Notes under the pieces: model-generated
Told to the model about the DNA's origin: nothing
Seen by the model: only the letters and a program-made list of their open reading frames with translations
Databases searched by the model: none
Shown: in pieces, positions 1 to 64,000 of the stretch
Layout: each line of letters opens with the position of its first letter
Position numbering within the stretch: the stretch's first letter is position 1
Assembly (NCBI GenBank): GCA_027023425.1
Contig: JALVVL010000041.1
Span: 8,336 to 72,335, forward strand
DNA length: 64,000 nucleotides
Origin: Anaerolineales bacterium
Lineage (GTDB): Bacteria > Chloroflexota > Anaerolineae > Anaerolineales > DRMV01
Direction: 5' to 3'
Position numbers and translations under genes: made by a program

Positions 1-401
1 CCACAGAAAACACAGAAGGTCGCGGGGTAGGGGCGGCTTTCAAAGCCGCCTCTACGCTCTGTCATTGCGAGCCGCGAAGCGGCGAAGCAATCCCCTTTTC
101 GGCTGCGGGAGACTGCTTCGGCGGCTACGCCGCCTCGCAGTGACACACCAGCGTTGCTCTGGAAAGCGGCAAGTCGCCGCAGGGCGACTTCGCAAGCAGT
201 AGGTGCAGTTTCAACTGCCGTCGGAAACCACAGAAAACACAGAAGGTCGCGGGGTAGGGGCGGCTTTCAAAGCCGCCTCTACGCTCTGTCATTGCGAGCC
301 GCCGCAGGCGGCGAAGCAATCCCCTTTTCGGCCGCGGGAGACTGCTTTGGCGGCTATGCCACCGCACAGTGGCACGCCCACAAAGAATTTTCGGAGAGGC
401 T
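1..401. repeat. Gene-free stretch of dispersed repeats, two direct copies
   Basis: No gene is visible here. A unit starting ACCACAGAAAACACAGAAGG and running through GGGGCGGCTTTCAAAGCC and CATTGCGAGCCGC to GGGAGACTGCTT occurs twice, at about 1-150 and 229-380, in the same orientation. Between the copies (about 160-215) is a second family containing AGTCGCCGCAGGGCGACTTC and TTTCAACTGCCGTCG, which recurs near 21320. The internal inverted repeats suggest REP- or MITE-like non-coding elements. Their function is unknown. Confidence 0.75.
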
Positions 402-1601
402 CTAAGGCTGACCAGATGCCCGCACTTTTTTCACAAACCGCTCTATCCGCCGCAGGGCCTCGGCAATGTTTTCCTCAGAGGTGGCATAAGAACAGCGCAC
501 AAACCCTTCACCACCCGGGCCAAAAGCCGAGCCGGGCACAACCGCCACGCTTTCTTCCTCCAACAAGCGCCATGCAAAAGTTTCATCGTCCAAGCCGGTG
601 CTGCGGATGTCTGGGAAGGCGTAAAACGCGCCTTTCGGCTCAACCGTGGGCAAGCCAATACTACGCAGGCCTTCCACGATGAGTTTGCGGCGGCGCTCAT
701 ATGCTTGGCGCATCTCTTCCACCGCCTTTTCGGATTCTGGCTCGGTGAGGGCGGTAACAGCGGCAATTTGAGCGGTAGTGGGCGCGGCCATGATGAGGTA
801 TTGGTGGATGCGCAGCAGCGCCTGCAAAATCGGCGCAGGCGCGGCGGCAAAGCCCAAGCGCCAGCCGGTCATAGCATAGTCTTTAGAAAAGCCGCCGAGC
901 AAAATCGTGCGCTCCCACGCACCGGGGAGAGCGGGGAAGCACACATGCTCCACGCCGTAAACCAACCGGTCGTAAATTTCATCGGAAATCACCAGCAGGT
1001 CGTGCTCTTCGGCAAACCTGAGCACGGCTTCAAGGCGTTCGCGGTCGCCCGCCATGCCGGTAGGGTTGTGTGGGTAGTTGATGAGGATGGCCTTGGTGCG
1101 CGGCGAAAGGTGCTTTTCCAGCGTGGCAATATCGGGGTGGAAATTGTCTTCGGCGCGCATCGGCGCTTCCACCGGCACAGCATCGGCCAGTTCAACCTGC
1201 CCCTGGTAAGAAACAAAGCATGGCGTGGGCACTAAGATTTCATCGCCCGGGTTCAAAATCGCTTCCAGCGCAAGGTAAAGCGCCTCCGAAACCCCAACAG
1301 TCAGGATGATCTCGGTGTCGGGGTCGTAATGAACGCCGTAGAGCCGTTCCAAATGCTTGCTCAGGGCAATTCGGAGGTCTCTCAAGCCGGCGTTGCTGGT
1401 GTAAGAAGTGCGCCCTTCCTCCAATGAGCGGATGCCGGTTTGACGGATGATTTTGGGGGTGGTGAAATCGGGTTCGCCAATGCCGAGCGACACGATGTCG
1501 GAGCGCTCGGCGAGTATGTCAAAGAACGGCTCAAGGCCAGACGGCTTGAGTGCGGCAACACGCCGAGAGACTTTTGGCGAAAGGGCGATTTTCTTCTTCA
1601 A
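402..1601 (-). CDS. Class I/II pyridoxal-phosphate aminotransferase
   Basis: This is a 399-aa fold-type I aminotransferase of the aspartate/aromatic aminotransferase family. It would move an amino group between an amino acid and a 2-oxo acid in the cytosol. The PLP-binding lysine is visible as [16 protein letters not shown] with K240. The family motif NYPHNPTG lies at 175-182, [10 protein letters not shown] near 207-216, and the carboxylate-binding arginine in FVRCSYA near residue 370. The length is normal for the family. Its start codon overlaps the stop of alanine dehydrogenase by four bases (ATGA), so the two are translationally coupled as the last genes of a four-gene minus-strand operon. 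This pairing suggests alanine or pyruvate-linked amino-group exchange, but substrate cannot be read from sequence. Confidence 0.92.
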
Positions 1602-2710
1602 AGCAATTCCTCCAACGGGGTGTATTGCAGGCCAAAAGTTTCGGCCACGGCGGGGTAGGTGATGTGGCCGCGGTAGGTGTTGACGCCGCGGGCAAGGGCA
1701 GGGTCGCGGCGCACGGCTTCTTCAAAGCCGAGGTCGGCAAGGGCAAGGGCGTAGGGCAAAGTAGCGTTGGAAAGCGCGTAGGTGGAAGTGCGCGGCACCG
1801 CTCCGGGCATGTTGGTAACGCCGTAGTGCACCACGCCATCAACAAGGTAGGTGGGGTTGCTGTGGGTAGTGGGGTGCGAAGTTTCCACGCAGCCGCCTTG
1901 GTCAATGGCAACATCCACGATCACGCTGCCGGGCTTCATGCTGGCGACCATTTCGCGGGTGACGAGCCTCGGGGAGCGTGCGCCGTGAATGAGCACTGCG
2001 CCGATGACAAAATCGGCCACCTTCACCGAGTGGGCAATGTTGAGAGGGTTGGAGGCAAGGGTAGTGAGGTTGCCGCGAAGCACATCGGAAAGGTAGCGCA
2101 GGCGGTCAATGTTTTTATCAATGATTGTGACATGCGCTCCCAAGCCAAGCGCCATTTTCGCGGCGTTGGTGCCGACCGTGCCGCCGCCGATGATGACCAC
2201 ATCGGCTGGGCGCACACCGGGGACGCCGCCGAGCAGTTTGCCGCGCCCGCCATGCGCCTTTTCAAGGTAATGTGCGCCTACCTGCACGGCCATCCGCCCG
2301 GCCACTTCGCTCATTGGGGTAAGGAGGGGCAAGCGTCCGTCGTCCAATTCTACTGTTTCGTAGGCAACGGCGGCGACTTTGGCCTTCATCAATTCCCGCG
2401 TGAGTTGCTCCTCGGCGGCGAGGTGCAGGTAGGTAAAAAGCAAAAGACCCTCGCGGAGAAAGCCGTATTCCTCCGGCCGAGGCTCTTTCACTTTCATTAT
2501 CATCTCCGCGCCGTGCCACACATCCGCCGCGGTGGGCAAAATTTCAGCCCCGGCTTGGGCATATTCCTCATCCGGGAAGCCGCTGCCTTCGCCTGCACCG
2601 GCCTGCACGAGCACGCGATGTCCATGAGTAGCCAACATATGCACGCCGCCGGGGGTCATCGCGACGCGGTACTCATTATCCTTTATCTCTTTGGGAACGC
2701 CAATAATCAT
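1598..2710 (-). CDS. ald: Alanine dehydrogenase
   Basis: This 370-aa protein is an NAD-dependent L-alanine dehydrogenase, which interconverts L-alanine with pyruvate plus ammonia. The N-terminal catalytic domain carries K75 (in KVKEP) and H96 (in TYLHLA), the known catalytic positions of the family. The Rossmann NAD site is [11 protein letters not shown] (about 171-181), and DVAIDQGGC supplies the conserved late aspartate. The length is typical. A strong ribosome site (AAGGAGG) lies 7 bases before the ATG, inside the end of the preceding small gene, and the stop codon overlaps the aminotransferase start. It probably feeds amino nitrogen into the adjacent aminotransferase reaction. Confidence 0.96.
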
Positions 2711-3033
2711 GAAAGATCCTCCTTAGGGATTTTTGGGTGATTTTGTTGTTGAGCAAGCCCGCCTCCCCGGCGAGCCCGACCTTCCAAACCCATCATGCTC
2801 AAAGGCAAAGCGCCGAGTTGCCAAACATCTTCTGCAAGCAAATGCACCAAACGATACATCTCCCCCTCCGCACACGCCACAACAAATTCTTCCGAGTCGG
2901 GAGTGCGCCGCCGGGCAAGGACGCGCTCAATCCGAAAGGCGCGCTCACCTATGCGGAACGCCAAAGGCGTTTCGGCATAGCGGCCGTCAGAGCGGGAATG
3001 GACTTCCACCCGAAAATCGGAAGAGGTGGGCAT
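2707..3033 (-). CDS. Small conserved-looking protein of unknown function
   Basis: I do not recognise this 108-aa protein. The N-terminal 80 residues look like a compact folded domain ([20 protein letters not shown], then [22 protein letters not shown] and GEMYRLVHL), plausibly beta-rich. The C-terminal end is polar and looks disordered. It lies 20 bases after the nucleotidyltransferase, and its stop overlaps the ald ATG by four bases, so it is co-transcribed and probably a real gene. The ald ribosome site lies within its final codons. No function can be assigned. Confidence 0.65.
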
Positions 3034-3053
3034 GGCATTTTGTAAAAGGGGAA

Positions 3054-4064
3054 TTACAGGTCAATTACGGTATGGTCGCCAATGTTGAGGCGCAGCGGAT
3101 GCCCATGCACTTCGGCGTGGCGACCGATGAGGGCGCGCTCCAACACGCAATCGGCCACTTCGGCTTCGTCGTCCAAAATGCAATCGCTAAGCACAGCGCG
3201 CCGCACTTTGCTACCTTTGCTAACAGAAACATAGGGGCCGATCACCGCCTCTTCTACCTGCGCGCTCGGGTGAATGTAAACCGGCGGGATGATGGTCACA
3301 CCCGGGCGCACGGCGGAAAGGCTTTCGTCGCGGCGCTTCTCCAGCAAGTACCGATTGGTCTCAATGAGAGCATCGGGAGTACCGGCGTCAAGCCAAGTTT
3401 CAACCTCAATGGCGCGCATTTTCAGACCATTTTGGAGCATGATGTTGATGGCATCGGCCAGATAATACTCGCCTTTGGTTTGAATATCGCGCTCAATTTG
3501 CTCGGCAACGGCCGCGGCGAGGTCGCGCCCTTCCGGGAAATAGTAGCATCCCACCACAGCAAGGTTGTAGCGGTCGTCGTCGGGTTTCTCAATCAGGCGG
3601 GTTACATAGCCGTTTTCATCCAAAACCACCACGCCAAAGCGCCGCGGGTCTTCCACAGGCTTGACCCAAGCAATTCCCTCATCGGGCGGATCTTTTAGGA
3701 AACTGAAATCCGCCTCCATGATGGTATCCACGAAGATCATCAAAGTCGGCCCATCCAAATAATCGGCGGCGAGGTGGATGGCGTGCGACTGCCCCTTGCG
3801 CTCCTGCTGTTCCACAAAATGGGCTTGGTCAAGCAAGTGGGGATAGTGCTCAGCGAGGTACTGAGGCACCTGCTCGCCGAGGTAGCCCACAATGAAAATC
3901 AGTTCCAATTGTTCCGCGGGGATTTCGGAAAACATATCCAAAACATGCCCCAGTACTGCCTTGCCGGCCACGCTGACCAAGGGCTTAGGTTTGCTCCATG
4001 TATGCGGGCGCAGGCGGGTGCCTAACCCGGCCATTGGAATTACAACTTTGAGTTTATTTCCCAT
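3054..4064 (-). CDS. Sugar-phosphate nucleotidyltransferase with left-handed beta-helix tail
   Basis: This 336-aa protein belongs to the RmlA/GlmU-like family, which joins a sugar 1-phosphate to a nucleoside triphosphate. The N-terminal signature is IPMAGLGTRLRPHTWSKPKP, with the catalytic-loop arginine and lysine. FVDTIMEADF supplies a metal-binding aspartate, and GEYYLADAINIML is typical of glucose-1-phosphate thymidylyltransferase relatives. After about residue 235 come hexapeptide-like turns (VYIHPSAQVEEAVIGPYVSV), indicating a left-handed beta-helix. I chose the ATG at 4064 because GGAG lies 5 bases upstream; the in-frame extension to 4136 has no such site. It is the first gene of the operon that ends with ald and the aminotransferase. 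The exact sugar and nucleotide are unknown. Confidence 0.88.
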   Translation of the reverse strand: MGNKLKVVIPMAGLGTRLRPHTWSKPKPLVSVAGKAVLGHVLDMFSEIPAEQLELIFIVGYLGEQVPQYLAEHYPHLLDQAHFVEQQERKGQSHAIHLAADYLDGPTLMIFVDTIMEADFSFLKDPPDEGIAWVKPVEDPRRFGVVVLDENGYVTRLIEKPDDDRYNLAVVGCYYFPEGRDLAAAVAEQIERDIQTKGEYYLADAINIMLQNGLKMRAIEVETWLDAGTPDALIETNRYLLEKRRDESLSAVRPGVTIIPPVYIHPSAQVEEAVIGPYVSVSKGSKVRRAVLSDCILDDEAEVADCVLERALIGRHAEVHGHPLRLNIGDHTVIDL

Positions 4065-4271
4065 TTTTGCTCCAACTTGGGTGCGAAGGCGTTGTCTCAG
4101 AAAAAGCCTGCAAGGCAAGCGCCTTCTAAAAGCCACTGAACCGCTTGAGTTATTTTACCATTTTGCGCAAGGCAAACGCCCGATTGGCGCAAAAGTCCGT
4201 TGTAAGGTGGAGGCAGCCTTACCGGTTGGCCCTGTGCGCGGCGGGGACCTGAATTTGCCGCGGACGAACGC

Positions 4272-4308
4272 AAAAAAACCTCCCCTCGGTTAGAGGGGAG
4301 GTTTTTTG
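4272..4308 (-). terminator. Rho-independent terminator of the DUF5666 gene
   Basis: An inverted repeat CCTCCCCT / AGGGGAGG with a short loop is flanked by A7 on one side and T6 on the other, so it could work in both directions. It lies 18 bases after the stop of the minus-strand gene ending at 4326 and separates it from the nucleotidyltransferase operon. Confidence 0.88.
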
Positions 4309-4325
4309 CGGGGACACCGGGTAGG

Positions 4326-5882
4326 TTAGTGATGTCCGCCGCTCGGAGGTGTGGTTTGGGTGGGGTGCGGAGTTTCGTGCGGGGTGGGCATCCAAGTAGG
4401 CGTGGGCTGCGGAGTGTTAGTGGGGTGCGGAGTGCAGGTGGGGTGAGGGGTGTGGGTGGGATACGGTGTGTGTTTCGGAGTGGGCATCCAAGTGGGATGC
4501 GGAGTGTGAGTGGGGTGCGGCGTGTGTTTCGGAGTGGGCATCCAAGTGGGATGCGGAGTGTGAGTGGGGTACGGAGTGCGTTTCGGAGTGCCAACTGGCG
4601 GCATAGTGCGGGTCGGGCGTGGGGTGCGGCTTGGGCGTGGAGTGATGAGCATGGAGATGTCGGAAATTGCTTTGGCTACCAAAGTACCGTCCTGTTGCAG
4701 TTCAGCCACAACCAACACTTTGTCACCTACTTCAACATCACCGTTGATCTTAGTCCGGTCATTTACTTGCACTTCCCGACCGGCGATGATCCAGTCATTG
4801 TCTTCTTTCTCTTCCAACTCACCGCTAAAGGTCACTTTGCGGGAAGGCGGCTGCGAAACCGGGGCAATTTCTTTGACAGCGAGTGCGACCAACGAACCAT
4901 CAGGAGCAACCTGCGCTTTCACCGAGACGGTATCACCAACCTGCACATCACCTTTGATTTTGGTGTCGGGCGTAATGACGATTGTTTGTCCAGAAACGAC
5001 CCACTGACCATCGGAAATACTTTCCACTTTGCCTTTGAAGGCCACTTTAGGGGCATTTTTGTCGCCCACATAGGGGGTAATTTCTATCTCAACAGCCATT
5101 TTTTCTCCTTGCGGGTCAATGAAGCCATGGACCTCCGCCGTTTTTCCGACCTCTGCTTCGCCGTGAATGCGGGCGCTGTCGGGCACTACAATGTTTTCGC
5201 CATCTATCACCCAGTTGTTGCCGTCAATGCTCTGGATCTCGCCACGGATCTTGAAGGTCTGTACAGCCGGCAGAGAGGATGGTTTTTGCGATTTCCCGTT
5301 CGCCATAGCATTGGCGTTTTCTTGCGGGTTTCCAGACTGCTGTTCTTGCTCTTGCTGCCGTTCTTGGCGGCGCTCCTGTTTTTCGGCCTTCTCGGCCATT
5401 TGCATTTGCTGGCGGAAGGCATTTTCCGTCTGCATCGCCACCTGATGGGCGTATTCTATGACTTGCTTGTCAGCCTTTGGAGCATGTTGGGCTTCCTTCT
5501 CCAGCATTGAGGCCGTTGCATCTATTCTGGAAAGTACCTTGCCTGCGGCATCCACCTTTCCTTGCCGGGCTAATTGCATAGCCAATTGCTGAGCGGCTCG
5601 CAGGTGCTGAGCCATGTTCTGCACGGCCTCGGGCACCATCTCCTCACGGTTAGCGGCTACAAGGGCTTGAATCTCTGCTGCACGCTCCTGGGCAAATTCA
5701 GCGTGCAATTCTGCTTTCTTGGCAGGATCGTGGGTGAGGGCTAATTCGGCCTCTTCCACTACCTGCTTTACAGGGTAAAGGGTGTCACCGGGGATGGTGT
5801 CCTGTGAGGCATGGACTGCGGCGGCTCCACCGCCGAATATTACGCCAATCCCCATTACAATCGCTATTAGTAGGTTCAGCAT
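4326..5882 (-). CDS. Secreted DUF5667/DUF5666 repeat protein with Pro/Thr/His-rich tail
   Basis: This 518-aa protein has a hydrophobic N terminus (about residues 1-25) that looks like a signal peptide or membrane anchor. A DUF5667-like alpha-helical region follows (GDTLYPVKQVVEEAELAL onward, about 31-150), and then a Gln/Glu-rich linker. Three repeats of a DUF5666-like beta domain follow, each with the pattern G-x-I/V-x2-I...W-V/I-I-x-G...I-x-G-D-V-x-V-G-D. The last 110 residues are a low-complexity tail built of HPTHTP, HPTWMPTPK and similar units, and it ends in GGHH. GGAGG lies 6 bases before the ATG. Families with this layout usually sit in the envelope, but their function is not established. 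The His/Pro tail could bind metal or span the cell wall; that is speculation. Confidence 0.8.
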   Translation of the reverse strand: MLNLLIAIVMGIGVIFGGGAAAVHASQDTIPGDTLYPVKQVVEEAELALTHDPAKKAELHAEFAQERAAEIQALVAANREEMVPEAVQNMAQHLRAAQQLAMQLARQGKVDAAGKVLSRIDATASMLEKEAQHAPKADKQVIEYAHQVAMQTENAFRQQMQMAEKAEKQERRQERQQEQEQQSGNPQENANAMANGKSQKPSSLPAVQTFKIRGEIQSIDGNNWVIDGENIVVPDSARIHGEAEVGKTAEVHGFIDPQGEKMAVEIEITPYVGDKNAPKVAFKGKVESISDGQWVVSGQTIVITPDTKIKGDVQVGDTVSVKAQVAPDGSLVALAVKEIAPVSQPPSRKVTFSGELEEKEDNDWIIAGREVQVNDRTKINGDVEVGDKVLVVAELQQDGTLVAKAISDISMLITPRPSRTPRPTRTMPPVGTPKRTPYPTHTPHPTWMPTPKHTPHPTHTPHPTWMPTPKHTPYPTHTPHPTCTPHPTNTPQPTPTWMPTPHETPHPTQTTPPSGGHH

Positions 5883-5994
5883 ACTGCTTCCTCCTTTCTT
5901 TTCTTTTTTTTGCTTGGTTTGGGTCGTTTTCTTGCGACTCTCACTTTCTTAGACGGCAAACCAGCAAAAAGGATACGGCCTGGGGCAAAACGCG

Positions 5995-6000
5995 TATAAT
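5995..6000 (+). promoter_or_regulatory. -10 element upstream of the FmdB gene
   Basis: A perfect TATAAT lies 30 bases before the FmdB start codon. No convincing -35 box is visible at 16-18 bases upstream. Confidence 0.5.
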
Positions 6001-6029
6001 TGCCTCAGAAACACGGCAGGAGGAGAAAA

Positions 6030-6389
6030 ATGCCGCGCTACACATACCACTGCGAAGCATGTAGAGTGCGCTTCACCGTACAGATGTCGTATTCGGAATA
6101 CGGCCAGCGCGAAATTTCATGCCCGCGCTGCGGCAGCAAGCGCGTGAGACGAGTACCTTCTCGCATACGGGTTTTGCGCTCGGAGGGGGAATACCTTGAA
6201 GCGCTGGCCGACCCCGGGCGCCTTGCCGCGATAGACGAAGACCCGCGCGCGTTGGGCAAAATGATGCGCGAAATGAGCAGTGCGCTCGGCGAAGACCCAG
6301 GACCGGAGTTCAAAGAAGTGGTTGACCGCCTTGAAAAAGGACAATCGCCGGAAGAAATTGAGGCCTCACTGCCCAGCGGAGAAGAGTGA
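6030..6389 (+). CDS. FmdB-family zinc-ribbon protein
   Basis: This 119-aa protein begins MPRYTYHCEACRVRF, the hallmark of FmdB/CxxC zinc-ribbon regulators. The two cysteine pairs are CEAC (about 8-11) and CPRC (about 31-34), and they would bind one zinc. The C-terminal half is acidic and helical (GLU/ASP-rich, ending LEKGQSPEEIEASLPSGEE). I chose the ATG at 6030 because AGGAGG lies 6 bases upstream; the track-level start at 6000 lacks a site. It is transcribed divergently from the DUF5666 gene. FmdB was first linked to formamidase regulation, but most members have no proven role. Confidence 0.88.
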   Translation: MPRYTYHCEACRVRFTVQMSYSEYGQREISCPRCGSKRVRRVPSRIRVLRSEGEYLEALADPGRLAAIDEDPRALGKMMREMSSALGEDPGPEFKEVVDRLEKGQSPEEIEASLPSGEE

Positions 6390-6394
6390 GAAGG

Positions 6395-6835
6395 ACGCCA
6401 AGGATAAAAACCACAGATTACACATAAAAACCACAGATTGCACAGATTGGCACAGATTTTTTTTGCGGAATCTGCGTAATCTGTGTTTCTTTCTTCAATC
6501 GGTGTAGATCTGTGTCAATCGGTGGATGAGGACGCCAAGGGCGCCAAGGACACAAAGGACGCCAAGAAAAAATTTCTGTGTTCTCTGTAAATTTCTGTGT
6601 CCTCTGTGGTTTTTTCTTCAATCGGTGTAAATCTGTGTAAATCGGTGGATAAGGACGCCAAGGACGCCAAGGACTCAAAGGACGCCAAGAAAAAATTTCT
6701 GTGTTCTCTGTAAATTTCTGTGTCCTCTGCGGTTTTCTCCTTCAATCGGTGTAAATCTGTGTCAATCGGTGGATGCGCCAAGGGCGCCAAGAAAAAATTT
6801 TTGTGTTCTCAGCAAATTTCTGCGCCTTCTGTGCT
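6395..6835. repeat. Tandem repeats of about 125 bp rich in CACAGA and CGCCAAGG
   Basis: This stretch is non-coding. A unit of roughly 124-127 bp (GGACGCCAAGG, then GCCAAGAAAAAATTTCTGTG, then CTTCAATCGGTGTAAATCTG) occurs twice in full, at about 6522-6648 and 6649-6772, and once truncated at 6773-6831. The preceding 6400-6520 is built from the same words in other orders. The ACCACAGATT / AATCTGTG words are complementary and can form hairpins. Related stretches occur near 15750, 15880 and 60530. From 6836 to 6974 I see only the aconitase upstream region. Confidence 0.8.
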
Positions 6836-6974
6836 GGCAGATTTGTCAGTCCACCAGCCTTGCCAGCGATGGGATTTTGCTACCACGCAGGTAATCACCT
6901 CCAATCAACGGTAGTATAATTTTCCCGAAGCATTTGCCCCAAAGCAAAGCAATCCCCTTCCCAAGGAGTGACCG

Positions 6975-9692
6975 ATGAGCAATCCTTTTGCCGCTGCCCG
7001 TGACGTGCTGAAAACGCCGCACGGCAATTTTGTCATTTACCGCCTTGATTATTTAGAAAAGCAAGGCCTGGCCAACATTACTAAACTGCCCTATTCCATC
7101 CGAGTATTGCTGGAATCGGTGCTGCGTCAGGCCAACGGGGTGGAAATCACCGAGCAGGATGTGGTCAACCTGGCCGGTTGGAAGCCGCAAGCCGACCACC
7201 GCCCTACCCTGCCTTACCAGCCCGCCCGCGTGGTGATGCAGGACTTCACCGGCGTGCCCGCGGTGGTTGACCTGGCCGCGATGCGCTCCGCGATGGCGCG
7301 CCTCGGCGGCGATGCCGAAGCCGTCAACCCCCTCATCCCTGTTGACCTCGTGATTGACCACTCGGTGCAGGTGGACTTCTTCGGCACCCCCGACGCATGG
7401 CTGCGCAACGCGGAGATGGAGTTCCAGCGCAACCGCGAACGCTATGAGTTCCTGCACTGGGGGCAAAAAGCCTTCCACAACTTCCGCGTCGTCCCGCCCG
7501 ACACCGGCATTATCCACCAAGTCAACCTTGAATACCTCGCCAAGGTAGTGATGACCGCCAAGGAGGGCGATGAGGTAGTGGCTTTCCCCGATACGCTGGT
7601 CGGCACCGACAGCCACACCGTGATGATCAACGGCCTCGGTGTAGTCGGCTGGGGCGTGGGCGGCATTGAGGCCGAAGCCGCTATCTTAGGCCAACCGATT
7701 TACATGCTTACTCCCGACGTCATCGGCTTCAAACTCTACGGCCAACTCAAGGAAGGCGTGACCGCCACCGACCTGGTGCTCACCATCGTGAAAATGCTCC
7801 GCGAGAAGGGCGTGGTGGGCAAGTTTGTGGAATTTTACGGCCCCGGCGTGAGCGCCCTCAGCCTGCCCGACCGCGCCACCATCGGCAACATGGCGCCCGA
7901 ATACGGCGCGACCATGGGCTTCTTCCCAGTTGACCAAGAAACCTTGAACTACCTGCGCCTCACCGGCCGCTCGGAAGAATTGATTGACCTGGTGGAGCGC
8001 TACACTAAGGAACAGGGTCTCTTCCGCACCGATGACGCCCCCATCCCCGAATTTACCGACACATTAGAACTGGACTTGGGCGACGTGCGCGCCTGCGTGG
8101 CCGGCCCCAAGCGCCCGCAAGACCGCATCCCCATGCCCGAACTGGGGGCTTCCTTCCGCAAGGCGCTGACCAACGAAGCTGGCCTGCACGGCTTCGGTCT
8201 CAAGCCCGAAGAGACGAAGAAGAAGATCAAGATTGTCCGCAATGGGCAAGAAACCGAACTGACCCACGGCTCGGTGGTAATTGCGGCCATCACTTCCTGC
8301 ACCAACACCTCCAACCCCTCGGTGCTGGTAGGCGCCGGTTTGCTCGCCAAGAAAGCCCGCGAGAAGGGTTTGCTGAGCAAGCCGTATGTCAAGACAAGCC
8401 TTGCGCCCGGCTCGCGCGTGGTCACCGAATACCTGCGCCAAGCGGGCTTGCTTGAACCATTAGCCGAACTTGGCTTTTACCTTGTTGGCTATGGGTGCAC
8501 CACCTGCATCGGCAACAGCGGCCCGCTGCCGCCCGAGGTGGCGCGCGCCATCACCGAAGGCGACCTGGTGGTCGCGGCGGTCAGTTCCGGCAACCGCAAC
8601 TTTGAAGGCCGCGTCCACCCGTTGGTCAAGGCGCACTACTTGATGTCGCCACCGCTGGTCGTGGCCTACGCCATCGCCGGTACGGTGGACATCAACCTTG
8701 AAGAAGACCCCCTCGGCTACGATCAAGAGGGCAATCCGGTTTACCTGCGCGATATCTGGCCCAGCAGCGAAGAAATTTTGCAAACCATCGCCGACTATGT
8801 CAAACCCGACTTGTTCAAAGAAAAATACGCCGATGTGTTCACCGGCAACGAAATGTGGAACAAACTGCCCAGCCCCGACGGCGAACTTTACGAATGGGAC
8901 CCCAACTCAACCTACATCCAAGAGCCGCCGTTCTTTGTGGGGCTTGGGCTGGAAGAGCCGCCGATTGAAGAAATTCACGGCGCGCGGGTGCTGGCGCTGC
9001 TGGGCGATTCCATCACCACCGACCACATCTCGCCCGCCGGTAGCATCCCGCCCGATTCCCCCGCTGGCAAGTACCTGATTTCCAAAGGTGTGCAACCCAA
9101 AGACTTCAACTCCTACGGCTCGCGCCGCGGCAACCACGAAGTGATGATGCGCGGCACATTTGCCAACATCCGCCTGCGCAACAAACTGGTGCCGGGGGTG
9201 GAAGGCGGCTACACCATCCACCTGCCTGACGGCGAGCAGATGACCATTTACGACGCGGCGATGAAATACAAAGAGGAAGGCGTGCCGTTGGTGGTCATCG
9301 CAGGCAAGGAATACGGCACCGGTTCCAGCCGCGACTGGGCAGCGAAAGGGCCTGCCCTGCTTGGGGTGAAAGCCGTGCTCGCGGAATCGTTTGAGCGCAT
9401 CCATCGCTCCAACTTGGTGGGCATGGGCGTGCTGCCGTTGCAATTCAAGGAAGGCGAAAGCGCCCAAAGCCTCGGCCTGACTGGGCATGAGGTGTATCAC
9501 ATTGAAGGGCTGAGCGACGACTTAGAGCCGTTGAGCGATGTGACGGTGCGCGCGGTGAAAGATGACGGCTCTGAGACTGTCTTCAAAGCCACCGTGCGGC
9601 TGGATACGCCGATGGAAGTGGTGTACTACCGCAACGGCGGCATCTTGCACACCGTGTTGCGCAACATGGCGCGCGAGCAACTTAGTGCATAA
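6975..9692 (+). CDS. acnA: Aconitate hydratase (AcnA type)
   Basis: This 905-aa protein is a monomeric aconitase, which converts citrate to isocitrate through cis-aconitate in the TCA cycle. The [4Fe-4S] ligands are visible as C442 (in [10 protein letters not shown]) and C508 and C511 (in [13 protein letters not shown]), close to the positions in E. coli AcnA. The swivel domain is at the C-terminal end ([15 protein letters not shown] near 676, then [13 protein letters not shown] near 780 carrying active-site Ser/Arg). The length is typical for the IRP/AcnA group. AAGGAGTG lies about 5 bases before the ATG. It appears to be transcribed alone. Its stop codon falls inside the left end of a dispersed repeat that recurs near 32310. 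Confidence 0.97.
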
Positions 9693-10160
9693 TCAACCCA
9701 GATGTTGGGTTTAGGCTCTTCGACAATGCCCAGTCACCTGGCTTAATCTCTCCCTACCCCCGCCACGGCGAGGCCTCGCTTCCGCTCAGCCTGCCGTAGC
9801 CGCCCCCTTCCCTCCCTTAGTAAGGGAGGTTCAGGGGCGGACACCAGCCCCTGAAAACACCATTTTTTGGAGTGCGGTGCCTCGGCACCGCTTTGGAAAG
9901 CGGTGACTTGTCGCCGCACTCCAAAAGAACATCCTCCGAAAAAGCAAGTATTAGCGATAAGATTGGAAAATTCGGGCGCCTGCCTCACTTTACTAAATTA
10001 CCTTATCGGCGCTAAAAGTGCAACTTTTCGCTTGTTCCGTCTTTGGAGGGGGTAGGACAGGGGTTTGATAAACCCCTGTCCTACCCTGAAGTAAGGGAGG
10101 GAAGGGGGTAGATGAGCCGAGCGCCAGCGAGGCTCAGCGGGGGATAGGAGAGATAAAGAA
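9684..10160. repeat. Dispersed palindromic repeat, copy 1, split by an insertion
   Basis: Bases 9684-9829 and 10090-10160 match, in order, the reverse complement of about 32112-32313, where the same element is continuous. Shared blocks include GCATAATCAACCCAGATGTT, ACGGCGAGGCCTCG, CCCTTCCCTCCCTT and CGAGGCTCAGCGGGGGAT. A shorter and more divergent relative lies at about 21095-21200. The segment holds no gene. The first bases of the repeat include the acnA stop codon. From 10161 to 10247 I see nothing recognisable. Confidence 0.72.
9830..10100. mobile_element. Putative MITE-like insertion inside the dispersed repeat
   Basis: The direct repeat AGTAAGGGAGG occurs at 9819-9829 and 10090-10100 on both sides of a segment of about 260 bp that is absent from the uninterrupted copy near 32170. 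The ends of the segment are imperfect inverted repeats: TTCAGGGGCGGACA on the left, and TCAGGGTAGGACA when the right end is read on the other strand. It encodes nothing and contains further hairpins (for example GGACAGGGGTTT / AAACCCCTGTCC). This looks like a non-autonomous transposable element with an 11-bp target duplication. Confidence 0.5.
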
Positions 10161-10247
10161 TTTCGCCCCCAACATTGACGCCTTTCGGCATTTTTGATAA
10201 ACTACCGCGCCGCAAGCGATGAGCGCGGAAACACACCTTCCCCAACC

Positions 10248-10276
10248 TTGTCCATACAAAGCCAATCTGGTATAAT
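10248..10276 (+). promoter_or_regulatory. Promoter of the tRNA-tuf operon
   Basis: TTGTCC at 10248-10253 and a perfect TATAAT at 10271-10276 are separated by 17 bases. tRNA-Thr starts 11 bases after the -10 box. Confidence 0.75.
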
Positions 10277-10286
10277 GCGCCCGCTT

Positions 10287-10359
10287 GCCGACGTAGCTCA
10301 ACTGGCAGAGCAACCGCCTTGTAAGTGGTAGGTTACGGGTTCAAGTCCCGTCGTCGGCT
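10287..10359 (+). tRNA. tRNA-Thr (anticodon TGT)
   Basis: The acceptor stem GCCGACG pairs with CGTCGGC. The anticodon loop CTTGTAA and the T-arm GGGTTCAAGTCCC are present. CCA is not encoded. Confidence 0.96.
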
Positions 10360-10418
10360 CTGTAACAAGAGCGAAAGTGGCCTTGATTACAGGCCGAGGA
10401 CGGCTAACAACAAATCTC

Positions 10419-10501
10419 GGGCAGGTACCCAAGTGGCCAAAGGGGGCTGACTGTAAATCAGCTGGCGGTAGCCTACGGGGGTTCGAATCCCTCCCTGCCC
10501 A
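10419..10501 (+). tRNA. tRNA-Tyr (anticodon GTA)
   Basis: The acceptor stem GGGCAGG pairs with CCTGCCC. The anticodon loop is CTGTAAA. The long variable arm typical of bacterial tRNA-Tyr makes it 83 nt. Confidence 0.96.
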
Positions 10502-10507
10502 CTAAAA

Positions 10508-10580
10508 GCCCTCATAGCTCAGGTGGTAGAGCACACCCTTGGTAAGGGTGAGGTCATGGGTTCAAGTCCCATTGAGGGCT
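10508..10580 (+). tRNA. tRNA-Thr (anticodon GGT)
   Basis: The acceptor stem GCCCTCA pairs with TGAGGGC and the anticodon loop is TTGGTAA. It lies 6 bases after tRNA-Tyr and upstream of tuf, the common bacterial arrangement, although the usual tRNA-Gly is absent. Confidence 0.96.
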
Positions 10581-10689
10581 CTTTTACTCTAAAAACTAAT
10601 CAAGGGGCTCGCCCCCAACGCGTGGGAAATCCCCCAAAAGCGGGGATGTTTCCCGCGTTTGCATGTAAATTGCCAGAAGGAGAGAGAAA

Positions 10690-11892
10690 ATGGCTAAGCA
10701 GAAATACGAACGCACGAAGCCGCACCTGAATGTAGGCACAATGGGGCACATTGACCACGGCAAAACCACGCTGACCGCGGCGATCACCAAATACTGCGCC
10801 CTTCAGGGTTGGGGTCAATACACCCCCTTTGACGAAATTGACAAAGCCCCCGAAGAGCGCGAGCGCGGCATCACCATCAACATTGCCCACGTGGAATACG
10901 AAACCCCCAAGCGCCACTACGCCCACGTGGACATGCCCGGCCACCGTGACTACATCAAAAACATGATCACCGGTGCCGCACAGGTGGACGGCGCAATCCT
11001 CGTCGTCGCCGCACCCGACGGCCCCATGCCGCAAACCCGCGAGCACGTCCTCCTTGCCCGTCAGGTGGAAGTGCCCGCCATCGTGGTCTTCCTCAACAAA
11101 GTTGACATGATGGACGACCCCGAACTGCTTGAGTTGGTGGAACTTGAGGTGCGCGAACTGCTCAACGAATACGGCTATCCGGGCGATGAGACACCGGTGG
11201 TCAAAGGTTCTGCGCTTCTCGCCCTGCAGAGCGAAAGCAAAGACCCCAATGCACCCGAATACCAACCGATTGCCGAGTTGCTGCGCGTGATTGACGAATA
11301 CATCCCCGAGCCGCAGCGCGACATTGACAAGCCGTTCATGATGCCGATTGAGGATGTATTCAGCATCAAGGGCCGCGGCACGGTGGTGACCGGTCGTATT
11401 GAGCGTGGCAAAATCAAGGTTGGCGAGCCGGTGGAAATCGTGGGCTTGCGCGACAAGACCATGAGCACGGTAGTGACCGGCGTTGAAATGTTCCACAAGC
11501 AGTTGGACGAAGGCATTGCAGGCGACAATGTAGGCTTGCTGTTGCGCGGCATAGCGCGCACGGATGTAGAGCGCGGCATGGTGGTAGCAGCGCCGGGTAG
11601 CATCACGCCGCACAAGAAATTCAAGGCCGAGGTGTATGTGCTGAGGAAAGACGAAGGCGGGCGGCACAAGCCGTTCTTCAACGGGTATCGTCCGCAGTTC
11701 TACATCCGGACGACGGATGTGACGGGCACAATCCAGTTGCCCGAAGGCGTAGAAATGGCAATGCCGGGCGACAATGTGAACATGACGGTAGAATTGCTGA
11801 AGCCGGTGGCGCTGGAAAAGGGTAGCAAATTCGCCATCCGCGAAGGCGGCCTGACCGTCGGCGCCGGCGTGGTTACCGAGATTCTGGACTAA
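10690..11892 (+). CDS. tuf: Elongation factor Tu
   Basis: This 400-aa GTPase delivers aminoacyl-tRNA to the ribosome. The G1 motif GHIDHGKT is at 19-26, the switch I region is [15 protein letters not shown]3 is DMPGHRDYI, and G4 appears as NKVDM. In most EF-Tu proteins the G3 segment reads DCPGHADY, so the M and R here are unusual. The beta-barrel domains 2 and 3 follow ([13 protein letters not shown], then [14 protein letters not shown]-like sequence). AGGAGAGAG lies just before the ATG. It is downstream of three tRNA genes and 9 bases upstream of rpmG, so it is part of one translation operon. Confidence 0.98.
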
Positions 11893-11901
11893 GGTGCTGA
11901 A

Positions 11902-12069
11902 ATGGCAAAGAAAAAAGGTGTCCGCATTGTAATTACGCTCGCCTGCACCGAATGCAAAGAGCGCAATTACACCACCGAAAAGAACCGCCGCAACGACCCG
12001 GGGCGGCTGGAACTGCGGAAATACTGCCCGCGGTGCCGCCGTCACACACTGCATCGCGAAACCCGTTGA
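11902..12069 (+). CDS. rpmG: Ribosomal protein L33
   Basis: This is a 55-aa protein that reads [20 protein letters not shown], then [20 protein letters not shown] and [15 protein letters not shown]. It belongs to the large ribosomal subunit. It has both zinc-binding CxxC pairs (CTEC and CPRC), so this is the zinc-containing form. It is too short for most ORF filters. It starts 9 bases after the tuf stop and is followed by tRNA-Trp, as in many bacteria. Confidence 0.95.
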
Positions 12070-12125
12070 CCGTGGTATAATGCAGGGGCTGGGCTGCCCC
12101 TCCCAGCCCGGCCCCTGTTTTTCAC

Positions 12126-12199
12126 AGGCCAGTAGCTCAATTTGGAAGAGCACCGGTCTCCAAAACCGGCGGTTGGGGGTTCGAGTCCCTCCTGGCCTG
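12126..12199 (+). tRNA. tRNA-Trp (anticodon CCA)
   Basis: The acceptor stem AGGCCAG pairs with CTGGCCT and the anticodon loop is CTCCAAA. A TATAAT box at 12076-12081 may provide an internal promoter, but the -35 region is weak. Confidence 0.95.
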
Positions 12200-12276
12200 C
12201 TTGATAACGCCGCTGTCATGGCGGCGTTTTATCCGTAAACCACAAGCGCCTATTCCTGAAGACGAGGAGAGCCTTC

Positions 12277-12618
12277 GTGGCAAAGAAGAAGAGGAAACAA
12301 AGCCGCAGAGAACGAAAAGAGGCGCGAGCGCTAAAGCAAGCATCGGCGCCTCAGCAAAAAGAAATTGCCGAAGTAAAACCGGTTGAAAAACCGGTGGCGC
12401 GCCGTGAGAAAACTCAGCGCAAAGCGCGCAAACAGCCCAACGCCATTGAACGGTTTATCCGCGAAACCCGTGGCGAACTCAAAAAAGTCACTTGGCCTAC
12501 CAAGCAGGAAGCGTGGCAACTCACAATTGTGGTGACCGTGGTCACGGTCTTTATGGCTTTCTTCTTGGGCTTTTTTGACTGGCTGTTCACACGGCTCTTT
12601 GCGCTGATTTTAGGCTAA
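12277..12618 (+). CDS. secE: Preprotein translocase subunit SecE
   Basis: This 113-aa protein is the small subunit of the SecYEG protein-conducting channel. The N-terminal 60 residues are very basic and probably disordered. The conserved amphipathic helix is FIRETRGELKKVTWPTKQEA (about 70-89), followed by one transmembrane helix (LTIVVTVVTVFMAFFLGFFDWLF). The start is GTG with GAGGAGA 6-12 bases upstream. It has the single-span form usual outside enterobacteria. Its position between tRNA-Trp and nusG is the standard bacterial order. Confidence 0.95.
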   Translation: MAKKKRKQSRRERKEARALKQASAPQQKEIAEVKPVEKPVARREKTQRKARKQPNAIERFIRETRGELKKVTWPTKQEAWQLTIVVTVVTVFMAFFLGFFDWLFTRLFALILG

Positions 12619-12633
12619 AACAGCGAGGTAAAA

Positions 12634-13266
12634 ATGGCAGACGCGGAAGAAAAAGACCCCCGCCCTGAAGAACAAGAGGCTGAACTGCCCCAAAACGAGG
12701 AGCAGGGCGTTGCCGCGTCGGAAGAAACGCAAAAGCCCGACGACGGCCGGGCATGGTACGTCGTCCACTGCTACTCCGGATACGAAAACAAGGTGCGGCA
12801 CAACCTTGAACAACGCATTGAATCTATGGGGATGAAAGACAAAATCTTTGACGTAATTGTCCCCACAGAAGAAGAAATTGAGGTCAAAGACGGCAAGCGC
12901 CGCGTGGTAGAGCGCCGCATCTTCCCCGGCTACATCTTGGTCAACATGATTTTGACCGAGGATTCGTGGTACGTCGTCCGCAACACCCCCGGCGTGACCG
13001 GCTTTGTGGGCATGGGCGACAAACCCACCCCGCTGCGCGAAGAAGAAGTTGCCCAAATCCTCAAGCGAATGGAATCGGAGACGCCGCGCGTCAAAGTTGC
13101 CTTCCGGCCGGGCGAAAAAGTGCGCATCGTGGAAGGCCCCTTCCACGATTTCCAAGGCACGGTGGAAGAAATTGACATGGAGCGCGGCAAGGTGCGCGTC
13201 CTTGTCAGTTTCTTTGGGCGCGAAACCCCGGTTGAACTGGACTTTCTCCAAGTAGAAAGAGCATAA
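12634..13266 (+). CDS. nusG: Transcription termination/antitermination factor NusG
   Basis: This 210-aa protein binds RNA polymerase and couples it with the ribosome or Rho. An acidic extension of about 40 residues precedes the NGN domain (WYVVHCYSGYENKVRHNLEQ, about 42-61). The NGN domain continues through RRIFPGYILVNM and NTPGVTGFVG. The KOW domain is at the C terminus (FRPGEKVRIVEGPFHDFQG). The acidic N-terminal tail is longer than in E. coli NusG. It starts 15 bases after secE. Confidence 0.97.
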   Translation: MADAEEKDPRPEEQEAELPQNEEQGVAASEETQKPDDGRAWYVVHCYSGYENKVRHNLEQRIESMGMKDKIFDVIVPTEEEIEVKDGKRRVVERRIFPGYILVNMILTEDSWYVVRNTPGVTGFVGMGDKPTPLREEEVAQILKRMESETPRVKVAFRPGEKVRIVEGPFHDFQGTVEEIDMERGKVRVLVSFFGRETPVELDFLQVERA

Positions 13267-13285
13267 TCAAGCCTGTTGACAGGCT

Positions 13286-13322
13286 GTGGGAGGGCTTCCC
13301 AGAAAAAGCCCGCTATCACCAC
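13286..13322 (+). promoter_or_regulatory. Hairpin leader before rplK, possible L1 target
   Basis: GTGGGAGGGCT, a loop, AGCCCG and then CACCAC can fold with GTGG pairing CCAC and GGCT pairing AGCC. It ends next to the rplK ribosome site AAGGAG. The same arrangement precedes rplA at 13768-13798. L1 is known to bind such structures in L11-L1 operon mRNA, so autoregulation is a reasonable inference. Confidence 0.5.
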
Positions 13323-13336
13323 AAAAGGAGCGAAGT

Positions 13337-13762
13337 ATGGCTAAGAAACTCAAAGCAGTAGTGAAATTGCAAATAGAAGCGGGGAAGGCGAACCCTGCTC
13401 CGCCGATAGGCCCCGCGCTCGCGCCCCACGGCGTGAACCTGATGGCGTTCTGCAAAGAATACAACGCCCGCACGCGCGACAAAATGGGGCAAATCATTCC
13501 GGCGGAAATTTTCATCTATTCCGACGGCTCGTTCACCTTCAAACTCAAAAGCCCGCCCGCCTCGGTTTTGCTCAAAAAGGCCGCAGGCGTGGAAAAGGGC
13601 TCCGCGGTGCCCAACCGCGAAAAAGTGGGCAAAGTTACCCGCCAGCAGATTCGCGAAATCGCCGAAATGAAAATGAAAGATCTAAACGCCCATGACATTG
13701 AAGCGGCAATGCGGATGATTGAAGGCACCGCCCGCAACATGGGCATTGAGGTAGTTGACTAA
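13337..13762 (+). CDS. rplK: Ribosomal protein L11
   Basis: This 141-aa protein forms the GTPase-associated region of the 50S subunit with 23S rRNA. The N-terminal domain has the conserved proline turn [20 protein letters not shown]. The C-terminal RNA-binding domain includes [20 protein letters not shown] and ends [18 protein letters not shown]. The length matches the family. The ATG at 13337 has AAGGAG 6 bases upstream; the longer in-frame start at 13286 lies inside the leader hairpin and was rejected. Confidence 0.98.
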
Positions 13763-13767
13763 AAACC

Positions 13768-13798
13768 GTGGGAGGGCTGAAAAGCCCGTTTGCACCAC
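13768..13798 (+). promoter_or_regulatory. Hairpin leader before rplA, second copy
   Basis: GTGGGAGGGCTG, AAA, AGCCCG and then CACCAC form the same nested stem as at 13286-13322, just before GGAGGA and the rplA ATG. Two copies in one operon suggest a regulatory RNA element. Confidence 0.5.
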
Positions 13799-13810
13799 AA
13801 GGAGGAACTT

Positions 13811-14530
13811 ATGCCGAAACGAGGAAAGAAATATAAGCAAGCGGCGGCTAAGATTGACCGCAACCGCCTTTATTCCCCCGAAGAAGCCATCAAGTTGGTG
13901 AAGGATACTTCCTACGCCAACTTTGACGCCACCGTGGAACTGCACATGCGCCTTGGGGTTGACCCCCGCCATGCAGACCAGCAGGTGCGCGGCACCGTGG
14001 TTCTCCCCCACGGGCTCGGCAAGGACGTCAAGGTGCTTGTCTTTGCCCAAGGCGAAGGCGCTCGCCTCGCCAAAGAAGCCGGCGCCGATTACGTGGCTGA
14101 AGACGACGAACTCATCAAGAAAATCCAAGAAGGCTGGACTGACTTTGACGTGGCAATTGCCACACCCGATATGATGGGCAAAATCGGGCGCTTGGGGCGC
14201 ATCCTCGGGCCGCGCGGGCTCATGCCCAGCCCCAAGGCAGGCACGTTGGTGCAGGTGGACGACATCCCGCGCGCCGTCAAAGAGGCCAAAGCCGGCCGTG
14301 TAGAATTCCGCGTTGACAAAGGCGGGAACATACACGTGCCGATAGGCAAAGTTTCCTTCCCCGATAAGAAATTGTATGATAACATGGCGGTCGTCGTGGA
14401 CGCCATCAAGAAAGCCCGCCCCGCTTCTGCCAAGGGCACATACATAAAACGGGTTACTTTAGCGCCCACGATGGGCCCCGGCGTGAGGGTTGACCCCGCC
14501 CAAGCCCAAGCAATGGAAGTGCCCGAATAA
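13811..14530 (+). CDS. rplA: Ribosomal protein L1
   Basis: This 239-aa protein forms the L1 stalk of the 50S subunit, which helps release deacylated tRNA from the E site. Conserved segments include [36 protein letters not shown], the [14 protein letters not shown] loop that binds rRNA, and [12 protein letters not shown] near the C terminus. The ATG at 13811 has GGAGGA 5 bases upstream; an upstream alternative at 13790 overlaps the leader hairpin. In many bacteria L1 also represses its own operon, which fits the paired hairpins seen here. Confidence 0.98.
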
Positions 14531-14542
14531 AAACGTTCAAAA

Positions 14543-14680
14543 CCCAAAAACAATTTGCCTTCACCGAAGAAAGCAGGTGCCGCAAGGCTCAATATCCTGC
14601 CGAGGTGAAAGACCAACAAAATAGCGTGCTTTTCGCGGTCTTTGCCTCGCTTCGGTGGGCAAAGGCCGTTTGTTTTTGGG
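14543..14680 (+). ncRNA. L10 leader (r-protein autoregulatory RNA)
   Basis: The segment between rplA and rplJ contains CACCGAAGAAAGCAGGTGCC, GCAAGGCTCAATATCCTGCC and GAGGTGAAAGA, the conserved core of the L10 leader, including its kink-turn region. The outer stem pairs CCCAAAAACAATTTGCC (14543-14559) with GGCCGTTTGTTTTTGGG (14664-14680). L10-(L12) complexes bind this RNA and repress rplJL translation in other bacteria. Confidence 0.9.
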
Positions 14681-14708
14681 AATCCTGAGAGAAAGGAGGT
14701 AACGGCGT

Positions 14709-15254
14709 TTGGCACTAACACTGGAACGCAAAAAGGAACTGGTAGCGCAATACGAAGCCCTGTTGGGCGATAGCCAAGCGGTTGTCATCACCACCTACAC
14801 CGGCCTGACCGTGGCGCAGATTGAACGCCTGCGCAACAGCGTGCGAGAAAAAGGCGGGCGCTTCATGGTGGCGAAAAACACGCTCCTGAAGCGAGCGTTT
14901 GAAGCCGCCGGATATCCGATTCCTACCGAAGCGCTTACCGGCAGCACAGCAATTGCCTTTGCGCTTGAAGACCCGCCTGCGGTTGCCAAAGCAATCGTTG
15001 ACTTCGCCAAAGAGAAAGAAGTTGCCGGGCTGGTGGAAATCAAAGCAGGCTTCTTAGGCACACAGCAGATCACCGCCGAGGAAGTCAAAGCGTTGGCATC
15101 GCTACCGCCGCTGCCCGTCGTGCGGGCACAACTTCTGGGCACCATCATGGCGCCCGCGAGCAAACTCGCTCGCATTTTGGCAGAACCCGGCCGCCAACTC
15201 GCGGCTGTGGTCAAAGCCTACACCGAAAAAGAGGAAGCCCCTGCGGCTGCCTAA
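14709..15254 (+). CDS. rplJ: Ribosomal protein L10
   Basis: This 181-aa protein forms the base of the L7/L12 stalk. The N-terminal rRNA-binding domain reads LERKKELVAQYEALLGDSQA, VVITTYTGLTVAQIERLRNS and VAKNTLLKRAFEAAGYPI. The C-terminal helix that binds L12 dimers ends AAVVKAYTEKEEAPAAA. The start codon is TTG, with AAAGGAGGT 8 bases upstream; no in-frame ATG lies nearby. The rare start and the L10 leader upstream fit tight translational control. Confidence 0.96.
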   Translation: MALTLERKKELVAQYEALLGDSQAVVITTYTGLTVAQIERLRNSVREKGGRFMVAKNTLLKRAFEAAGYPIPTEALTGSTAIAFALEDPPAVAKAIVDFAKEKEVAGLVEIKAGFLGTQQITAEEVKALASLPPLPVVRAQLLGTIMAPASKLARILAEPGRQLAAVVKAYTEKEEAPAAA

Positions 15255-15302
15255 CTCACCCAATCCCAAAAATCATAAACTTCCTAAGGAGGAACCCAAA
15301 CC

Positions 15303-15686
15303 ATGGCTGATTTGGACAAACTGGTAGAAGAACTGAGCGCCCTCACTGTGATGGAGGCCGCCGAACTGGTCAAGAAACTTGAAGAGAAATGGGGCGTGTC
15401 CGCTGCGGCGCCCGTTGCCGTTGCCGCTGTTGCTGGCGCCGGTGCGGCTGCCGCCGAGGAAGAGAAAGAAGAAAAGACCGAATTTGACGTCGTGCTGAAG
15501 GAAACCGGTCCCAAGAAGATTGAGGTCATCAAAGCCATCCGCAAACTGACTTCGTTGGGCCTGAAAGAGGCCAAAACCGTGGCCGAAACCCCCGGTTCCA
15601 AGATTTTGGAAGCGGTCAGCAAAGAGACGGCCGAAGAGGCCAAAAAGGCTCTGGAGGCCGCCGGCGCCAAAGTGGAAATTGTGTAA
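15303..15686 (+). CDS. rplL: Ribosomal protein L7/L12
   Basis: This 127-aa stalk protein recruits translation GTPases. It has an N-terminal dimerisation domain ([20 protein letters not shown]), an Ala/Gly/Val-rich hinge (about 36-54), and a C-terminal factor-binding domain ([20 protein letters not shown], then [10 protein letters not shown]). AAGGAGGA lies 8 bases before the ATG. It ends the operon; a terminator follows 24 bases later and rpoB is not present. Confidence 0.98.
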
Positions 15687-15710
15687 GCGTCATAGCCAAA
15701 CACGAAAAAA

Positions 15711-15738
15711 CCGTGGACTCAAGTCCACGGTTTTTTTG
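15711..15738 (+). terminator. Rho-independent terminator after rplL
   Basis: CCGTGGAC, loop TCAA and GTCCACGG are followed by T7. It closes the ribosomal protein operon. Confidence 0.93.
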
Positions 15739-16035
15739 TTTGGCAGGAATAAACCACAGAACACACAGAAATTTACAGAGAACACAGAAAGAGGGGTTTA
15801 GGGATTTAGGTACTGAGGGATTGGGGCGTTGAGTTGTTGAGTCGTTGGGTTGTTGCGTCGTAGGTAGAGCGGGAAAACACAGAAGACACAGAAAAAATCT
15901 GCGCTAATCTGTGTAATCTGTGGTTTTCTCTTTGCGCTCTCTGCGCCTCTGCTTCCTCTGCGTCTCTGCGTTACCCTTGGCGCCTGTTGTGTTTTCTACG
16001 GCCTATTGCCTTGTTGGCTGGGGGAAATGTTACTA
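15739..16035. repeat. CACAGA repeats and degenerate TTG-heptamer array
   Basis: This segment has no gene. 15752-15790 and 15875-15925 are of the ACCACAGA / AATCTGTGG family and are partly complementary to each other. 15820-15866 is a degenerate array of about 7-base units (GTTGAGT, TGTTGAGTCG, TTGGGTTGT, TGCGTCG). It is the reverse-complement form of the CAACGAC arrays at 18405-18470 and 19488-19530. Confidence 0.65.
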
Positions 16036-16037
16036 CA

Positions 16038-16076
16038 AAACAAAAAAACAAAGCGCGGCCAAACGGCCGCGCTTTT
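16038..16076 (-). terminator. Terminator of the aldehyde ferredoxin oxidoreductase gene
   Basis: On the minus strand AGCGCGGCC, loop GTTT and GGCCGCGCT are followed by TTGTTTTTTTG. It lies 23 bases after the stop codon at 16099. Confidence 0.9.
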
Positions 16077-16098
16077 ATTGGACGAAAGGCTCTGTCGG

Positions 16099-17856
16099 CT
16101 ACGATTCGTGCACCCAGGCGTACACTTTGTCCAGTTCTTCGTCGGGCACGTCCCACACCACGTTGTGCGGCGGGAGCGGCTCGTAGCGCATGAATTCGGG
16201 GATGCGATCGTCCGCGTTGGTGAAACCGGCTTTTTCGTTGAATAGGCGCTCTTTCTTCAAAATCTCTTTGCCGATTTCTACAACGTCATCGCCGCTGAGG
16301 TCCCAGCCCATCACGCCGGCAACGGTTTCTACCATGCCCTCAAAGCCTTCTTGGATGTCCAAAATCGGGAAGGCGATGAAGAGGCAGTAGCCGGTGCTGT
16401 CAATGAAGGCCGTGGTGGCTTGGAAGGCCAAGGAGAGTTCGGCTTTGCCTTCGTAGGTGAGGGGGTCAACCTTTTGGCCGGTGCCCAAGATTTCGGGAGC
16501 AATGGTGTAGCCAGAGGTGTGGTCGGCGCCCATGGTGCTGGTGGCGTAGGTGAAGCCGATACCTTTGATGGCGCGCGGCTCGTACGCGGGCATGGATTGC
16601 CCCTTCACGGTGGGCACCCGGTGCACGCCAAAGACCTTAGCCGTGGCTTCCACACCGTTGGAAAGGATGCGCCCCAACGGCGTGTCGTTGCGGATTTCGT
16701 CGAACAGCGCCAAGGCTTTTTCTTTGTCGCCGAATTCCAGCAGGCCTGCTTCCATAGCGATGGCGATGGTGTTGCCCATTTCAATGGTGTCTAAGCCGAG
16801 GTCGTTGCATTCCTTGGTCATCTTGGCGACGAAGTCCAAGTCGTCAATGCCGCAGTTGGCGCCCAGGGCAAAGGCGGTTTCGTATTCAATGGGCGAGGCG
16901 ATGATTTTGCCATCGGGCCCCGGGTAGATGTTGGAGCACTGGATGACGCAGCCGGGGTGGCAGGCATGGCCGGTCATGCCGGCTTTGCGCTTTTCAACCA
17001 TTTCGGCGATCATCTCGCCGGAGATTTTGGCCGCGCCCTCAAATTGCCCGCTGGAGAAGTTGCGGGTGGGCAGGCCGCCGGCTTCGTTGATGATGTTCAT
17101 CAACACGTCGGTGCCGTATGCGTTCAGGCCGCCGCCTTTCTTGGTGATGTCGTGGCTGAGGATGGCGTTGGTCAGTTTCTTGCGGCCCTGCTTGAACAGG
17201 TCCATGTTCTTGATTTCCACGCCGGGGCCGCCTTTGTCGTCCACCACGATGGCTTTGACGTGGCGGGCGCCCATCACTGCGCCGAGACCGCCGCGTCCGG
17301 CGTAGCGGCCGGGGTTGTTCTCGGGGTCGTTGACCGAAATGCCAGCGTTGGAGGCCAGCCGCTCACCCACCGGGCCGATGCCGATGACTGCGGGCTTGTT
17401 GGGGTGGCGTTCCCACATGATGCGGTCAACCTCTTCCATGCCCTTGCCGAGCAGGTCGCTCGCGTCGTGGAAGGTCACGCCGTCTTTGTCAATGTGGATG
17501 TAGTACCATTTGCCGTCTTTGGGTTGGCCTTCTAAGATGATGGCCGCGATGCCCAAGCGGGCGATTTTCTGGCTGGAAAGGCCGCCCGAGTTGGCTTCTT
17601 TGATGGTGCCGGTCAGGGGGCTTTTGCCGCCGAAGGAAGTGCGGCCGCTGCTCGGCGCCGCGGGTGTGCCCGAAACCCAGCCCGGGGCAATCACCAGTTT
17701 GTTGTTCGGGCCCAAGGGGTGGCAGGTGGGGTCAACTTCGTCGTAGATGATAGACGAAGTGAGACCGCGGCCCGCCCACATTGCCCACTTTTCGGGGATG
17801 TCTTCGTACTTGGCGGTCAGGTCGGTCATGTTGATGCGGAGAATTTTGCGTGCCAT
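16099..17856 (-). CDS. Aldehyde ferredoxin oxidoreductase (tungstopterin enzyme)
   Basis: This 585-aa protein belongs to the AOR family, which oxidises aldehydes to carboxylic acids and reduces ferredoxin. The N-terminal domain reads KILRINMTDLTAKYEDIPEK, then SGRTSFGGKSPLTG and YAGRGGLGAVMGARHVKAI, the pterin-binding region. The [4Fe-4S] cysteines appear as ACHPGCVIQC and a late cysteine in DSTGYCLFIAF. The family usually holds tungsten bound to two pterins. I chose the ATG at 17856, which has GGAGGT 5 bases upstream. A MoaD/ThiS-like gene lies 37 bases upstream on the same strand. The length is slightly short of the 600-620 usual for archaeal AOR. The true aldehyde is unknown. Confidence 0.93.
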   Translation of the reverse strand: MARKILRINMTDLTAKYEDIPEKWAMWAGRGLTSSIIYDEVDPTCHPLGPNNKLVIAPGWVSGTPAAPSSGRTSFGGKSPLTGTIKEANSGGLSSQKIARLGIAAIILEGQPKDGKWYYIHIDKDGVTFHDASDLLGKGMEEVDRIMWERHPNKPAVIGIGPVGERLASNAGISVNDPENNPGRYAGRGGLGAVMGARHVKAIVVDDKGGPGVEIKNMDLFKQGRKKLTNAILSHDITKKGGGLNAYGTDVLMNIINEAGGLPTRNFSSGQFEGAAKISGEMIAEMVEKRKAGMTGHACHPGCVIQCSNIYPGPDGKIIASPIEYETAFALGANCGIDDLDFVAKMTKECNDLGLDTIEMGNTIAIAMEAGLLEFGDKEKALALFDEIRNDTPLGRILSNGVEATAKVFGVHRVPTVKGQSMPAYEPRAIKGIGFTYATSTMGADHTSGYTIAPEILGTGQKVDPLTYEGKAELSLAFQATTAFIDSTGYCLFIAFPILDIQEGFEGMVETVAGVMGWDLSGDDVVEIGKEILKKERLFNEKAGFTNADDRIPEFMRYEPLPPHNVVWDVPDEELDKVYAWVHES

Positions 17857-17893
17857 ACTTACCTCCAAAATTGGGATGAACAGAAGGAATTAC

Positions 17894-18247
17894 TTATGCC
17901 GCGTCCCGCGGCCTGTGCCTGAGATAATCGTGGGTGCTGGTGTATTCGGCCAATTTGGGCGACATGGGTGCGCCGCCGCGATAGTGATAAGGCCAAACGT
18001 AGTCTTCGGCGAAGATCCCCACATGGTCGCCGTCGTGCACTTCATCATCCAAAGAAAGATGAAGCCCCGGCAAATCGTGGAGAACCGCGTTGATGAAAAC
18101 CAAGCCTATCTCTTCTGGCTGGATTCCAAATTTGTCAAGAACATCCCGGACGCGCGCTCCATCCGGTAATTCCACTTCCAGCACTTTGATATGCCGTCCC
18201 CCTGCCTTGCGAGCAATAGAGCCGTATAAGGCCAGTTCAATTTTCAT
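17894..18247 (-). CDS. MoaD/ThiS-family ubiquitin-like protein with C-terminal extension
   Basis: This 117-aa protein has a beta-grasp fold of the MoaD/ThiS type (KIELALYGSIARKAGGRHIK, VELPDGARVRDVLDKFGI, VFINAVLHDLPGLHLSLDDE, VHDGDHVGIF). MoaD carries a thiocarboxylate on a terminal Gly-Gly during pterin synthesis. Here the domain does not end in GG: about 30 further residues follow, with an internal RGG (WPYHYRGGAPMSPK). Either the extension is removed or the protein has another role. It is directly upstream of the AOR gene and probably co-transcribed with it, so a link to the tungsten cofactor is a strong inference. The ATG is preceded by GGACTACCTGATG-like sequence with a weak ribosome site. 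Confidence 0.8.
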   Translation of the reverse strand: MKIELALYGSIARKAGGRHIKVLEVELPDGARVRDVLDKFGIQPEEIGLVFINAVLHDLPGLHLSLDDEVHDGDHVGIFAEDYVWPYHYRGGAPMSPKLAEYTSTHDYLRHRPRDAA

Positions 18248-18346
18248 CAGGTAGTCCTTGTTGGAGCATAGTGGTGTGAAATTATAGCACTATATCCTCA
18301 TACAAAAGGTGTTTTTAGAATAGAAAGTTGATAGAAATTGCGATGA

Positions 18347-18470
18347 GATGCCGCTGAGATGCCCAGATGCTGAGATGCCCGGATGCCGAGATGCCCGGAT
18401 GCCACGACCCAACGACGCAACGACCCACGACGTAACGACTCAACGACCCACGACGCAACGCCCCACGAAC
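18347..18470. repeat. Degenerate microsatellite left of the dehydrogenase gene
   Basis: Two blocks abut: one built of GATGCCC/GGATGCC-type units, and one built of CGACCCAA, CGACGCAA and CGACTCAA heptamer-like units. The same two blocks in the same order and orientation lie at 19442-19530, just past the start of the intervening gene. Confidence 0.75.
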
Positions 18471-18472
18471 TT

Positions 18473-19429
18473 CTACGGCTCTATGAGAATTTTGAGAACC
18501 CCGCGCTCGGCGGCGCGTTCAAAGGCTTTCACGCCGTCGGCGATTTTGTACCGCCCCATGATGAGCGGGCGCGGGTCAATCCTGCCTGTGGCAAGGTGGC
18601 GCAATGCAGGGGCAAACGGACCGCAGCGCGAACCCACCACATTCACCTCATCAACCACCCAGCGCGAAAGGTCAAGCGTTGCCTTGCCAGCGTAGGTGCT
18701 TTTGAGCACAATTGTCCCGCGCGGGTGCACCGCTTCCTTAGCCAGCGCTAATCCTTCGGGGTTGCCCGTCGCCTCAATCACCACGTCCATCGCCCAATGC
18801 GGCACTTCCGCGGCGGTGATGGGCTTCACGCCGTGCTCGGCGAGCAAATTCCGCTGGTGGCCGTGGCGAAACACTGCCCAGACCTCCGCTCCGGTCAGCG
18901 TCAGCGACCACGCAATCAACTGCCCAAGCCGTCCCGCGCCGACCACCAAAACCTTGTCTTCGGGATGAATGTGGACTTGTTGCTGAATTTCCAGCGCCGC
19001 CGCAAGCGGCTCGGTGAAAACAGCCGCCTCGTCGGGCACGTGCGGCGGCACTTCATGCAAGTTGTGCACGGGCAAGGTGGTGTATTCGGCAAAAACGCCG
19101 TTGCGCTGCCAAATGCCCAAAACCTGACGGCGCTCGCAGTGTGTGGGGCGGCCGGCGCGGCACTGAGCGCATTCGCCGCAGGAAATGTTTATCTCGCCCA
19201 CCACGCGCTTGCCCTCCCATTCGGGGGCGGAAGGTGCGCTCACTACATCTGCCACAAACTCGTGCCCCGGCACGCCGGTGAATGGGTAGTAGCCGCGCAC
19301 CATCTCCAAATCCGTGGCGCAGATGCCTGCCAGCCGCACGCGCAAAAGCGCCTCATCCGCCTTTGGCTGCGGCATTGGCAAGTCCTCGCGATAAGTCAAA
19401 GTTTGGTTTTCCAGCCAAAGCCCGCGCAT
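18473..19429 (-). CDS. Zinc-type medium-chain alcohol dehydrogenase
   Basis: This 318-aa protein belongs to the MDR family (alcohol, threonine and sorbitol dehydrogenase relatives) and would oxidise a secondary or polyol alcohol with NAD(P). The catalytic zinc site is visible as AGICATDLEM and GVPGHEFVADVV. The structural zinc cysteines are CGECAQCRAGRPTHCERR. The cofactor-binding Rossmann motif is VLVVGAGRLGQL. The protein is somewhat shorter than the usual 340-350 aa. Nearly identical microsatellites flank it on both sides, and no terminator or partner gene is visible, which suggests it is an independent and perhaps recently moved unit. The substrate is unknown. Confidence 0.9.
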   Translation of the reverse strand: MRGLWLENQTLTYREDLPMPQPKADEALLRVRLAGICATDLEMVRGYYPFTGVPGHEFVADVVSAPSAPEWEGKRVVGEINISCGECAQCRAGRPTHCERRQVLGIWQRNGVFAEYTTLPVHNLHEVPPHVPDEAAVFTEPLAAALEIQQQVHIHPEDKVLVVGAGRLGQLIAWSLTLTGAEVWAVFRHGHQRNLLAEHGVKPITAAEVPHWAMDVVIEATGNPEGLALAKEAVHPRGTIVLKSTYAGKATLDLSRWVVDEVNVVGSRCGPFAPALRHLATGRIDPRPLIMGRYKIADGVKAFERAAERGVLKILIEP

Positions 19430-19441
19430 GGGTTACACCTT

Positions 19442-19530
19442 GCTGAGATGCCGCTGAGATGCCCGGATGCCCGGATGCCCGGATGCCACGACCCAACGAC
19501 CTAACGACCTAACGACGTAACGACCCAACG
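19442..19530. repeat. Degenerate microsatellite right of the dehydrogenase gene
   Basis: GATGCCCG units followed by CGACCCAA, CGACCTAA and CGACGTAA heptamers. It is the direct counterpart of 18347-18470. Confidence 0.75.
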
Positions 19531-19581
19531 CTCTGTATTCATTTTACCCGAATCTCGGCCGCTGAGTGGTGGGCTTGGGAG

Positions 19582-19587
19582 TATAAT
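19582..19587 (+). promoter_or_regulatory. -10 element of the SRAP gene
   Basis: A perfect TATAAT lies 31 bases before the chosen ATG. No clear -35 box or ribosome site is visible. Confidence 0.45.
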
Positions 19588-19618
19588 CTCCCCACCAAAC
19601 CCCGAATTGAGCGATGCC

Positions 19619-20278
19619 ATGTGTGGAAGATTTACGCTGACCGCTGAAGGTAATGTGCTGGAAAGCGCCTTCCCCGAGTTCAAATTCCCGCAAGCGCCCG
19701 CGCCGCGCTACAACATTGCCCCCGGCACGTGGATTTTGGCTGTGCCGAACGACGGCTCTTACGAAGTGAAGCAGTTTTTGTGGGGGTTTGTGCCGCCGTG
19801 GGAGCGCGGTGAAGCCAAGCATAAGTTCATCAATGCCCGCGCCGAGACTGCGGCTACCAAGCCGGCTTTTCGCGATGCCTTTGCGCGCCGCCGTTGCCTC
19901 GTGCTTGCCGATGGCTTTTACGAATGGCGCAAATCCGACAAGCAGCCGTTTTTCTGCACGCTGAAGAGCCGCAAGCCGTTTGTGATTGCGGGCATTTGGA
20001 GCCCTTGGCGCGTTTCTGATGAAGAGGAAGTGCCTACCTGTGCCTTGCTGACCGTGGCGGCAAATGAGGTAGTAGCGCCGGTGCATGACCGCATGCCTGC
20101 AATTCTGCCCCGCGCGGCATGGGCGGACTGGCTGGCGGAAGGCCGAGTGCCAGTTGCTCGCCTGCAACAATGGCTAAGACCTTACCCCGCCACCGAAATG
20201 ACCTGCTGGCCGGTGGATAAACGCGTCAACAATCCCCGCGAAGATGACCCTGCGCTGGTAAAAAGGGTTGAGTTGTAG
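19619..20278 (+). CDS. SRAP/HMCES-family protein (SOS response-associated peptidase YedK)
   Basis: This 219-aa protein begins MCGRFTLT, the invariant start of SRAP domains. After Met removal the exposed Cys2 forms a covalent link to abasic sites in single-stranded DNA. The conserved RYNIAPG, INARAET (with catalytic Asn/Glu), RCLVLADGFYEW and HDRMP (active-site His) are all present. The ATG at 19619 was chosen because Cys must be residue 2; an upstream TTG start would bury it. It stands 27 bases before the MocA-like gene on the same strand, but a functional link is not obvious. Confidence 0.95.
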   Translation: MCGRFTLTAEGNVLESAFPEFKFPQAPAPRYNIAPGTWILAVPNDGSYEVKQFLWGFVPPWERGEAKHKFINARAETAATKPAFRDAFARRRCLVLADGFYEWRKSDKQPFFCTLKSRKPFVIAGIWSPWRVSDEEEVPTCALLTVAANEVVAPVHDRMPAILPRAAWADWLAEGRVPVARLQQWLRPYPATEMTCWPVDKRVNNPREDDPALVKRVEL

Positions 20279-20305
20279 GCCGTTGGTCGGGAGGCGGGAG
20301 TTCGG

Positions 20306-20890
20306 ATGTTTGTTTCGGCTGTCATCCTTGCGGCGGGAAATGCGCGGCGCATGGGGAAGTTGAAGCAAGTGTTGCCGTGCCGCGGTGAGGCGCTGGTGCA
20401 CCGCGCGGCGCGCACCGCTTTAGAAGCCGAACTTGTGCCCGTGGTGGTAGTGGTGGGTGCGGAGGCTGGGAGGGTGGCCCGGGCTGTTGCCGACCTGCCG
20501 GTGCGTATTGTTTACAACCCGCATTGGGCAGAAGGGCAGAGCACGTCGGTGCGCGCCGGCCTTGCCGCATTGCCCAAAGGCGTGGATGGGGCGGTGTTTT
20601 TGCCCGCCGACCAGCCATTTATCACGGCAGAGGTGTTGCACGCTCTGGTGGAAGGGCTGAATGCGGGCGCTCAAGTGGTTGCTCCGGAGGTGGAAGGGCA
20701 TATAACCTCGCCGGTGCTCTTTTCCGCCGCCCTGTTCGGTGAACTCGCGGCGCTGGAGGGCGACCACGGCGGGCGTGCACTTTTTCACCGCTACCCGCCC
20801 CTCCGCATCGGCTGGCACGACCCTCGCCTTGCTGTGGATGTTGATTCGTCCGAAGATTATGAGCGCTGGTGCGGGGTGGGGTGTCAATAA
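20306..20890 (+). CDS. Molybdenum cofactor cytidylyltransferase-like NTP transferase
   Basis: This 194-aa protein has the GT-A nucleotidyltransferase fold. The signature VILAAGNARRMGKLKQVLP (residues about 6-24) is the MobA/MocA-type NTP-binding loop. VFLPADQPFITAEVL carries the metal-binding aspartate, and the C-terminal AVDVDSSEDYERW matches MocA-like proteins. MocA transfers CMP to Mo-molybdopterin. Lying near an AOR and a MoaD-like gene, it may mature the pterin cofactor of a Mo or W enzyme. GGAG lies about 9 bases before the ATG. Confidence 0.85.
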   Translation: MFVSAVILAAGNARRMGKLKQVLPCRGEALVHRAARTALEAELVPVVVVVGAEAGRVARAVADLPVRIVYNPHWAEGQSTSVRAGLAALPKGVDGAVFLPADQPFITAEVLHALVEGLNAGAQVVAPEVEGHITSPVLFSAALFGELAALEGDHGGRALFHRYPPLRIGWHDPRLAVDVDSSEDYERWCGVGCQ

Positions 20891-21480
20891 AATCCGCAGA
20901 CGACACGGGGTAGGGAGGGGGTTGTTAGGTGTCAAGTGTTCCGGTATCAAGTGTTCCGGTGTCAAGTGTCAAGTGTTCCAGTGTCAGGCGTTTCGGTGGT
21001 GGGTTTCTTTTTGGGAAGGAAAACGTAATTACCTACGCGAGTGTGGGGATGATTCAGGAATAAGTGCACATTTTGCTCTACTGCCCACGGGGCGCCCTCA
21101 CCTTACCCCCGCTGCGCGCCCCCTTTCCTCTCCCACTGGGAGAGGAAAGGGGGCTGAGCCGCCGCGAAGCAAGGCTCTGGGGGATAGGTGAGGGCGCTAA
21201 CGGCTACTGACAGGCCGTTGAGGCGGGCAAAATGTGTTCAGGTAATTTTCTGGAAAAATGAACCGCCCCCGAGTGTGAGTGCAATATGCTATTTTGGGCT
21301 TGCTTTTCCCAAAAAGTCGCCGGTAGGGCGACTTCGCAGGCAGTAGGTGTTTCAACTGCCGTCGCTTGCGCCCTGCGACTGAAGTCACGGGCTACCGGTT
21401 GCTAAGTCCACCTGCGTGGACTTCTGTTCGCATTGCACTGAAGTGTTTACACTCGCTTACAGGGTGGGTGGGCGGCTACA
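20891..21480. repeat. Gene-free stretch with three repeat types
   Basis: 20927-20996 is a decamer-like array (AAGTGTTCCGGTGTC and variants) of a kind also seen at 58274-58300. 21095-21200 is a palindromic element (CCCCTTTCCTCTCCCACT / GGGAGAGGAAAGGGGGC) related to the repeats near 9780 and 32180. 21320-21475 belongs to the family with GGGCGACTTCGCAGGCAGTA and TTTCAACTGCCGTCGC, which recurs near 48630. I see no gene here. Confidence 0.65.
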
Positions 21481-21530
21481 GCAAAACGCCCTTCCCGTCG
21501 CGCCAAATGCGTGCAGGAAGGGCGTTTTGC
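21481..21530 (-). terminator. Terminator of the ftsZ operon
   Basis: GCAAAACGCCCTTCC pairs with GGAAGGGCGTTTTGC over 15 base pairs with a loop of about 20 bases. On the minus strand it follows the 64-aa gene ending at 21546 and contains TTTT at its 3' side. Confidence 0.75.
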
Positions 21531-21545
21531 CGTTCTGAGTTCGGT

Positions 21546-21740
21546 TTATTTCGTGAGCAACAGTAAAACGCTCACCATGTTGCCCACTACGATGATTGTG
21601 CCCAAGGCCAGAGTTGCATCGGGTAGGTGTTTGGCAATTGGATTTTCGTTGAATTTCAGGCGGCGTACCGCGCCGAGCAGGCCATTTGCCCTTTTCAAGA
21701 GCAAGAGTTCTGCTTTTAGTGCGAGGTTTTGAGCGTTCAT
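21546..21740 (-). CDS. Small membrane protein of unknown function
   Basis: This 64-aa protein has an alpha-helical N terminus (LALKAELLLLKRANGLLGAV) and one C-terminal hydrophobic segment (LALGTIIVVGNMVSVLLLL) that is probably a membrane helix. CTAAGGAGGAGAAA precedes the ATG with ideal spacing, so translation is likely. It is 10 bases after the 71-aa gene and is the third gene of the ftsZ operon. I do not recognise a family; a role in the division machinery is only suggested by position. Confidence 0.7.
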   Translation of the reverse strand: MNAQNLALKAELLLLKRANGLLGAVRRLKFNENPIAKHLPDATLALGTIIVVGNMVSVLLLLTK

Positions 21741-21750
21741 TTTCTCCTCC

Positions 21751-21966
21751 TTAGCGGCTGGTGGTAATTTTTAGAATTTCGCCTTGCTCGGTTGCGAGCA
21801 CCCGCACCACGCGTTTTAGTTTTTTGCCGTCCTCTGTGGTCACTTCGGCTGTGTAGGTGAGCCTTACGAATTCGCGATACTTGCGCTTTCGGGGCTTTGC
21901 ATCTTTCATTTCCGGAAAGCGTTTGTAAACCTGCCGATTTATTTTGCTCAGGACGGCTTTTTCCAT
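21751..21966 (-). CDS. Small basic protein of unknown function
   Basis: This 71-aa protein is very basic in its N-terminal half (KINRQVYKRFPEMKDAKPRK) and then beta-rich (FVRLTYTAEVTTEDGKKLKR, VVRVLATEQGEILKITTSR). The strand pattern of the second half resembles a small sheet, like a nuclease- or PepSY-like fragment, but I cannot assign a family. It starts 11 bases after the ftsZ stop and has AGGTGG upstream, so it should be co-translated with ftsZ. Confidence 0.65.
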   Translation of the reverse strand: MEKAVLSKINRQVYKRFPEMKDAKPRKRKYREFVRLTYTAEVTTEDGKKLKRVVRVLATEQGEILKITTSR

Positions 21967-21977
21967 GATTGCGCCAC

Positions 21978-23087
21978 CTAACGGATTTCTGCCGGTTGGC
22001 GGCTTGAATAGCGCTTGCGTAGGAAGGCGGGCATGTCAATGTCGGAGGGGGTGCGGTTCGCTTCGGCGGCGTTTTGGAACGGATGCGCTGGTTCCGCAGA
22101 AATTTTTTGCTCGGTGGATTTGGGCTTCAGGCCGTGCATAGGGGTTGCCCCTACGCCGGTGACTATTGCCACTACTTGAACGCGGTCGTCGTAGTCGGTG
22201 TTGGGGGTGTAACCCCAAAGGATGTCCGCGTCGTCGGCGAGCATGGCGCGGGTTTCTTCCATTTCGGTCGCTATTTCAAACAGCGGCAAGTCTTTGCCAG
22301 TGAAGTTGACCAACAAGCCGCGGGCGTCTTCTAACGCTATATCGCCCAAGAGCGGGTTGTGCAGCGCGGAATGCAAGGCTTTGTGGATTGCGCCTTCGCC
22401 CCTGCCTAAGCCGAGGCCGATGAGCGCGCCCCCGCCTTGTTCCATGAGCGCTTTCACGTCGGCGAAATCCACGTTTGGCTGGCCGGTGGAGGTCACCAAG
22501 TCGGTAATGCCCTGCACTGCCTGACGCAGCACTTCGTCAGCAAGGCGAAATGCGGCCTCTAAGGGGAGGTTGCGGGGGGCGATTTTCAGCAGCCGGTCGT
22601 TGGGCACTACAATCAAGGTGTGGGTGTAGCGCGCAAGCGCTTTCAATCCCGCAGCGGCGTTTTGCCTTCGCCGCGAGCCTTCAAAGGTGAAAGGGGAAGT
22701 CACCACGGCCACCGTGAGCGCCCCTTGCGAGCGCGCTATTTCCGCCGCTACGGGGATGGCGCCGGTGCCCGTTCCGCCGCCCATTCCGGCGGTGAGGAAG
22801 ACCATATCTGCCCCTGCGAGCGCATCGGCAATTTCGGAGCGGCTTTCATCTGCGGCGCGCCAGCCGATTTCGGGCTTTCCGCCCGCGCCGTTGCCGTGGG
22901 TTGTTTTGGGGCCGAGCAGGATTTTCTTTTGCGGGTATGCCCTGCTCAGAACCTGCCAATCGGTGTTTGCCGCGATGAATTCAACGCCTTTCATGCCCAA
23001 TTCCATCATGCGGTTTACGGCGTTGCACCCGCCGCCGCCAAGGCCGATCACCTTGATTTTGATTTGGGGAGTTTTTAGTTCGCTCAT
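21978..23087 (-). CDS. ftsZ: Cell division protein FtsZ
   Basis: This 369-aa protein is the tubulin-like GTPase that forms the division ring. The GTP-binding tubulin signature GGGTGTG is at 103-109. N-terminal IKVIGLGGGGCNAVNRMM is typical, and NVDFADVKALM is the T7 loop with the catalytic Asp. The C-terminal conserved peptide that binds FtsA/SepF is visible as DIDMPAFLRKR. The linker between core and peptide is short (about 35 residues). GAGG lies 7 bases upstream of the ATG. It is the first gene of an operon with two small unknown proteins. Confidence 0.97.
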   Translation of the reverse strand: MSELKTPQIKIKVIGLGGGGCNAVNRMMELGMKGVEFIAANTDWQVLSRAYPQKKILLGPKTTHGNGAGGKPEIGWRAADESRSEIADALAGADMVFLTAGMGGGTGTGAIPVAAEIARSQGALTVAVVTSPFTFEGSRRRQNAAAGLKALARYTHTLIVVPNDRLLKIAPRNLPLEAAFRLADEVLRQAVQGITDLVTSTGQPNVDFADVKALMEQGGGALIGLGLGRGEGAIHKALHSALHNPLLGDIALEDARGLLVNFTGKDLPLFEIATEMEETRAMLADDADILWGYTPNTDYDDRVQVVAIVTGVGATPMHGLKPKSTEQKISAEPAHPFQNAAEANRTPSDIDMPAFLRKRYSSRQPAEIR

Positions 23088-23121
23088 TTGCGCCTCGCAA
23101 GTTCGCCTGTTGTCGGTTTGT

Positions 23122-24312
23122 TTATTCTGGTGCAGGATACGTGCCAGCCGGTGGCAGCCAAGTGGCTTTGGGATGTGCGCTCAGTTGCGCTCGCACTTGC
23201 GGCGGGTAATCGGCGGGTGAGCCGATGATGATAATTTCTTCGGCGCGCAGCGCTTCTTGGGGGATTGAGCCTACGGTGGCGGCGGTGTTTTGTAGCCATG
23301 CCAAGGCGGCGCCCAAATGCGCGGCGGGCACGCGGCCGTTTTTACGTGGTAGCAACACGTACACTCCTTTTTTGCCTTCCGATTGCCCCTCTTGCGCCGC
23401 CATGCCCACTTTGGCGATGATTGGTTTGGGCGAGCCATCGGGCGCTACCCACGCAATTTCGTCGTCTTCCGGCGCCGTCAGTGCCCAAAATGCGCCGCCG
23501 AGTATGTAATCGGGCAGTTCGCCTTGGCGGAACATGCGGGCTATTTCGGCATTGTGCTTTTCAACTTCTTCGGAAGGGGCCTGGCCGTAGCGCCAGCCCA
23601 TCCCGATGAGGAAAATTTTGGGTTCGCGATTCCAGACAGCGCGGGCGTGAGCGGCATACCATTCAAAGACGCGGAATCCGCGCTGATCTTGGCTCCCTTC
23701 AGGGGTGAAGTAGGGCAGGGCTTCAGGCCATGCTTCTGGTCCGCCTGCACCCCAGTCTAAGGGCTTGCCCTCGCTCCATGCGTAAGCGCCAAGCGCGAGC
23801 GAGGGGATGAGGTACTTGGCGCGGCGGACCATCCCTTCCAGCACGTGCCTCAAAAACGCCGTATCCCAATAATCGCCGCCGGGGAGCAGGGGCGGAAGGA
23901 TAGGGGTGATGCCGTGGGCGTGCGCGCTTTCGGCGAGCGGCAAGAAAGCATCCAGAAAGAGTTCGGGCAAATTGCCGCTTTGCCATGCCTTCCCCCAGAA
24001 GGCGCGGCGGTTGGGGGCATCAAAAAAGCAAATGTATTTCACGCCCCAGCGCGAGTAGGCGTGCAAAAGTGGCGAGGCTTCGCGCTCTAAATCGGGGGAA
24101 GGCGGTGCGTCCAAATGGATTACCGGCGTAAAACCCTCGTCAATGAGCCCGCGCACAAATGCCTCGGGCACTGCTCGCTTGCTGTTTGCCTTGAGCACCA
24201 CCCACTTCGCGCCCGTTGCGTTGATGTGGGGCAAGAAGGCCTGCAAATCGGCTTGGCGGTATGGCCCTGCGGTCGGGCTGTAATAAATCCCAAAATGGTG
24301 AGGAATTCCCAT
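23122..24312 (-). CDS. Predicted TIM-barrel (glycosidase-like) protein of unknown function
   Basis: This protein of about 396 aa reads like a beta/alpha-barrel: GIPHHFGIYYSPTAG, AKWVVLKANSK, GFTPVIHLDAPPSPDLE, WGVKYICFFDAPNRRAFWG, GITPILPPLLPGGDYWD, FRVFEWYAAHARAVW, and IFLIGMGWRYG. Such order is seen in glycoside-hydrolase-like domains, but no certain catalytic pair is visible. A second, smaller domain follows near the C terminus (GVYVLLPRKNGRVPAAHLGA). The open frame extends to 25017, but that part lies antisense to surE, so I place the start at the ATG at 24312 with GAGG about 11 bases upstream. Starts a little further upstream, up to about 24400, are possible. Confidence 0.65.
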   Translation of the reverse strand: MGIPHHFGIYYSPTAGPYRQADLQAFLPHINATGAKWVVLKANSKRAVPEAFVRGLIDEGFTPVIHLDAPPSPDLEREASPLLHAYSRWGVKYICFFDAPNRRAFWGKAWQSGNLPELFLDAFLPLAESAHAHGITPILPPLLPGGDYWDTAFLRHVLEGMVRRAKYLIPSLALGAYAWSEGKPLDWGAGGPEAWPEALPYFTPEGSQDQRGFRVFEWYAAHARAVWNREPKIFLIGMGWRYGQAPSEEVEKHNAEIARMFRQGELPDYILGGAFWALTAPEDDEIAWVAPDGSPKPIIAKVGMAAQEGQSEGKKGVYVLLPRKNGRVPAAHLGAALAWLQNTAATVGSIPQEALRAEEIIIIGSPADYPPQVRAQLSAHPKATWLPPAGTYPAPE

Positions 24313-24441
24313 GATGAGCGTCCTCTTGAAAGAAGTTGAAATTTGGGGTGCAAGCGGCGTGCCAACGGGAATGGGTATTGGCTTGCTCATCTCGTTCAGG
24401 GCGGGTATCATTGGGGTGGAGATTGTATAGCGAGGTGAGAA

Positions 24442-25233
24442 ATGCACATCTTGGTTACCAACGACGATGGCGTGCAAGCGCCGGGGATTTTGGCCCTGAC
24501 GCAGGCTTTGCGGCAAATTGATGGTGTGGAAGTGACCGTGCTCGCCCCCGACCGCAATTGGTCGGTGAGCAGTCATGCGAAAACGCTTACCCGCCCGCTG
24601 CGGGTAAAAGAGGTAGAGTTGGCGGATGGGACGAAGGCGTTGGCGGCCGATGGTTCGCCTTCGGATTGCGTGGCGTTGGCGCTGTTGGGCTTGCTGGAAA
24701 AGCCGGTGGACTTGGTGGTATCGGGCATCAATTCCAACACCAATTTGGGGCACGATGTGGTGTATTCGGGCACGGTAGCGGCGGCGATGGAGGCGGCCAT
24801 AGGTGGTGTGCCGGGAGTGGCAGTTTCTGTGGATAGGAAGCCCGAGCGCGGCTGGCGCGACTACGGCGCGGCGGCTGTGGTGGCGCGCTGGGTGACCGAA
24901 TGGGTGATTGAGCACGGTTTGCCCGACTACATCGTGTTGAATGTGAACGTGCCCGCAGGCGAATTGCAGGATTTTCGTGGGTTGGAGGTGACTCGTTTGG
25001 GTTTGAGGCTCTATCACGACCGGCTGGAAAAGCGCATAGACCCCTACGGCCGCCCTTACTACTGGGTGGCTGGCGACCCGCCTACCGGAGTGCCCGATGA
25101 AGGCACCGACATCGGCGCAATAGAAAACGGCTACATTTCAGTTACACCACTGCAAATGGATATGACGGCATACGGGCTTTTGGGTGAATTTGCAGAGATG
25201 GAAAAGATCTGGGCTAAAACCCGAAAAAGGTGA
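24442..25233 (+). CDS. surE: 5'/3'-nucleotidase SurE
   Basis: This 263-aa protein is a stationary-phase survival phosphatase that dephosphorylates nucleoside monophosphates with a divalent metal. The N-terminal HILVTNDDGVQAPGI carries the metal-binding Asp pair (D8, D9). Further motifs are LAPDRNWSVSSHA (S/N ligand region), GSPSDCVALAL, and VVSGINSNTNLGHDVVYSGT, which bears the active-site Asn. Length and all blocks match the family. GAGGTGAG precedes the ATG. It is divergent from the TIM-barrel gene and 30 bases upstream of the rRNA promoter P1. Confidence 0.96.
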   Translation: MHILVTNDDGVQAPGILALTQALRQIDGVEVTVLAPDRNWSVSSHAKTLTRPLRVKEVELADGTKALAADGSPSDCVALALLGLLEKPVDLVVSGINSNTNLGHDVVYSGTVAAAMEAAIGGVPGVAVSVDRKPERGWRDYGAAAVVARWVTEWVIEHGLPDYIVLNVNVPAGELQDFRGLEVTRLGLRLYHDRLEKRIDPYGRPYYWVAGDPPTGVPDEGTDIGAIENGYISVTPLQMDMTAYGLLGEFAEMEKIWAKTRKR

Positions 25234-25264
25234 AAGGAATTTGGGGCAATTTGCGCGAAAATCC

Positions 25265-25292
25265 TTGACAAAGGGGAAGAAGTGCGTATAAT
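25265..25292 (+). promoter_or_regulatory. rRNA operon promoter P1
   Basis: A perfect TTGACA (25265-25270) and a perfect TATAAT (25287-25292) are 16 bases apart, immediately downstream of surE. Confidence 0.9.
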
Positions 25293-25401
25293 AGCGCCCG
25301 CACAACACACCTCAAGGTTTCGCCCAGCGAGGGCAGACCGAATTACAAGTGAAAGAGCAAGCGCCGGAGACCGAAAAGGCTTTCCTTTTGACCGGTCCGG
25401 T

Positions 25402-25437
25402 AGCCGATGTTGGTAAAAACAGCATCGGCTTTTGTTG
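25402..25437 (+). terminator. Hairpin with T-rich tail between rRNA promoters P1 and P2
   Basis: AGCCGATG pairs with CATCGGCT across a 13-base loop and is followed by TTTGTTG. It looks like a weak intrinsic terminator or attenuator acting on P1 transcripts. The segment 25300-25437 could also be an independent short RNA of about 140 nt. Confidence 0.5.
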
Positions 25438-25448
25438 TCCCCAAAACC

Positions 25449-25477
25449 TTGACAGGGCGAGCGCGATGAGGTAGAAT
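25449..25477 (+). promoter_or_regulatory. rRNA operon promoter P2
   Basis: A perfect TTGACA (25449-25454) and TAGAAT (25472-25477) are 17 bases apart, about 140 bases before the 16S start. Confidence 0.85.
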
Positions 25478-25507
25478 CGCCTGCGCTCAAACGGGAAGTG
25501 ACGAGGA

Positions 25508-25560
25508 CGGCACCTTAACAATTGAAGAGTGACAGGAAGCGAAAGCGACCTGCCAGTTCT
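25508..25560 (+). other. 5' arm of the 16S rRNA processing stem
   Basis: GGCACCTTAACAATTGAAGA, GTGACAGGAAGC and CCTGCCAGTTCT are complementary to bases 27215-27265 beyond the 16S gene. The stem would be a double-stranded RNase III-type processing site for pre-16S RNA. Confidence 0.75.
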
Positions 25561-25615
25561 GGAGAGTTTTACAGGACAAACTACCGTTAGGATGTAACGC
25601 CGAAAGGCGATGTCT

Positions 25616-27151
<1,536 letters not shown>

Positions 27152-27277
27152 CTATGGAATCTCGGAGCCGGGGTTTGCCTCGGCCTCCGTAAAAGCCCTC
27201 TATGTGTGCGGGGGCGACAGAACTGGCAGGCGGCTTCCTGTCACTCTCCAGTTGTTGAGGTGCCTTCCTCGTTGGAT

Positions 27278-27351
<74 letters not shown>

Positions 27352-27368
27352 CCTGTCAGAGAGAAAAC

Positions 27369-27441
27369 GGGGATGTAGCTCAGTTGGGAGAGCATCGCCT
27401 TTGCAAGGCGAGGGTCACGGGTTCGAGTCCCGTCATCTCCA
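27369..27441 (+). tRNA. tRNA-Ala (anticodon TGC)
   Basis: The acceptor stem GGGGATG pairs with CATCTCC. The anticodon loop is TTTGCAA. It is the second spacer tRNA. Confidence 0.97.
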
Positions 27442-27755
27442 CCTTCTCTCCCGCTGGCTACTTGCCGGAGGTAAATTTGGAGCAGACCGTATCTGGCTAA
27501 ACGAAAAGTTTATGGTTCATCGCGTAGGGTGTGGCCCGGCGATGAGCCGGGTCAGTTTGTCTCTCTGAACCTTTAGTGTGAATAGTTGGTTTGCTTTCGG
27601 TGGGCGCTTCGGTGGAGTAACCGAGGTGGCCACCGGCGGCAAACGCCGGGATGACGGCACCTTAAAAAGTGAATAGAGTGTGCAAGTAAAGATAAAGTCT
27701 TATTGTCAAAGCGAATAGCGCATCGTAGCGAAGAATATCTGGTTCTCCGCATCAC
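27442..27755 (+). other. tRNA-Ala to 23S spacer with processing arm
   Basis: There is no gene here. GTGAATAGAGTGTGC (about 27669-27683) and the following bases to GCATCACGGGCAAGC are complementary to bases 31497-31580 beyond the 23S gene, forming the pre-23S processing stem. Confidence 0.7.
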
Positions 27756-28914
27756 GGGCAAGCTACTAAGGGCTTGCGGTGGATGCCTAGGCGCCAAGAG
27801 CCGATGAAGGACGCGGCACACTGCGATAAGCCTCGGGGAGGCGTGTGCAGCCTTTGATCCGGGGATTTCCGAATGGGGAAACCCGCCATGGCAAACCCAT
27901 GGCACCCCTGGCTGAACCCATAGGCCAGGTGGAGGGAACCCGGGGAACTGAAACATCTTAGTACCCGGAGGAAGAGAGAACATTCCCTTAGTAGTGGCGA
28001 GCGAACGGGGAAAAGCCCAAACCTGCACAACTTAGTGGCCGGCAGGCCTATGTTGTGCAGGGGTTGTAGGCCCTGCCAGGAGGAGCTGCCGATCCTCCAG
28101 GGAGTTACAAACCAACCCGTTAGCCGAAGTGGTCTGGAAAGGCCTGTCCAGAGAGGGTGATAGCCCCGTAGGCGAAAACGGGTTGGCTCCCGGCAGTGAG
28201 CCTGAGTACCGTCGGGCACGCTAATCCGGCGGGAAGCAGGGAGGTCCACCTTCCAAGGCTAAATACTCTTGGCGACCGATAGTGCACAAGTACCGTGAGG
28301 GAAAGGTGAAAAGCACCCCGGTGAGGGGAGTGAAATAGAACCTGAAACCGCAAGCCTACAAGCAGTCGGAGGGCTATGCCGGGTTGAGCGCCTTTGAGCG
28401 TTCCCCGGAAAGCCTGACGGCGTGCCTTTTGGAGAATGAGCCTGCGAGTTAATCTCAGTGGCGAGGCTAAGGGAGTAACACCCGGAGCCGTAGCGAAAGC
28501 GAGTCTGAATAGGGCGTTTAGTCGCTGGGATTAGGCACGAAACCAGGTGAGCTAACCATGGGCAGGGTGAAGGCGGGGTAAAACCCGCTGGAGGCCCGAA
28601 CCGGTGTCCGTTGCAAAGGGCTCGGATGACCTGTGGTTAGAGGTGATATGCCAAACGAACCTGGAGATAGCTTGTTCTCCCCGAAATAGCTTTAGGGCTA
28701 GCGTCACGCGTTCAGTACCGGAGGTAGAGCACTGGATGGGCTAGGGGGCTCACCGCTTACCGAACCCAACCAAACTCCGAATGCCGGTACTCCACAGCGT
28801 GGCAGTCGGACCGCGGGAGATGAGTTTCGTGGTCGAGAGGGAAAGAGCCCAGACCATCGGCTAAGGTCCCTAAGTCCAGGCTAAGTGGGAAACGAGGTGG
28901 GACTGCCGAGACAA

Positions 28915-28972
<58 letters not shown>

Positions 28973-29697
28973 AAGTGGTCCTGCGCGGAAAATGTATCGG
29001 GGCTAAAGCCTGGCACCGAAGCCATGGGTCTCCGTCGCCTGCGGGCGGCGGGGGCGGTAGGGGAGCGTTCTGTGCGCGCCGAAGCCGTACCGTGAGGAGC
29101 GGTGGAGCGCACAGAAGTGAGAATGCAGGCACGAGTAGCGTACAAACGCGTGAGAACCGCGTTCGCCGAAAGTCCAAGGTTTCCGACGGCAGGTCAATCC
29201 GCGTCGGGTTAGGCGGGCCTTAGCCGAGGCCGAAAGGCGTAGGCGATGGACAGCCGGTCAACATTCCGGCCCCGCCCGGATGGAGCGATGGGGCGACGCG
29301 GCGAGGTAGGCCAGCCGGCGATTGGTAGTGCCGGTGCCAAGCGCGTAGGCGTTGAGGCCCGTAGGCAAATCCGCGGGCTGAGTCGAGGCGTGATGGCGAG
29401 CCCTTGAGGCGTAAGTGGCCCACCCTTGCCGCCGAGAAAACCCTCTAAGCGTTGAAGTCCGGGCGCCCGTACCGCAAACCGACACTGGTGGACGGGTAGA
29501 GTATACCAAGGCGAACGGGAGAACCCTCGTTAAGGAACTCGGCAAATTGGCCCCGTAACTTCGGGAGAAGGGGTGCCCCATTAGGGTGAAGGCCCTCGCG
29601 GCTGGAGCCCGAAGGGGCCGCAGCGAACAGGCTCTGGGGACTGTTTAACAAAAACACAGGTCTCTGCGAAACCGTAAGGTGACGTATAGGGGCTGAA

Positions 29698-29731
<34 letters not shown>

Positions 29732-29750
29732 TAGCCGCCTTCGGGCGGCG

Positions 29751-30561
<811 letters not shown>

Positions 30562-30650
30562 AAGTTCCGACCCGCACGAAAGGCTTAACCACCGGAGCAC
30601 TGTCTCAACGAGGGACCCGGCGAAACTGCACTGTGCGTGAAGATGCGCAC

Positions 30651-30690
<40 letters not shown>

Positions 30691-30837
30691 CAGCTTGGCA
30701 TTGAGCTTGGGCATAGCCTGTGTAGGATAGGTGGGAGGCTGAGAAGCCGGGGCGCCAGCCTCGGTGGAGCCGCCGGTGAAATACCACCCTGGCTATGTCT
30801 AGGCCCTAACCCCGCGCCGTTAGCCGGGCGGGGGACC

Positions 30838-30893
<56 letters not shown>

Positions 30894-31034
30894 CCAAAGG
30901 TTCCCTCAGGGTGAATGGAAACCACCCGTAGAGTGTAAAGGCACAAGGGAGCTTGACTGCAAGGCCAACGCGCCGAGCAGGGACGAAAGTCGGGCTTAGT
31001 GATCCCACGGTACCGTGTGGAAGGGCCGTGGCTT

Positions 31035-31067
<33 letters not shown>

Positions 31068-31103
31068 GGTGAGGCCCAAGAGTTCACATCGACGGCCTCG
31101 CTC

Positions 31104-31237
<134 letters not shown>

Positions 31238-31300
31238 TAGGGGACTTGAGAGGATCTGCTCCTAGTACGAGAGGACCGGAGTGGACGGACCTCTGGTGTG

Positions 31301-31333
<33 letters not shown>

Positions 31334-31343
31334 CACGTCCGGC

Positions 31344-31375
<32 letters not shown>

Positions 31376-31610
31376 ACCCGCCTCAAGATTAGGTCCCCCA
31401 CCGGGATAACCGGGTAAGGCCGCAGGAAGACTACCTGCTTGATAGGCGGCAAGTGTAAGCGCAGCAATGCGTTTAGCTTAGCCGTACTAATGGCCGAGGG
31501 CTTGCCCCGTGATGCGGAGAACCAGGCGTTCTTCGCGGCGGCGCTTTTCGCTACCGCACACTCTATTCACGCCGTCATCTGCACTTTTCCACCCTCTTGT
31601 GAACAAACCC

Positions 31611-31728
31611 TCTTGGTGACTTTAGCGGCGGGGGTACACCCGGCCACATCCCGAACCCGGAAGTTAAGCCCGCCAGCGCCGATGGTACTTGGGGGGCGAC
31701 CCCCTGGGAGAGTAGGTCGTCGCCAAGA
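31611..31728 (+). rRNA. rrf: 5S ribosomal RNA
   Basis: TCTTGGTGAC pairs with GTCGCCAAGA to close the molecule. Conserved ACCCGGCCACATCCCGAACC, GAAGTTAAG and GGGAGAGTAGG are present. GGGTTTTT follows directly and may terminate the operon. Confidence 0.95.
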
Positions 31729-31768
31729 GGGTTTTTCGTTTTACCCACTTCCGCCCACTTGCCGCCGG

Positions 31769-31796
31769 TTGACAAATTTTGGCCGCGCGGTATAAT
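31769..31796 (+). promoter_or_regulatory. Promoter of tRNA-Lys
   Basis: A perfect TTGACA (31769-31774) and a perfect TATAAT (31791-31796) are 16 bases apart and 16 bases before tRNA-Lys. Confidence 0.9.
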
Positions 31797-31812
31797 GTGG
31801 GCGTTCGTTTGT

Positions 31813-31885
31813 GGCCCATTAGCTCAATTGGAAGAGCAGGGGACTCTTAATCCCTTGGTTGCAGGTTCGAGTCCTGCATGGGTCA
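31813..31885 (+). tRNA. tRNA-Lys (anticodon CTT)
   Basis: The acceptor stem GGCCCAT pairs with ATGGGTC (one G-T pair). The anticodon loop is CTCTTAA. It has its own promoter and terminator. Confidence 0.94.
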
Positions 31886-31890
31886 CCTTG

Positions 31891-31918
31891 CCCCTCGTAT
31901 AACCGAGGGGCTTTTTTG
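31891..31918 (+). terminator. Terminator of tRNA-Lys
   Basis: CCCCTCG, loop TATAAC and CGAGGGG are followed by CTTTTTTG. Confidence 0.92.
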
Positions 31919-32340
31919 TTTTATTAGGGGATTGGGGTAATGTGGGGTTTAGGAATTGGGGTGCTAAGGGCCTATTCAAAGAGTTCTCACAGATGTGTTA
32001 CTGCGGCGCGGGATAGCCGCTGAAGCGGTCTCCACACGGATGCTCTACTTGGTGCATTCTCAAACAAGATTTTGGTCATTGCGGAAGGTGCCATCTGCCT
32101 TCTTGGTGGCAAGATCTCACCCATCCCCCGCTGAGCCTCGCTGGCGCTTGGCTCATCTGCCCCCTTCCCTCCCTTACCAAGGGAGGGAAGGGGGCGGCTA
32201 CGGCGGGCTGAGCGGAAACGAGGCCTCGCCGTAGCGGGGGTAGGGAGAGATTGAGCCATGCGACTGGGCATTGCCGAAGAGCCTAAACCCAACATCTGGG
32301 TTGATTATGCACTGGTTTGTAGATTTTTTACTCAACGATG
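31919..32340. repeat. Gene-free stretch with dispersed repeat, copy 2 (uninterrupted)
   Basis: Bases about 32112-32313 are the reverse complement of the split element at 9684-10160. They include a palindromic centre (CCCTTCCCTCCCTTAC / AAGGGAGGGAAGGGGG). Bases 31919-32110 hold nothing I recognise. Confidence 0.7.
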
Positions 32341-32362
32341 CCACACCGCGAACTTTGTTTCA

Positions 32363-32390
32363 TTTTGGAAAAATTTTTGCCAACTGCGCT
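32363..32390 (+). promoter_or_regulatory. Candidate operator before the small HTH gene
   Basis: TTGG and CCAA are 11 bases apart within TTTTGGAAAAATTTTTGCCA and the following ACTGCG. The half TTTTNCCAACTGNCG-like part is shared with the operator candidate at 32648-32672 before cas3. Confidence 0.35.
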
Positions 32391-32430
32391 TTAGCCTGAG
32401 AAATAGAACCCTACTTCTCAGGAGGCGCAG

Positions 32431-32634
32431 ATGGCACGTTTACCCGTTGGTGAAAAGCAGCGAAAGAAGAAAAAAGTGTGGCGTTTGCTTTGGGGGCATC
32501 CTTTTGGGTTGAAGGAAAGCGAAATTGCCGAAGAATTGGGCTGGCACCGCCGCACAGCGAACAACTATTTGCGAGAACTTGCAGAAGACGGCAAGGCTTC
32601 CAAAGTAGGACGCTTGTGGTTTGCCGAAAAATGA
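32431..32634 (+). CDS. Small winged-helix DNA-binding protein next to cas3
   Basis: This 67-aa protein consists of a basic N terminus and one helix-turn-helix with wing: KESEIAEELGWHRRTANNYL then RELAEDGKASKVGRLWF. It closely resembles residues 29-64 of the WYL-Cas3 fusion encoded 82 bases downstream (EREIAEMLNLPRRTVNNYLR, ELEREGRVYKDGRYWL), so the two probably arose by duplication and may bind the same kind of DNA site. It has no ligand-binding domain. CAGGAGGCG lies 6 bases before the ATG. A role as a regulator of the CRISPR locus is an inference from position and similarity. Confidence 0.75.
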   Translation: MARLPVGEKQRKKKKVWRLLWGHPFGLKESEIAEELGWHRRTANNYLRELAEDGKASKVGRLWFAEK

Positions 32635-32647
32635 AATGGCAGATTGG

Positions 32648-32679
32648 CCGTTGGTAATTTTCCAACTGGCGTGTACAAT
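32648..32679 (+). promoter_or_regulatory. Promoter of the cas operon with overlapping inverted repeat
   Basis: TTGGTA (32651-32656) and TACAAT (32674-32679) are 17 bases apart. GTTGG (32650-32654) and CCAAC (32662-32666) form an inverted repeat over the -35 box, flanked by GCC on the left and GGC on the right. This is where a repressor would be expected to bind. The cas3 start is 37 bases after the -10 box. Confidence 0.65.
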
Positions 32680-32716
32680 CAAACTATAGCCATTACTTGA
32701 CTGAAAGGGGTGTCTT

Positions 32717-35700
32717 ATGGGACGGGTGGATGACCTTACAAAACGCCAACGCATAGAAGCCGTGTGGGCTTTGGTGCGGCGAAACCGCAACGGAATTTTG
32801 GAGCGCGAAATTGCCGAGATGCTCAATTTGCCGCGCCGCACGGTGAATAATTACCTTCGGGAGTTGGAGCGCGAGGGGAGGGTATACAAAGACGGTCGTT
32901 ATTGGCTTCCCTTCCCCTGGGAAGAAACCCGCTTGCGCCCCATCCAACTTACGCCTGAGGAAGCAATCTACCTTTACTTAGGCGCTCGCTTGTTGAGCAA
33001 GCAGATGGACCGCCGCAATGAGGCCGCCGAAAGCGCGCAACTCAAACTGGCGAGCGCTTTGCGCGATGACGCTGGTTTGGGGGATGCGATTGTCCGTGCC
33101 GCTCAGGAATTGGCAGCCAAACCGGAAGATGCCCATCATCGCTCTATCTTTCGTGAGGTGGTGCAGGGTTATATCTACCGCCGGAAGGTGCGCTTGCTTT
33201 ACAAGCCCCTGAATTGGAAGCATCCTTTTGAGACCACTTTTTCCACTTACATGATTGAGCCTTCGCTCATCGGCTCGGCCGTTTATCTCATCGGTCATAG
33301 CAGCCGCCCTAATGCCCTGCGGGCTTATAAACTGGAGCGCATTCAAAAGGCCGTTGTGACTTCTGAGCCGTACACCATCCCCGCTGATTTTGAAGGTGTG
33401 AGCGCTTTGCGAAAGAGTTGGGGCGTTGTGCTCGGTGAAGAGACGGTGAAAGTGGCCTTGCGGTTTAGCCCGCGGGTGCGTGAAAGGGTTCAGGAAACGA
33501 TATGGCACCCTTCGCAGCAGTTGTTTGAAGACCCTGACCGCGGGGGCTGGTTGCGCTGGGAGGCCGAGATCACCCACATTCTGGAAATTTTGCCCTGGGT
33601 GCGCTCGTGGGGCGCGGATGTGGAGGCGTTGGAGCCCCCTGAACTGGCCCGCACCCTGCGTCAGGAGGCCCGTCGGCTGATGCACCTTTACTTTCCGGAC
33701 CCCCGGCCTCGGCCACCGTACCTTTACCTGTGGGCCAAGGCCCGGCGAGACGATTTTCACCCTCTGCTCTATCACTTGCTGGATGTGGGCGCCTGCGCCG
33801 AGGCGCTTTGGGAGGTGGCGCTGACCCCCGCTGCTCGCGCGCAACTGGCCCATGACCTGGGCTTGAGCGAGGAAGAGGTCCGCCGCCTGGTTGTCTTCCT
33901 GGCGGCTGTGCATGACATCGGCAAGGCGGCTCCGGCCTTCCAGACCAAGGTGCCGGCCCTGCGGGAGGCGTTGCGCGCCCAGGGCTACGATTTCCCCGAA
34001 GCGGCAGAAAACGGCACCCCGCACAGCGTGATCAGCGCCTGGATGCTGCGCCGTTGGTTTCAGGAGATGTGGAGTTGGCCGCGCAGGGCGGCCCGTCACC
34101 TTGCCTACGCTGTGGGCGCGCATCACGGCCTGTGGCCTTTGAGCCGCCAGGTGAGCGCTCTCCGCGACTTGCGCAAAGACGATTTGGGAAACGCTCCCCT
34201 TTGGGAGCATGCCCGCCGCACGCTCCTGGAGAGCGTGGCGCAGGTCTTTTCGCCCCCCACGCAGGTGGAGATGCCCAAAGCCCCGGAGGTCGTCAACCGG
34301 GTGGTCACACTGCTGGCGGGCTTCGTTACCGTGGCCGACTGGTTGGGCTCGATGGAAACTTTCTTTCCTTACGAGGATCGCATCTTCACGGCTGAGGAAT
34401 ACCTGCCCCAGGCCCGGCGTCAGGCCAGGGAGGCCGTGGAAGACACCGGCTGGCTGCACGCCTGGCAGGCCACGGGCGAGATCTGGCCTTTTGAGCGCTT
34501 GTTTGACTTTGACGCCCCCCGCCCTTTCCAGGCGGAGGGCTTGCGCCTGGCCCGCGAGGTGGCACACCCCGCCCTGGTCATCGTGGAGGCCCCCACTGGC
34601 CAGGGGAAAACCGAACTGGCGCTGGCCCTGGCCGACGCCTGGCTTCAGGGGCGGGGCGGGCGCGGCCTGTATCTCGCCATGCCCACCCAGGCCACCAGCA
34701 ACGCCATGCACCGCCGCCTGCGCCGTTTTGTGGAGCGCCGTTACCCTGAGCAACAATCCCGGGTGGTGCTGGCCCACAGCCGCGCCCAAGATGTGCTTGA
34801 GTCGCCGAAGGGCGTTGGCGACGACCGCCCCGAGGAGACTGCCCGCGCGGCCGCCTGGTTCCTGCCCCGCAAGCGGGCGCTGTTGGCTTCCTTTGGCGTG
34901 GGCACGGTGGATCAGGCGCTGGTGGGGGCACTGCAGGCCCGGCATCACTATCTGCGCCTTTTTGGCCTGGCCCACAAGGTGGTGGTCTTTGACGAGGTGC
35001 ACGCCTACGACACTTACATGGAGATCCTTTTCCTGCGGCTGCTTGCCTGGCTGCGGGCGGTGGGTGCGTCGGTGATTGTGCTCTCGGCCACCCTGCCGCG
35101 CCGCGCCCGGGAGGCCATGTTGCGCGCCTGGACTTCCGCGCCGCTGCCCCCGCAGGAGCCTGCATACCCCCGCCTGACCATCGCCACCCCCCAGGGGGTG
35201 CAGAGCCATGCCTTGCCCGCGCCCGCCGACCGCACGGTGGCTTTGGGATGGCTGGATGCCCGTGCCCCTGACGCCCTGGCCGATTGGCTGGTCGACCGCC
35301 TGGCTCAGGGGGGCTGTGCCGCTGTGATCTGCAACACGGTGAACCGCGCCCAGGAAGTGTATGCCGCCGTGCGGGAGCGCTTCCCCGAGGACGAGCGCTT
35401 GCTCTTCCACGCCCGGATGCCCTTCGCCTGGCGGGTGGACATCGAGGAAGAAGTCCTCAACCGCTTTGGCAACGCCCAGAATGCTCAGCGTCCTCGGCGC
35501 TTTGTGCTGGTGGCTACCCAGGTCATTGAGCAAAGCCTGGATCTGGACTTTGACCTCATGGTTAGCGAACTGGCGCCGGTGGATTTGCTCATCCAGCGGG
35601 CCGGGCGGCTGCACCGTCACGTCCACCCTCGGCCCGTAGGGTTGGAGGAGCCTCAATTGTGGATTCTGCGCCCCCAGGGTGACCTGGCTGCCCCCACCTT

Positions 35701-36409
35701 TGGCCCCAGCCGTTATGTGTACGCGCCTTACATCCTGTGGCGCACGTACCTGGCCCTGGCTCCTCGGCAAGCGTTGCGGTTGCCCGCAGACACAGACGCG
35801 CTGATGCGGGCGGTGTACGCCCCGTGGGCCGAGGGTCAGGCCGACTCGATTCTGGACGGGCTGCCCGAGGAGGCGCGCTGTGCCGCTGCGGCCGGGCTGG
35901 CCGAGGCTTGGCAGAAATGGGAAGCCCAAACTGGAGACAGGGCTCGTAAGGCAGAGTTGCGCGTCTTGCCCAAAGTGAATGAAGTGCCTCTTACTACGGA
36001 GGACGTTGAGACGAGGCTGGAGGACGATGAGGAAGCCCTTAAGCATCCGGACCTCAAGGCCCTCACGCGGCTCATCGTGCCCGGTGTGACGCTGCTTCCC
36101 TTGCATCGCCAACCCGACGGACGGCTGACCTTAGAGCCGGATGGTGGCCTGGAGGTGTCGCTGGAAGCGCGCCCCACCCGACCTCATGCCCGAGAAATGC
36201 GGCGCTACCTGGTGCAGGTGCACCACCAGGGCTTGCTCCACAGCCCGGGCTTGCCCGCGCCGCCCTCGGCGTGGCAGCGGGTGGCTGGATTGCGCGGCGT
36301 GGTGCCCCTGGTGTTGGAGGATGGCGAGGCCCACATCGGCCCTTGGCGGCTGCGGCTGGATCGCGAATTTGGCTTGCGCTTGGAGGATACACGAAAGGAG
36401 GTTCCATGA
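32717..36409 (+). CDS. cas3: Fusion of an HTH-WYL-WCX regulator with Cas3 nuclease-helicase
   Basis: This 1,230-aa protein joins two complete modules. Residues 1-65 form a winged HTH (REIAEMLNLPRRTVNNYLRE). Residues about 100-235 form a WYL domain (YIYRRKVRLLYKP, then VYLIGHSSRPNALRAYKLER). Residues about 237-325 form the WCX extension (VKVALRFSPRVRERVQETIW). From about 335 it is type I-E Cas3: HD nuclease with H348, H353, H399-D400 (VHDIGK) and H469-H470; Walker A TGQGKT (627-632); DEVH box (759-762); SATLP; and QRAGR (960-964) in motif VI. Cas3 is recruited to Cascade-bound DNA, unwinds it and shreds it. WYL domains sense nucleotides or nucleic acids and usually regulate transcription. An internal ATG at 33680 (codon 322), with AGGAGG 11 bases upstream, could also yield a stand-alone 909-aa Cas3. 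The stop overlaps cas8e. Confidence 0.92.
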   Translation: MGRVDDLTKRQRIEAVWALVRRNRNGILEREIAEMLNLPRRTVNNYLRELEREGRVYKDGRYWLPFPWEETRLRPIQLTPEEAIYLYLGARLLSKQMDRRNEAAESAQLKLASALRDDAGLGDAIVRAAQELAAKPEDAHHRSIFREVVQGYIYRRKVRLLYKPLNWKHPFETTFSTYMIEPSLIGSAVYLIGHSSRPNALRAYKLERIQKAVVTSEPYTIPADFEGVSALRKSWGVVLGEETVKVALRFSPRVRERVQETIWHPSQQLFEDPDRGGWLRWEAEITHILEILPWVRSWGADVEALEPPELARTLRQEARRLMHLYFPDPRPRPPYLYLWAKARRDDFHPLLYHLLDVGACAEALWEVALTPAARAQLAHDLGLSEEEVRRLVVFLAAVHDIGKAAPAFQTKVPALREALRAQGYDFPEAAENGTPHSVISAWMLRRWFQEMWSWPRRAARHLAYAVGAHHGLWPLSRQVSALRDLRKDDLGNAPLWEHARRTLLESVAQVFSPPTQVEMPKAPEVVNRVVTLLAGFVTVADWLGSMETFFPYEDRIFTAEEYLPQARRQAREAVEDTGWLHAWQATGEIWPFERLFDFDAPRPFQAEGLRLAREVAHPALVIVEAPTGQGKTELALALADAWLQGRGGRGLYLAMPTQATSNAMHRRLRRFVERRYPEQQSRVVLAHSRAQDVLESPKGVGDDRPEETARAAAWFLPRKRALLASFGVGTVDQALVGALQARHHYLRLFGLAHKVVVFDEVHAYDTYMEILFLRLLAWLRAVGASVIVLSATLPRRAREAMLRAWTSAPLPPQEPAYPRLTIATPQGVQSHALPAPADRTVALGWLDARAPDALADWLVDRLAQGGCAAVICNTVNRAQEVYAAVRERFPEDERLLFHARMPFAWRVDIEEEVLNRFGNAQNAQRPRRFVLVATQVIEQSLDLDFDLMVSELAPVDLLIQRAGRLHRHVHPRPVGLEEPQLWILRPQGDLAAPTFGPSRYVYAPYILWRTYLALAPRQALRLPADTDALMRAVYAPWAEGQADSILDGLPEEARCAAAAGLAEAWQKWEAQTGDRARKAELRVLPKVNEVPLTTEDVETRLEDDEEALKHPDLKALTRLIVPGVTLLPLHRQPDGRLTLEPDGGLEVSLEARPTRPHAREMRRYLVQVHHQGLLHSPGLPAPPSAWQRVAGLRGVVPLVLEDGEAHIGPWRLRLDREFGLRLEDTRKEVP

Positions 36410-37971
36410 ACACACCCACTTACGACTTGCTCACCGAACCCTGGATTCCCGTGCTGCGCGCCGATGGCTCGGCGGCTCAGGTGGGGCTGCGTGAAGCCCT
36501 GCTCCAGGCCCACGAGATTCAGGGGTTGACCGGCGAAACGCCCCTGGTGGTGGCGGCCCTGTACCGGTTGCTGTTGGCCGTGCTGTACCGCGCTCTGGGT
36601 GCCCCCGTTGATGTGTATGATTGGGAAGAAATCTGGCGCCAAAAGCGGTTCCCGGCCGAGGCGCTGGAAGCCTACCTGGAGCGCTGGCATGCCCGATTTG
36701 ACCTGTTTCACCCTGAGCACCCGTTCTTGCAATGGCCGGACGAGCGGGTACGGCCCAAATCGGTGAGTGCTCTGGTGCCCCACATGGCCTCAGGCAACAA
36801 CGCCACCCTGTTCGACCACCATCATGCCGGGGAGGAGGTATGGCTGACCCCCGCCGAGGCCGCCCGCGCTTTGCTGGTGGCGCTGGGTTTTGGCCTGGCC
36901 GGACTGAGCGGCCTGAAGCAAAAGTTTACCGATGCCCCCTGGGCGCGCGGCGCGATTTTCCTAGCCGAAGGGAATTCGCTTTTCGAAACCCTGATGTTCA
37001 ACTATTTGCCGGCCCATCGCTTTTGGGGAGCGGGGAGTTCCTCAGATGGGGATCGCCCTTTTTGGGAGGCGGAGAACCCCTTTGCTCCGGCTCGTAAGGT
37101 GCCTCTGGGGATCACCGATTATCTGACCTGGCCCAACCGCGCCATTCTGCTGAAGTCTGAGGCCACCCCCCAAGGGTGGCGGGTAGCCCAGGCTACCATC
37201 GCCCCCGGCCTCCCCTTAGACGCCCGGATTTTGGATCCCTACAAGCATTACCGCAAGGATGAGAAGCGAGGCTATTTGGTCTTGCGCTTTCAAGAAGGGC
37301 GCGCCCTCTGGCGGGATAGTGCCGCGCTTTTCCAACTCCAAACCCCGGGGCTGCGCCCCCCGCGTCCCTTGGATTGGCTTTCCTATCTGGTCGAGGAGGG
37401 GCTGCTGCTGCCCCAGGCTCGTTACCGCTTCATGGCGCTGGGGATGGCTACTGATAAGCGGGCTAAAGCAAAAATCAACTTTTACCGCGAGGAGCATTTG
37501 CCTCTCCCTTTGGACTATCTGGCCGACCCTGATTTGGTGCATGGGTTGGCTGTGGCGCTGGAACTGGCCGAGGTGGCTCATCGGGTGCTGGGCCAAAGCC
37601 TTTCTCGTCTGGCGACCCTGTTGCTCTCGCCCACGGCCGACGACCCCGACGGGCGCAAGCCGGATCGCAAGGATGTGAGCAACCTCACCGCTCACTGGGG
37701 CGGCCGACGATTTTACTGGTCGGCCCTGGAGACGCCCTTTTGGGAACTGCTGCTGGCCTTGCCGGGCCAGGGTGAGAAGGCTCTGGACGCCTGGCGGGAC
37801 ACGGTGTACCGCACCGCCTGCCGGGCATTTGAGCGGGTAGCGGCTTCCTTGGGCGAAACGCCCCGAGTGCTCAAAGCCGTGGCCCGCGCCGAGCGCCAAC
37901 TCTTGGGCGCGTTGTTCTGCGTCTTTCACCCCCAGGAAGAAAAATGTCAGCGCAAGAAAAAGCGATCCTGA
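36406..37971 (+). CDS. cas8e: Cascade large subunit Cas8e (Cse1/CasA)
   Basis: This 521-aa protein is the type I-E large subunit, which recognises the PAM and recruits Cas3. The N terminus TPTYDLLTEPWIPVLRADG matches the family start (N-L-L-x-x-P-W-I-P-V). VPHMASGNNATLFDHHHAGE resembles the segment that contacts target DNA in the known enzyme, and FGLAGLSGLKQKFTDAPWAR follows. A C-terminal helical bundle is expected after about residue 360. The length fits (E. coli has 502 aa). I chose the ATG at 36406, which overlaps the cas3 stop (ATGA) and has AAAGGAGG 5 bases upstream. Confidence 0.95.
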   Translation: MNTPTYDLLTEPWIPVLRADGSAAQVGLREALLQAHEIQGLTGETPLVVAALYRLLLAVLYRALGAPVDVYDWEEIWRQKRFPAEALEAYLERWHARFDLFHPEHPFLQWPDERVRPKSVSALVPHMASGNNATLFDHHHAGEEVWLTPAEAARALLVALGFGLAGLSGLKQKFTDAPWARGAIFLAEGNSLFETLMFNYLPAHRFWGAGSSSDGDRPFWEAENPFAPARKVPLGITDYLTWPNRAILLKSEATPQGWRVAQATIAPGLPLDARILDPYKHYRKDEKRGYLVLRFQEGRALWRDSAALFQLQTPGLRPPRPLDWLSYLVEEGLLLPQARYRFMALGMATDKRAKAKINFYREEHLPLPLDYLADPDLVHGLAVALELAEVAHRVLGQSLSRLATLLLSPTADDPDGRKPDRKDVSNLTAHWGGRRFYWSALETPFWELLLALPGQGEKALDAWRDTVYRTACRAFERVAASLGETPRVLKAVARAERQLLGALFCVFHPQEEKCQRKKKRS

Positions 37972-37983
37972 AAGGAGGTGTGT

Positions 37984-38481
37984 ATGTCTTCTTCTCGAGA
38001 ACCCCATCTTTTTGTGCAGTACCTGCTGACTCTGGCCGACGACCGCGCCGCGTTAGCGGCCCTGCGTCGCGGCTTGGGACGCCCCCCGGGCACTGTGCCC
38101 GAGATGTTCCCCTATGTGGTGCCGTTCTTGCCGGCTAACCCCCATCCTGAGCAAGAGGCGGCCTATTACACCATCGCCGCTCTGTTTGCCCTTCACCCTG
38201 AGAACACGCCCGAGGGCAACATGGGTGACCACATGGCCGCCGCCCGAGATGAAAAAAGCCGAGAGGCCGTGGAGCGCCGCTTTGTGGCTTTGCTTTCTGC
38301 CCATCCCGAGGATTTACCCGACCTGCTGCGGCAGGCCATCGCCTACCTCAAATCCAAAGAGGTGCCCATCAATTGGGAACGGCTGTTCCGCGACCTGCAA
38401 CTTTGGTCGCACCCTGAATACGGCGACGTGGTGCGCCGCTACTGGGCTACTGCTTTTTGGCGTTACCAACCCGAAAAATAA
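37984..38481 (+). CDS. cas11e: Cascade small subunit Cas11e (Cse2/CasB)
   Basis: This 165-aa protein is all-helical and matches Cse2 in size and position. Two copies line the belly of Cascade and stabilise the displaced strand. Recognisable segments are LFVQYLLTLADDRAALAALR, RRGLGRPPGTVPEMFPYVVP, and the C-terminal WERLFRDLQLWSHPEYGDVV followed by RRYWATAFW. The start ATG at 37984 has AAAGGAGGT upstream; a GTG six bases earlier falls inside that site. Confidence 0.92.
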   Translation: MSSSREPHLFVQYLLTLADDRAALAALRRGLGRPPGTVPEMFPYVVPFLPANPHPEQEAAYYTIAALFALHPENTPEGNMGDHMAAARDEKSREAVERRFVALLSAHPEDLPDLLRQAIAYLKSKEVPINWERLFRDLQLWSHPEYGDVVRRYWATAFWRYQPEK

Positions 38482-38528
38482 CCCTTTGAACTTCTTGTAT
38501 TCACCCAAATCACAGAAAGGAGCGAACC

Positions 38529-39686
38529 ATGTTTATTGAACTGCACATCTTGCAAAACTTTGCCCCCTCTAACCTTAACCGTGACGACACCGGCAACCCC
38601 AAAGACGCCGAATTTGGCGGTGTGCGCCGCGCCCGCATTTCCTCTCAGGCCATCAAGCGGGCTATTCGCCGCGAGCCCATTTTCAAGGAAACTACCAAAG
38701 TGCCCCCGGCCGTGCGCACCCGCTGGATGACCCGCCGCTTGACCGAAAAACTGGTGGCCGCGGGCAAACCGCGGGAGGATGCCGAACTCGTCGCTCGCGC
38801 TTTTGCCGCCGCTTTTGCCGGGAAGATGGACAAGAATTCCCCCGACCGCACCAGCGTGCTGCTTTACCTAAGCGATGATGAATACGCGGCAATGGCGCAA
38901 ACGCTGTTGGAAAATTGGGATGCCGCCTTGGACGCCGCGCCTGCCGATGACAAGCCCCCCAAGCCCAATGCCGAACCCTACGCCAGCATGGTCAAGACTT
39001 GGCTCAAGCAGGCCAAAGGCCGCACCAGCGCTCCCGACATTGCCCTCTTTGGCCGCATGTTGGCCGACAAACCCGAACTCAACCTTGACGCCGCTTGTCA
39101 GGTGGCTCATGCCCTTTCCACCCATCGGGTGAACATGGATTTTGACTTCTTCACCGCCGTGGACGACTTGCTCACCGATGAAGAGGCCGGCGCGGGCATG
39201 ATGGGCATCACGCCCTTCAACAGCGCTACCTACTACCGCTATGCCCGCATTGACTGGGAGCAGTTGGTGCAGAATTTGGATGGCGACGTGGCCTTGGCCC
39301 GCCGCACGGTGGAAGGTTTCCTGCGGGCGGCGTTGCGGGCCATCCCCACGGGCAAGCAAAACGCCTTTGCCGCCCAGAACCCGCCCGATTTCGCCTTGGC
39401 CGTGGTACGCGAAGATGGCATGGCCTGGTCTCTTGTCAACGCTTTTGAAACCCCTGTGCGTCCCAGCCGCGATGGCGGTTTGGTGAAGCCTTCTATGCAG
39501 GCTTTGGATGCCTACTGGGGTCGGCTTACGGAGGTCTACGGCAAGGAAGGCGTGACGCCGGTGGCCTTTAGCGTGCCTGAACCCGATGGTGTGCTGGAAA
39601 ACTTGAAAGGCGCGCTCCAACCCAACATGGAAACATGGCTGCAGAAAGTTATGGAACGGCTGCCTGCTTCGCCTGAGGAGGTGTAG
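38529..39686 (+). CDS. cas7e: Cascade backbone subunit Cas7e (Cse4/CasC)
   Basis: This 385-aa protein is the RNA-binding backbone of Cascade, present in about six copies. The N-terminal ELHILQNFAPSNLNRDDTGN and FGGVRRARISSQAIKRAIR are hallmark blocks. The thumb region and the GIDLFGRMLADKP-like segment follow (here APDIALFGRMLADKPELNLD), and then VAHALSTHRVNMDFDFFTAV. GKQNAFAAQNPP is near the C terminus. AAAGGAG precedes the ATG. It ends two bases before cas5e. Confidence 0.97.
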   Translation: MFIELHILQNFAPSNLNRDDTGNPKDAEFGGVRRARISSQAIKRAIRREPIFKETTKVPPAVRTRWMTRRLTEKLVAAGKPREDAELVARAFAAAFAGKMDKNSPDRTSVLLYLSDDEYAAMAQTLLENWDAALDAAPADDKPPKPNAEPYASMVKTWLKQAKGRTSAPDIALFGRMLADKPELNLDAACQVAHALSTHRVNMDFDFFTAVDDLLTDEEAGAGMMGITPFNSATYYRYARIDWEQLVQNLDGDVALARRTVEGFLRAALRAIPTGKQNAFAAQNPPDFALAVVREDGMAWSLVNAFETPVRPSRDGGLVKPSMQALDAYWGRLTEVYGKEGVTPVAFSVPEPDGVLENLKGALQPNMETWLQKVMERLPASPEEV

Positions 39687-39688
39687 CC

Positions 39689-40351
39689 ATGCCCCATACC
39701 CTGCTTCTGCGCCTGATGGGCCCGATGCAGTCTTGGGGTGTTTCCAGCCGTTTCACCGTGCGCGACACCGGCCGTGAGCCATCCAAATCGGGCGTGGTGG
39801 GGCTGTTGGCCGCCGCCTTAGGCCGCCCCCGCCATGCCTCCATCGCCGACCTGGCCGCGCTGCGTATGGGCGTGCGGGTGGATCGGGAAGGGCGTGTGGA
39901 AATGGACTACCACACGGCGCAGCAGGTTTACAAGGCCGATGGCAAAGGGCTGAAGGGTACTGAACTTTCCCACCGCTACTACTTGGCCGATGCCGCCTTT
40001 TTGGTTGGCCTTGAAGGTGAGGATGTGGATTTTCTCCGCGAGGTGCACCGGGCGCTGCAATCGCCCCGCTGGCCTCTCTTCTTGGGGCGGAAGGCTTTTG
40101 TGCCCGGGTGCCCGGTGTGGCTTCCCGATGGCTTACGGGAAAATACGCCGCTGCGCGAGGCGCTGGCCCGATACCCTTTGCTTACCGCTCGCGCCACATC
40201 GTCGCGCCTCCGGCTGGTGTTGGAAGACCCCCATGGCCCCATCGTGCGGCCTGACCAGCCCCTTTCCTTTGCTCAACGCAGTTTTGCCCCGCGCCGGATG
40301 ACCATTGCCTACATTGATTCGCCCCCCGGCGCTCCCAAGGAGGGATGCTGA
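39689..40351 (+). CDS. cas5e: Cascade subunit Cas5e (CasD)
   Basis: This 220-aa RAMP protein caps the 5' handle of the crRNA. It begins HTLLLRLMGPMQSWGVSSRF, the conserved N-terminal strand and loop of Cas5, followed by REPSKSGVVGLLAAALGRPR. FLGRKAFVPGCPVW (about 130) is the typical glycine-rich region. The stop overlaps the cas6e start by one base (TGATG). GAGGAGGT lies 6 bases before the ATG. Confidence 0.95.
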   Translation: MPHTLLLRLMGPMQSWGVSSRFTVRDTGREPSKSGVVGLLAAALGRPRHASIADLAALRMGVRVDREGRVEMDYHTAQQVYKADGKGLKGTELSHRYYLADAAFLVGLEGEDVDFLREVHRALQSPRWPLFLGRKAFVPGCPVWLPDGLRENTPLREALARYPLLTARATSSRLRLVLEDPHGPIVRPDQPLSFAQRSFAPRRMTIAYIDSPPGAPKEGC

Positions 40352-41019
40352 TGTATCTCTCACGCTTGTTCCTCAACCCCCGCTCTCGCCAAGTGCAGAG
40401 CGAAATCGCCCATCCATACCAAATGCACAAAACCCTGATGCGGGCATTTCCTACGCCTTTGCCACCGGAAGAACGGGTGCTTTTCCGGCTGGAAATTCAC
40501 CCCCGCACCGGCCAGCCTATGCTGCTGGTGCAATCGCAGACGCCCCCCGTGTGGGATTTTCTCACCACCGCCGACCGCGGGCGATACCTGCTGCCGAATT
40601 GGGAACTTCCCTCGGGGGTTGACCAGAACCCTGAGGTGAAAGAGGTGACGCTCCGCTTGCGCAGGGGGCAGCGGCTGGTGTTTCGCTTGTTTGCCAACCC
40701 GACCAAGAAAATCAAGGCCGAAGGCCGCAAAAACGGCAAACGGGTGGAACTTTACCGAGAAGAAGACCAACGCCGCTGGCTGGAGCGCAAACTGCAGGCG
40801 GCCGGCGCGCGGCTGATAGACGTCCGCATCGGCGCCGGTAGGAAGTTTACCGATTTCCAGCGCAAAGCAGAGCGCTCGCAGGCGCTTACTTTCTACGGCG
40901 TGCGTTTTGATGGCTTGCTGGTTGTGGAAGACCCCGAGGCATTGCTCAAAGCCATTTCCCAAGGTGTTGGCAGCGGCAAAGGGGTGGGTTTTGGCTTGCT
41001 TTCGGTTGCCGCCGCGTAG
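40351..41019 (+). CDS. cas6e: CRISPR pre-crRNA endoribonuclease Cas6e
   Basis: This 222-aa RAMP nuclease cuts repeat RNA and stays on the 3' stem-loop. The catalytic histidine is H26 in PYQMHKTLM, which aligns with H20 of the E. coli enzyme (YQLHQGLW). The second ferredoxin fold includes GAGRKFTDFQRKAERSQALTF-like sequence and the C-terminal glycine-rich loop GVGSGKGVGFGLLSV. I prefer the ATG at 40351 over 40345 because AAGGAGGG then has a workable spacing; at 40345 it would abut the start codon. Confidence 0.95.
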   Translation: MYLSRLFLNPRSRQVQSEIAHPYQMHKTLMRAFPTPLPPEERVLFRLEIHPRTGQPMLLVQSQTPPVWDFLTTADRGRYLLPNWELPSGVDQNPEVKEVTLRLRRGQRLVFRLFANPTKKIKAEGRKNGKRVELYREEDQRRWLERKLQAAGARLIDVRIGAGRKFTDFQRKAERSQALTFYGVRFDGLLVVEDPEALLKAISQGVGSGKGVGFGLLSVAAA

Positions 41020-41027
41020 GGCAAAAG

Positions 41028-41058
41028 AGGGAGGCCGGAGCCTATGCCCGGCCTCCCT
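41028..41058 (+). other. Strong hairpin between cas6e and cas1
   Basis: GGGAGGCCGG (41029-41038) pairs with CCGGCCTCCC (41048-41057) over ten base pairs with a 9-base loop. There is no T-run, so it is not a standard terminator. It separates the interference genes from the adaptation genes. Confidence 0.7.
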
Positions 41059-41072
41059 GTGGAGGTGGGACG

Positions 41073-42032
41073 ATGCCGCGCAATCTTCACGATTTGCCCC
41101 GTCTGCGCGATAGCGTCAGTTACCTGTATGTGGAGCATGCTGTGGTGCAACGGCGCCAGCATGCCATTGAATACATCCGGGAAGATGAAGGGCGGGTTCT
41201 CATCCCTGTGGCGGCGTTGAATGTGCTGTTGCTGGGACCGGGCACGCGCATCACCCACGCGGCAGTGCGCATTTTGGCTGAGCATGGCTGCAGCGTGCTG
41301 TGGGTAGGGGAGGATGTCACCCGCTTTTACGCTCAGGGTGTGGGCGAAACCCGCCATGCTTACCGCCTGTTGAAACAGGCGGAACTTGCCAGCGATCCGC
41401 AAAAGCGCTTGTGGGTCGTGCGCCGGATGTACGAAGCGCGCTTCGGCGAGCCTTTAGACCCCGATTGGACGTTAGAGCAAATCCGAGGACGGGAAGGCAA
41501 CCGTGTGCGCAGCGCCTACCGCGCGGCGGCCAAGCAATACGGCGTGCAATGGCAAGGCCGCCATTACGATTTTGGCAGTTGGAAGCGCACCGACCCGATT
41601 AACCGCGCCCTTTCGGCGGCCAATGCTTTGCTCAACGGCCTTTGCCATGCGGCCATCCTTGCTGGTGGTTACTCGCCGGCTTTGGGTTTTATCCATACGG
41701 GCAAGCAACTTTCTTTTGTGTACGACATTGCTGACCTGTACAAAACCGAAATCACCATCCCAGCGGCCTTTGAGGTGGTGGCTGAATCTACCGAGAAGGT
41801 GGAAAGCCGGGTGCGGCAGCGTTGCCGAGAGCGCTTCAAAGAGGTCAAACTGCTGCAGCGCATTTTGCCCGACATTGACCGATTGCTCGGTTTGAAGACG
41901 GCGCCTCCGCATTTTGAATTGGATTACGACGCTAACGCGGCCCTGCCTGCGCCGTGGTGGGAGCCGGAAGGCGGTGCAATTTCCGAGGAAAGCAAAAATG
42001 GTGGTGATGATTCTGGAGAGCGTTCCGCTTAG
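41073..42032 (+). CDS. cas1: CRISPR integrase Cas1 (type I-E)
   Basis: This 319-aa protein is the catalytic subunit of the spacer integrase. The metal ligands are E141 (RGREGNRVR), H208 (GFIHTGKQLSF) and D221 (DIADLYKTE), the same numbers as in E. coli Cas1. The C-terminal tail after about residue 285 is proline- and charge-rich. GGAGGTGG lies 6 bases before the ATG, directly after the hairpin that follows cas6e. The end overlaps cas2 by 35 bases. Confidence 0.97.
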   Translation: MPRNLHDLPRLRDSVSYLYVEHAVVQRRQHAIEYIREDEGRVLIPVAALNVLLLGPGTRITHAAVRILAEHGCSVLWVGEDVTRFYAQGVGETRHAYRLLKQAELASDPQKRLWVVRRMYEARFGEPLDPDWTLEQIRGREGNRVRSAYRAAAKQYGVQWQGRHYDFGSWKRTDPINRALSAANALLNGLCHAAILAGGYSPALGFIHTGKQLSFVYDIADLYKTEITIPAAFEVVAESTEKVESRVRQRCRERFKEVKLLQRILPDIDRLLGLKTAPPHFELDYDANAALPAPWWEPEGGAISEESKNGGDDSGERSA

Positions 42033-42300
42033 CCTACGAGGGGAACTCACGCGTTGGCTGATAGAGCCCTCCCCCGGGGTTTTTGTAGGGCATGTCAGTG
42101 CCCGCGTGCGTGAGCGATTGTGGGAAAAGGCATTGGAGGCGCGTGGTGCTGGCGGCGTGATTCAGATTTGGAGCACAAACACCGAGCAACGGTTTCGGAT
42201 GCGCATGGAAGGCAGCAAGCGCCGGAAGGTAGTAGAATTAGAAGGCATTCAATTGGTTGCCGTGGCGTTGCCTGAGGAAGACGAACAAGCGGCCCGTTGA
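41998..42300 (+). CDS. cas2: CRISPR adaptation protein Cas2 (type I-E)
   Basis: This 100-aa protein is a Cas2e with ferredoxin fold that bridges two Cas1 dimers. It reads VVMILESVPLSLRGELTRWL, then GVFVGHVSARVRERLWEKAL and GGVIQIWSTNTEQRFRMRME, as in the type I-E subgroup (W at IQIWST). GAGGAAAG lies about 5 bases before the ATG, within the end of cas1. The array begins 55 bases after its stop codon. Confidence 0.96.
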   Translation: MVVMILESVPLSLRGELTRWLIEPSPGVFVGHVSARVRERLWEKALEARGAGGVIQIWSTNTEQRFRMRMEGSKRRKVVELEGIQLVAVALPEEDEQAAR

Positions 42301-42355
42301 AATAGTGCGCCTGCCATATATGGGGGTGGGCGCACGCTTAGGGTGCAGATTTAGT
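42301..42355 (+). promoter_or_regulatory. CRISPR leader with nested inverted repeats
   Basis: Only 55 bases separate cas2 from the first repeat. GTGCGC (42306-42311) and GCGCAC (42330-42335) are an inverted pair around the perfect palindrome CCATATATGG (42314-42323). This is the expected leader side, because cas2 and the repeat have the same orientation as in E. coli I-E loci. Confidence 0.6.
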
Positions 42356-45300
42356 GTTGTCCCCACACGCGTGGGGGTGAACCGGCTGTGTACGAGGGCA
42401 ATTGCGGGCGTGACGACCGTTGTCCCCACACGCGTGGGGGTGAACCGGTAGGCAAAAAACGCTGTGCGCGCACCCAGAACGTTGTCCCCACACGCGTGGG
42501 GGTGAACCGGTCAGGCGGATGCGGTGAGCCTGGCGCAGTGGGTTGTCCCCACACGCGTGGGGGTGAACCGGTGACAGCCCGGTGCTGACCGCCGGGAAGA
42601 AGGTTGTCCCCACACGCGTGGGGGTGAACCGATGGGCGCGCCGACCGAGTACACGCTGGAGGGTTGTCCCCACACGCGTGGGGGTGAACCTATGACCTGC
42701 AAGAGCCCGCGCCGGAGAGCCGCGCGTTGTCCCCACACGCGTGGGGGTGAACCGATATAGAATTGACCAAAAGCACTTGCCCGCCGCGTTGTCCCCACAC
42801 GCGTGGGGGTGAACCGAACTCGCCGAGGCGGAGGCCGCGGGGAAACTCGTTGTCCCCACACGCGTGGGGGTGAACCGAGAGGTGAAAGATGGGCTACCCA
42901 GAACTGCCAGTTGTCCCCACACGCGTGGGGGTGAACCGTACTGACCGCCCTCATCTATGAGAATGAAGGCGTTGTCCCCACACGCGTGGGGGTGAACCGT
43001 CCATCTTTTCACACACCAAAAGGAGGTGTACCAGTTGTCCCCACACGCGTGGGGGTGAACCGCACTCGGCCTATTGGCACGAGTACAGCGACGGCGTTGT
43101 CCCCACACGCGTGGGGGTGAACCGTTCGTGGTGGCGATAATGAGGGGAGAATGGTTGGTTGTCCCCACACGCGTGGGGGTGAACCGACTTGGTGGTTTTG
43201 TGCCGTAATTGTCACGCGTTGTCCCCACACGCGTGGGGGTGAACCGCAATGGCGCGGCCCCGCACATCCTGGGGGTATGTTGTCCCCACACGCGTGGGGG
43301 TGAACCGATGAGCGCAAATACGTTCAGAGGCAAGGGCTTTAGTTGTCCCCACACGCGTGGGGGTGAACCGTATTGTCGCTGCTTTGAATGCCCTGCGCGA
43401 ACGTTGTCCCCACACGCGTGGGGGTGAACCGGCAATCGTGCGCCGAAGCGGGCGCGGCAAGTAGTTGTCCCCACACGCGTGGGGGTGAACCGACTGGCTT
43501 CAGGCGCGCTCACGTGGCGCGCATGCGTTGTCCCCACACGCGTGGGGGTGAACCTGAACAGGCACAGGCTCAGGAGGCCGAAGCCCGCGTTGTCCCCACA
43601 CGCGTGGGGGTGAACCGTGAATGTCGTTTCTCTACCGATGACCCTCGCTGTTGTCCCCACACGCGTGGGGGTGAACCGCCATGGCTTCGATATGTGCAAA
43701 GCACTTGATGAGTTGTCCCCACACGCGTGGGGGTGAACCGGCATCCCTGAAGGCGAGCACGGCAAAACTCATGTTGTCCCCACACGCGTGGGGGTGAACC
43801 GTATCACCCACGCGGCGGAATGCCGTTTTCAGCCGTTGTCCCCACACGCGTGGGGGTGAACCGTAGGAACCACTCATCGCTTCCACTTCCCCGCCGTTGT
43901 CCCCACACGCGTGGGGGTGAACCGAATACGCCGTTCTTTGTATCCTTGCCCCATTAGTTGTCCCCACACGCGTGGGGGTGAACCGACGGCAGAGGGTATC
44001 AGCAGCCTTTCAAAGGCCGTTGTCCCCACACGCGTGGGGGTGAACCGCCATCGCGAAATACCTCCACTCCGAGCCGGTCGTTGTCCCCACACGCGTGGGG
44101 GTGAACCGACAGGCAAATCATCGCCGGACGCGTGGATAGAGTTGTCCCCACACGCGTGGGGGTGAACCGCATCGCCGCGATGCTCTCCACGCACGAATGA
44201 CCGTTGTCCCCACACGCGTGGGGGTGAACCGCGCGGGGCGGTGGAAATGATGGCGCTCGCGGCGTTGTCCCCACACGCGTGGGGGTGAACCGTTGAGCGC
44301 GAGCGTGACGCTGAAGGTGACGGGGTTGTCCCCACACGCGTGGGGGTGAACCGCATCGCGAAGCCCCACGCGCTGGGCGTGCCGGCGTTGTCCCCACACG
44401 CGTGGGGGTGAACCGCGTTTGAGCGCCCTGCGCGGCGCATACGGTGAGTTGTCCCCACACGCGTGGGGGTGAACCGGTGCTTTCGCGGGACGACATTCGT
44501 GCGCTGGAGTTGTCCCCACACGCGTGGGGGTGAACCGGCAGTTGAGCAGGTGCGGGGGATGTCCCTCACGTTGTCCCCACACGCGTGGGGGTGAACCGTT
44601 CATCCCACTCCAGCCCGATGGGGTGCTGCTCGTTGTCCCCACACGCGTGGGGGTGAACCGTCTCGCCGCGCACAACGCGCACGTTATCCCACCGTTGTCC
44701 CCACACGCGTGGGGGTGAACCGGCAGTTGAGCAGGTGCGGGGGATGTCCCTCACGTTGTCCCCACACGCGTGGGGGTGAACCGGCTTCTGGCGCACCCAC
44801 CTCGCGGCAGAGGGCGTTGTCCCCACACGCGTGGGGGTGAACCGGGCTGTGGCGATGACGGTGACGCGGTTAAAGGCGTTGTCCCCACACGCGTGGGGGT
44901 GAACCTTTCTTCTCCGCGGGCTTGGTATCTGCGCCCACGTTGTCCCCACACGCGTGGGGGTGAACCGCAGCCGCCGCGGCCGCAGCTGCCGCCGCGGGCG
45001 TTGTCCCCACACGCGTGGGGGTGAACCGCTTCGTCAAAATCGCCAACAGAAGACGAAGAAGTTGTCCCCACACGCGTGGGGGTGAACCGGTGTGCCTTGG
45101 CCTGTTCTACTTGATAAAGCCGTTGTCCCCACACGCGTGGGGGTGAACCGGTGCCATCGCCATTGTCAACCGCCGAAGCGGCGTTGTCCCCACACGCGTG
45201 GGGGTGAACCGTGAGCGCGCGTGGGACGGTGCAGAGGCCAGAGCGTTGTCCCCACACGCGTGGGGGTGAACCGATGAGTTGGCTCAAATGATAAAAATGT

Positions 45301-46381
45301 GGTGTAGTTGTCCCCACACGCGTGGGGGTGAACCGCGACCAAGGCACAACAGGAGTAGGCGCAACCAGTTGTCCCCACACGCGTGGGGGTGAACCGCCCC
45401 TTTTTTGCTCTGCTTGGGCATATTCGTATGTTGTCCCCACACGCGTGGGGGTGAACCGCTTTGCGCGTCGGCAATGACCACCCCGGGAACGTTGTCCCCA
45501 CACGCGTGGGGGTGAACCGACCGCGGGGGTGGATCTGGAAAGCCCCGCGGCGTTGTCCCCACACGCGTGGGGGTGAACCGTCACGTCGGCCGCACTGATA
45601 TCCGTTGCCCCAGTTGTCCCCACACGCGTGGGGGTGAACCGCAAATACCCAAATCCATCGCCTTCCAACTCCTCGTTGTCCCCACACGCGTGGGGGTGAA
45701 CCGGGCTCGCCCGCCCGTAATTCTGCGAACGCTATAGTTGTCCCCACACGCGTGGGGGTGAACCGGTCGCGGCGCTCCAGCAGTTCGCGCAGGTCGGGTT
45801 GTCCCCACACGCGTGGGGGTGAACCGACACAACATCGGCCTACAATAAGGCGATTGAGCGTTGTCCCCACACGCGTGGGGGTGAACCGTGCTGGTGGCGG
45901 TCAACACCGACCCCACCGGCGTTGTCCCCACACGCGTGGGGGTGAACCGTGCGCCGGGCATCCCCTCGCAGGTGGTGATGAGCGTTGTCCCCACACGCGT
46001 GGGGGTGAACCGATCTGCTGAAAAAGTATTACGCCCAGATATTGGGTTGTCCCCACACGCGTGGGGGGTGAACCGTCGGCAGTCAATCACTTTTTTGCCC
46101 GTGCGCGCGTTGTCCCCACACGCGTGGGGGTGAACCGTAGCGGTCGCCGGAGTGCACGATTTCATCCGGCGTTGTCCCCACACGCGTGGGGGTGAACCGA
46201 CGCCCCCGATGCCATCCGCCGCAGAATGCGTGTTGTCCCCACACGCGTGGGGGTGAACCGACGAACGGCACGCACCGTAGCGACCATATACGTTGTCCCC
46301 ACACGCGTGGGGGTGAACCGTTGCTCTCCCTTATTTCTTCCCTTCGCGACGCGTTGTCCCCACACGCGTGGGGGTGAACCG
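42356..46381 (+). CRISPR. Type I-E CRISPR array, 66 repeats and 65 spacers
   Basis: The repeat is 29 nt, starts GTTGTCCCCACAC, ends GTGGGGGTGAACCG, and has the self-complementary core CCCCACACGCGTGGGG-like stem used by Cas6e. I located every copy by position; steps between starts are 60-63 bases, so spacers are 31-34 nt, with 32-33 most common. Repeats are almost invariant. Three copies (starting 42663, 43527 and 44878) end in T instead of G, and the copy at 46046 has one extra G in the G-run. Two spacers are identical (44538-44569 and 44723-44754). The terminal repeat at 46353 is not degenerate. Confidence 0.98.
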
Positions 46382-46524
46382 ATCTGTGCCGCGAATTTGC
46401 TAACCCCCACTGCATCGTCCTACATTTGTGGGGCTGGACTCTGCGATTCTCACATTTGTTCACGGTTATATCCCTACGCCTCTACCTCTTTAACCTTCAA
46501 TCACCCCACATTGCAACGCCATCA
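46382..46524. other. Array-distal flank
   Basis: No gene or clear element is visible in this 143-bp trailer. It is followed by the promoter of tRNA-Met. Confidence 0.5.
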
Positions 46525-46553
46525 TTGACAAAAAAAACTTCCTCTTGTATACT
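46525..46553 (+). promoter_or_regulatory. Promoter of tRNA-Met
   Basis: A perfect TTGACA (46525-46530) and TATACT (46548-46553) are 17 bases apart and 11 bases before the tRNA. Confidence 0.9.
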
Positions 46554-46564
46554 TTGCTCCGCTC

Positions 46565-46636
46565 GGCGAGGTAGCTCAATGGTAGAGCAGGGGACTCATA
46601 AGCCCTTGGTTGTGGGTTCAAATCCCTCCCTCGCCA
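46565..46636 (+). tRNA. tRNA-Met (anticodon CAT)
   Basis: The acceptor stem GGCGAGG pairs with CCTCGCC, and the anticodon loop is CTCATAA. The base-paired start of the acceptor stem argues for an elongator (or an Ile tRNA modified by TilS) and not for the initiator. Confidence 0.9.
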
Positions 46637-46740
46637 CTTTTTGTGGGACTTTGCCCCAACCGGTGGCGCTCGCGGTTTTAGCCCGCGGGCGTTTTGTTTT
46701 TCTCAATACCAACCTTTTACCTATGTGGTAAGATTGCCCC

Positions 46741-47229
46741 ATGAGCACAATTTCTACCCCCGTAACTCAAACTTTGGATAGGTTAGGCATTCCATATCGC
46801 GTTGTGCGGCATGAGCGCCATCCAAAAACGGCCGAAGAGGCGGCGCAGTGGCGCGGTCAAAAGCCCGAGCAAGTGGTGCGAAGCCTGCTCTTCCGTTTGG
46901 AGGATGGCAGTTTTGTGATGGTGCTGATTCCGGGGGGCTACCGCGCTCATTGGCCTACTTTGCGGCGTTACCTCGGTCAGCGGCGTATCACAATGGCAAA
47001 GCCCGAGGAGGTGCTGCGCGTCACCGGTTTCCCCATTGGGGCGGTTGCACCGGTTGGCACCGCTACCGACCTCCGCGTGCTCGCCGATGAGCGCATCTTC
47101 GCCCAGCCCGAAATTTCAATGGGCGTCGGGGTCCACAAAGCGGCGGTCATACTTTCTCCCGATGGCTTGAAGCAGGCCCTGCCGCAGATGGAAATCGGCG
47201 CGTTCGCGGAGCCAAACCCGCGTTCGTAG
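46741..47229 (+). CDS. YbaK/EbsC-family aminoacyl-tRNA deacylase
   Basis: This 162-aa protein belongs to the YbaK/ProX family, which hydrolyses mischarged tRNAs such as Cys-tRNA-Pro or Ala-tRNA-Pro. The N-terminal LDRLGIPYRVVRHERHPKTA, VVRSLLFRLEDGSFVMVLIP and the conserved TGFPIGAVAPVG loop are visible. The invariant lysine of the family probably corresponds to the KAAVILSPDGLKQ region or the RRITMAKPEEV segment. It follows tRNA-Met and precedes the propeller gene by 9 bases. Which mischarged tRNA it edits is not evident. Confidence 0.88.
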   Translation: MSTISTPVTQTLDRLGIPYRVVRHERHPKTAEEAAQWRGQKPEQVVRSLLFRLEDGSFVMVLIPGGYRAHWPTLRRYLGQRRITMAKPEEVLRVTGFPIGAVAPVGTATDLRVLADERIFAQPEISMGVGVHKAAVILSPDGLKQALPQMEIGAFAEPNPRS

Positions 47230-47238
47230 GAGACCCGC

Positions 47239-48603
47239 GTGAAGCGAGTGTTTCCCTTCACCCTTGGGGTGTTGGTTTTGCTGGTGCTCGTCGGCGCAGT
47301 GGTGGCCTATGAGCAGGCGGCGCGCGTCACCGCCGTTTTCCCGGCCGATGGCGCTGCCGTGGCAACCGGCAGCGTGGAAATACGCATTACCTTTTCGCAC
47401 CCCCTCACGGTGCAAGACGTGCAAAAACGGGTGCGCTTTTCGCCCAACGTTGGGGGAAAGTGGCGCGTGGAAGGGAAAACTGCCGTCTTCACGCCGAACA
47501 TGCCTTGGCGGGGAGGCCAGACGGTCACGGTGGAGGTCGCGCCGCCGCGCGGCATCGCCAATCTCCCTTTGGGTGCCGTTCGCCGATGGCAGTTCCACAT
47601 TGCTGGCACGCGACTTGCCTACATTTCCCCCTCGGTTGGCATAGGCAACATTTTTACCATTGACCCCCAAACCGGCAAAATCGCCATGCTCACCCATTCC
47701 AACAGGGTGCTTGACTTCGCCTCCGGCTTCGGCGGGCGATATGTGTACTTTAGCCAGCAAAATTTTCAGCATGGCTCGGATATTTGGCGGATTGACCGCC
47801 TGCAAAGCGGTGAAAAGTCGTTGAAACGCCTGCTCGTTTGCGGTGACCAACAGTGCACCTCCCCCACCCCAGACCCTACCGGCACTTACTTGGCGTACCT
47901 GCGGAACGACGGGTTCCAGCAGGGCACGCGTGTCCATGTTTTCAACCTCAACACGGGGCAGGATGTGGCGCTTTCTTCGGAAAACGGCACGAGTATCCTT
48001 CCAAAATGGTCTTCGCAGGGGCAATTGGCCTACTACGATGAGGGGCGGCGCGGCTATGTGATTTGGCAACCCGACAAGGGCGAAATTCAGTTTTTGGCGA
48101 ACGATACTGGCGAGGCCGATGCGTGGTCGCCAGATGGGCATGCGCTTTTGATGGTTGCCATGTTCCTTGAAGGAGGAGGCTCCGAGCAATCCCCCGCAGA
48201 TGCCCCTTACCTCTCGGCGCATTTGTGGCTTTACAGGCTTTCCCCAACGCTTCGGCGGATTGACCTTACCCGTGACCCAAATTTGGAGGACGGCACTCCC
48301 TCATTTTCACCGGATGGGAGTTGGATTGCTTTTGGGCGCAAATACCTTGACCCCCAACGTTGGACTCTGGGTAGGCAGTTTTGGCTTATAAAGCCGGACG
48401 GCAGTGACGCCCGCCAGATCACCAACGAGCCCAATTACAACCATTTGGATTTTGCTTGGCGTCCCGATTCTCAAGCGGTTGCTTACCAGCGTACAAACAT
48501 GAGTTTGCTCACCGAACCGCCGGAGATTTGGCTTTACGACATGAAGACGGGCGAGAGCCGTTTGTTGGTGAAAGACGGCGTGATGCCGCGCTGGTTGCCC
48601 TGA
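47239..48603 (+). CDS. Exported TolB-like beta-propeller protein with Ig-like domain
   Basis: This 454-aa protein starts with a membrane segment (FTLGVLVLLVLVGAVVAY) and lies outside the cytoplasmic membrane by inference. Residues about 30-120 form a bacterial Ig-like (Big_5 type) domain (VTAVFPADGAAVATGSVEIR, ITFSHPLTVQDVQKRVRFSP). The rest consists of WD40/TolB-like repeats such as SPTPDPTGTYLAYLRNDG, DAWSPDGHALLMVA, PSFSPDGSWIAFGRKY, and DFAWRPDSQAVAYQR. The start is GTG, 9 bases after the YbaK stop with AGGAGA nearby. No enzymatic function is suggested. Such proteins often bind cell-surface partners. Confidence 0.82.
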   Translation: MKRVFPFTLGVLVLLVLVGAVVAYEQAARVTAVFPADGAAVATGSVEIRITFSHPLTVQDVQKRVRFSPNVGGKWRVEGKTAVFTPNMPWRGGQTVTVEVAPPRGIANLPLGAVRRWQFHIAGTRLAYISPSVGIGNIFTIDPQTGKIAMLTHSNRVLDFASGFGGRYVYFSQQNFQHGSDIWRIDRLQSGEKSLKRLLVCGDQQCTSPTPDPTGTYLAYLRNDGFQQGTRVHVFNLNTGQDVALSSENGTSILPKWSSQGQLAYYDEGRRGYVIWQPDKGEIQFLANDTGEADAWSPDGHALLMVAMFLEGGGSEQSPADAPYLSAHLWLYRLSPTLRRIDLTRDPNLEDGTPSFSPDGSWIAFGRKYLDPQRWTLGRQFWLIKPDGSDARQITNEPNYNHLDFAWRPDSQAVAYQRTNMSLLTEPPEIWLYDMKTGESRLLVKDGVMPRWLP

Positions 48604-48776
48604 GCGAGCCCTTTTTGGCGCTCGGCAGTCGTTTGAAGTAAGCGCGATTTCAACTGCTGCCGCTTGCGCCCGGGAACTACAAGTTGCGAAGCCCACCTGC
48701 GTGGACTTTTGCTTGCACTGCACCGAGGCGTTTGCCTTCGCTTACAAGATGGGCAGGTGGTTACATTTAAAACGAC
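48604..48776. repeat. Dispersed repeat, second copy of the TTTCAACTGC family
   Basis: No gene is present. ATTTCAACTGCTGCCGCTTG, CCCACCTGCGTGGACTTTTG and CTTACAAGATGGGCAGGTGG match, with changes, the segment at 21340-21475 (TTTCAACTGCCGTCGCTTGC, CCACCTGCGTGGACTTCTG, CTTACAGGGTGGGTGGGCGG). Confidence 0.65.
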
Positions 48777-48801
48777 AATGCCCGCTTTGGGGCGGGCATT
48801 T
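48777..48801 (-). terminator. Terminator of tRNA-Ser
   Basis: On the minus strand AATGCCCGC, loop CCCAAA and GCGGGCATT are followed by GTCGTTTT. It lies just downstream of tRNA-Ser. Confidence 0.7.
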
Positions 48802-48803
48802 GG

Positions 48804-48895
48804 CGGAGAGGGTGGGATTCGAACCCACGGAGCCCCTTGTGAGGGCTCACCCGCTCTCCAGGCGGGCGCGTTAGGCCAGACTACGCTACCTCTCC
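48804..48895 (-). tRNA. tRNA-Ser (anticodon GGA)
   Basis: On the minus strand GGAGAGG pairs with CCTCTCC, with G as discriminator. The anticodon loop is CTGGAGA, and a long variable arm (GAGCCCTCACAAGGGGCTC) makes it 92 nt. Confidence 0.95.
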
Positions 48896-48981
48896 GTCTG
48901 ACCGCACCGATTATACCACAATCGGAGTTTGCATTGAACGGTACCCAAGTTCGGCCTGCATATTTGCCTTCTCGGGAGAAA

Positions 48982-49758
48982 ATGAGCGTTTTCTCCGCAG
49001 CGCTTGTGATGGCGTTGCTGGAAGGGCGAATGGTGCGTCTGCCGCCTTTGGAATGGCGGTCTGTCGTTTTGGGGTTGGACTTACATTTTCGTTGGAGTAT
49101 CGCGGGTGTGTTAGCCTTGCTCATAGCCGCCCTGACAGCGGCAGGCACAGATTGGGTGATGCGCGACCATCCTTCGCTCAAAGGCCGTTCAACGTTCACC
49201 CATTGGATTTTGCCTGCCCTTACCGCTTGGGTGCTTGAGATATTGCTTCAGCATCTGCCGCTGGGCTTTTTGTGGTGGGCGGTGTTGTTTGCAGGCCTCG
49301 CTCTGTGGTTTTTGGTAATTCTGGCGGAATACATTGTGATTGACAGCGCCGACTTGCGTTACCCGATTGCCGCGGCGGGTTTGAATGGCTTGGGCTTTTT
49401 GATGTTTTTCTTGATGGCTGTGGGCGTGCGTTCCGTGCCGTGGCGTTTGTTTTTTGCCGCGCCTGCCCTCGGCCTTGTGGCGGGGTTTGTGGCGTTGCGG
49501 GCTTTCCATTTGCGCTTTAGCGGCGCTTGGTTGCCGGTGGAATCCGCTTTTGTGACCGCTATAGCCCTTCAAATCGCTGCGGCTTTCTATTTTATTGTGC
49601 CCTCGCCGGTGGCTTTTGGCGTTGTGCTGGCCGGGGCTTCCTATGCTTCTACCGTTTATCTCGGCAATGTTTTGGAAGAGCAAGTCTTCCCTCAAAGTGT
49701 GGTTGAGCCGTTGATTGTTGTAGTTTCTGTATTGTTGTTGCTGCCGTGGGCGTGGTGA
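48982..49758 (+). CDS. Polytopic membrane protein, DUF5656-like
   Basis: This 258-aa protein is highly hydrophobic, with about seven predicted helices (for example SIAGVLALLIAALTAAG, GFLWWAVLFAGLALWFLVIL, GLNGLGFLMFFLMAVG, VVEPLIVVVSVLLLLPWAW). I think it belongs to a Chloroflexota membrane family (DUF5656), but I could not check this. I chose the ATG at 48982 with GGGAG 4 bases upstream; the open frame continues back through the tRNA-Ser gene and that part is not credible. It is coupled with the downstream JAMM gene by a GTGA overlap. Confidence 0.72.
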   Translation: MSVFSAALVMALLEGRMVRLPPLEWRSVVLGLDLHFRWSIAGVLALLIAALTAAGTDWVMRDHPSLKGRSTFTHWILPALTAWVLEILLQHLPLGFLWWAVLFAGLALWFLVILAEYIVIDSADLRYPIAAAGLNGLGFLMFFLMAVGVRSVPWRLFFAAPALGLVAGFVALRAFHLRFSGAWLPVESAFVTAIALQIAAAFYFIVPSPVAFGVVLAGASYASTVYLGNVLEEQVFPQSVVEPLIVVVSVLLLLPWAW

Positions 49759-50123
49759 AAATTTCTATTGCGCGCAAGCATTTAGAGGAAATGAGGGTGG
49801 ATGTTGCCGCACGCTATCCGGTGGAGGCATGTGGTTTGCTAGCGGGCGTGCGCGGCAAAAGCCTTGGGGTCTTCCCGCTGCGGAACGTGCTTGAAAGCCC
49901 GCATCGGTATCTTGCGGACGCGGAGGAGATGGCGCGCGCCTTGTGGGAAATCCACCGGCGGGGCTGGCAGGTGTTGGCCGTGTATCATAGCCATCCCCTT
50001 GGCGGCTTTCGCCTTTCGGCGGCCGATTTGCGTTTTGCCGAGCGGCAATTCATCCACTTGATTTGGGCGAAAAAGGCTGGGAAATGGAGCGTGCGAGGGT
50101 GGGTGGTTTACCCCGTTTCTTAA
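49755..50123 (+). CDS. JAMM/MPN+ domain metallopeptidase
   Basis: This 122-aa protein is a minimal JAB1/MPN/Mov34 zinc peptidase. The JAMM motif is complete: YPVEACGLLAG with the catalytic Glu, then YHSHPLGGFRLSAAD, which gives H-x-H, Ser and Asp. Members cleave ubiquitin-like proteins or remove C-terminal residues, for example from ThiS/MoaD-like sulfur carriers. I placed the start at GTG 49755, which overlaps the upstream stop; GTG 49746 is an alternative with three more residues. It is in an operon with a membrane protein. Its partner substrate is unknown; the MoaD-like protein at 17894 with an internal GG is one candidate. Confidence 0.85.
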   Translation: MKISIARKHLEEMRVDVAARYPVEACGLLAGVRGKSLGVFPLRNVLESPHRYLADAEEMARALWEIHRRGWQVLAVYHSHPLGGFRLSAADLRFAERQFIHLIWAKKAGKWSVRGWVVYPVS

Positions 50124-50210
50124 CAAATTTTTGGGTCGCTGGCTTATATGCCATTTGTCACCTGTTGGCAAGGGTTGGGCGAATAGGCTAAGGCGAGAGA
50201 GGGCGTTTTG

Positions 50211-50219
50211 TGGTAAAAT
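50211..50219 (+). promoter_or_regulatory. Extended -10 promoter of the nuo operon
   Basis: TGGTAAAAT has the TGN extension followed by TAAAAT. No -35 is visible at the expected place. Transcripts would start about 50226, ahead of two CRISPR-like repeats. Confidence 0.5.
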
Positions 50220-50257
50220 GCGCTCGGCGCGGTTGTGAAAACTGCCACAGCGACCAG

Positions 50258-50350
50258 CCATGTATCCCTTCCCGCGGGGAAGTGACGTTTTTGCGGTGGA
50301 CGCTTACCCGTGCCAATGACCCATGTATCCCTTCCCGCGGGGAAGTGACG
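50258..50350 (+). repeat. CRISPR-like repeat pair in the nuoA leader
   Basis: Two perfect 30-nt copies (50258-50287 and 50321-50350) start CCATGTATCCCTTCCCG and end GGGGAAGTGACG. They flank one 33-nt unique segment. The repeat contains the stem CTTCCC / GGGAAG. It differs completely from the type I-E repeat at 42356. Either this is a one-spacer orphan CRISPR or a duplicated regulatory hairpin. Confidence 0.6.
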
Positions 50351-50360
50351 AGGAGTCAAA

Positions 50361-50714
50361 ATGAACAATTGGCTGTACATCGCAATCTTTCTGTTTGTTG
50401 CTGTGTTGTTCCCTACAGCGTTGGTTGTGGTTGGGCTGTTGTTAGGCCCCAAGCGCCCCAACCCCATCAAGACCGACACCTACGAATGCGGCGTGCAAAC
50501 GTGGGGGGAAACGTGGGTGCAGTTCAAAATTCAGTACTACCTCTTTGCGTTAGTGTTTTTAGTATTTGACATTGAAGTTGCCTTCCTCTACCCGTGGGCG
50601 GTTGCTTACAAGGCGCTGCCGCTGTTTGCGGTGTTGGAGGGCGTGCTCTTCATTGTGTTGCTGACCGCCGCGCTGATTTACGCTTGGCGTAAGGGCGCAC
50701 TGGAGTGGTCGTAG
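50361..50714 (+). CDS. nuoA: NADH-quinone oxidoreductase subunit A
   Basis: This 117-aa membrane protein is the NuoA/ND3 subunit of respiratory complex I. It has three helices: N-terminal WLYIAIFLFVAVLFPTALVV, then after the conserved loop KTDTYECGVQTWGETWVQFK, the segments YYLFALVFLVFDIEVAFLYPW (with the conserved acidic D/E pair) and the final LFAVLEGVLFIVLLTAALIYAW. The ECG loop is diagnostic. GGAG lies 7 bases before the ATG, immediately after the second CRISPR-like repeat. Confidence 0.96.
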   Translation: MNNWLYIAIFLFVAVLFPTALVVVGLLLGPKRPNPIKTDTYECGVQTWGETWVQFKIQYYLFALVFLVFDIEVAFLYPWAVAYKALPLFAVLEGVLFIVLLTAALIYAWRKGALEWS

Positions 50715-50780
50715 AAGGCTAAGGGCAAGGTTTTGCCGCTTGGCCTTTTTTAATCCGGTTGGCGCGGAGGAGTGTGTTCT

Positions 50781-52007
50781 ATGGGTTTACTGAGCCATCC
50801 TATAACTTTGGTAGCGGACTGGCTGCGTAATTTATTCTTGGGGTGGGGCCTCTCACAGGGGCTTACCACCGTTTTGTTGTATCTAATTGCCGCCATTGTG
50901 GTTGCTTCATTGGCAAACGGATGGGTTATTTTCCTTATTTGGTTTGAGCGCAAAATTGTGGGGCGTATGCAAGACCGGATAGGCCCGAACCGCGTTGGGC
51001 CCTATGGTTTGCTACAGCCGTTTGCCGACCTCATCAAAATTATCACCAAAGAAATCATCTTCCCCGATAAGGCGGATAAGCCGCTGTACGTCATTGCTCC
51101 GCTGCTGATGGATGCGGCCATCATAGCGATTTGGGCGGTGATACCGCTTGTGCCGATGGTGGGGATGGATTTCAACGTTGCGGCGCTTTACACGATTGCG
51201 GTGGGCGCTTTTGCCACGTTAGGCATTATCCTCGCCGGCTGGTCTTCTAACAACAAGTTCGCGCTGGTCAGCGCCTTCCGCACGGTAGCGCAGATGATTT
51301 CTTACGAGGTGCCGACCGTGTTGGCGCTGTTGGTGCCGGTGCTTTTGGCAGGCACGATGAGCCTGCAGGGTATTGTTGAGGCTCAGCATGTTTGGTACAT
51401 CGTGCTTGCTCCTTTGGCGTTTTTGATTTATTTCATCGCTTCGGTTGCCGAGGTGGGACGCACCCCGTTTGACTTGCTGGAGGCCGAATCGGAAATCGTC
51501 GCTGGTTTCCACATTGAATACTCCGGCATGTTGTTCGCCACTTTCTACGTGGGCGACTTTTTGCACGCGTTCACGATTGGCATGTTGGGGGCGGTTTTGT
51601 TCTTGGGCGGCTGGCGCGGTCCGGGTGCGGAGGCTTACCCCATCCTTGGCTTGATTTACTTGTGGATTAAGGCGTTTGTGGTTTACTTCGTAGGCGTTTG
51701 GGTGCGCGGCACTCTTCCGCGCTTGCGGATTGACCAGATGATGAATTTTTGTTGGAAGTTCTTGACGCCGCTGGCGCTGATTTTGCTGGTTGAAGCGGCG
51801 GTGGTAGACCGGCTGTTGCTCGGCTTTACGCCTTGGGGGCGTGGGCTGGTGCACTTGGCTATCAACGTGTTCATCGGGGCGCTTGTGATAGCCTATGCCC
51901 GCGCTTACGATAACCGCCGCAAGCGCGAGCGCCCCTTGGCGGCAAAGCCGGGGCAGTATCCGGTGGCGCGCCCGCCTCAACCCGCGGCGGAAGCCCAATC
52001 TGATTGA
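50781..52007 (+). CDS. nuoH: NADH-quinone oxidoreductase subunit H
   Basis: This 408-aa protein is the NuoH/ND1 subunit near the quinone site. Conserved blocks are IWFERKIVGRMQDRIGPNRV, GPYGLLQPFADLIKIITKE, and VGRTPFDLLEAESEIVAGFH, and the helix VRGTLPRLRIDQMMNFCWKF. The C-terminal 40 residues are an extra polar tail (KRERPLAAKPGQYPVARPPQ). I chose the ATG at 50781 with GGAGGAG about 10 bases upstream. It follows nuoA directly: subunits B, C and D, which usually lie between them, are missing here. Confidence 0.97.
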   Translation: MGLLSHPITLVADWLRNLFLGWGLSQGLTTVLLYLIAAIVVASLANGWVIFLIWFERKIVGRMQDRIGPNRVGPYGLLQPFADLIKIITKEIIFPDKADKPLYVIAPLLMDAAIIAIWAVIPLVPMVGMDFNVAALYTIAVGAFATLGIILAGWSSNNKFALVSAFRTVAQMISYEVPTVLALLVPVLLAGTMSLQGIVEAQHVWYIVLAPLAFLIYFIASVAEVGRTPFDLLEAESEIVAGFHIEYSGMLFATFYVGDFLHAFTIGMLGAVLFLGGWRGPGAEAYPILGLIYLWIKAFVVYFVGVWVRGTLPRLRIDQMMNFCWKFLTPLALILLVEAAVVDRLLLGFTPWGRGLVHLAINVFIGALVIAYARAYDNRRKRERPLAAKPGQYPVARPPQPAAEAQSD

Positions 52008-52020
52008 TGGGAGCGGATGT

Positions 52021-52530
52021 ATGACGGCGATGCAGATTGTTTTCCTCATTACGGCTGTTGTTACCCTGTTTGCCGCTTTTAGGACGGTGACCACGCCGAA
52101 TTTGATACACGCCGCACTGTGGCTGATTTTGGCGCTCGCTGGCGTGGCTGTGTTTTACGCCTTGCTGAACGCCAATTTCTTTGCGGTGATTCAGGTGGTG
52201 GTTTACATTGGCGCAATTGCTATCCTGATGGTGTTTGCCATCATGCTCACCCGCCGCGAAATGCGCGACCGCGGCAAGCAGACCAGCGGCCGCTGGTGGT
52301 GGGCGGCAATTTTGGGCGCTGTCTTCTTCGCCGGCGTTACGTGGATGATTGAGGCTGTGGCTTTGCCCTCACAGCCCACGGCGGCGGTGCCCGCCAGCAG
52401 TATTGCCGACCTTGGCAAGGCGCTTGTCAACCCGAATGGCTATGTCATCCCCTTTGAAGTGGCTTCGGTGCTTTTGCTGGCCGCTTTGATTGGGGCTGTC
52501 TTTGTGGCTTGGACGCGCCACAATTCGTAG
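52021..52530 (+). CDS. nuoJ: NADH-quinone oxidoreductase subunit J
   Basis: This 169-aa protein is the NuoJ/ND6 subunit with five helices. TVTTPNLIHAALWLILALAG and FFAVIQVVVYIGAIAILMVF are the two conserved blocks, the latter containing the pi-bulge helix. The last helix is FEVASVLLLAALIGAVFVAW. The ATG at 52021 has GGGAGCGG 9 bases upstream; the open frame continues into nuoH out of phase. Subunit I, usually between H and J, is absent. Confidence 0.95.
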   Translation: MTAMQIVFLITAVVTLFAAFRTVTTPNLIHAALWLILALAGVAVFYALLNANFFAVIQVVVYIGAIAILMVFAIMLTRREMRDRGKQTSGRWWWAAILGAVFFAGVTWMIEAVALPSQPTAAVPASSIADLGKALVNPNGYVIPFEVASVLLLAALIGAVFVAWTRHNS

Positions 52531-52542
52531 GAGGCTGTTGCG

Positions 52543-52851
52543 ATGATTCCTCTCAATTGGTATTTGATTGTGGCGGCGGCTTTGTTTAGCATTGGCTTGT
52601 ACGGCGTGCTTTCACGCAAAAACGCGGTGGCAATTTTGATGGGCGTTGAACTTATGCTCAACGCCGTCAACATCAATTTGCTGACCTTTTGGCGCTACCG
52701 CGCTCCCACCACTACGGCTGGGATGGCTTTTTCGGTAATTGTGTTTGCCGTGGCGGCGGCTGAAGTGTCCGTCGGCCTGGCGCTGTTTATCGCCGTTTAT
52801 CGCCGCTTCAAGACCATCGTTACCGATGAAATTGATTTGATGAAGTGGTAA
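52543..52851 (+). CDS. nuoK: NADH-quinone oxidoreductase subunit K
   Basis: This 102-aa protein is the NuoK/ND4L subunit with three helices. LNWYLIVAAALFSIGLYGVL, then GVELMLNAVNINLLTFW with the conserved Glu, and FAVAAAEVSVGLALFIAVYR with the second Glu are diagnostic. GGAGG overlaps the nuoJ stop. Confidence 0.97.
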   Translation: MIPLNWYLIVAAALFSIGLYGVLSRKNAVAILMGVELMLNAVNINLLTFWRYRAPTTTAGMAFSVIVFAVAAAEVSVGLALFIAVYRRFKTIVTDEIDLMKW

Positions 52852-52910
52852 AGCCCGGATTCGGGCTTTTAGCCCATCGGGGCGTATCCTTGAGATGATG
52901 TGAGGACGCC

Positions 52911-55112
52911 ATGCCGACAACAACTTTGCTCTGGTTACTACCTGTATTTCCGTTGGTGGCTTTTGGGCTGATTGTGCTGTTTGCCAACCGCAATCGTGCC
53001 CTGAGTCATACCCTCGCTTTGGGGGCGGCTTTCCTTTCGTGGAGCGGGGCGATGGCGATTTTCGTCTGGGCGCTAAACGTCGGCCCGGAGGAACTCGCCA
53101 AGCACCCCGTCCATTCGGTGGTGAATTGGTTGCCCGTTGGCGACACTTTCTTGAAAATCGGTGTGATGTTAGACCCGCTGACCGCGGTGGTGCTGTTCTT
53201 CGTCGCGTGGACGATCTTCATGATCTTCCTCTACAGCATCGGCTACCACAACTACGGGCAACCTGAGGGCGACCACGACCAGCCCGGCCTTCCCCCGCAC
53301 GGCGCGACGGTGATTGACGAGCACGGCCACAAGCACAAGGTGCCGTCAATTGAGCCGATGTATTCGCGGTTCTTCGCCTATGTGGCGCTGTTTGCCTTCG
53401 GCATGTACACGCTTGTGGTTTCCGATAACCTGCTTACGCTGTTTGTGGGCTGGGAAATTATGGGCTTGTGCTCGTATTTGCTGATTGGCTTTTGGTTTGC
53501 CAAGCCGTCGGCGCGTGCGGCGGGCATCAAAGCCTTTATGACCACCCGTGTCGGCGATGTGTTCATGCTGTTGGGCATTGGTCTTCTTTACTTCGCCACC
53601 GGCACCCTTTCGTTTACCGACATTTTCAACCCTAAGGTGCTCCATGCGCTTGGCTCTGCGCCGAGCGGGGTTTTGGGGCTTTCGGTTGCCGGCTTGATAG
53701 GCATTTTGCTCTTCATCGGCACGGTTGGCAAATCGGCGCAGTGGCCGTTGCATGTATGGCTTCCTGATGCTATGGAAGGCCCGACGCCAGTTTCGGCAAT
53801 GATTCACGCCGCGACGATGGTTTCCGCGGGCGTGTACATGGTCATCCGCATGTTCCCGCTGTTGAAGGTGGGGACTGAAAACAGCGCCTTCTTCCCGCCC
53901 TTAGCGGTGATGGCGTTTATCGGCGCGTTCACCGCTCTCTTTGCGGCCACGATTGCCGTCGCACAAAACGACATCAAGCGCGTGCTCGCCTATTCCACCA
54001 TCTCCCAGTTGGGCTACATGGTGGCGGCGCTGGGCGCTGGCTCGTATGTGGCGGCAAGTTTCCACTTGGTTACGCACGCTTTCTTCAAGGCGCTGTTGTT
54101 CCTCGGCTCCGGTTCTGTCATCCACGGCATGGAGCACGGCGTGCTTCACACCGGTGAGCACCTTGACCCGCAGGATATGTTCAACATGGGTGGGCTCGCC
54201 AAAAAGATGCCGATTACCTTCTGGACTTTCGTGATCGGCGGTTTTGCGCTTTCGGGCTTTCCGGTGTTGACGGCTGGCTTCTGGTCTAAGGATGAAATCC
54301 TGAGTAGTTCGTTCTTCGGCGGGCATCCGGTTGTGTTTTGGACTTTGGCGATAGCGGCTCTGTTCACCGCTTTCTATACAATGCGGCAGATAACGCTCAC
54401 CTTCTTGGGCGAGCCGCGCACGCCCGCCGCCGAGCACGCTCAGGAAACGCCGTGGACGATGACCGTGCCGCTGATGGTGTTGGCTTTCTTTGCCCTCACT
54501 TTCGGTTGGACGGGCATCCCCGAGCACTTCCCGATTATCGGCGGCATTTTGCCCACTTGGTTCCAAGAATGGGTCGGTGCGACCTACAAGTTCATTCCGG
54601 GAATTTTTGAAGAGCATGTTGGGCACAGCCTGTTGCCGCTTTATACCTCGCTCACGGTTTCGTTGGGCGGTTTGTTCCTCGGTTGGTGGGTTTACAAAGA
54701 TATCAAGTCTTCAGACCCCGCTACCGACCCGTTGAAGAAATGGCTTGGCCCATTCCACACGCTGTTGCAGAACAAATACTACTTTGATGAAATTTACGAC
54801 CTCTTCCTCGTCAAGCCCGCTTACTGGTTTGCCGAGACTTTCACCTTCAAGTGGCTTGACCGCGGCATTATTGACGGCATTCTGCATTTTGCAGCGCGGG
54901 CAACTTACGATACCGGCCGCTTCTTGGCTTACGCTGTAGATTTGCCGATTGTCAGCGGCACGGGCGATCTGATAGGCAACATTGTGCGCACCTTTGGCCG
55001 TGCCTTCCGTGTGGTGCAAACCGGCAAGGTGCAGGATTACATGGTCGCTGTGATGACCTCCGTAGTGGCCTTCGGCGCGTTGGTGTACTACCTGCTGGTT
55101 GTCGTGCACTGA
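52911..55112 (+). CDS. nuoL: NADH-quinone oxidoreductase subunit L
   Basis: This 733-aa protein is the antiporter-like NuoL/ND5 subunit at the far end of the membrane arm. It includes GWEIMGLCSYLLIGFWF, the HxxxVSAMIHAATMV-like block (GPTPVSAMIHAATMVSAGVY) and QNDIKRVLAYSTISQLGYMV. The long C-terminal amphipathic helix HL and an anchoring helix account for the last 150 residues. A His-rich loop near residue 115 (HDQPGLPPHGATVIDEHGHK) is an uncommon insertion. It starts 59 bases after nuoK. Confidence 0.97.
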   Translation: MPTTTLLWLLPVFPLVAFGLIVLFANRNRALSHTLALGAAFLSWSGAMAIFVWALNVGPEELAKHPVHSVVNWLPVGDTFLKIGVMLDPLTAVVLFFVAWTIFMIFLYSIGYHNYGQPEGDHDQPGLPPHGATVIDEHGHKHKVPSIEPMYSRFFAYVALFAFGMYTLVVSDNLLTLFVGWEIMGLCSYLLIGFWFAKPSARAAGIKAFMTTRVGDVFMLLGIGLLYFATGTLSFTDIFNPKVLHALGSAPSGVLGLSVAGLIGILLFIGTVGKSAQWPLHVWLPDAMEGPTPVSAMIHAATMVSAGVYMVIRMFPLLKVGTENSAFFPPLAVMAFIGAFTALFAATIAVAQNDIKRVLAYSTISQLGYMVAALGAGSYVAASFHLVTHAFFKALLFLGSGSVIHGMEHGVLHTGEHLDPQDMFNMGGLAKKMPITFWTFVIGGFALSGFPVLTAGFWSKDEILSSSFFGGHPVVFWTLAIAALFTAFYTMRQITLTFLGEPRTPAAEHAQETPWTMTVPLMVLAFFALTFGWTGIPEHFPIIGGILPTWFQEWVGATYKFIPGIFEEHVGHSLLPLYTSLTVSLGGLFLGWWVYKDIKSSDPATDPLKKWLGPFHTLLQNKYYFDEIYDLFLVKPAYWFAETFTFKWLDRGIIDGILHFAARATYDTGRFLAYAVDLPIVSGTGDLIGNIVRTFGRAFRVVQTGKVQDYMVAVMTSVVAFGALVYYLLVVVH

Positions 55113-55137
55113 CTCCGGCACGGATAAGGAGTGGACT

Positions 55138-56706
55138 ATGGCGTTTGTTATGGATCATTTGCTTTCCTGGATTTTGTTCACGCCCGCCTTGGCCGCGGTG
55201 GTGATGCTTTTCTTCCCGAAGGACAAGGTGAAGTTTCACCGCTGGTTTGCCTTCGCGGCCAGTTTGATTCCGTTGGCGCTTTCCATTGTGCTGTGGGTGA
55301 AATTTGACCCATCGCAGACGGGCTTTCAGTTCCAGGAGCAGGCGGCGTGGTTTACGGCGGTGCATTCCACCTACCATTTGGGCGTGGACGGCATTTCGCT
55401 GACGATGGTTTTGCTCACCACTTTGCTCACTTCCGCCGCTTTGCTGGCTTCGTTCAGCATCACCGAGCGCGTCCAAACTTACATGGTGCTTTTCCTGCTC
55501 ATGGAAACGGGCATGTTGGGCGTGTTCATGGCGCTGGACATGGTGTTCTTCTATGTGTTCTGGGAAGTGAGCCTGATCCCGATGTTCTTCTTGATTTTGC
55601 AGTGGGGCAGCGAAAAGGGTGTGCGGTATTGGCGCCTTGGCAAGCGGGGCGAAGCCAAAGAGCGGACTTACGCGGCGTTCAAGTTCTTGCTCTACACGAT
55701 GGTTGGCTCTTTTGGTTTGCTGATTGCCATTTTCCTCATTGGGAGCAAAGTGGGCTCTTACGACATCGTAACGATGTTCCACAAGTGGCCTACGCTTTCG
55801 GGGAGCATTTTTGGGCTTCCGATTTCCACCATCAAGGCGTTGGCATTTTGGGGCTTTGTGATAGCGTTTGCGGTGAAGGTGCCGGTTTGGCCGTTCCACA
55901 CATGGCTTCCTGACGCCCACACGGCGGCGCCCACGCCCGGCTCTATGATTCTGGCGGGCGTGATGCTGAAGTTGGGCGCTTACGGCTTTTTGCGCTTTGT
56001 GTTGCCGCTTTATCCGGTGCAGGCTAAGTATTACGCCGGGGCGCTTGCTTTCTTGGCGATGATGTCCATTGTGATGGGCGCTTTTGCCTCTTACGGTCAG
56101 ACCGATTTCAAGCGGTTGGTGGCTTATTCGTCTGTGAACCACATGGGCTTTGTGATTTTGGGCATCGCGGCGGCGGCATTCCTCGCCGGCAGCGATCCGA
56201 CGAGCGCCGCGGCGGCGTTGAACGGCGCAGTCCTGCAAATGTTCAACCACGGGCTTTCCGCCGCTGGTATGTTCTTCCTCGTCGGCGTGCTGTATGAGCG
56301 GGCGCATACGCGCGACCTCAACGCCTTTGGCGGGCTTTGGCCGTTGTTGCCGATTTACGGCGGCATTTTGGTCTTCACCTCAATGGCTTCGCTCGGCCTG
56401 CCCGGCCTGAACGGCTTTGTTTCCGAGTTCTTGGTTGTGCGGGGCGCTTTCCCTGCCTTCATGTTCCTGACTGCGCTGAGCATGTTGGGCTTGCTCTTTA
56501 CTGGTGCTTACATCCTCAAAGGGCTGAAGCATGTGCTCCAAGGCCCGCTCAACACCAAGTGGGTGGGGCATCTTACCGATATGTCGGTGCGAGAAATTGT
56601 GGTCATCGCCCCGCTGATGGTGCTGATGCTGTGGATTGGCGTCTGGCCGATGTGGATTTTGGGCGTAATCAACAAAGCGGCGATGCATTTGCTGGCTCTG
56701 CTTTGA
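55138..56706 (+). CDS. nuoM: NADH-quinone oxidoreductase subunit M
   Basis: This 522-aa antiporter-like subunit (NuoM/ND4) has about 14 helices. The conserved blocks are VFFYVFWEVSLIPMFFLILQ, PVWPFHTWLPDAHTAAPTPG, SMILAGVMLKLGAYGFLRF and TDFKRLVAYSSVNHMGFVIL. Key glutamate and lysines of the proton path are in these blocks. The ATG at 55138 has GGAG about 6 bases upstream; an upstream in-frame start at 55099 lies inside nuoL's end and was not used. Confidence 0.97.
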   Translation: MAFVMDHLLSWILFTPALAAVVMLFFPKDKVKFHRWFAFAASLIPLALSIVLWVKFDPSQTGFQFQEQAAWFTAVHSTYHLGVDGISLTMVLLTTLLTSAALLASFSITERVQTYMVLFLLMETGMLGVFMALDMVFFYVFWEVSLIPMFFLILQWGSEKGVRYWRLGKRGEAKERTYAAFKFLLYTMVGSFGLLIAIFLIGSKVGSYDIVTMFHKWPTLSGSIFGLPISTIKALAFWGFVIAFAVKVPVWPFHTWLPDAHTAAPTPGSMILAGVMLKLGAYGFLRFVLPLYPVQAKYYAGALAFLAMMSIVMGAFASYGQTDFKRLVAYSSVNHMGFVILGIAAAAFLAGSDPTSAAAALNGAVLQMFNHGLSAAGMFFLVGVLYERAHTRDLNAFGGLWPLLPIYGGILVFTSMASLGLPGLNGFVSEFLVVRGAFPAFMFLTALSMLGLLFTGAYILKGLKHVLQGPLNTKWVGHLTDMSVREIVVIAPLMVLMLWIGVWPMWILGVINKAAMHLLALL

Positions 56707-56747
56707 TGTCCGGCTGGTGTGCCGAACTTGTGTCTGGAGGTGCCTAA

Positions 56748-58196
56748 GTGAGTGGCATTAACACTGCTGATATGCTGGCGATTTTGCCGGAAATCCTTAT
56801 TTTGCTGGTTGCCGCGGCGGTTTTGGTGGTGGATTTGTTTGAGCGCGGCAAGCACCCCCGCCTGCTGGGATGGATTGCGGCCGGAGGTTTGACGCTTTCC
56901 ATAGCGGTTAGTATTGCCTACGCCATGCCGCCCGATAAAGGGCAACTTGTTTGGGGCGGCATGTTGAGGTACGACTGGCTGGGGTTTGTGTTCCAAATGG
57001 TGTTCATGCTGGGGGCGGCGGCTACCGCGCTCTTTGCGATGGACATAGAGCATTTGGGCGAGCGGGGTGAGTTTTACATCTTGTTGCTCGCTTCCACTTT
57101 GGGCATGACTTTGATGGCTTCTGCCGCCGACCTTATCATGCTTTATTTGGCGATTGAAACTACTTCAATCCCGATGTATGTGCTCGCCGGTTTCATCCAC
57201 CCCGACCGCCGCTCGGTTGAATCGGGCTTCAAGTACCTCTTGTTCGGTGCCATGTCTTCTGCTGTGATGCTTTACGGCTTTAGCCTGCTGTATGGCTTTA
57301 CCGGCGAGACCAGTTTGGCGGCGTTGGCGACTGCAGTTACCCACCTCAGCCTGCCGGTTGTGCTGGGGATTGTTGTCCTCATTTTGGTTGGATTTGGCTT
57401 CAAGACTTCGGTGGTTCCTTTCCACTTCTGGGCGCCCGATGTGTACGAAGGCGCGCCCACGCCGGTTACCGGCTTCCTTTCCACCGCTTCAAAAGCCGCC
57501 GGTTTTGCTGTGCTTGTGCGGGTTTTGCTCACGGCTTTTGGCGGCAGTTATATGCCCTACTGGGGCGCAATTTTGGCGGCGATTTCGGTCGTCACCATGA
57601 CCTTAGGCAACACCTTCGCCATTGCCCAGAAAGACATCAAGCGGATGCTGGCTTATTCGTCAATCGCCCATGCCGGTTACATGCTGATAGGCGTGGTGGC
57701 GCTGAGCGCGCTCGGCATTGCGGGCGTGGTGTTTTACCTCGGCGTTTATCTGCTCAGCAACATCACCGCTTTTGGCGTGGTGGCGATGGTGGAGCGCGCC
57801 GACGGCACTACCGGCATTGCCGATTATTCCGGCTTGAGCAAGCGGGCGCCGTGGCTGGCTTTGGCACTGATGGTTGCTTTGCTTTCGCTTTCGGGCACTC
57901 CGCCGTTTGGCGGCTTTGTGGGCAAAGTGTGGTTGTTTGGCGCGGCCGTGAGCAAAAACCTGACTTGGTTGGCGATTGTCGGTGTGCTCAACTCGGTTGT
58001 GGCAATGTACTACTACCTTGTGGTGCTCAAGGTGGCTTACTTTGACCCGCCTGCCAAGCCCGAACGCGTGCCGGTCAGCGCTTCTTACTCTGTTGGATTG
58101 ACGGTGCTTGCCGCCGCAGTTTTGCTGGTGGGCATTGCCTTTGCCCCGTGGTATTCATGGGCGGCTAAGGCGGCGGCGGTGCTTTTCGGCATGTAA
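56748..58196 (+). CDS. nuoN: NADH-quinone oxidoreductase subunit N
   Basis: This 482-aa protein is the third antiporter-like subunit (NuoN/ND2). LYLAIETTSIPMYVLAGFI, then VVPFHFWAPDVYEGAPTPVT and AIAQKDIKRMLAYSSIAHAG are diagnostic. The start is GTG with GGAGG 8 bases before it. It ends the operon, and a hairpin terminator follows 22 bases later. Confidence 0.97.
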   Translation: MSGINTADMLAILPEILILLVAAAVLVVDLFERGKHPRLLGWIAAGGLTLSIAVSIAYAMPPDKGQLVWGGMLRYDWLGFVFQMVFMLGAAATALFAMDIEHLGERGEFYILLLASTLGMTLMASAADLIMLYLAIETTSIPMYVLAGFIHPDRRSVESGFKYLLFGAMSSAVMLYGFSLLYGFTGETSLAALATAVTHLSLPVVLGIVVLILVGFGFKTSVVPFHFWAPDVYEGAPTPVTGFLSTASKAAGFAVLVRVLLTAFGGSYMPYWGAILAAISVVTMTLGNTFAIAQKDIKRMLAYSSIAHAGYMLIGVVALSALGIAGVVFYLGVYLLSNITAFGVVAMVERADGTTGIADYSGLSKRAPWLALALMVALLSLSGTPPFGGFVGKVWLFGAAVSKNLTWLAIVGVLNSVVAMYYYLVVLKVAYFDPPAKPERVPVSASYSVGLTVLAAAVLLVGIAFAPWYSWAAKAAAVLFGM

Positions 58197-58218
58197 TTTC
58201 CCCTTCCCCGTAAAAGCC

Positions 58219-58260
58219 AACCGGCTGGAGCGTGTGTGCTTCAGCCGGTTTTTGGTTTTT
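58219..58260 (+). terminator. Terminator of the nuo operon
   Basis: AACCGGCTG pairs with CAGCCGGTT and is followed by TTTGGTTTTT. It may also serve the convergent enoyl-CoA hydratase gene. Confidence 0.85.
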
Positions 58261-58301
58261 GGGGAAGTTCTTTCGTGTCAGGTGTTTTGGTGTCAAGTGT
58301 T

Positions 58302-59078
58302 TTAGTCTTCCACAAACTTCGGCTCGCGCTTTTCTAAAAAGGCGTGGACGCCTTCGTAGTGCTCGGCGGTTTTGCCTGCAATGTCTTGAATGTGGGCTTC
58401 GTAGTCCAGCACGGCTTCAAGGTGGGGCATGATGGCGCGGTTGAGGGCGCGTTTGGTCAGCCCCAGCGCCTTGAGCGGGCGCGCGGCAATCTGTTTCGCC
58501 CATGCTCTTGCTTCATCCTGCAGGCTTTCGGCAGGCACAACGCGGTTCACCACGCCCCATTGCAGGGCTTGCTCCGCGGTGAACGGCTCGTTGGTGAAGG
58601 CGTATTCGGTGGCGCGCCCAAACCCCATCATCAGCGGCAGTAGGAGCGACACGCCGGAATCGGGCGCAAGGGCAATGCCCGAAAAGCCGACTACAAAGCG
58701 CGTGCCCGCAGCGGCGATCCGCAGGTCGCAGGCTAATGCCACGCCCAGAGCCGCGCCCGCAACCGCGCCCTGCAAAGCCGCTATCACTGGCTTTTCCATG
58801 CGGCGGAGTTGCAAAATTAGCGGGCTGTAGGTGGCTTGCAGGTGCTTGCGCAAAGATTCACCGCCGACTGCTTCCAGTTCGGTCAAGTCCTGCCCTGCGC
58901 TGAAAACCTTTCCCGCCGCGTTGAGCAGGACGGCGCGCACGGCCTTTTCCCTTTCTGCCTTCCTGAGCGCCCTTTGCAACGCTGCCGTCAGTTCTCGGTT
59001 GAAGGCATTGACCTTTGGGCGGTTGAGCGTGATTATCCGCACGTGCCCTTCGGTTTCTTGAATGACGAGTGAGTCCAT
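58302..59078 (-). CDS. Enoyl-CoA hydratase/isomerase-family protein
   Basis: This 258-aa crotonase-fold protein probably hydrates or isomerises an enoyl-CoA in fatty-acid or aromatic degradation. The oxyanion-hole segments are AAGKVFSAGQDLTELEAVGG and LQGAVAGAALGVALACDLRI. The acidic residue of the second catalytic position lies in ALAPDSGVSLLLPLMMGFG (D in place of the Glu of classic hydratases), as in PaaG-type isomerases. LTKRALNRAI and the C-terminal FLEKREPKF are typical. GGAGG lies 6 bases before the ATG. No other beta-oxidation gene is nearby. Confidence 0.9.
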   Translation of the reverse strand: MDSLVIQETEGHVRIITLNRPKVNAFNRELTAALQRALRKAEREKAVRAVLLNAAGKVFSAGQDLTELEAVGGESLRKHLQATYSPLILQLRRMEKPVIAALQGAVAGAALGVALACDLRIAAAGTRFVVGFSGIALAPDSGVSLLLPLMMGFGRATEYAFTNEPFTAEQALQWGVVNRVVPAESLQDEARAWAKQIAARPLKALGLTKRALNRAIMPHLEAVLDYEAHIQDIAGKTAEHYEGVHAFLEKREPKFVED

Positions 59079-59093
59079 GATTGCCTCCTGTGA

Positions 59094-59121
59094 TAAAAAA
59101 GCGCCCCATTGTTGGGGCGCT
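59094..59121 (-). terminator. Terminator of the acidic-protein gene
   Basis: On the minus strand AAGCGCCCC, loop and GGGGCGCTT are followed by TTTTA. Confidence 0.85.
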
Positions 59122-59141
59122 TGAGGTTTTAGGCGAGTTGG

Positions 59142-59624
59142 CTAAATGTCAAGGGTGAGGTCATCGGAGTCAATGTCCGAAAAGTCGTTCTCGTCGTCTT
59201 CTCCCTCTTCTTCATCGTCAAAATCTTCCGAGAAAAAGCCCAAGCCGTCAAATTCGTCATCCTCGTTGTCGTCCCAATCTTCATCCTCATCGGCAAATTC
59301 GTAGGTGACCTCAATTTCGGGGTTGCCTACTGCAACCCACAGGCGAAGTGTATCGTTGCCGTCAATACGCCCGTAGTGCGCGGCGACTATTGGCAGGCGC
59401 TGAATTTCGCCAAAAGAGTTGCGAAATTCAAGGTGAATTGGCTCACCTGCCTTCCACGCGCGGTAGCAACGCTCTATCAGCGAAGGGCCGTTGAGGGCGC
59501 GCACTTCGGTTACGGCTATCCTTGGAATGCTGGGGCCCTCAACCATTCCATATGCCCAATCTTCTTGGGCGAATTCAAAGGTGGGTGGAGGGCCTTCAAT
59601 GATTGTGATTTTTCTTTCGTCCAT
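59142..59624 (-). CDS. Acidic protein of unknown function
   Basis: This 160-aa protein has a folded N-terminal part of about 105 residues (KITIIEGPPPTFEFAQEDWA, RIAVTEVRALNGPSLIERCY, IHLEFRNSFGEIQRLPIVAA, RLWVAVGNPEIEVTYEF). A tail of about 50 residues is almost entirely Asp/Glu with a few Phe. I do not know the family. The tail could bind basic proteins or metals. It is transcribed alone and has its own terminator. It is divergent from tpiA. Confidence 0.72.
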   Translation of the reverse strand: MDERKITIIEGPPPTFEFAQEDWAYGMVEGPSIPRIAVTEVRALNGPSLIERCYRAWKAGEPIHLEFRNSFGEIQRLPIVAAHYGRIDGNDTLRLWVAVGNPEIEVTYEFADEDEDWDDNEDDEFDGLGFFSEDFDDEEEGEDDENDFSDIDSDDLTLDI

Positions 59625-59704
59625 AACGGTTTACCTCATCTGAGAATGCCTTGCGAGGCACCGCAATCATACCACAAAATCGGTTCATGGTAGCAATTGT
59701 GCGC

Positions 59705-59710
59705 TATAAT
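59705..59710 (+). promoter_or_regulatory. -10 element of tpiA
   Basis: A perfect TATAAT lies 55 bases before the tpiA ATG. The -35 region is poor. Confidence 0.45.
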
Positions 59711-59765
59711 CACTTTGAGCAGGATTTTTTCCGAGCCCGCCTTACCCTAAATTGGAGGTTGAAAA

Positions 59766-60524
59766 ATGCGCATTCCCTTTGTGGCCGGAAACTGGAAGAT
59801 GCACAAGACGGTTGAAGAAGCCCGCTTGCTGATAGCGGAAATGCTTGATGATTTGCAGTTCATTCAGGGCGTGGAGAAGGTGGTTTGTCCTCCGTTTACC
59901 GCCTTGCTGCCGGTGTCTGCCATGTTGGCGGGCACGGACATTGGCGTTGGCGCGCAAAACATGCACTGGGAGGAGGAAGGGGCGTTCACAGGCGAGGTTT
60001 CGCCACGCATGGTGGCGGAGTTTGCCCGTTATGTGATTTTGGGACACTCTGAGCGCCGTGCTTACTTCGGCGAGACGGACGAGACGGTGAACCGCAAGGT
60101 TGCCGCGGCTTTTGCGCACAATTTGGTGCCGATTGTGTGTGTGGGCGAAACCTTAGAGGAGCGCGAGGCAGGCAAGACTGACGCAGTGGTGCAAAGGCAG
60201 GTGCGCGGGGCACTCGCGGGCTTGAGCGCTGAACTTGCTTCGGGCGTGGTGATGGCCTACGAGCCGGTTTGGGCGATTGGGACGGGGCGCGCCGCTACGC
60301 CTGAGGACGCGGCACGCGTGATAGAAGCCGATATTCGCGGCACGCTTGCCGAAATGTTTGGGGATGAGGTAGCCCAGGCCGTGCGCGTGCTTTACGGCGG
60401 TTCGGTAAAGCCCCACAACGCCGCGGAATTTTTTGCCTCGCCGCAAATTGATGGCGCTTTGGTGGGCGGCGCAAGCCTCAAAGCCGACCAATTTGTGGCA
60501 ATCGTCCGCGCCGCCGTTGGATAA
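59766..60524 (+). CDS. tpiA: Triose-phosphate isomerase
   Basis: This 252-aa TIM-barrel enzyme interconverts dihydroxyacetone phosphate and glyceraldehyde 3-phosphate in glycolysis. The catalytic residues are in VAGNWKMHKT (Asn, Lys), ILGHSERR (His) and AYEPVWAIGTGRAAT (Glu, loop 6). The phosphate-binding end is VLYGGSVKPHNAAEF and GALVGGASLK. TGGAGGTTG lies 5 bases before the ATG. The length is normal. Confidence 0.98.
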   Translation: MRIPFVAGNWKMHKTVEEARLLIAEMLDDLQFIQGVEKVVCPPFTALLPVSAMLAGTDIGVGAQNMHWEEEGAFTGEVSPRMVAEFARYVILGHSERRAYFGETDETVNRKVAAAFAHNLVPIVCVGETLEEREAGKTDAVVQRQVRGALAGLSAELASGVVMAYEPVWAIGTGRAATPEDAARVIEADIRGTLAEMFGDEVAQAVRVLYGGSVKPHNAAEFFASPQIDGALVGGASLKADQFVAIVRAAVG

Positions 60525-60526
60525 AA

Positions 60527-60626
60527 TATCCACAGATGGCACAGATTTACACAGATTGAGGAAAAACCGCAGGTTGTCGCAGATTCTGCAGAAAAAAATC
60601 TGCGACAATCTGTGTAATCTGTGGTT
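60527..60626. repeat. ATCTGTG/CACAGAT repeat between tpiA and the glycosylase gene
   Basis: ACAGATGGCACAGATTTACA, CAGATTGAGG, and then AATCTGTGTAATCTGTGG form complementary arms, the same family as near 6420 and 15890. It may act as a bidirectional hairpin between the convergent genes. Confidence 0.65.
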
Positions 60627-61283
60627 TTATTTGTTCGCTAAGTCCGGGAACAACCTGCGAAAGTGCACGCCGATGTGCTCAACTGCTTGCCGCACCAGAG
60701 CACGGTTTTCCTCTAATTGATGCCAGCGGCTGACGCCCGATGGGTGCGGCAGAGGGACAATCCAGCGACCGTTCACCTGCTTTTGCGTGCCGATGATTTC
60801 CTTTAGCGGTGCTTTGGCAGGGTAAAACATGTTGATTGCCAGCCGCCCGACGGGGATGATGAGCGCGGGGTCAACCAGTGCGATTTCCCCCTCCAGAAAC
60901 GGGCGGCAGAGCAGTTGCTCGCGGCGGCTGGGGGCGCGGTCGCCGCTCCCCGATTTGGAGCGACCGGGATAGCATTTCGTTACCGAGGTCATGTATTGCG
61001 TGCGCCGAAACCAATCTTCCTCAATGCCCGCGCCAGCGAGCCATTGGAACAGCCGCTTGCCGCTGCCGGCGTTGAACGGCCTGCCGGCTTTGACTTCGGT
61101 GATGCCGGGGGCTTGGCCGATTACCATGATGCGCGCACCCACGTGCCCCGAGTAAATCGGCTTGGGATGCACCCAGTAGCCTGCCTCAATGCATGCTCGG
61201 CACATTTCCATTTTCCGGCGCAGGGCTTCTAAAGCCTCGCGCCGTTCTTCTATGCTTTTTGGGATTTGCGGCTTGGCGTCCAT
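60627..61283 (-). CDS. Uracil-DNA glycosylase family protein (iron-sulfur type)
   Basis: This 218-aa protein belongs to the UDG superfamily, families 4/5, which removes uracil from DNA. Motif 1 is IGQAPGITEVKAGRPFNAGSG (residues about 50-70) and motif 2 is LPHPSGVSRW. The Cys residues CRAC near the N terminus, and the cysteines in VTKCYPGR and LLCRPF, would hold a [4Fe-4S] cluster. I chose the ATG at 61283 because the longer frame overlaps the next gene. It is 13 bases from the laccase-domain gene and in the same operon. Whether it prefers uracil or other deaminated bases is not evident. Confidence 0.88.
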   Translation of the reverse strand: MDAKPQIPKSIEERREALEALRRKMEMCRACIEAGYWVHPKPIYSGHVGARIMVIGQAPGITEVKAGRPFNAGSGKRLFQWLAGAGIEEDWFRRTQYMTSVTKCYPGRSKSGSGDRAPSRREQLLCRPFLEGEIALVDPALIIPVGRLAINMFYPAKAPLKEIIGTQKQVNGRWIVPLPHPSGVSRWHQLEENRALVRQAVEHIGVHFRRLFPDLANK

Positions 61284-61296
61284 TGTGAAATCCGAA

Positions 61297-62094
61297 TTAC
61301 CTCGGCAGAGCCGCCAACACGCCGAACCTGCCGGTTTTGCCGTGCTCGGCGCGGTGCGAGTACCAATCCTGCAAATTCGCGGCAGTGCAAATGCGCGCCA
61401 CCTCAATATGCTCATCGGGCACGCCCGCCAAACGCAAGGTCAGGCGATTGGCTTCCCAAAGGTCAAAGAAAATGCTCCCGTTGCGCTTGGGGAGCAAGCG
61501 CTCGGCCTCCGCTCCAAAAGCATTTTGCACCTGCTCGGCCACTTCTGCGCCAATTTCGTAATGATTTGGCCCGATTGCTGGGCCAATTGCCGCGAGCAGG
61601 TCGGCAGGTTTGCTACCGAAACGCTCCGCCATTGCCTCCACTGCGGCACGCGCCACGCCGATTACCGTGCCCTTCCAGCCTGCATGCGCCAAGGCGAGGG
61701 CTTGGCGGCGCGGGTCGTAAAGCAAAATCGGCACACAATCGGCAAAGCGCATCACCAAGGTAACGGCGGGTTGGTCGGTGATGATGATGTCGGCTTTTTG
61801 GGGGGAAGAATCGCGTGAAACGGGGCGCGGGTTAGCAGCGTAAACTGCTTCTTTGCCGTGAACCAGCCATGAATCGTAGCGGCTTTCCACTGGCAGGCTG
61901 AGCGCCGAGAAGGCGCGGCGGATGTTTTCCTGCACGCGTTCCCATTCATCGCCCACGGTGGCGCCCATGTTGAGCGAAGCCCAAGGCGCGGGGCTGACGC
62001 CGCCGCGGCGTGTGAAAGCGCCATGCACAACGCCGTAGCGGTTCAGATTCTCAAAAGTGTAGTAGCGGAGCGGGGGAGAGTCTTGGAAGGGCAT
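61297..62094 (-). CDS. pgeF: Laccase-domain (YfiH/PgeF) protein
   Basis: This 265-aa protein belongs to the YfiH/PgeF family, which has purine nucleoside phosphorylase/deaminase activity or edits peptidoglycan. The zinc ligands are visible in WLVHGKEA (His), ADCVPILLYDP (Cys) and LAHAGWKGTV (His). AIGPAIGPNHYEIGAEVAEQ is the conserved C-terminal block. I placed the start at the ATG at 62094; further in-frame codons upstream are in a repetitive AT-rich stretch. It overlaps no neighbour and is expressed with the glycosylase gene. Confidence 0.9.
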   Translation of the reverse strand: MPFQDSPPLRYYTFENLNRYGVVHGAFTRRGGVSPAPWASLNMGATVGDEWERVQENIRRAFSALSLPVESRYDSWLVHGKEAVYAANPRPVSRDSSPQKADIIITDQPAVTLVMRFADCVPILLYDPRRQALALAHAGWKGTVIGVARAAVEAMAERFGSKPADLLAAIGPAIGPNHYEIGAEVAEQVQNAFGAEAERLLPKRNGSIFFDLWEANRLTLRLAGVPDEHIEVARICTAANLQDWYSHRAEHGKTGRFGVLAALPR

Positions 62095-62160
62095 AATTCG
62101 CAAATCGCAAATCCTAAATCGCAAATCGCGATTAGCGATTTAGGATTTAGGATTTAGGCT
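62095..62160. repeat. Short tandem repeat of CGATTTAGGATTT units
   Basis: The words GCAAATCGC, CTAAATCG and GATTTAGGATTTAGGATTTA repeat and form an inverted arrangement around CGCGATTAGCG. They lie between pgeF and the DUF2085 gene and overlap the latter's last codons. Confidence 0.65.
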
Positions 62161-63102
62161 ATCGTCGTGGTTGATTGCTTGAATGCGTGCAATTTTCGCG
62201 GCAAGGTAGGCGCGGTTTTCGCGCATGGCTTCTTCAATTAGTGGGTAGCCAAACCATGCCGTGGTGAAGCCGAAAAGGAAGCCCGTGATTGTGCGCAAGA
62301 GCGGCGTGCTTTCGCGGAATGGGATGGGAGAGTTGGAAAGTTGACTAATGATTTGGCTGAAGCCGTCAATTCCTATTGGCAGCCAGCCTATCAAAATCCA
62401 TAAATACCACGGCAAGGGTGGAATTTTGCGTCGGGTTAGGGCAAAGAGCAAGCCGAAAAGCAAGACAGCACCCCAAATTGCCACATCGCGCTCGCAAAAG
62501 GCCACTTTGTAGCCGAGTTTTTTGTTGCCGATGAAGGTGCGGGCATCCCACAAATCGTCCGGGTCGCGGCCGGTGGCCTGCTCGTAGGTTTTCAGGCCGC
62601 GCACATGGGCGGCGGCGCGGGGGTAGGCCACCTGCTCGCCGAACAAGAACCACGACCGATAGGCCAGTTGGTGGCAAACGAAGCCGTAGGCCTTGTAGAT
62701 GAGGCGCGCCGGGGCGGTTGCTCCCTCTTCCATCAGAACCGGCGCCAAGAACGGCAAGCCCACATACACCGCCACTATCAGGTTGAAAATCAGCAGCCAA
62801 TGCTTGACAACGCCGTAAGCCACTTTGTCGGCAAGGCCAATTTGCCGTTGGTGCGCGCGAACGCTTCGCTCCGCCGCTAACAGCGTGATTTCCAACTGTT
62901 TGGGCTCGGGCTTCCCTTCAATGTGGTAAGCGCCGATTTTGAGGAAAGGTGTCCTCCCTGAAAATTTTTCCTTCAGCGCCGGCTCTTGATTTATGTCAAT
63001 TTCTACCAGCCGATGCGGCGCAAGGCTTTGGAGTTTTGCCAGCGCCGCTTTTATTTCAGCCGTTTCTTCCTCTTTATCGCGGTAGAGCACCACCGTTATC
63101 AT
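62140..63102 (-). CDS. DUF2085 membrane protein with glutaredoxin-like N terminus
   Basis: This 320-aa protein has two parts. Residues 1-80 look like a thioredoxin/glutaredoxin fold (ITVVLYRDKEEETAEIKAAL, LVEIDINQEPALKEKFSGRT-P-FL), but the usual active-site CxxC is absent. Residues 95-310 hold about five membrane helices with the DUF2085 signature YGFVCHQLAYRSWFLFG, then VAFCERDVAIWGAVLLFGLL and IGIDGFSQII. Members occur in Chloroflexota and are often near disulfide-handling genes. The start ATG overlaps the stop of the thioredoxin gene (ATGA). The function is unknown. Confidence 0.82.
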   Translation of the reverse strand: MITVVLYRDKEEETAEIKAALAKLQSLAPHRLVEIDINQEPALKEKFSGRTPFLKIGAYHIEGKPEPKQLEITLLAAERSVRAHQRQIGLADKVAYGVVKHWLLIFNLIVAVYVGLPFLAPVLMEEGATAPARLIYKAYGFVCHQLAYRSWFLFGEQVAYPRAAAHVRGLKTYEQATGRDPDDLWDARTFIGNKKLGYKVAFCERDVAIWGAVLLFGLLFALTRRKIPPLPWYLWILIGWLPIGIDGFSQIISQLSNSPIPFRESTPLLRTITGFLFGFTTAWFGYPLIEEAMRENRAYLAAKIARIQAINHDDSLNPKS

Positions 63103-63677
63103 GGCTGGATGCCGATGCTCTTCAGCCCGCTGGCGAGGGATTGTTTGTTCAGCATCCCAACATGCACGTAGCGGATTACGCCCTTGCTGTCAATGAAAAA
63201 TGTGGTCGGGAAGGCTTGTATTTGGTAGCGGCGCACAATTTGCTGGCCCGGGTCTAAAAGCACGGTAAAGGTAAACCCTTTTTGCTGGATGAAGGCGCTT
63301 ACCCTTTCGTTCGGTTCGCCGTCGTTGACCGCGAGCATCGTGTATTGGCCTTTGTGGCTGTTGTAGGCCTCTTGGAGCATGGGCATTTCGGCGCGGCACG
63401 GCGGGCACCAAGTCGCCCAAAAGTTGAGCACAACGGGCTTGCCGCGCAACGACTTTAGGTTGACCACCTTGCCGTCAAGCGAATCGGCGGTGAAATCGGG
63501 CGCATGGTAGCCCACTCGCGGCGCAGTGGCTTCTTCGCCGGAGCCTTTTTTGAGCAGTGAGGCCGCGCCCACCACCACCAAAAACAGCCCTATCAGGATA
63601 AGTGCGCCAACGATAAGTTGGGAACTGCTGGATTGTTTGCGTGCATTTTTGCGTTTAGTTTTTATTGTTTGTCCCAT
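63099..63677 (-). CDS. TlpA/ResA-type thiol-disulfide oxidoreductase
   Basis: This 192-aa protein has an N-terminal membrane anchor (QLIVGALILIGLFLVVVGAAS) and a thioredoxin fold outside the membrane. The active site is FWATWCPPCRAEMP with the CPPC redox pair. GYHAPDFTADSLDGKVVNLK and IQAFPTTFFIDSKGVIRYVH (with the cis-proline) are family blocks. Members reduce cytochrome c apoproteins or other exported proteins. I chose the ATG at 63677; it follows ccdA by one base. It is expected to receive electrons from CcdA. Confidence 0.93.
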   Translation of the reverse strand: MGQTIKTKRKNARKQSSSSQLIVGALILIGLFLVVVGAASLLKKGSGEEATAPRVGYHAPDFTADSLDGKVVNLKSLRGKPVVLNFWATWCPPCRAEMPMLQEAYNSHKGQYTMLAVNDGEPNERVSAFIQQKGFTFTVLLDPGQQIVRRYQIQAFPTTFFIDSKGVIRYVHVGMLNKQSLASGLKSIGIQP

Positions 63678-63678
63678 T

Positions 63679-64000
63679 TCACAACCCCAGGTCAAGGAAA
63701 TTGCCGAAGCGTGCCAATTGGTTGAATGTGCCAGTGAGTAACATTGCGCCCACGATGATGAGCGTTATTCCCATGATGATTTCCACAATCCGGCTTACGC
63801 GGCTGTATTTCTGGATGAATTTTACTACCCAATCAATGCTGAGCGCCGCGAGCAAAAACGGTATCGCCAACCCTGCCGAATAGGCAGTGAGCAGGATTGT
63901 GCCCTGAGTTACCGAGCCACCGTTGAACGAGAGCGCTAAAATGGCGCTTAGTACCGGCCCTACGCATGGGCTCCAACCGGCGGAAAAGAAAACCCCCATC
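63679..64000 (-). CDS. ccdA: Cytochrome c biogenesis protein CcdA, partial
   Basis: Only the C-terminal 107 or so codons are in the window; the 5' end lies beyond 64000. It is a polytopic membrane protein that moves electrons from cytosolic thioredoxin to outward-facing thiol proteins. GVFFSAGWSPCVGPVLSAIL includes one of its two redox cysteines, and the helices TILLTAYSAGLAIPFLLAAL and IVEIIMGITLIIVGAMLLTG follow. The next gene downstream is the TlpA/ResA protein, its usual partner. Confidence 0.93.
   Translation of the reverse strand, partial: MGVFFSAGWSPCVGPVLSAILALSFNGGSVTQGTILLTAYSAGLAIPFLLAALSIDWVVKFIQKYSRVSRIVEIIMGITLIIVGAMLLTGTFNQLARFGNFLDLGL

What the first reader, a model, noticed from the sequence alone, without database searches (positions are those of the whole stretch)
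32717..36409. Complete HTH-WYL-WCX transcription regulator fused in frame to Cas3
Seen: one 1,230-codon frame encodes, in order, a winged HTH, a WYL domain, a WCX-like extension and a full HD-helicase Cas3 with all catalytic motifs (H399-D400, TGQGKT, DEVH, QRAGR). Known: Cas3 of type I-E is normally about 890 aa and starts near the HD domain; WYL proteins act as separate regulators in some CRISPR loci. Inference: the effector nuclease also carries a ligand-sensing repressor or activator. It could bind the cas promoter and release it when a nucleic-acid or nucleotide signal appears, linking Cas3 supply to demand. I cannot say whether this fusion has been described.
Basis: partly seen in the sequence, partly recalled or inferred. 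Interest (0 to 1): 0.88.

Follow-up and report, generated by a model that had tools for sequence, protein, structure and literature searches.

The report
Cas3 nuclease carrying swappable ssDNA-sensor regulator
A CRISPR DNA-shredding enzyme in a Chloroflexota bacterium is fused to a sensor-type gene regulator, and this regulator travels, together with a tiny apparently undescribed DNA-binding partner gene and two matching DNA switch sites, as one cassette that has repeatedly been swapped between two kinds of CRISPR system.

Summary
Window 32717-36409 encodes one 1,230-aa protein: winged HTH, three-helix region, WYL, WCX, then a complete type I-E Cas3. It is the genome's only WYL protein and only convincing Cas3. 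The fusion itself is not new: Makarova 2014 reports WYL-Cas3 in some type I systems, and a PADLOC Cas3c profile already contains it.

Three things appear new. (1) A 65-72 aa HTH-only gene (here 32431-32634) precedes 56 of 66 fused loci with enough upstream DNA; 12 of 12 hits in 400 genomes sit beside a WYL gene. (2) Both promoters carry the same operator at a fixed distance from a -10 hexamer, with no clear -35 in three of four promoter groups; operator class follows mini-HTH class. (3) Operator, mini-HTH and HTH-WYL-WCX (about 1.35 kb) form an exchange unit joined to I-E or I-C Cas3 (15 switches by parsimony), with similarity ending right after WCX.

Best model: an autoregulated, ssDNA-responsive control cassette, homologous to DriD/PafBC, with the sensor covalently attached to the nuclease. 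Ligand and direction (activation favoured over de-repression) are inferred, not shown.

The parts
32717..36409 (+). HTH-WYL-WCX-Cas3e fusion, 1,230 aa
32732..32902 (+). N-terminal winged HTH (residues 6-62), recognition helix RRTVNNYLREL
32954..33115 (+). helices 80-133, position of the DriD three-helix bundle (confidence low in part)
   Evidence: DriD anatomy in PMC12340889
33131..33370 (+). WYL domain (residues 139-218) with Y190, R202, K205, R208
33440..33691 (+). WCX domain (residues 242-325), PWVRSWGADVEAL
33716..34366 (+). Cas3 HD nuclease domain (residues 334-550)
34514..35746 (+). Cas3 SF2 helicase (residues 600-1010)
36068..36376 (+). Cas3 C-terminal domain (residues 1118-1220)
32431..32634 (+). 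mini-HTH gene, 67 aa, HTH only; SD AGGAGG; 46% identical to the fusion's HTH
32365..32383 (.). O1: palindromic operator TTGGAAAAATTTTTGCCAA, 8 nt before -10-like TAGCCT
32392..32397 (+). -10-like hexamer TAGCCT of the mini-HTH promoter
32395..32422 (.). second inverted repeat CCTGAGAAATAG...CTACTTCTCAGG covering part of the -10 and the SD of mini-HTH; DNA operator or RNA hairpin, undecided
32651..32666 (.). O2: operator TTGGTAATTTTCCAAC upstream of the fusion
32674..32679 (+). -10-like hexamer TACAAT of the fusion promoter, 8 nt after O2 CCAA
36406..37971 (+). cas8e (cse1)
   Evidence: TIGR02547
37978..38481 (+). cas11e (cse2)
   Evidence: TIGR02548
38529..39686 (+). cas7e
   Evidence: TIGR01869
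39689..40351 (+). cas5e
   Evidence: TIGR01868
40345..41019 (+). cas6e
   Evidence: TIGR01907
41073..42032 (+). cas1e
   Evidence: TIGR03638
42010..42300 (+). cas2e (start not determined)
   Evidence: TIGR01873
42345..46340 (.). CRISPR array, about 66 repeats GTTGTCCCCACACGCGTGGGGGTGAACCG, period about 61-63 nt; ends approximate

Best explanation
The protein is a complete type I-E Cas3 whose N-terminus is a DriD-type transcription regulator (wHTH, three-helix bundle, WYL, WCX). With the 67-aa mini-HTH gene just upstream it forms one autoregulated control cassette. [quoted passage not shown] operator, mini-HTH and HTH-WYL-WCX are inherited and exchanged as a unit, joined either to a I-E or to a I-C Cas3. 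Inferred: the mini-HTH (in the window's class perhaps also the fusion's own, very similar recognition helix) binds both operators; the WYL-WCX part binds short single-stranded DNA, as DriD, PafBC and CapW do; that binding switches the locus to higher expression, most likely by recruiting RNA polymerase to promoters without a -35. Because the sensor is part of Cas3, which makes ssDNA at its target, active interference would feed back on Cas3 supply.
For: Full-length homology and fold match to DriD bound to ssDNA and DNA; Y190, R202, K205 and R208 match PafB Y196, R208, R211, R214 by exact spacing, residues whose mutants lose ssDNA binding in PafB (PMC11804915), and R202/K205/R208 align with RxxRxxR of DriD. 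mini-HTH in 56 of 66 fused loci and 12 of 12 hits in 400 genomes directly upstream of a WYL gene; low dN with dS about 0.8-2.5 or saturated. Operator A in 16 of 16 and operator B in 36 of 45 matching loci, 0 in the other class, about 0 in shuffles; hexamer 8 nt after CCAA in nearly all class A sites and 28 nt from half-site start in 30 of 39 class B upstream sites. No -35 above chance in three of four promoter groups, as for DriD, whose site overlaps -35 at fixed distance from -10 (PMC12340889). In the own 2.2-Mb genome the half-operator occurs only at O1, O2 and inside one coding sequence. Exchange unit borders and 15 I-E/I-C switches.
Against: No binding, expression or ligand data exist. In class B the fused HTH varies while the operator stays constant, so the fused HTH may not bind it. 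An operator over the -35 region also fits a repressor; class A O2 has a weak -35 (TTGGTA here) and class B O2 an extended -10. Operator consensus was derived from the same loci, and the A/B class split may be a single event. Ten fused loci lack a recognised mini-HTH and one (L060) has a frameshifted one.
Confidence: 0.5

Rival explanations
1. Repressor model (like CapW, BrxR, CapK+CapS): mini-HTH and/or the WYL-Cas3 dimer sit on O1 and O2, block RNA polymerase, and release when ssDNA or another nucleic-acid ligand binds the WYL domain.
For: WYL regulators next to immune operons are known repressors, some released by ssDNA, and CapS binds two palindromes, one at its own promoter and one at the operon promoter (PMC13373217), the same layout as O1/O2. 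The second inverted repeat covers -10 and SD of mini-HTH.
Against: Three of four promoter groups have no -35 above chance, so there may be little basal promoter to repress; the operator keeps an exact phase to the -10, which recruitment needs and mere occlusion does not.
Confidence: 0.33
2. The fused module acts on the enzyme: WYL-WCX gates or tethers Cas3 nuclease-helicase activity by binding ssDNA, and the HTH is only an inherited remnant.
For: Fusion puts the sensor next to the HD domain with a short linker; a WYL accessory protein positively modulates Cas13d (reference title seen in PMC11127173).
Against: The module is exchanged together with mini-HTH and both operators, and also exists as a separate gene before cas3 in many Chloroflexota; an HTH-sized N-terminus is kept in the complete fusions.
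Confidence: 0.12
3. Neutral read-through: a WYL gene overlapping cas3 lost its stop codon and the two parts work as before, with the fusion of no consequence.
For: Separate WYL genes overlap or abut cas3 in L178-L180 and fused/unfused switch 11 times on the tree.
Against: Fusion has been kept or regained in dozens of lineages and in two Cas3 families at the same border.
Confidence: 0.05

Closest known systems
WYL-Cas3 fusion of 'some type I systems' (Makarova et al. 2014, PMC4012209) and PADLOC Cas3c profile PDLC01766
   Same: WYL domain in one chain with HD-helicase Cas3; the PADLOC profile spans HTH-WYL and Cas3c.
   Different: Published as one sentence without subtype, partner gene, operator or mechanism in the text read; the PADLOC model that contains the module is Cas3c, while the best I-E model starts near the HD domain.
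DriD of Caulobacter (8tp8, 9pfq) and PafBC of mycobacteria (6sj9, 9fnd)
   Same: wHTH-three-helix-WYL-WCX order, ssDNA-binding basic positions, operator over -35 at fixed distance from -10 (DriD).
   Different: Those are separate activators of DNA-damage genes; here the module is fused to the effector nuclease and paired with a mini-HTH.
CapW/BrxR, CapH+CapP, CapK+CapS controllers of adjacent immune operons (PMC13373217)
   Same: Dedicated regulator at the head of an immune operon; ssDNA sensing reported for CapW, CapP and CapK; two palindromes in the CapKS locus.
   Different: None is described as fused to the effector; CapKS uses a kinase and STAS domain; direction here may be activation.
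Type I Cas3 structures 4q2c and 4qqw (T. fusca)
   Same: HD, helicase, CTD; 37% and 29% identity in the structure match.
   Different: No regulator module.

Membership tests
Type I-E Cas3 (Cas3e) | HD nuclease residues followed by SF2 helicase with Walker A, DExH, motif VI, and a CTD | tested here: met
   Invariant in 21 sequences; TIGR01587/01596 over cut-off; PADLOC Cas3e E 1e-203; but below the cut-off of NF007248 (434 of 569 bits)
Type I-E Cas3 (Cas3e) | Located in an operon with cas8e, cas11e, cas7e, cas5e, cas6e, cas1e, cas2e | tested here: met
   All seven over NCBIfam cut-offs
WYL-WCX transcription regulators (DriD/PafBC type) | wHTH, helical bundle, WYL and WCX in this order | tested here: met
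WYL-WCX transcription regulators (DriD/PafBC type) | Basic ligand groove residues needed for ssDNA | tested here: met
   Y190, R202, K205, R208 by spacing to PafB and alignment to DriD; K replaces one R
WYL-WCX transcription regulators (DriD/PafBC type) | Binds ssDNA and target promoter DNA | not testable with these tools
   needs binding assays
CapW/BrxR-type repressor of an immune operon | Palindromic operator at the operon promoter | tested here: met
   O1 and O2
CapW/BrxR-type repressor of an immune operon | Represses in the absence of ligand | not testable with these tools
   promoter anatomy leans to activation
Published WYL-Cas3 fusion | WYL domain in one polypeptide with HD and SF2 helicase of Cas3 | tested here: met
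   PMC4012209

The most novel reading that the evidence does not exclude
A portable control cassette (operator, mini-HTH, second operator, HTH-WYL-WCX) is traded between type I-E and I-C CRISPR loci by recombination at the WCX-HD border, making Cas3 itself an ssDNA-responsive transcription regulator of its own operon, so that DNA degradation products feed back on nuclease supply and two CRISPR systems in one cell can share one control circuit.
Probability: 0.4. Interest if true: 0.82.

Novelty: new variant of a known kind. Interest (0 to 1): 0.62.

Why it matters
How type I CRISPR operons are switched on is poorly known outside a few model species. Here the effector nuclease, a homologue of ssDNA-sensing regulators and a dedicated operator pair are physically and evolutionarily one unit, so the idea that interference products control Cas3 supply can be tested directly. 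The cassette's repeated transfer between I-E and I-C also suggests that regulation is a module of CRISPR evolution in its own right, and the mini-HTH is an apparently undescribed CRISPR-associated protein family that gene callers can easily miss.

Tried and rejected
Artefact or frameshift: rejected, many other fusions. Fusion unknown to science: rejected. Wide regulon in the own genome: not supported, the third half-operator lies inside an amidase-like coding sequence. An exact-spacing operator pattern gave only chance matches in the window because O1 and O2 differ in spacing. The inverted repeat on the mini-HTH SD as an RNA hairpin: undecided; mismatches are as often A-C (15) as G-U (14), which gives no support for RNA. 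WYL in long frames of f44 genomes (L078-L080, L084): long frames without Cas3, not fusions of interest. Paper searches for a small HTH gene upstream of WYL/cas3 found nothing. The second structure job was not used.

Full report
OBSERVATION. The open frame 32717-36409 (+) encodes 1,230 aa. Pfam, NCBIfam and PADLOC find HTH, WYL, WCX, HD, helicase and Cas3_C in that order. A profile of six I-E fusions matches DriD over residues 5-316 (E 1.5e-15) and Cas3 over 334-553. Foldseek gives Cas3 4q2c (E 6e-57) and DriD bound to ssDNA and cognate DNA 8tp8 (E 6e-13), then PafBC. All nuclease and helicase residues are invariant. The seven other genes are a complete I-E set, followed by an array of about 66 repeats. 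In the 2.2-Mb genome this is the only WYL protein and the only convincing Cas3.

KNOWN OR NEW. Makarova et al. [quoted passage not shown] The PADLOC Cas3c profile PDLC01766 aligns to residues 9-1151 of a I-C fusion, so it already contains the WYL part. The passages of the 2025 CRISPR classification that were found by search do not mention it. The fusion as such is therefore known; the rest below was not found in the papers searched.

DISTRIBUTION. Relatives were taken from the genome search and from genome contigs (217 relatives, best 80 kept). After removing copies, 99 WYL loci remain; 74 are WYL-Cas3 fusions, 39 with a I-E and 35 with a I-C Cas3 (I-C typed by Cas5c, Cas7c, Cas8c). Nearly all are Chloroflexota, mostly Anaerolineae; one I-C case is the strain Bellilinea caldifistulae GOMI-1 (L172). 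This sample is biased to relatives of the window. In an even draw of 400 Chloroflexota genomes, 38 have a I-E-like Cas3 and only 4 are in frames over 1,200 aa; by comparison, about eight of the rest have a WYL gene on the same strand next to cas3, and in the three that were fetched the two genes abut or overlap.

MINI-HTH. A 67-aa HTH-only gene with a strong Shine-Dalgarno lies at 32431-32634. It is 46% identical over 57 aa to the fusion's HTH and has no other relative in the genome. A gene of 65-72 aa of this family is found upstream in 56 of 66 fusions that have enough upstream DNA (I-E 27/33, I-C 29/33) and in nine separate WYL loci. Searching 400 genomes with a class B member gave 12 matches at E 1e-8 or better; all 12 lie directly upstream of a WYL gene (against the WYL places). 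dN is 0.02-0.32, while dS is about 0.8-2.5 or saturated. Pfam gives only generic winged-HTH matches.

OPERATORS. Upstream of the mini-HTH lies a palindrome: TTGGAAAAATwwTTTCCAA where the mini-HTH helix reads RRTxNNYL (class A, includes the window), TGTTGCAnnACnTGCAACA where it reads RSEVTR, RSTVQR or similar (class B). With at most two mismatches, A occurs in 16 of 16 class A loci and in 0 of 45 others; B in 36 of 45 class B loci and in 0 of 16 others; shuffles give means of 0.26 and 0. The consensus comes from these loci, and the A/B split may reflect one ancestral change, so the association is strong but not many times independent. A half-site or degenerate copy recurs between mini-HTH and WYL frame. 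The distance to a -10-like hexamer is the same at both promoters: 8 nt after CCAA in class A (13 of 17 upstream sites pass a strict hexamer test, 17 of 18 intergenic sites) and 28 nt from the start of TGTTGC in class B (30 of 39 and 24 of 50). Matches to a -35 are no better than in shuffles in three of four groups; class A O2 has 3.3 of 6 against 2.5. The consensus scanner independently picks TTGGTA-17-TACAAT at 32651-32679. In the whole genome AATTTT-N0-2-CCAACTG occurs three times: O1, O2 and inside an amidase-like gene.

EXCHANGE UNIT. On the WYL tree I-E and I-C fusions are mixed: 15 switches by parsimony among fused rows, with at least 11-12 changes per label forced by well-supported branches when unfused rows are counted too. 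In eight close I-E/I-C pairs, DNA identity is mostly 60-90% from the region of O1 (less in L113/L070) to the end of WCX and then falls at once to the 45-50% of unrelated sequence; in pairs of one subtype it continues. In one MAG (Brevefilum, G413; L067 I-C, L068 I-E) the most upstream stretch compared is 99-100% and the later WYL part 91-98% identical. Those two contigs both end at the cassette, as an assembler does at repeats, so long reads should confirm it.

MECHANISM. Y190, R202, K205 and R208 fall on PafB Y196, R208, R211 and R214 by spacing; PafB mutants at these positions lose ssDNA binding (PMC11804915). DriD aligns with arginines at the three basic positions. DriD sites overlap the -35 and keep a fixed distance from the -10 of non-optimal promoters (PMC12340889), the same anatomy as O1 and O2. 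I therefore favour ssDNA-triggered activation, with CapW/CapKS-like de-repression as the main rival (PMC13373217). Who binds the operator is open: its class follows the mini-HTH, while in class B the fused HTH drifts, which points to the mini-HTH as main binder and the WYL protein as sensor and partner. That partnership is inference.

LIMITS. No experiment; single-chain structure model with unreliable placement of domains relative to each other; MAG data; promoter rules of Chloroflexota are assumed sigma-70-like.

Noticed in passing
30054-30530, inside 23S rRNA 27756-31509: The 23S rRNA match is about 830 nt longer than the model and holds a LAGLIDADG endonuclease frame (PF00961, E 4e-24): probably an intron or intervening sequence with a homing endonuclease.
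   Followed up: partly
44509-44598 and 44694-44783: Two array units with an identical spacer: a duplicated spacer in the CRISPR array.
   Followed up: no
L060 (12307-12630), I-E locus of G037: The mini-HTH there is frameshifted after about 30 codons while the WYL-Cas3 fusion is intact.
   Followed up: no
L067:1-3466 and L068:6357-10316: One MAG carries I-C and I-E Cas3 fusions with near-identical regulator cassettes: possible shared control or recent gene conversion.
   Followed up: partly
32395-32422 and counterparts in related loci: An inverted repeat over the mini-HTH -10/SD keeps its symmetry while its sequence changes between loci; it may be the site of the faster-changing fused HTH, or an RNA hairpin.
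   Followed up: partly
L133: A contig labelled Rhizobiaceae MAG holds a class A mini-HTH and a separate WYL gene: transfer out of Chloroflexota or misbinning.
   Followed up: no
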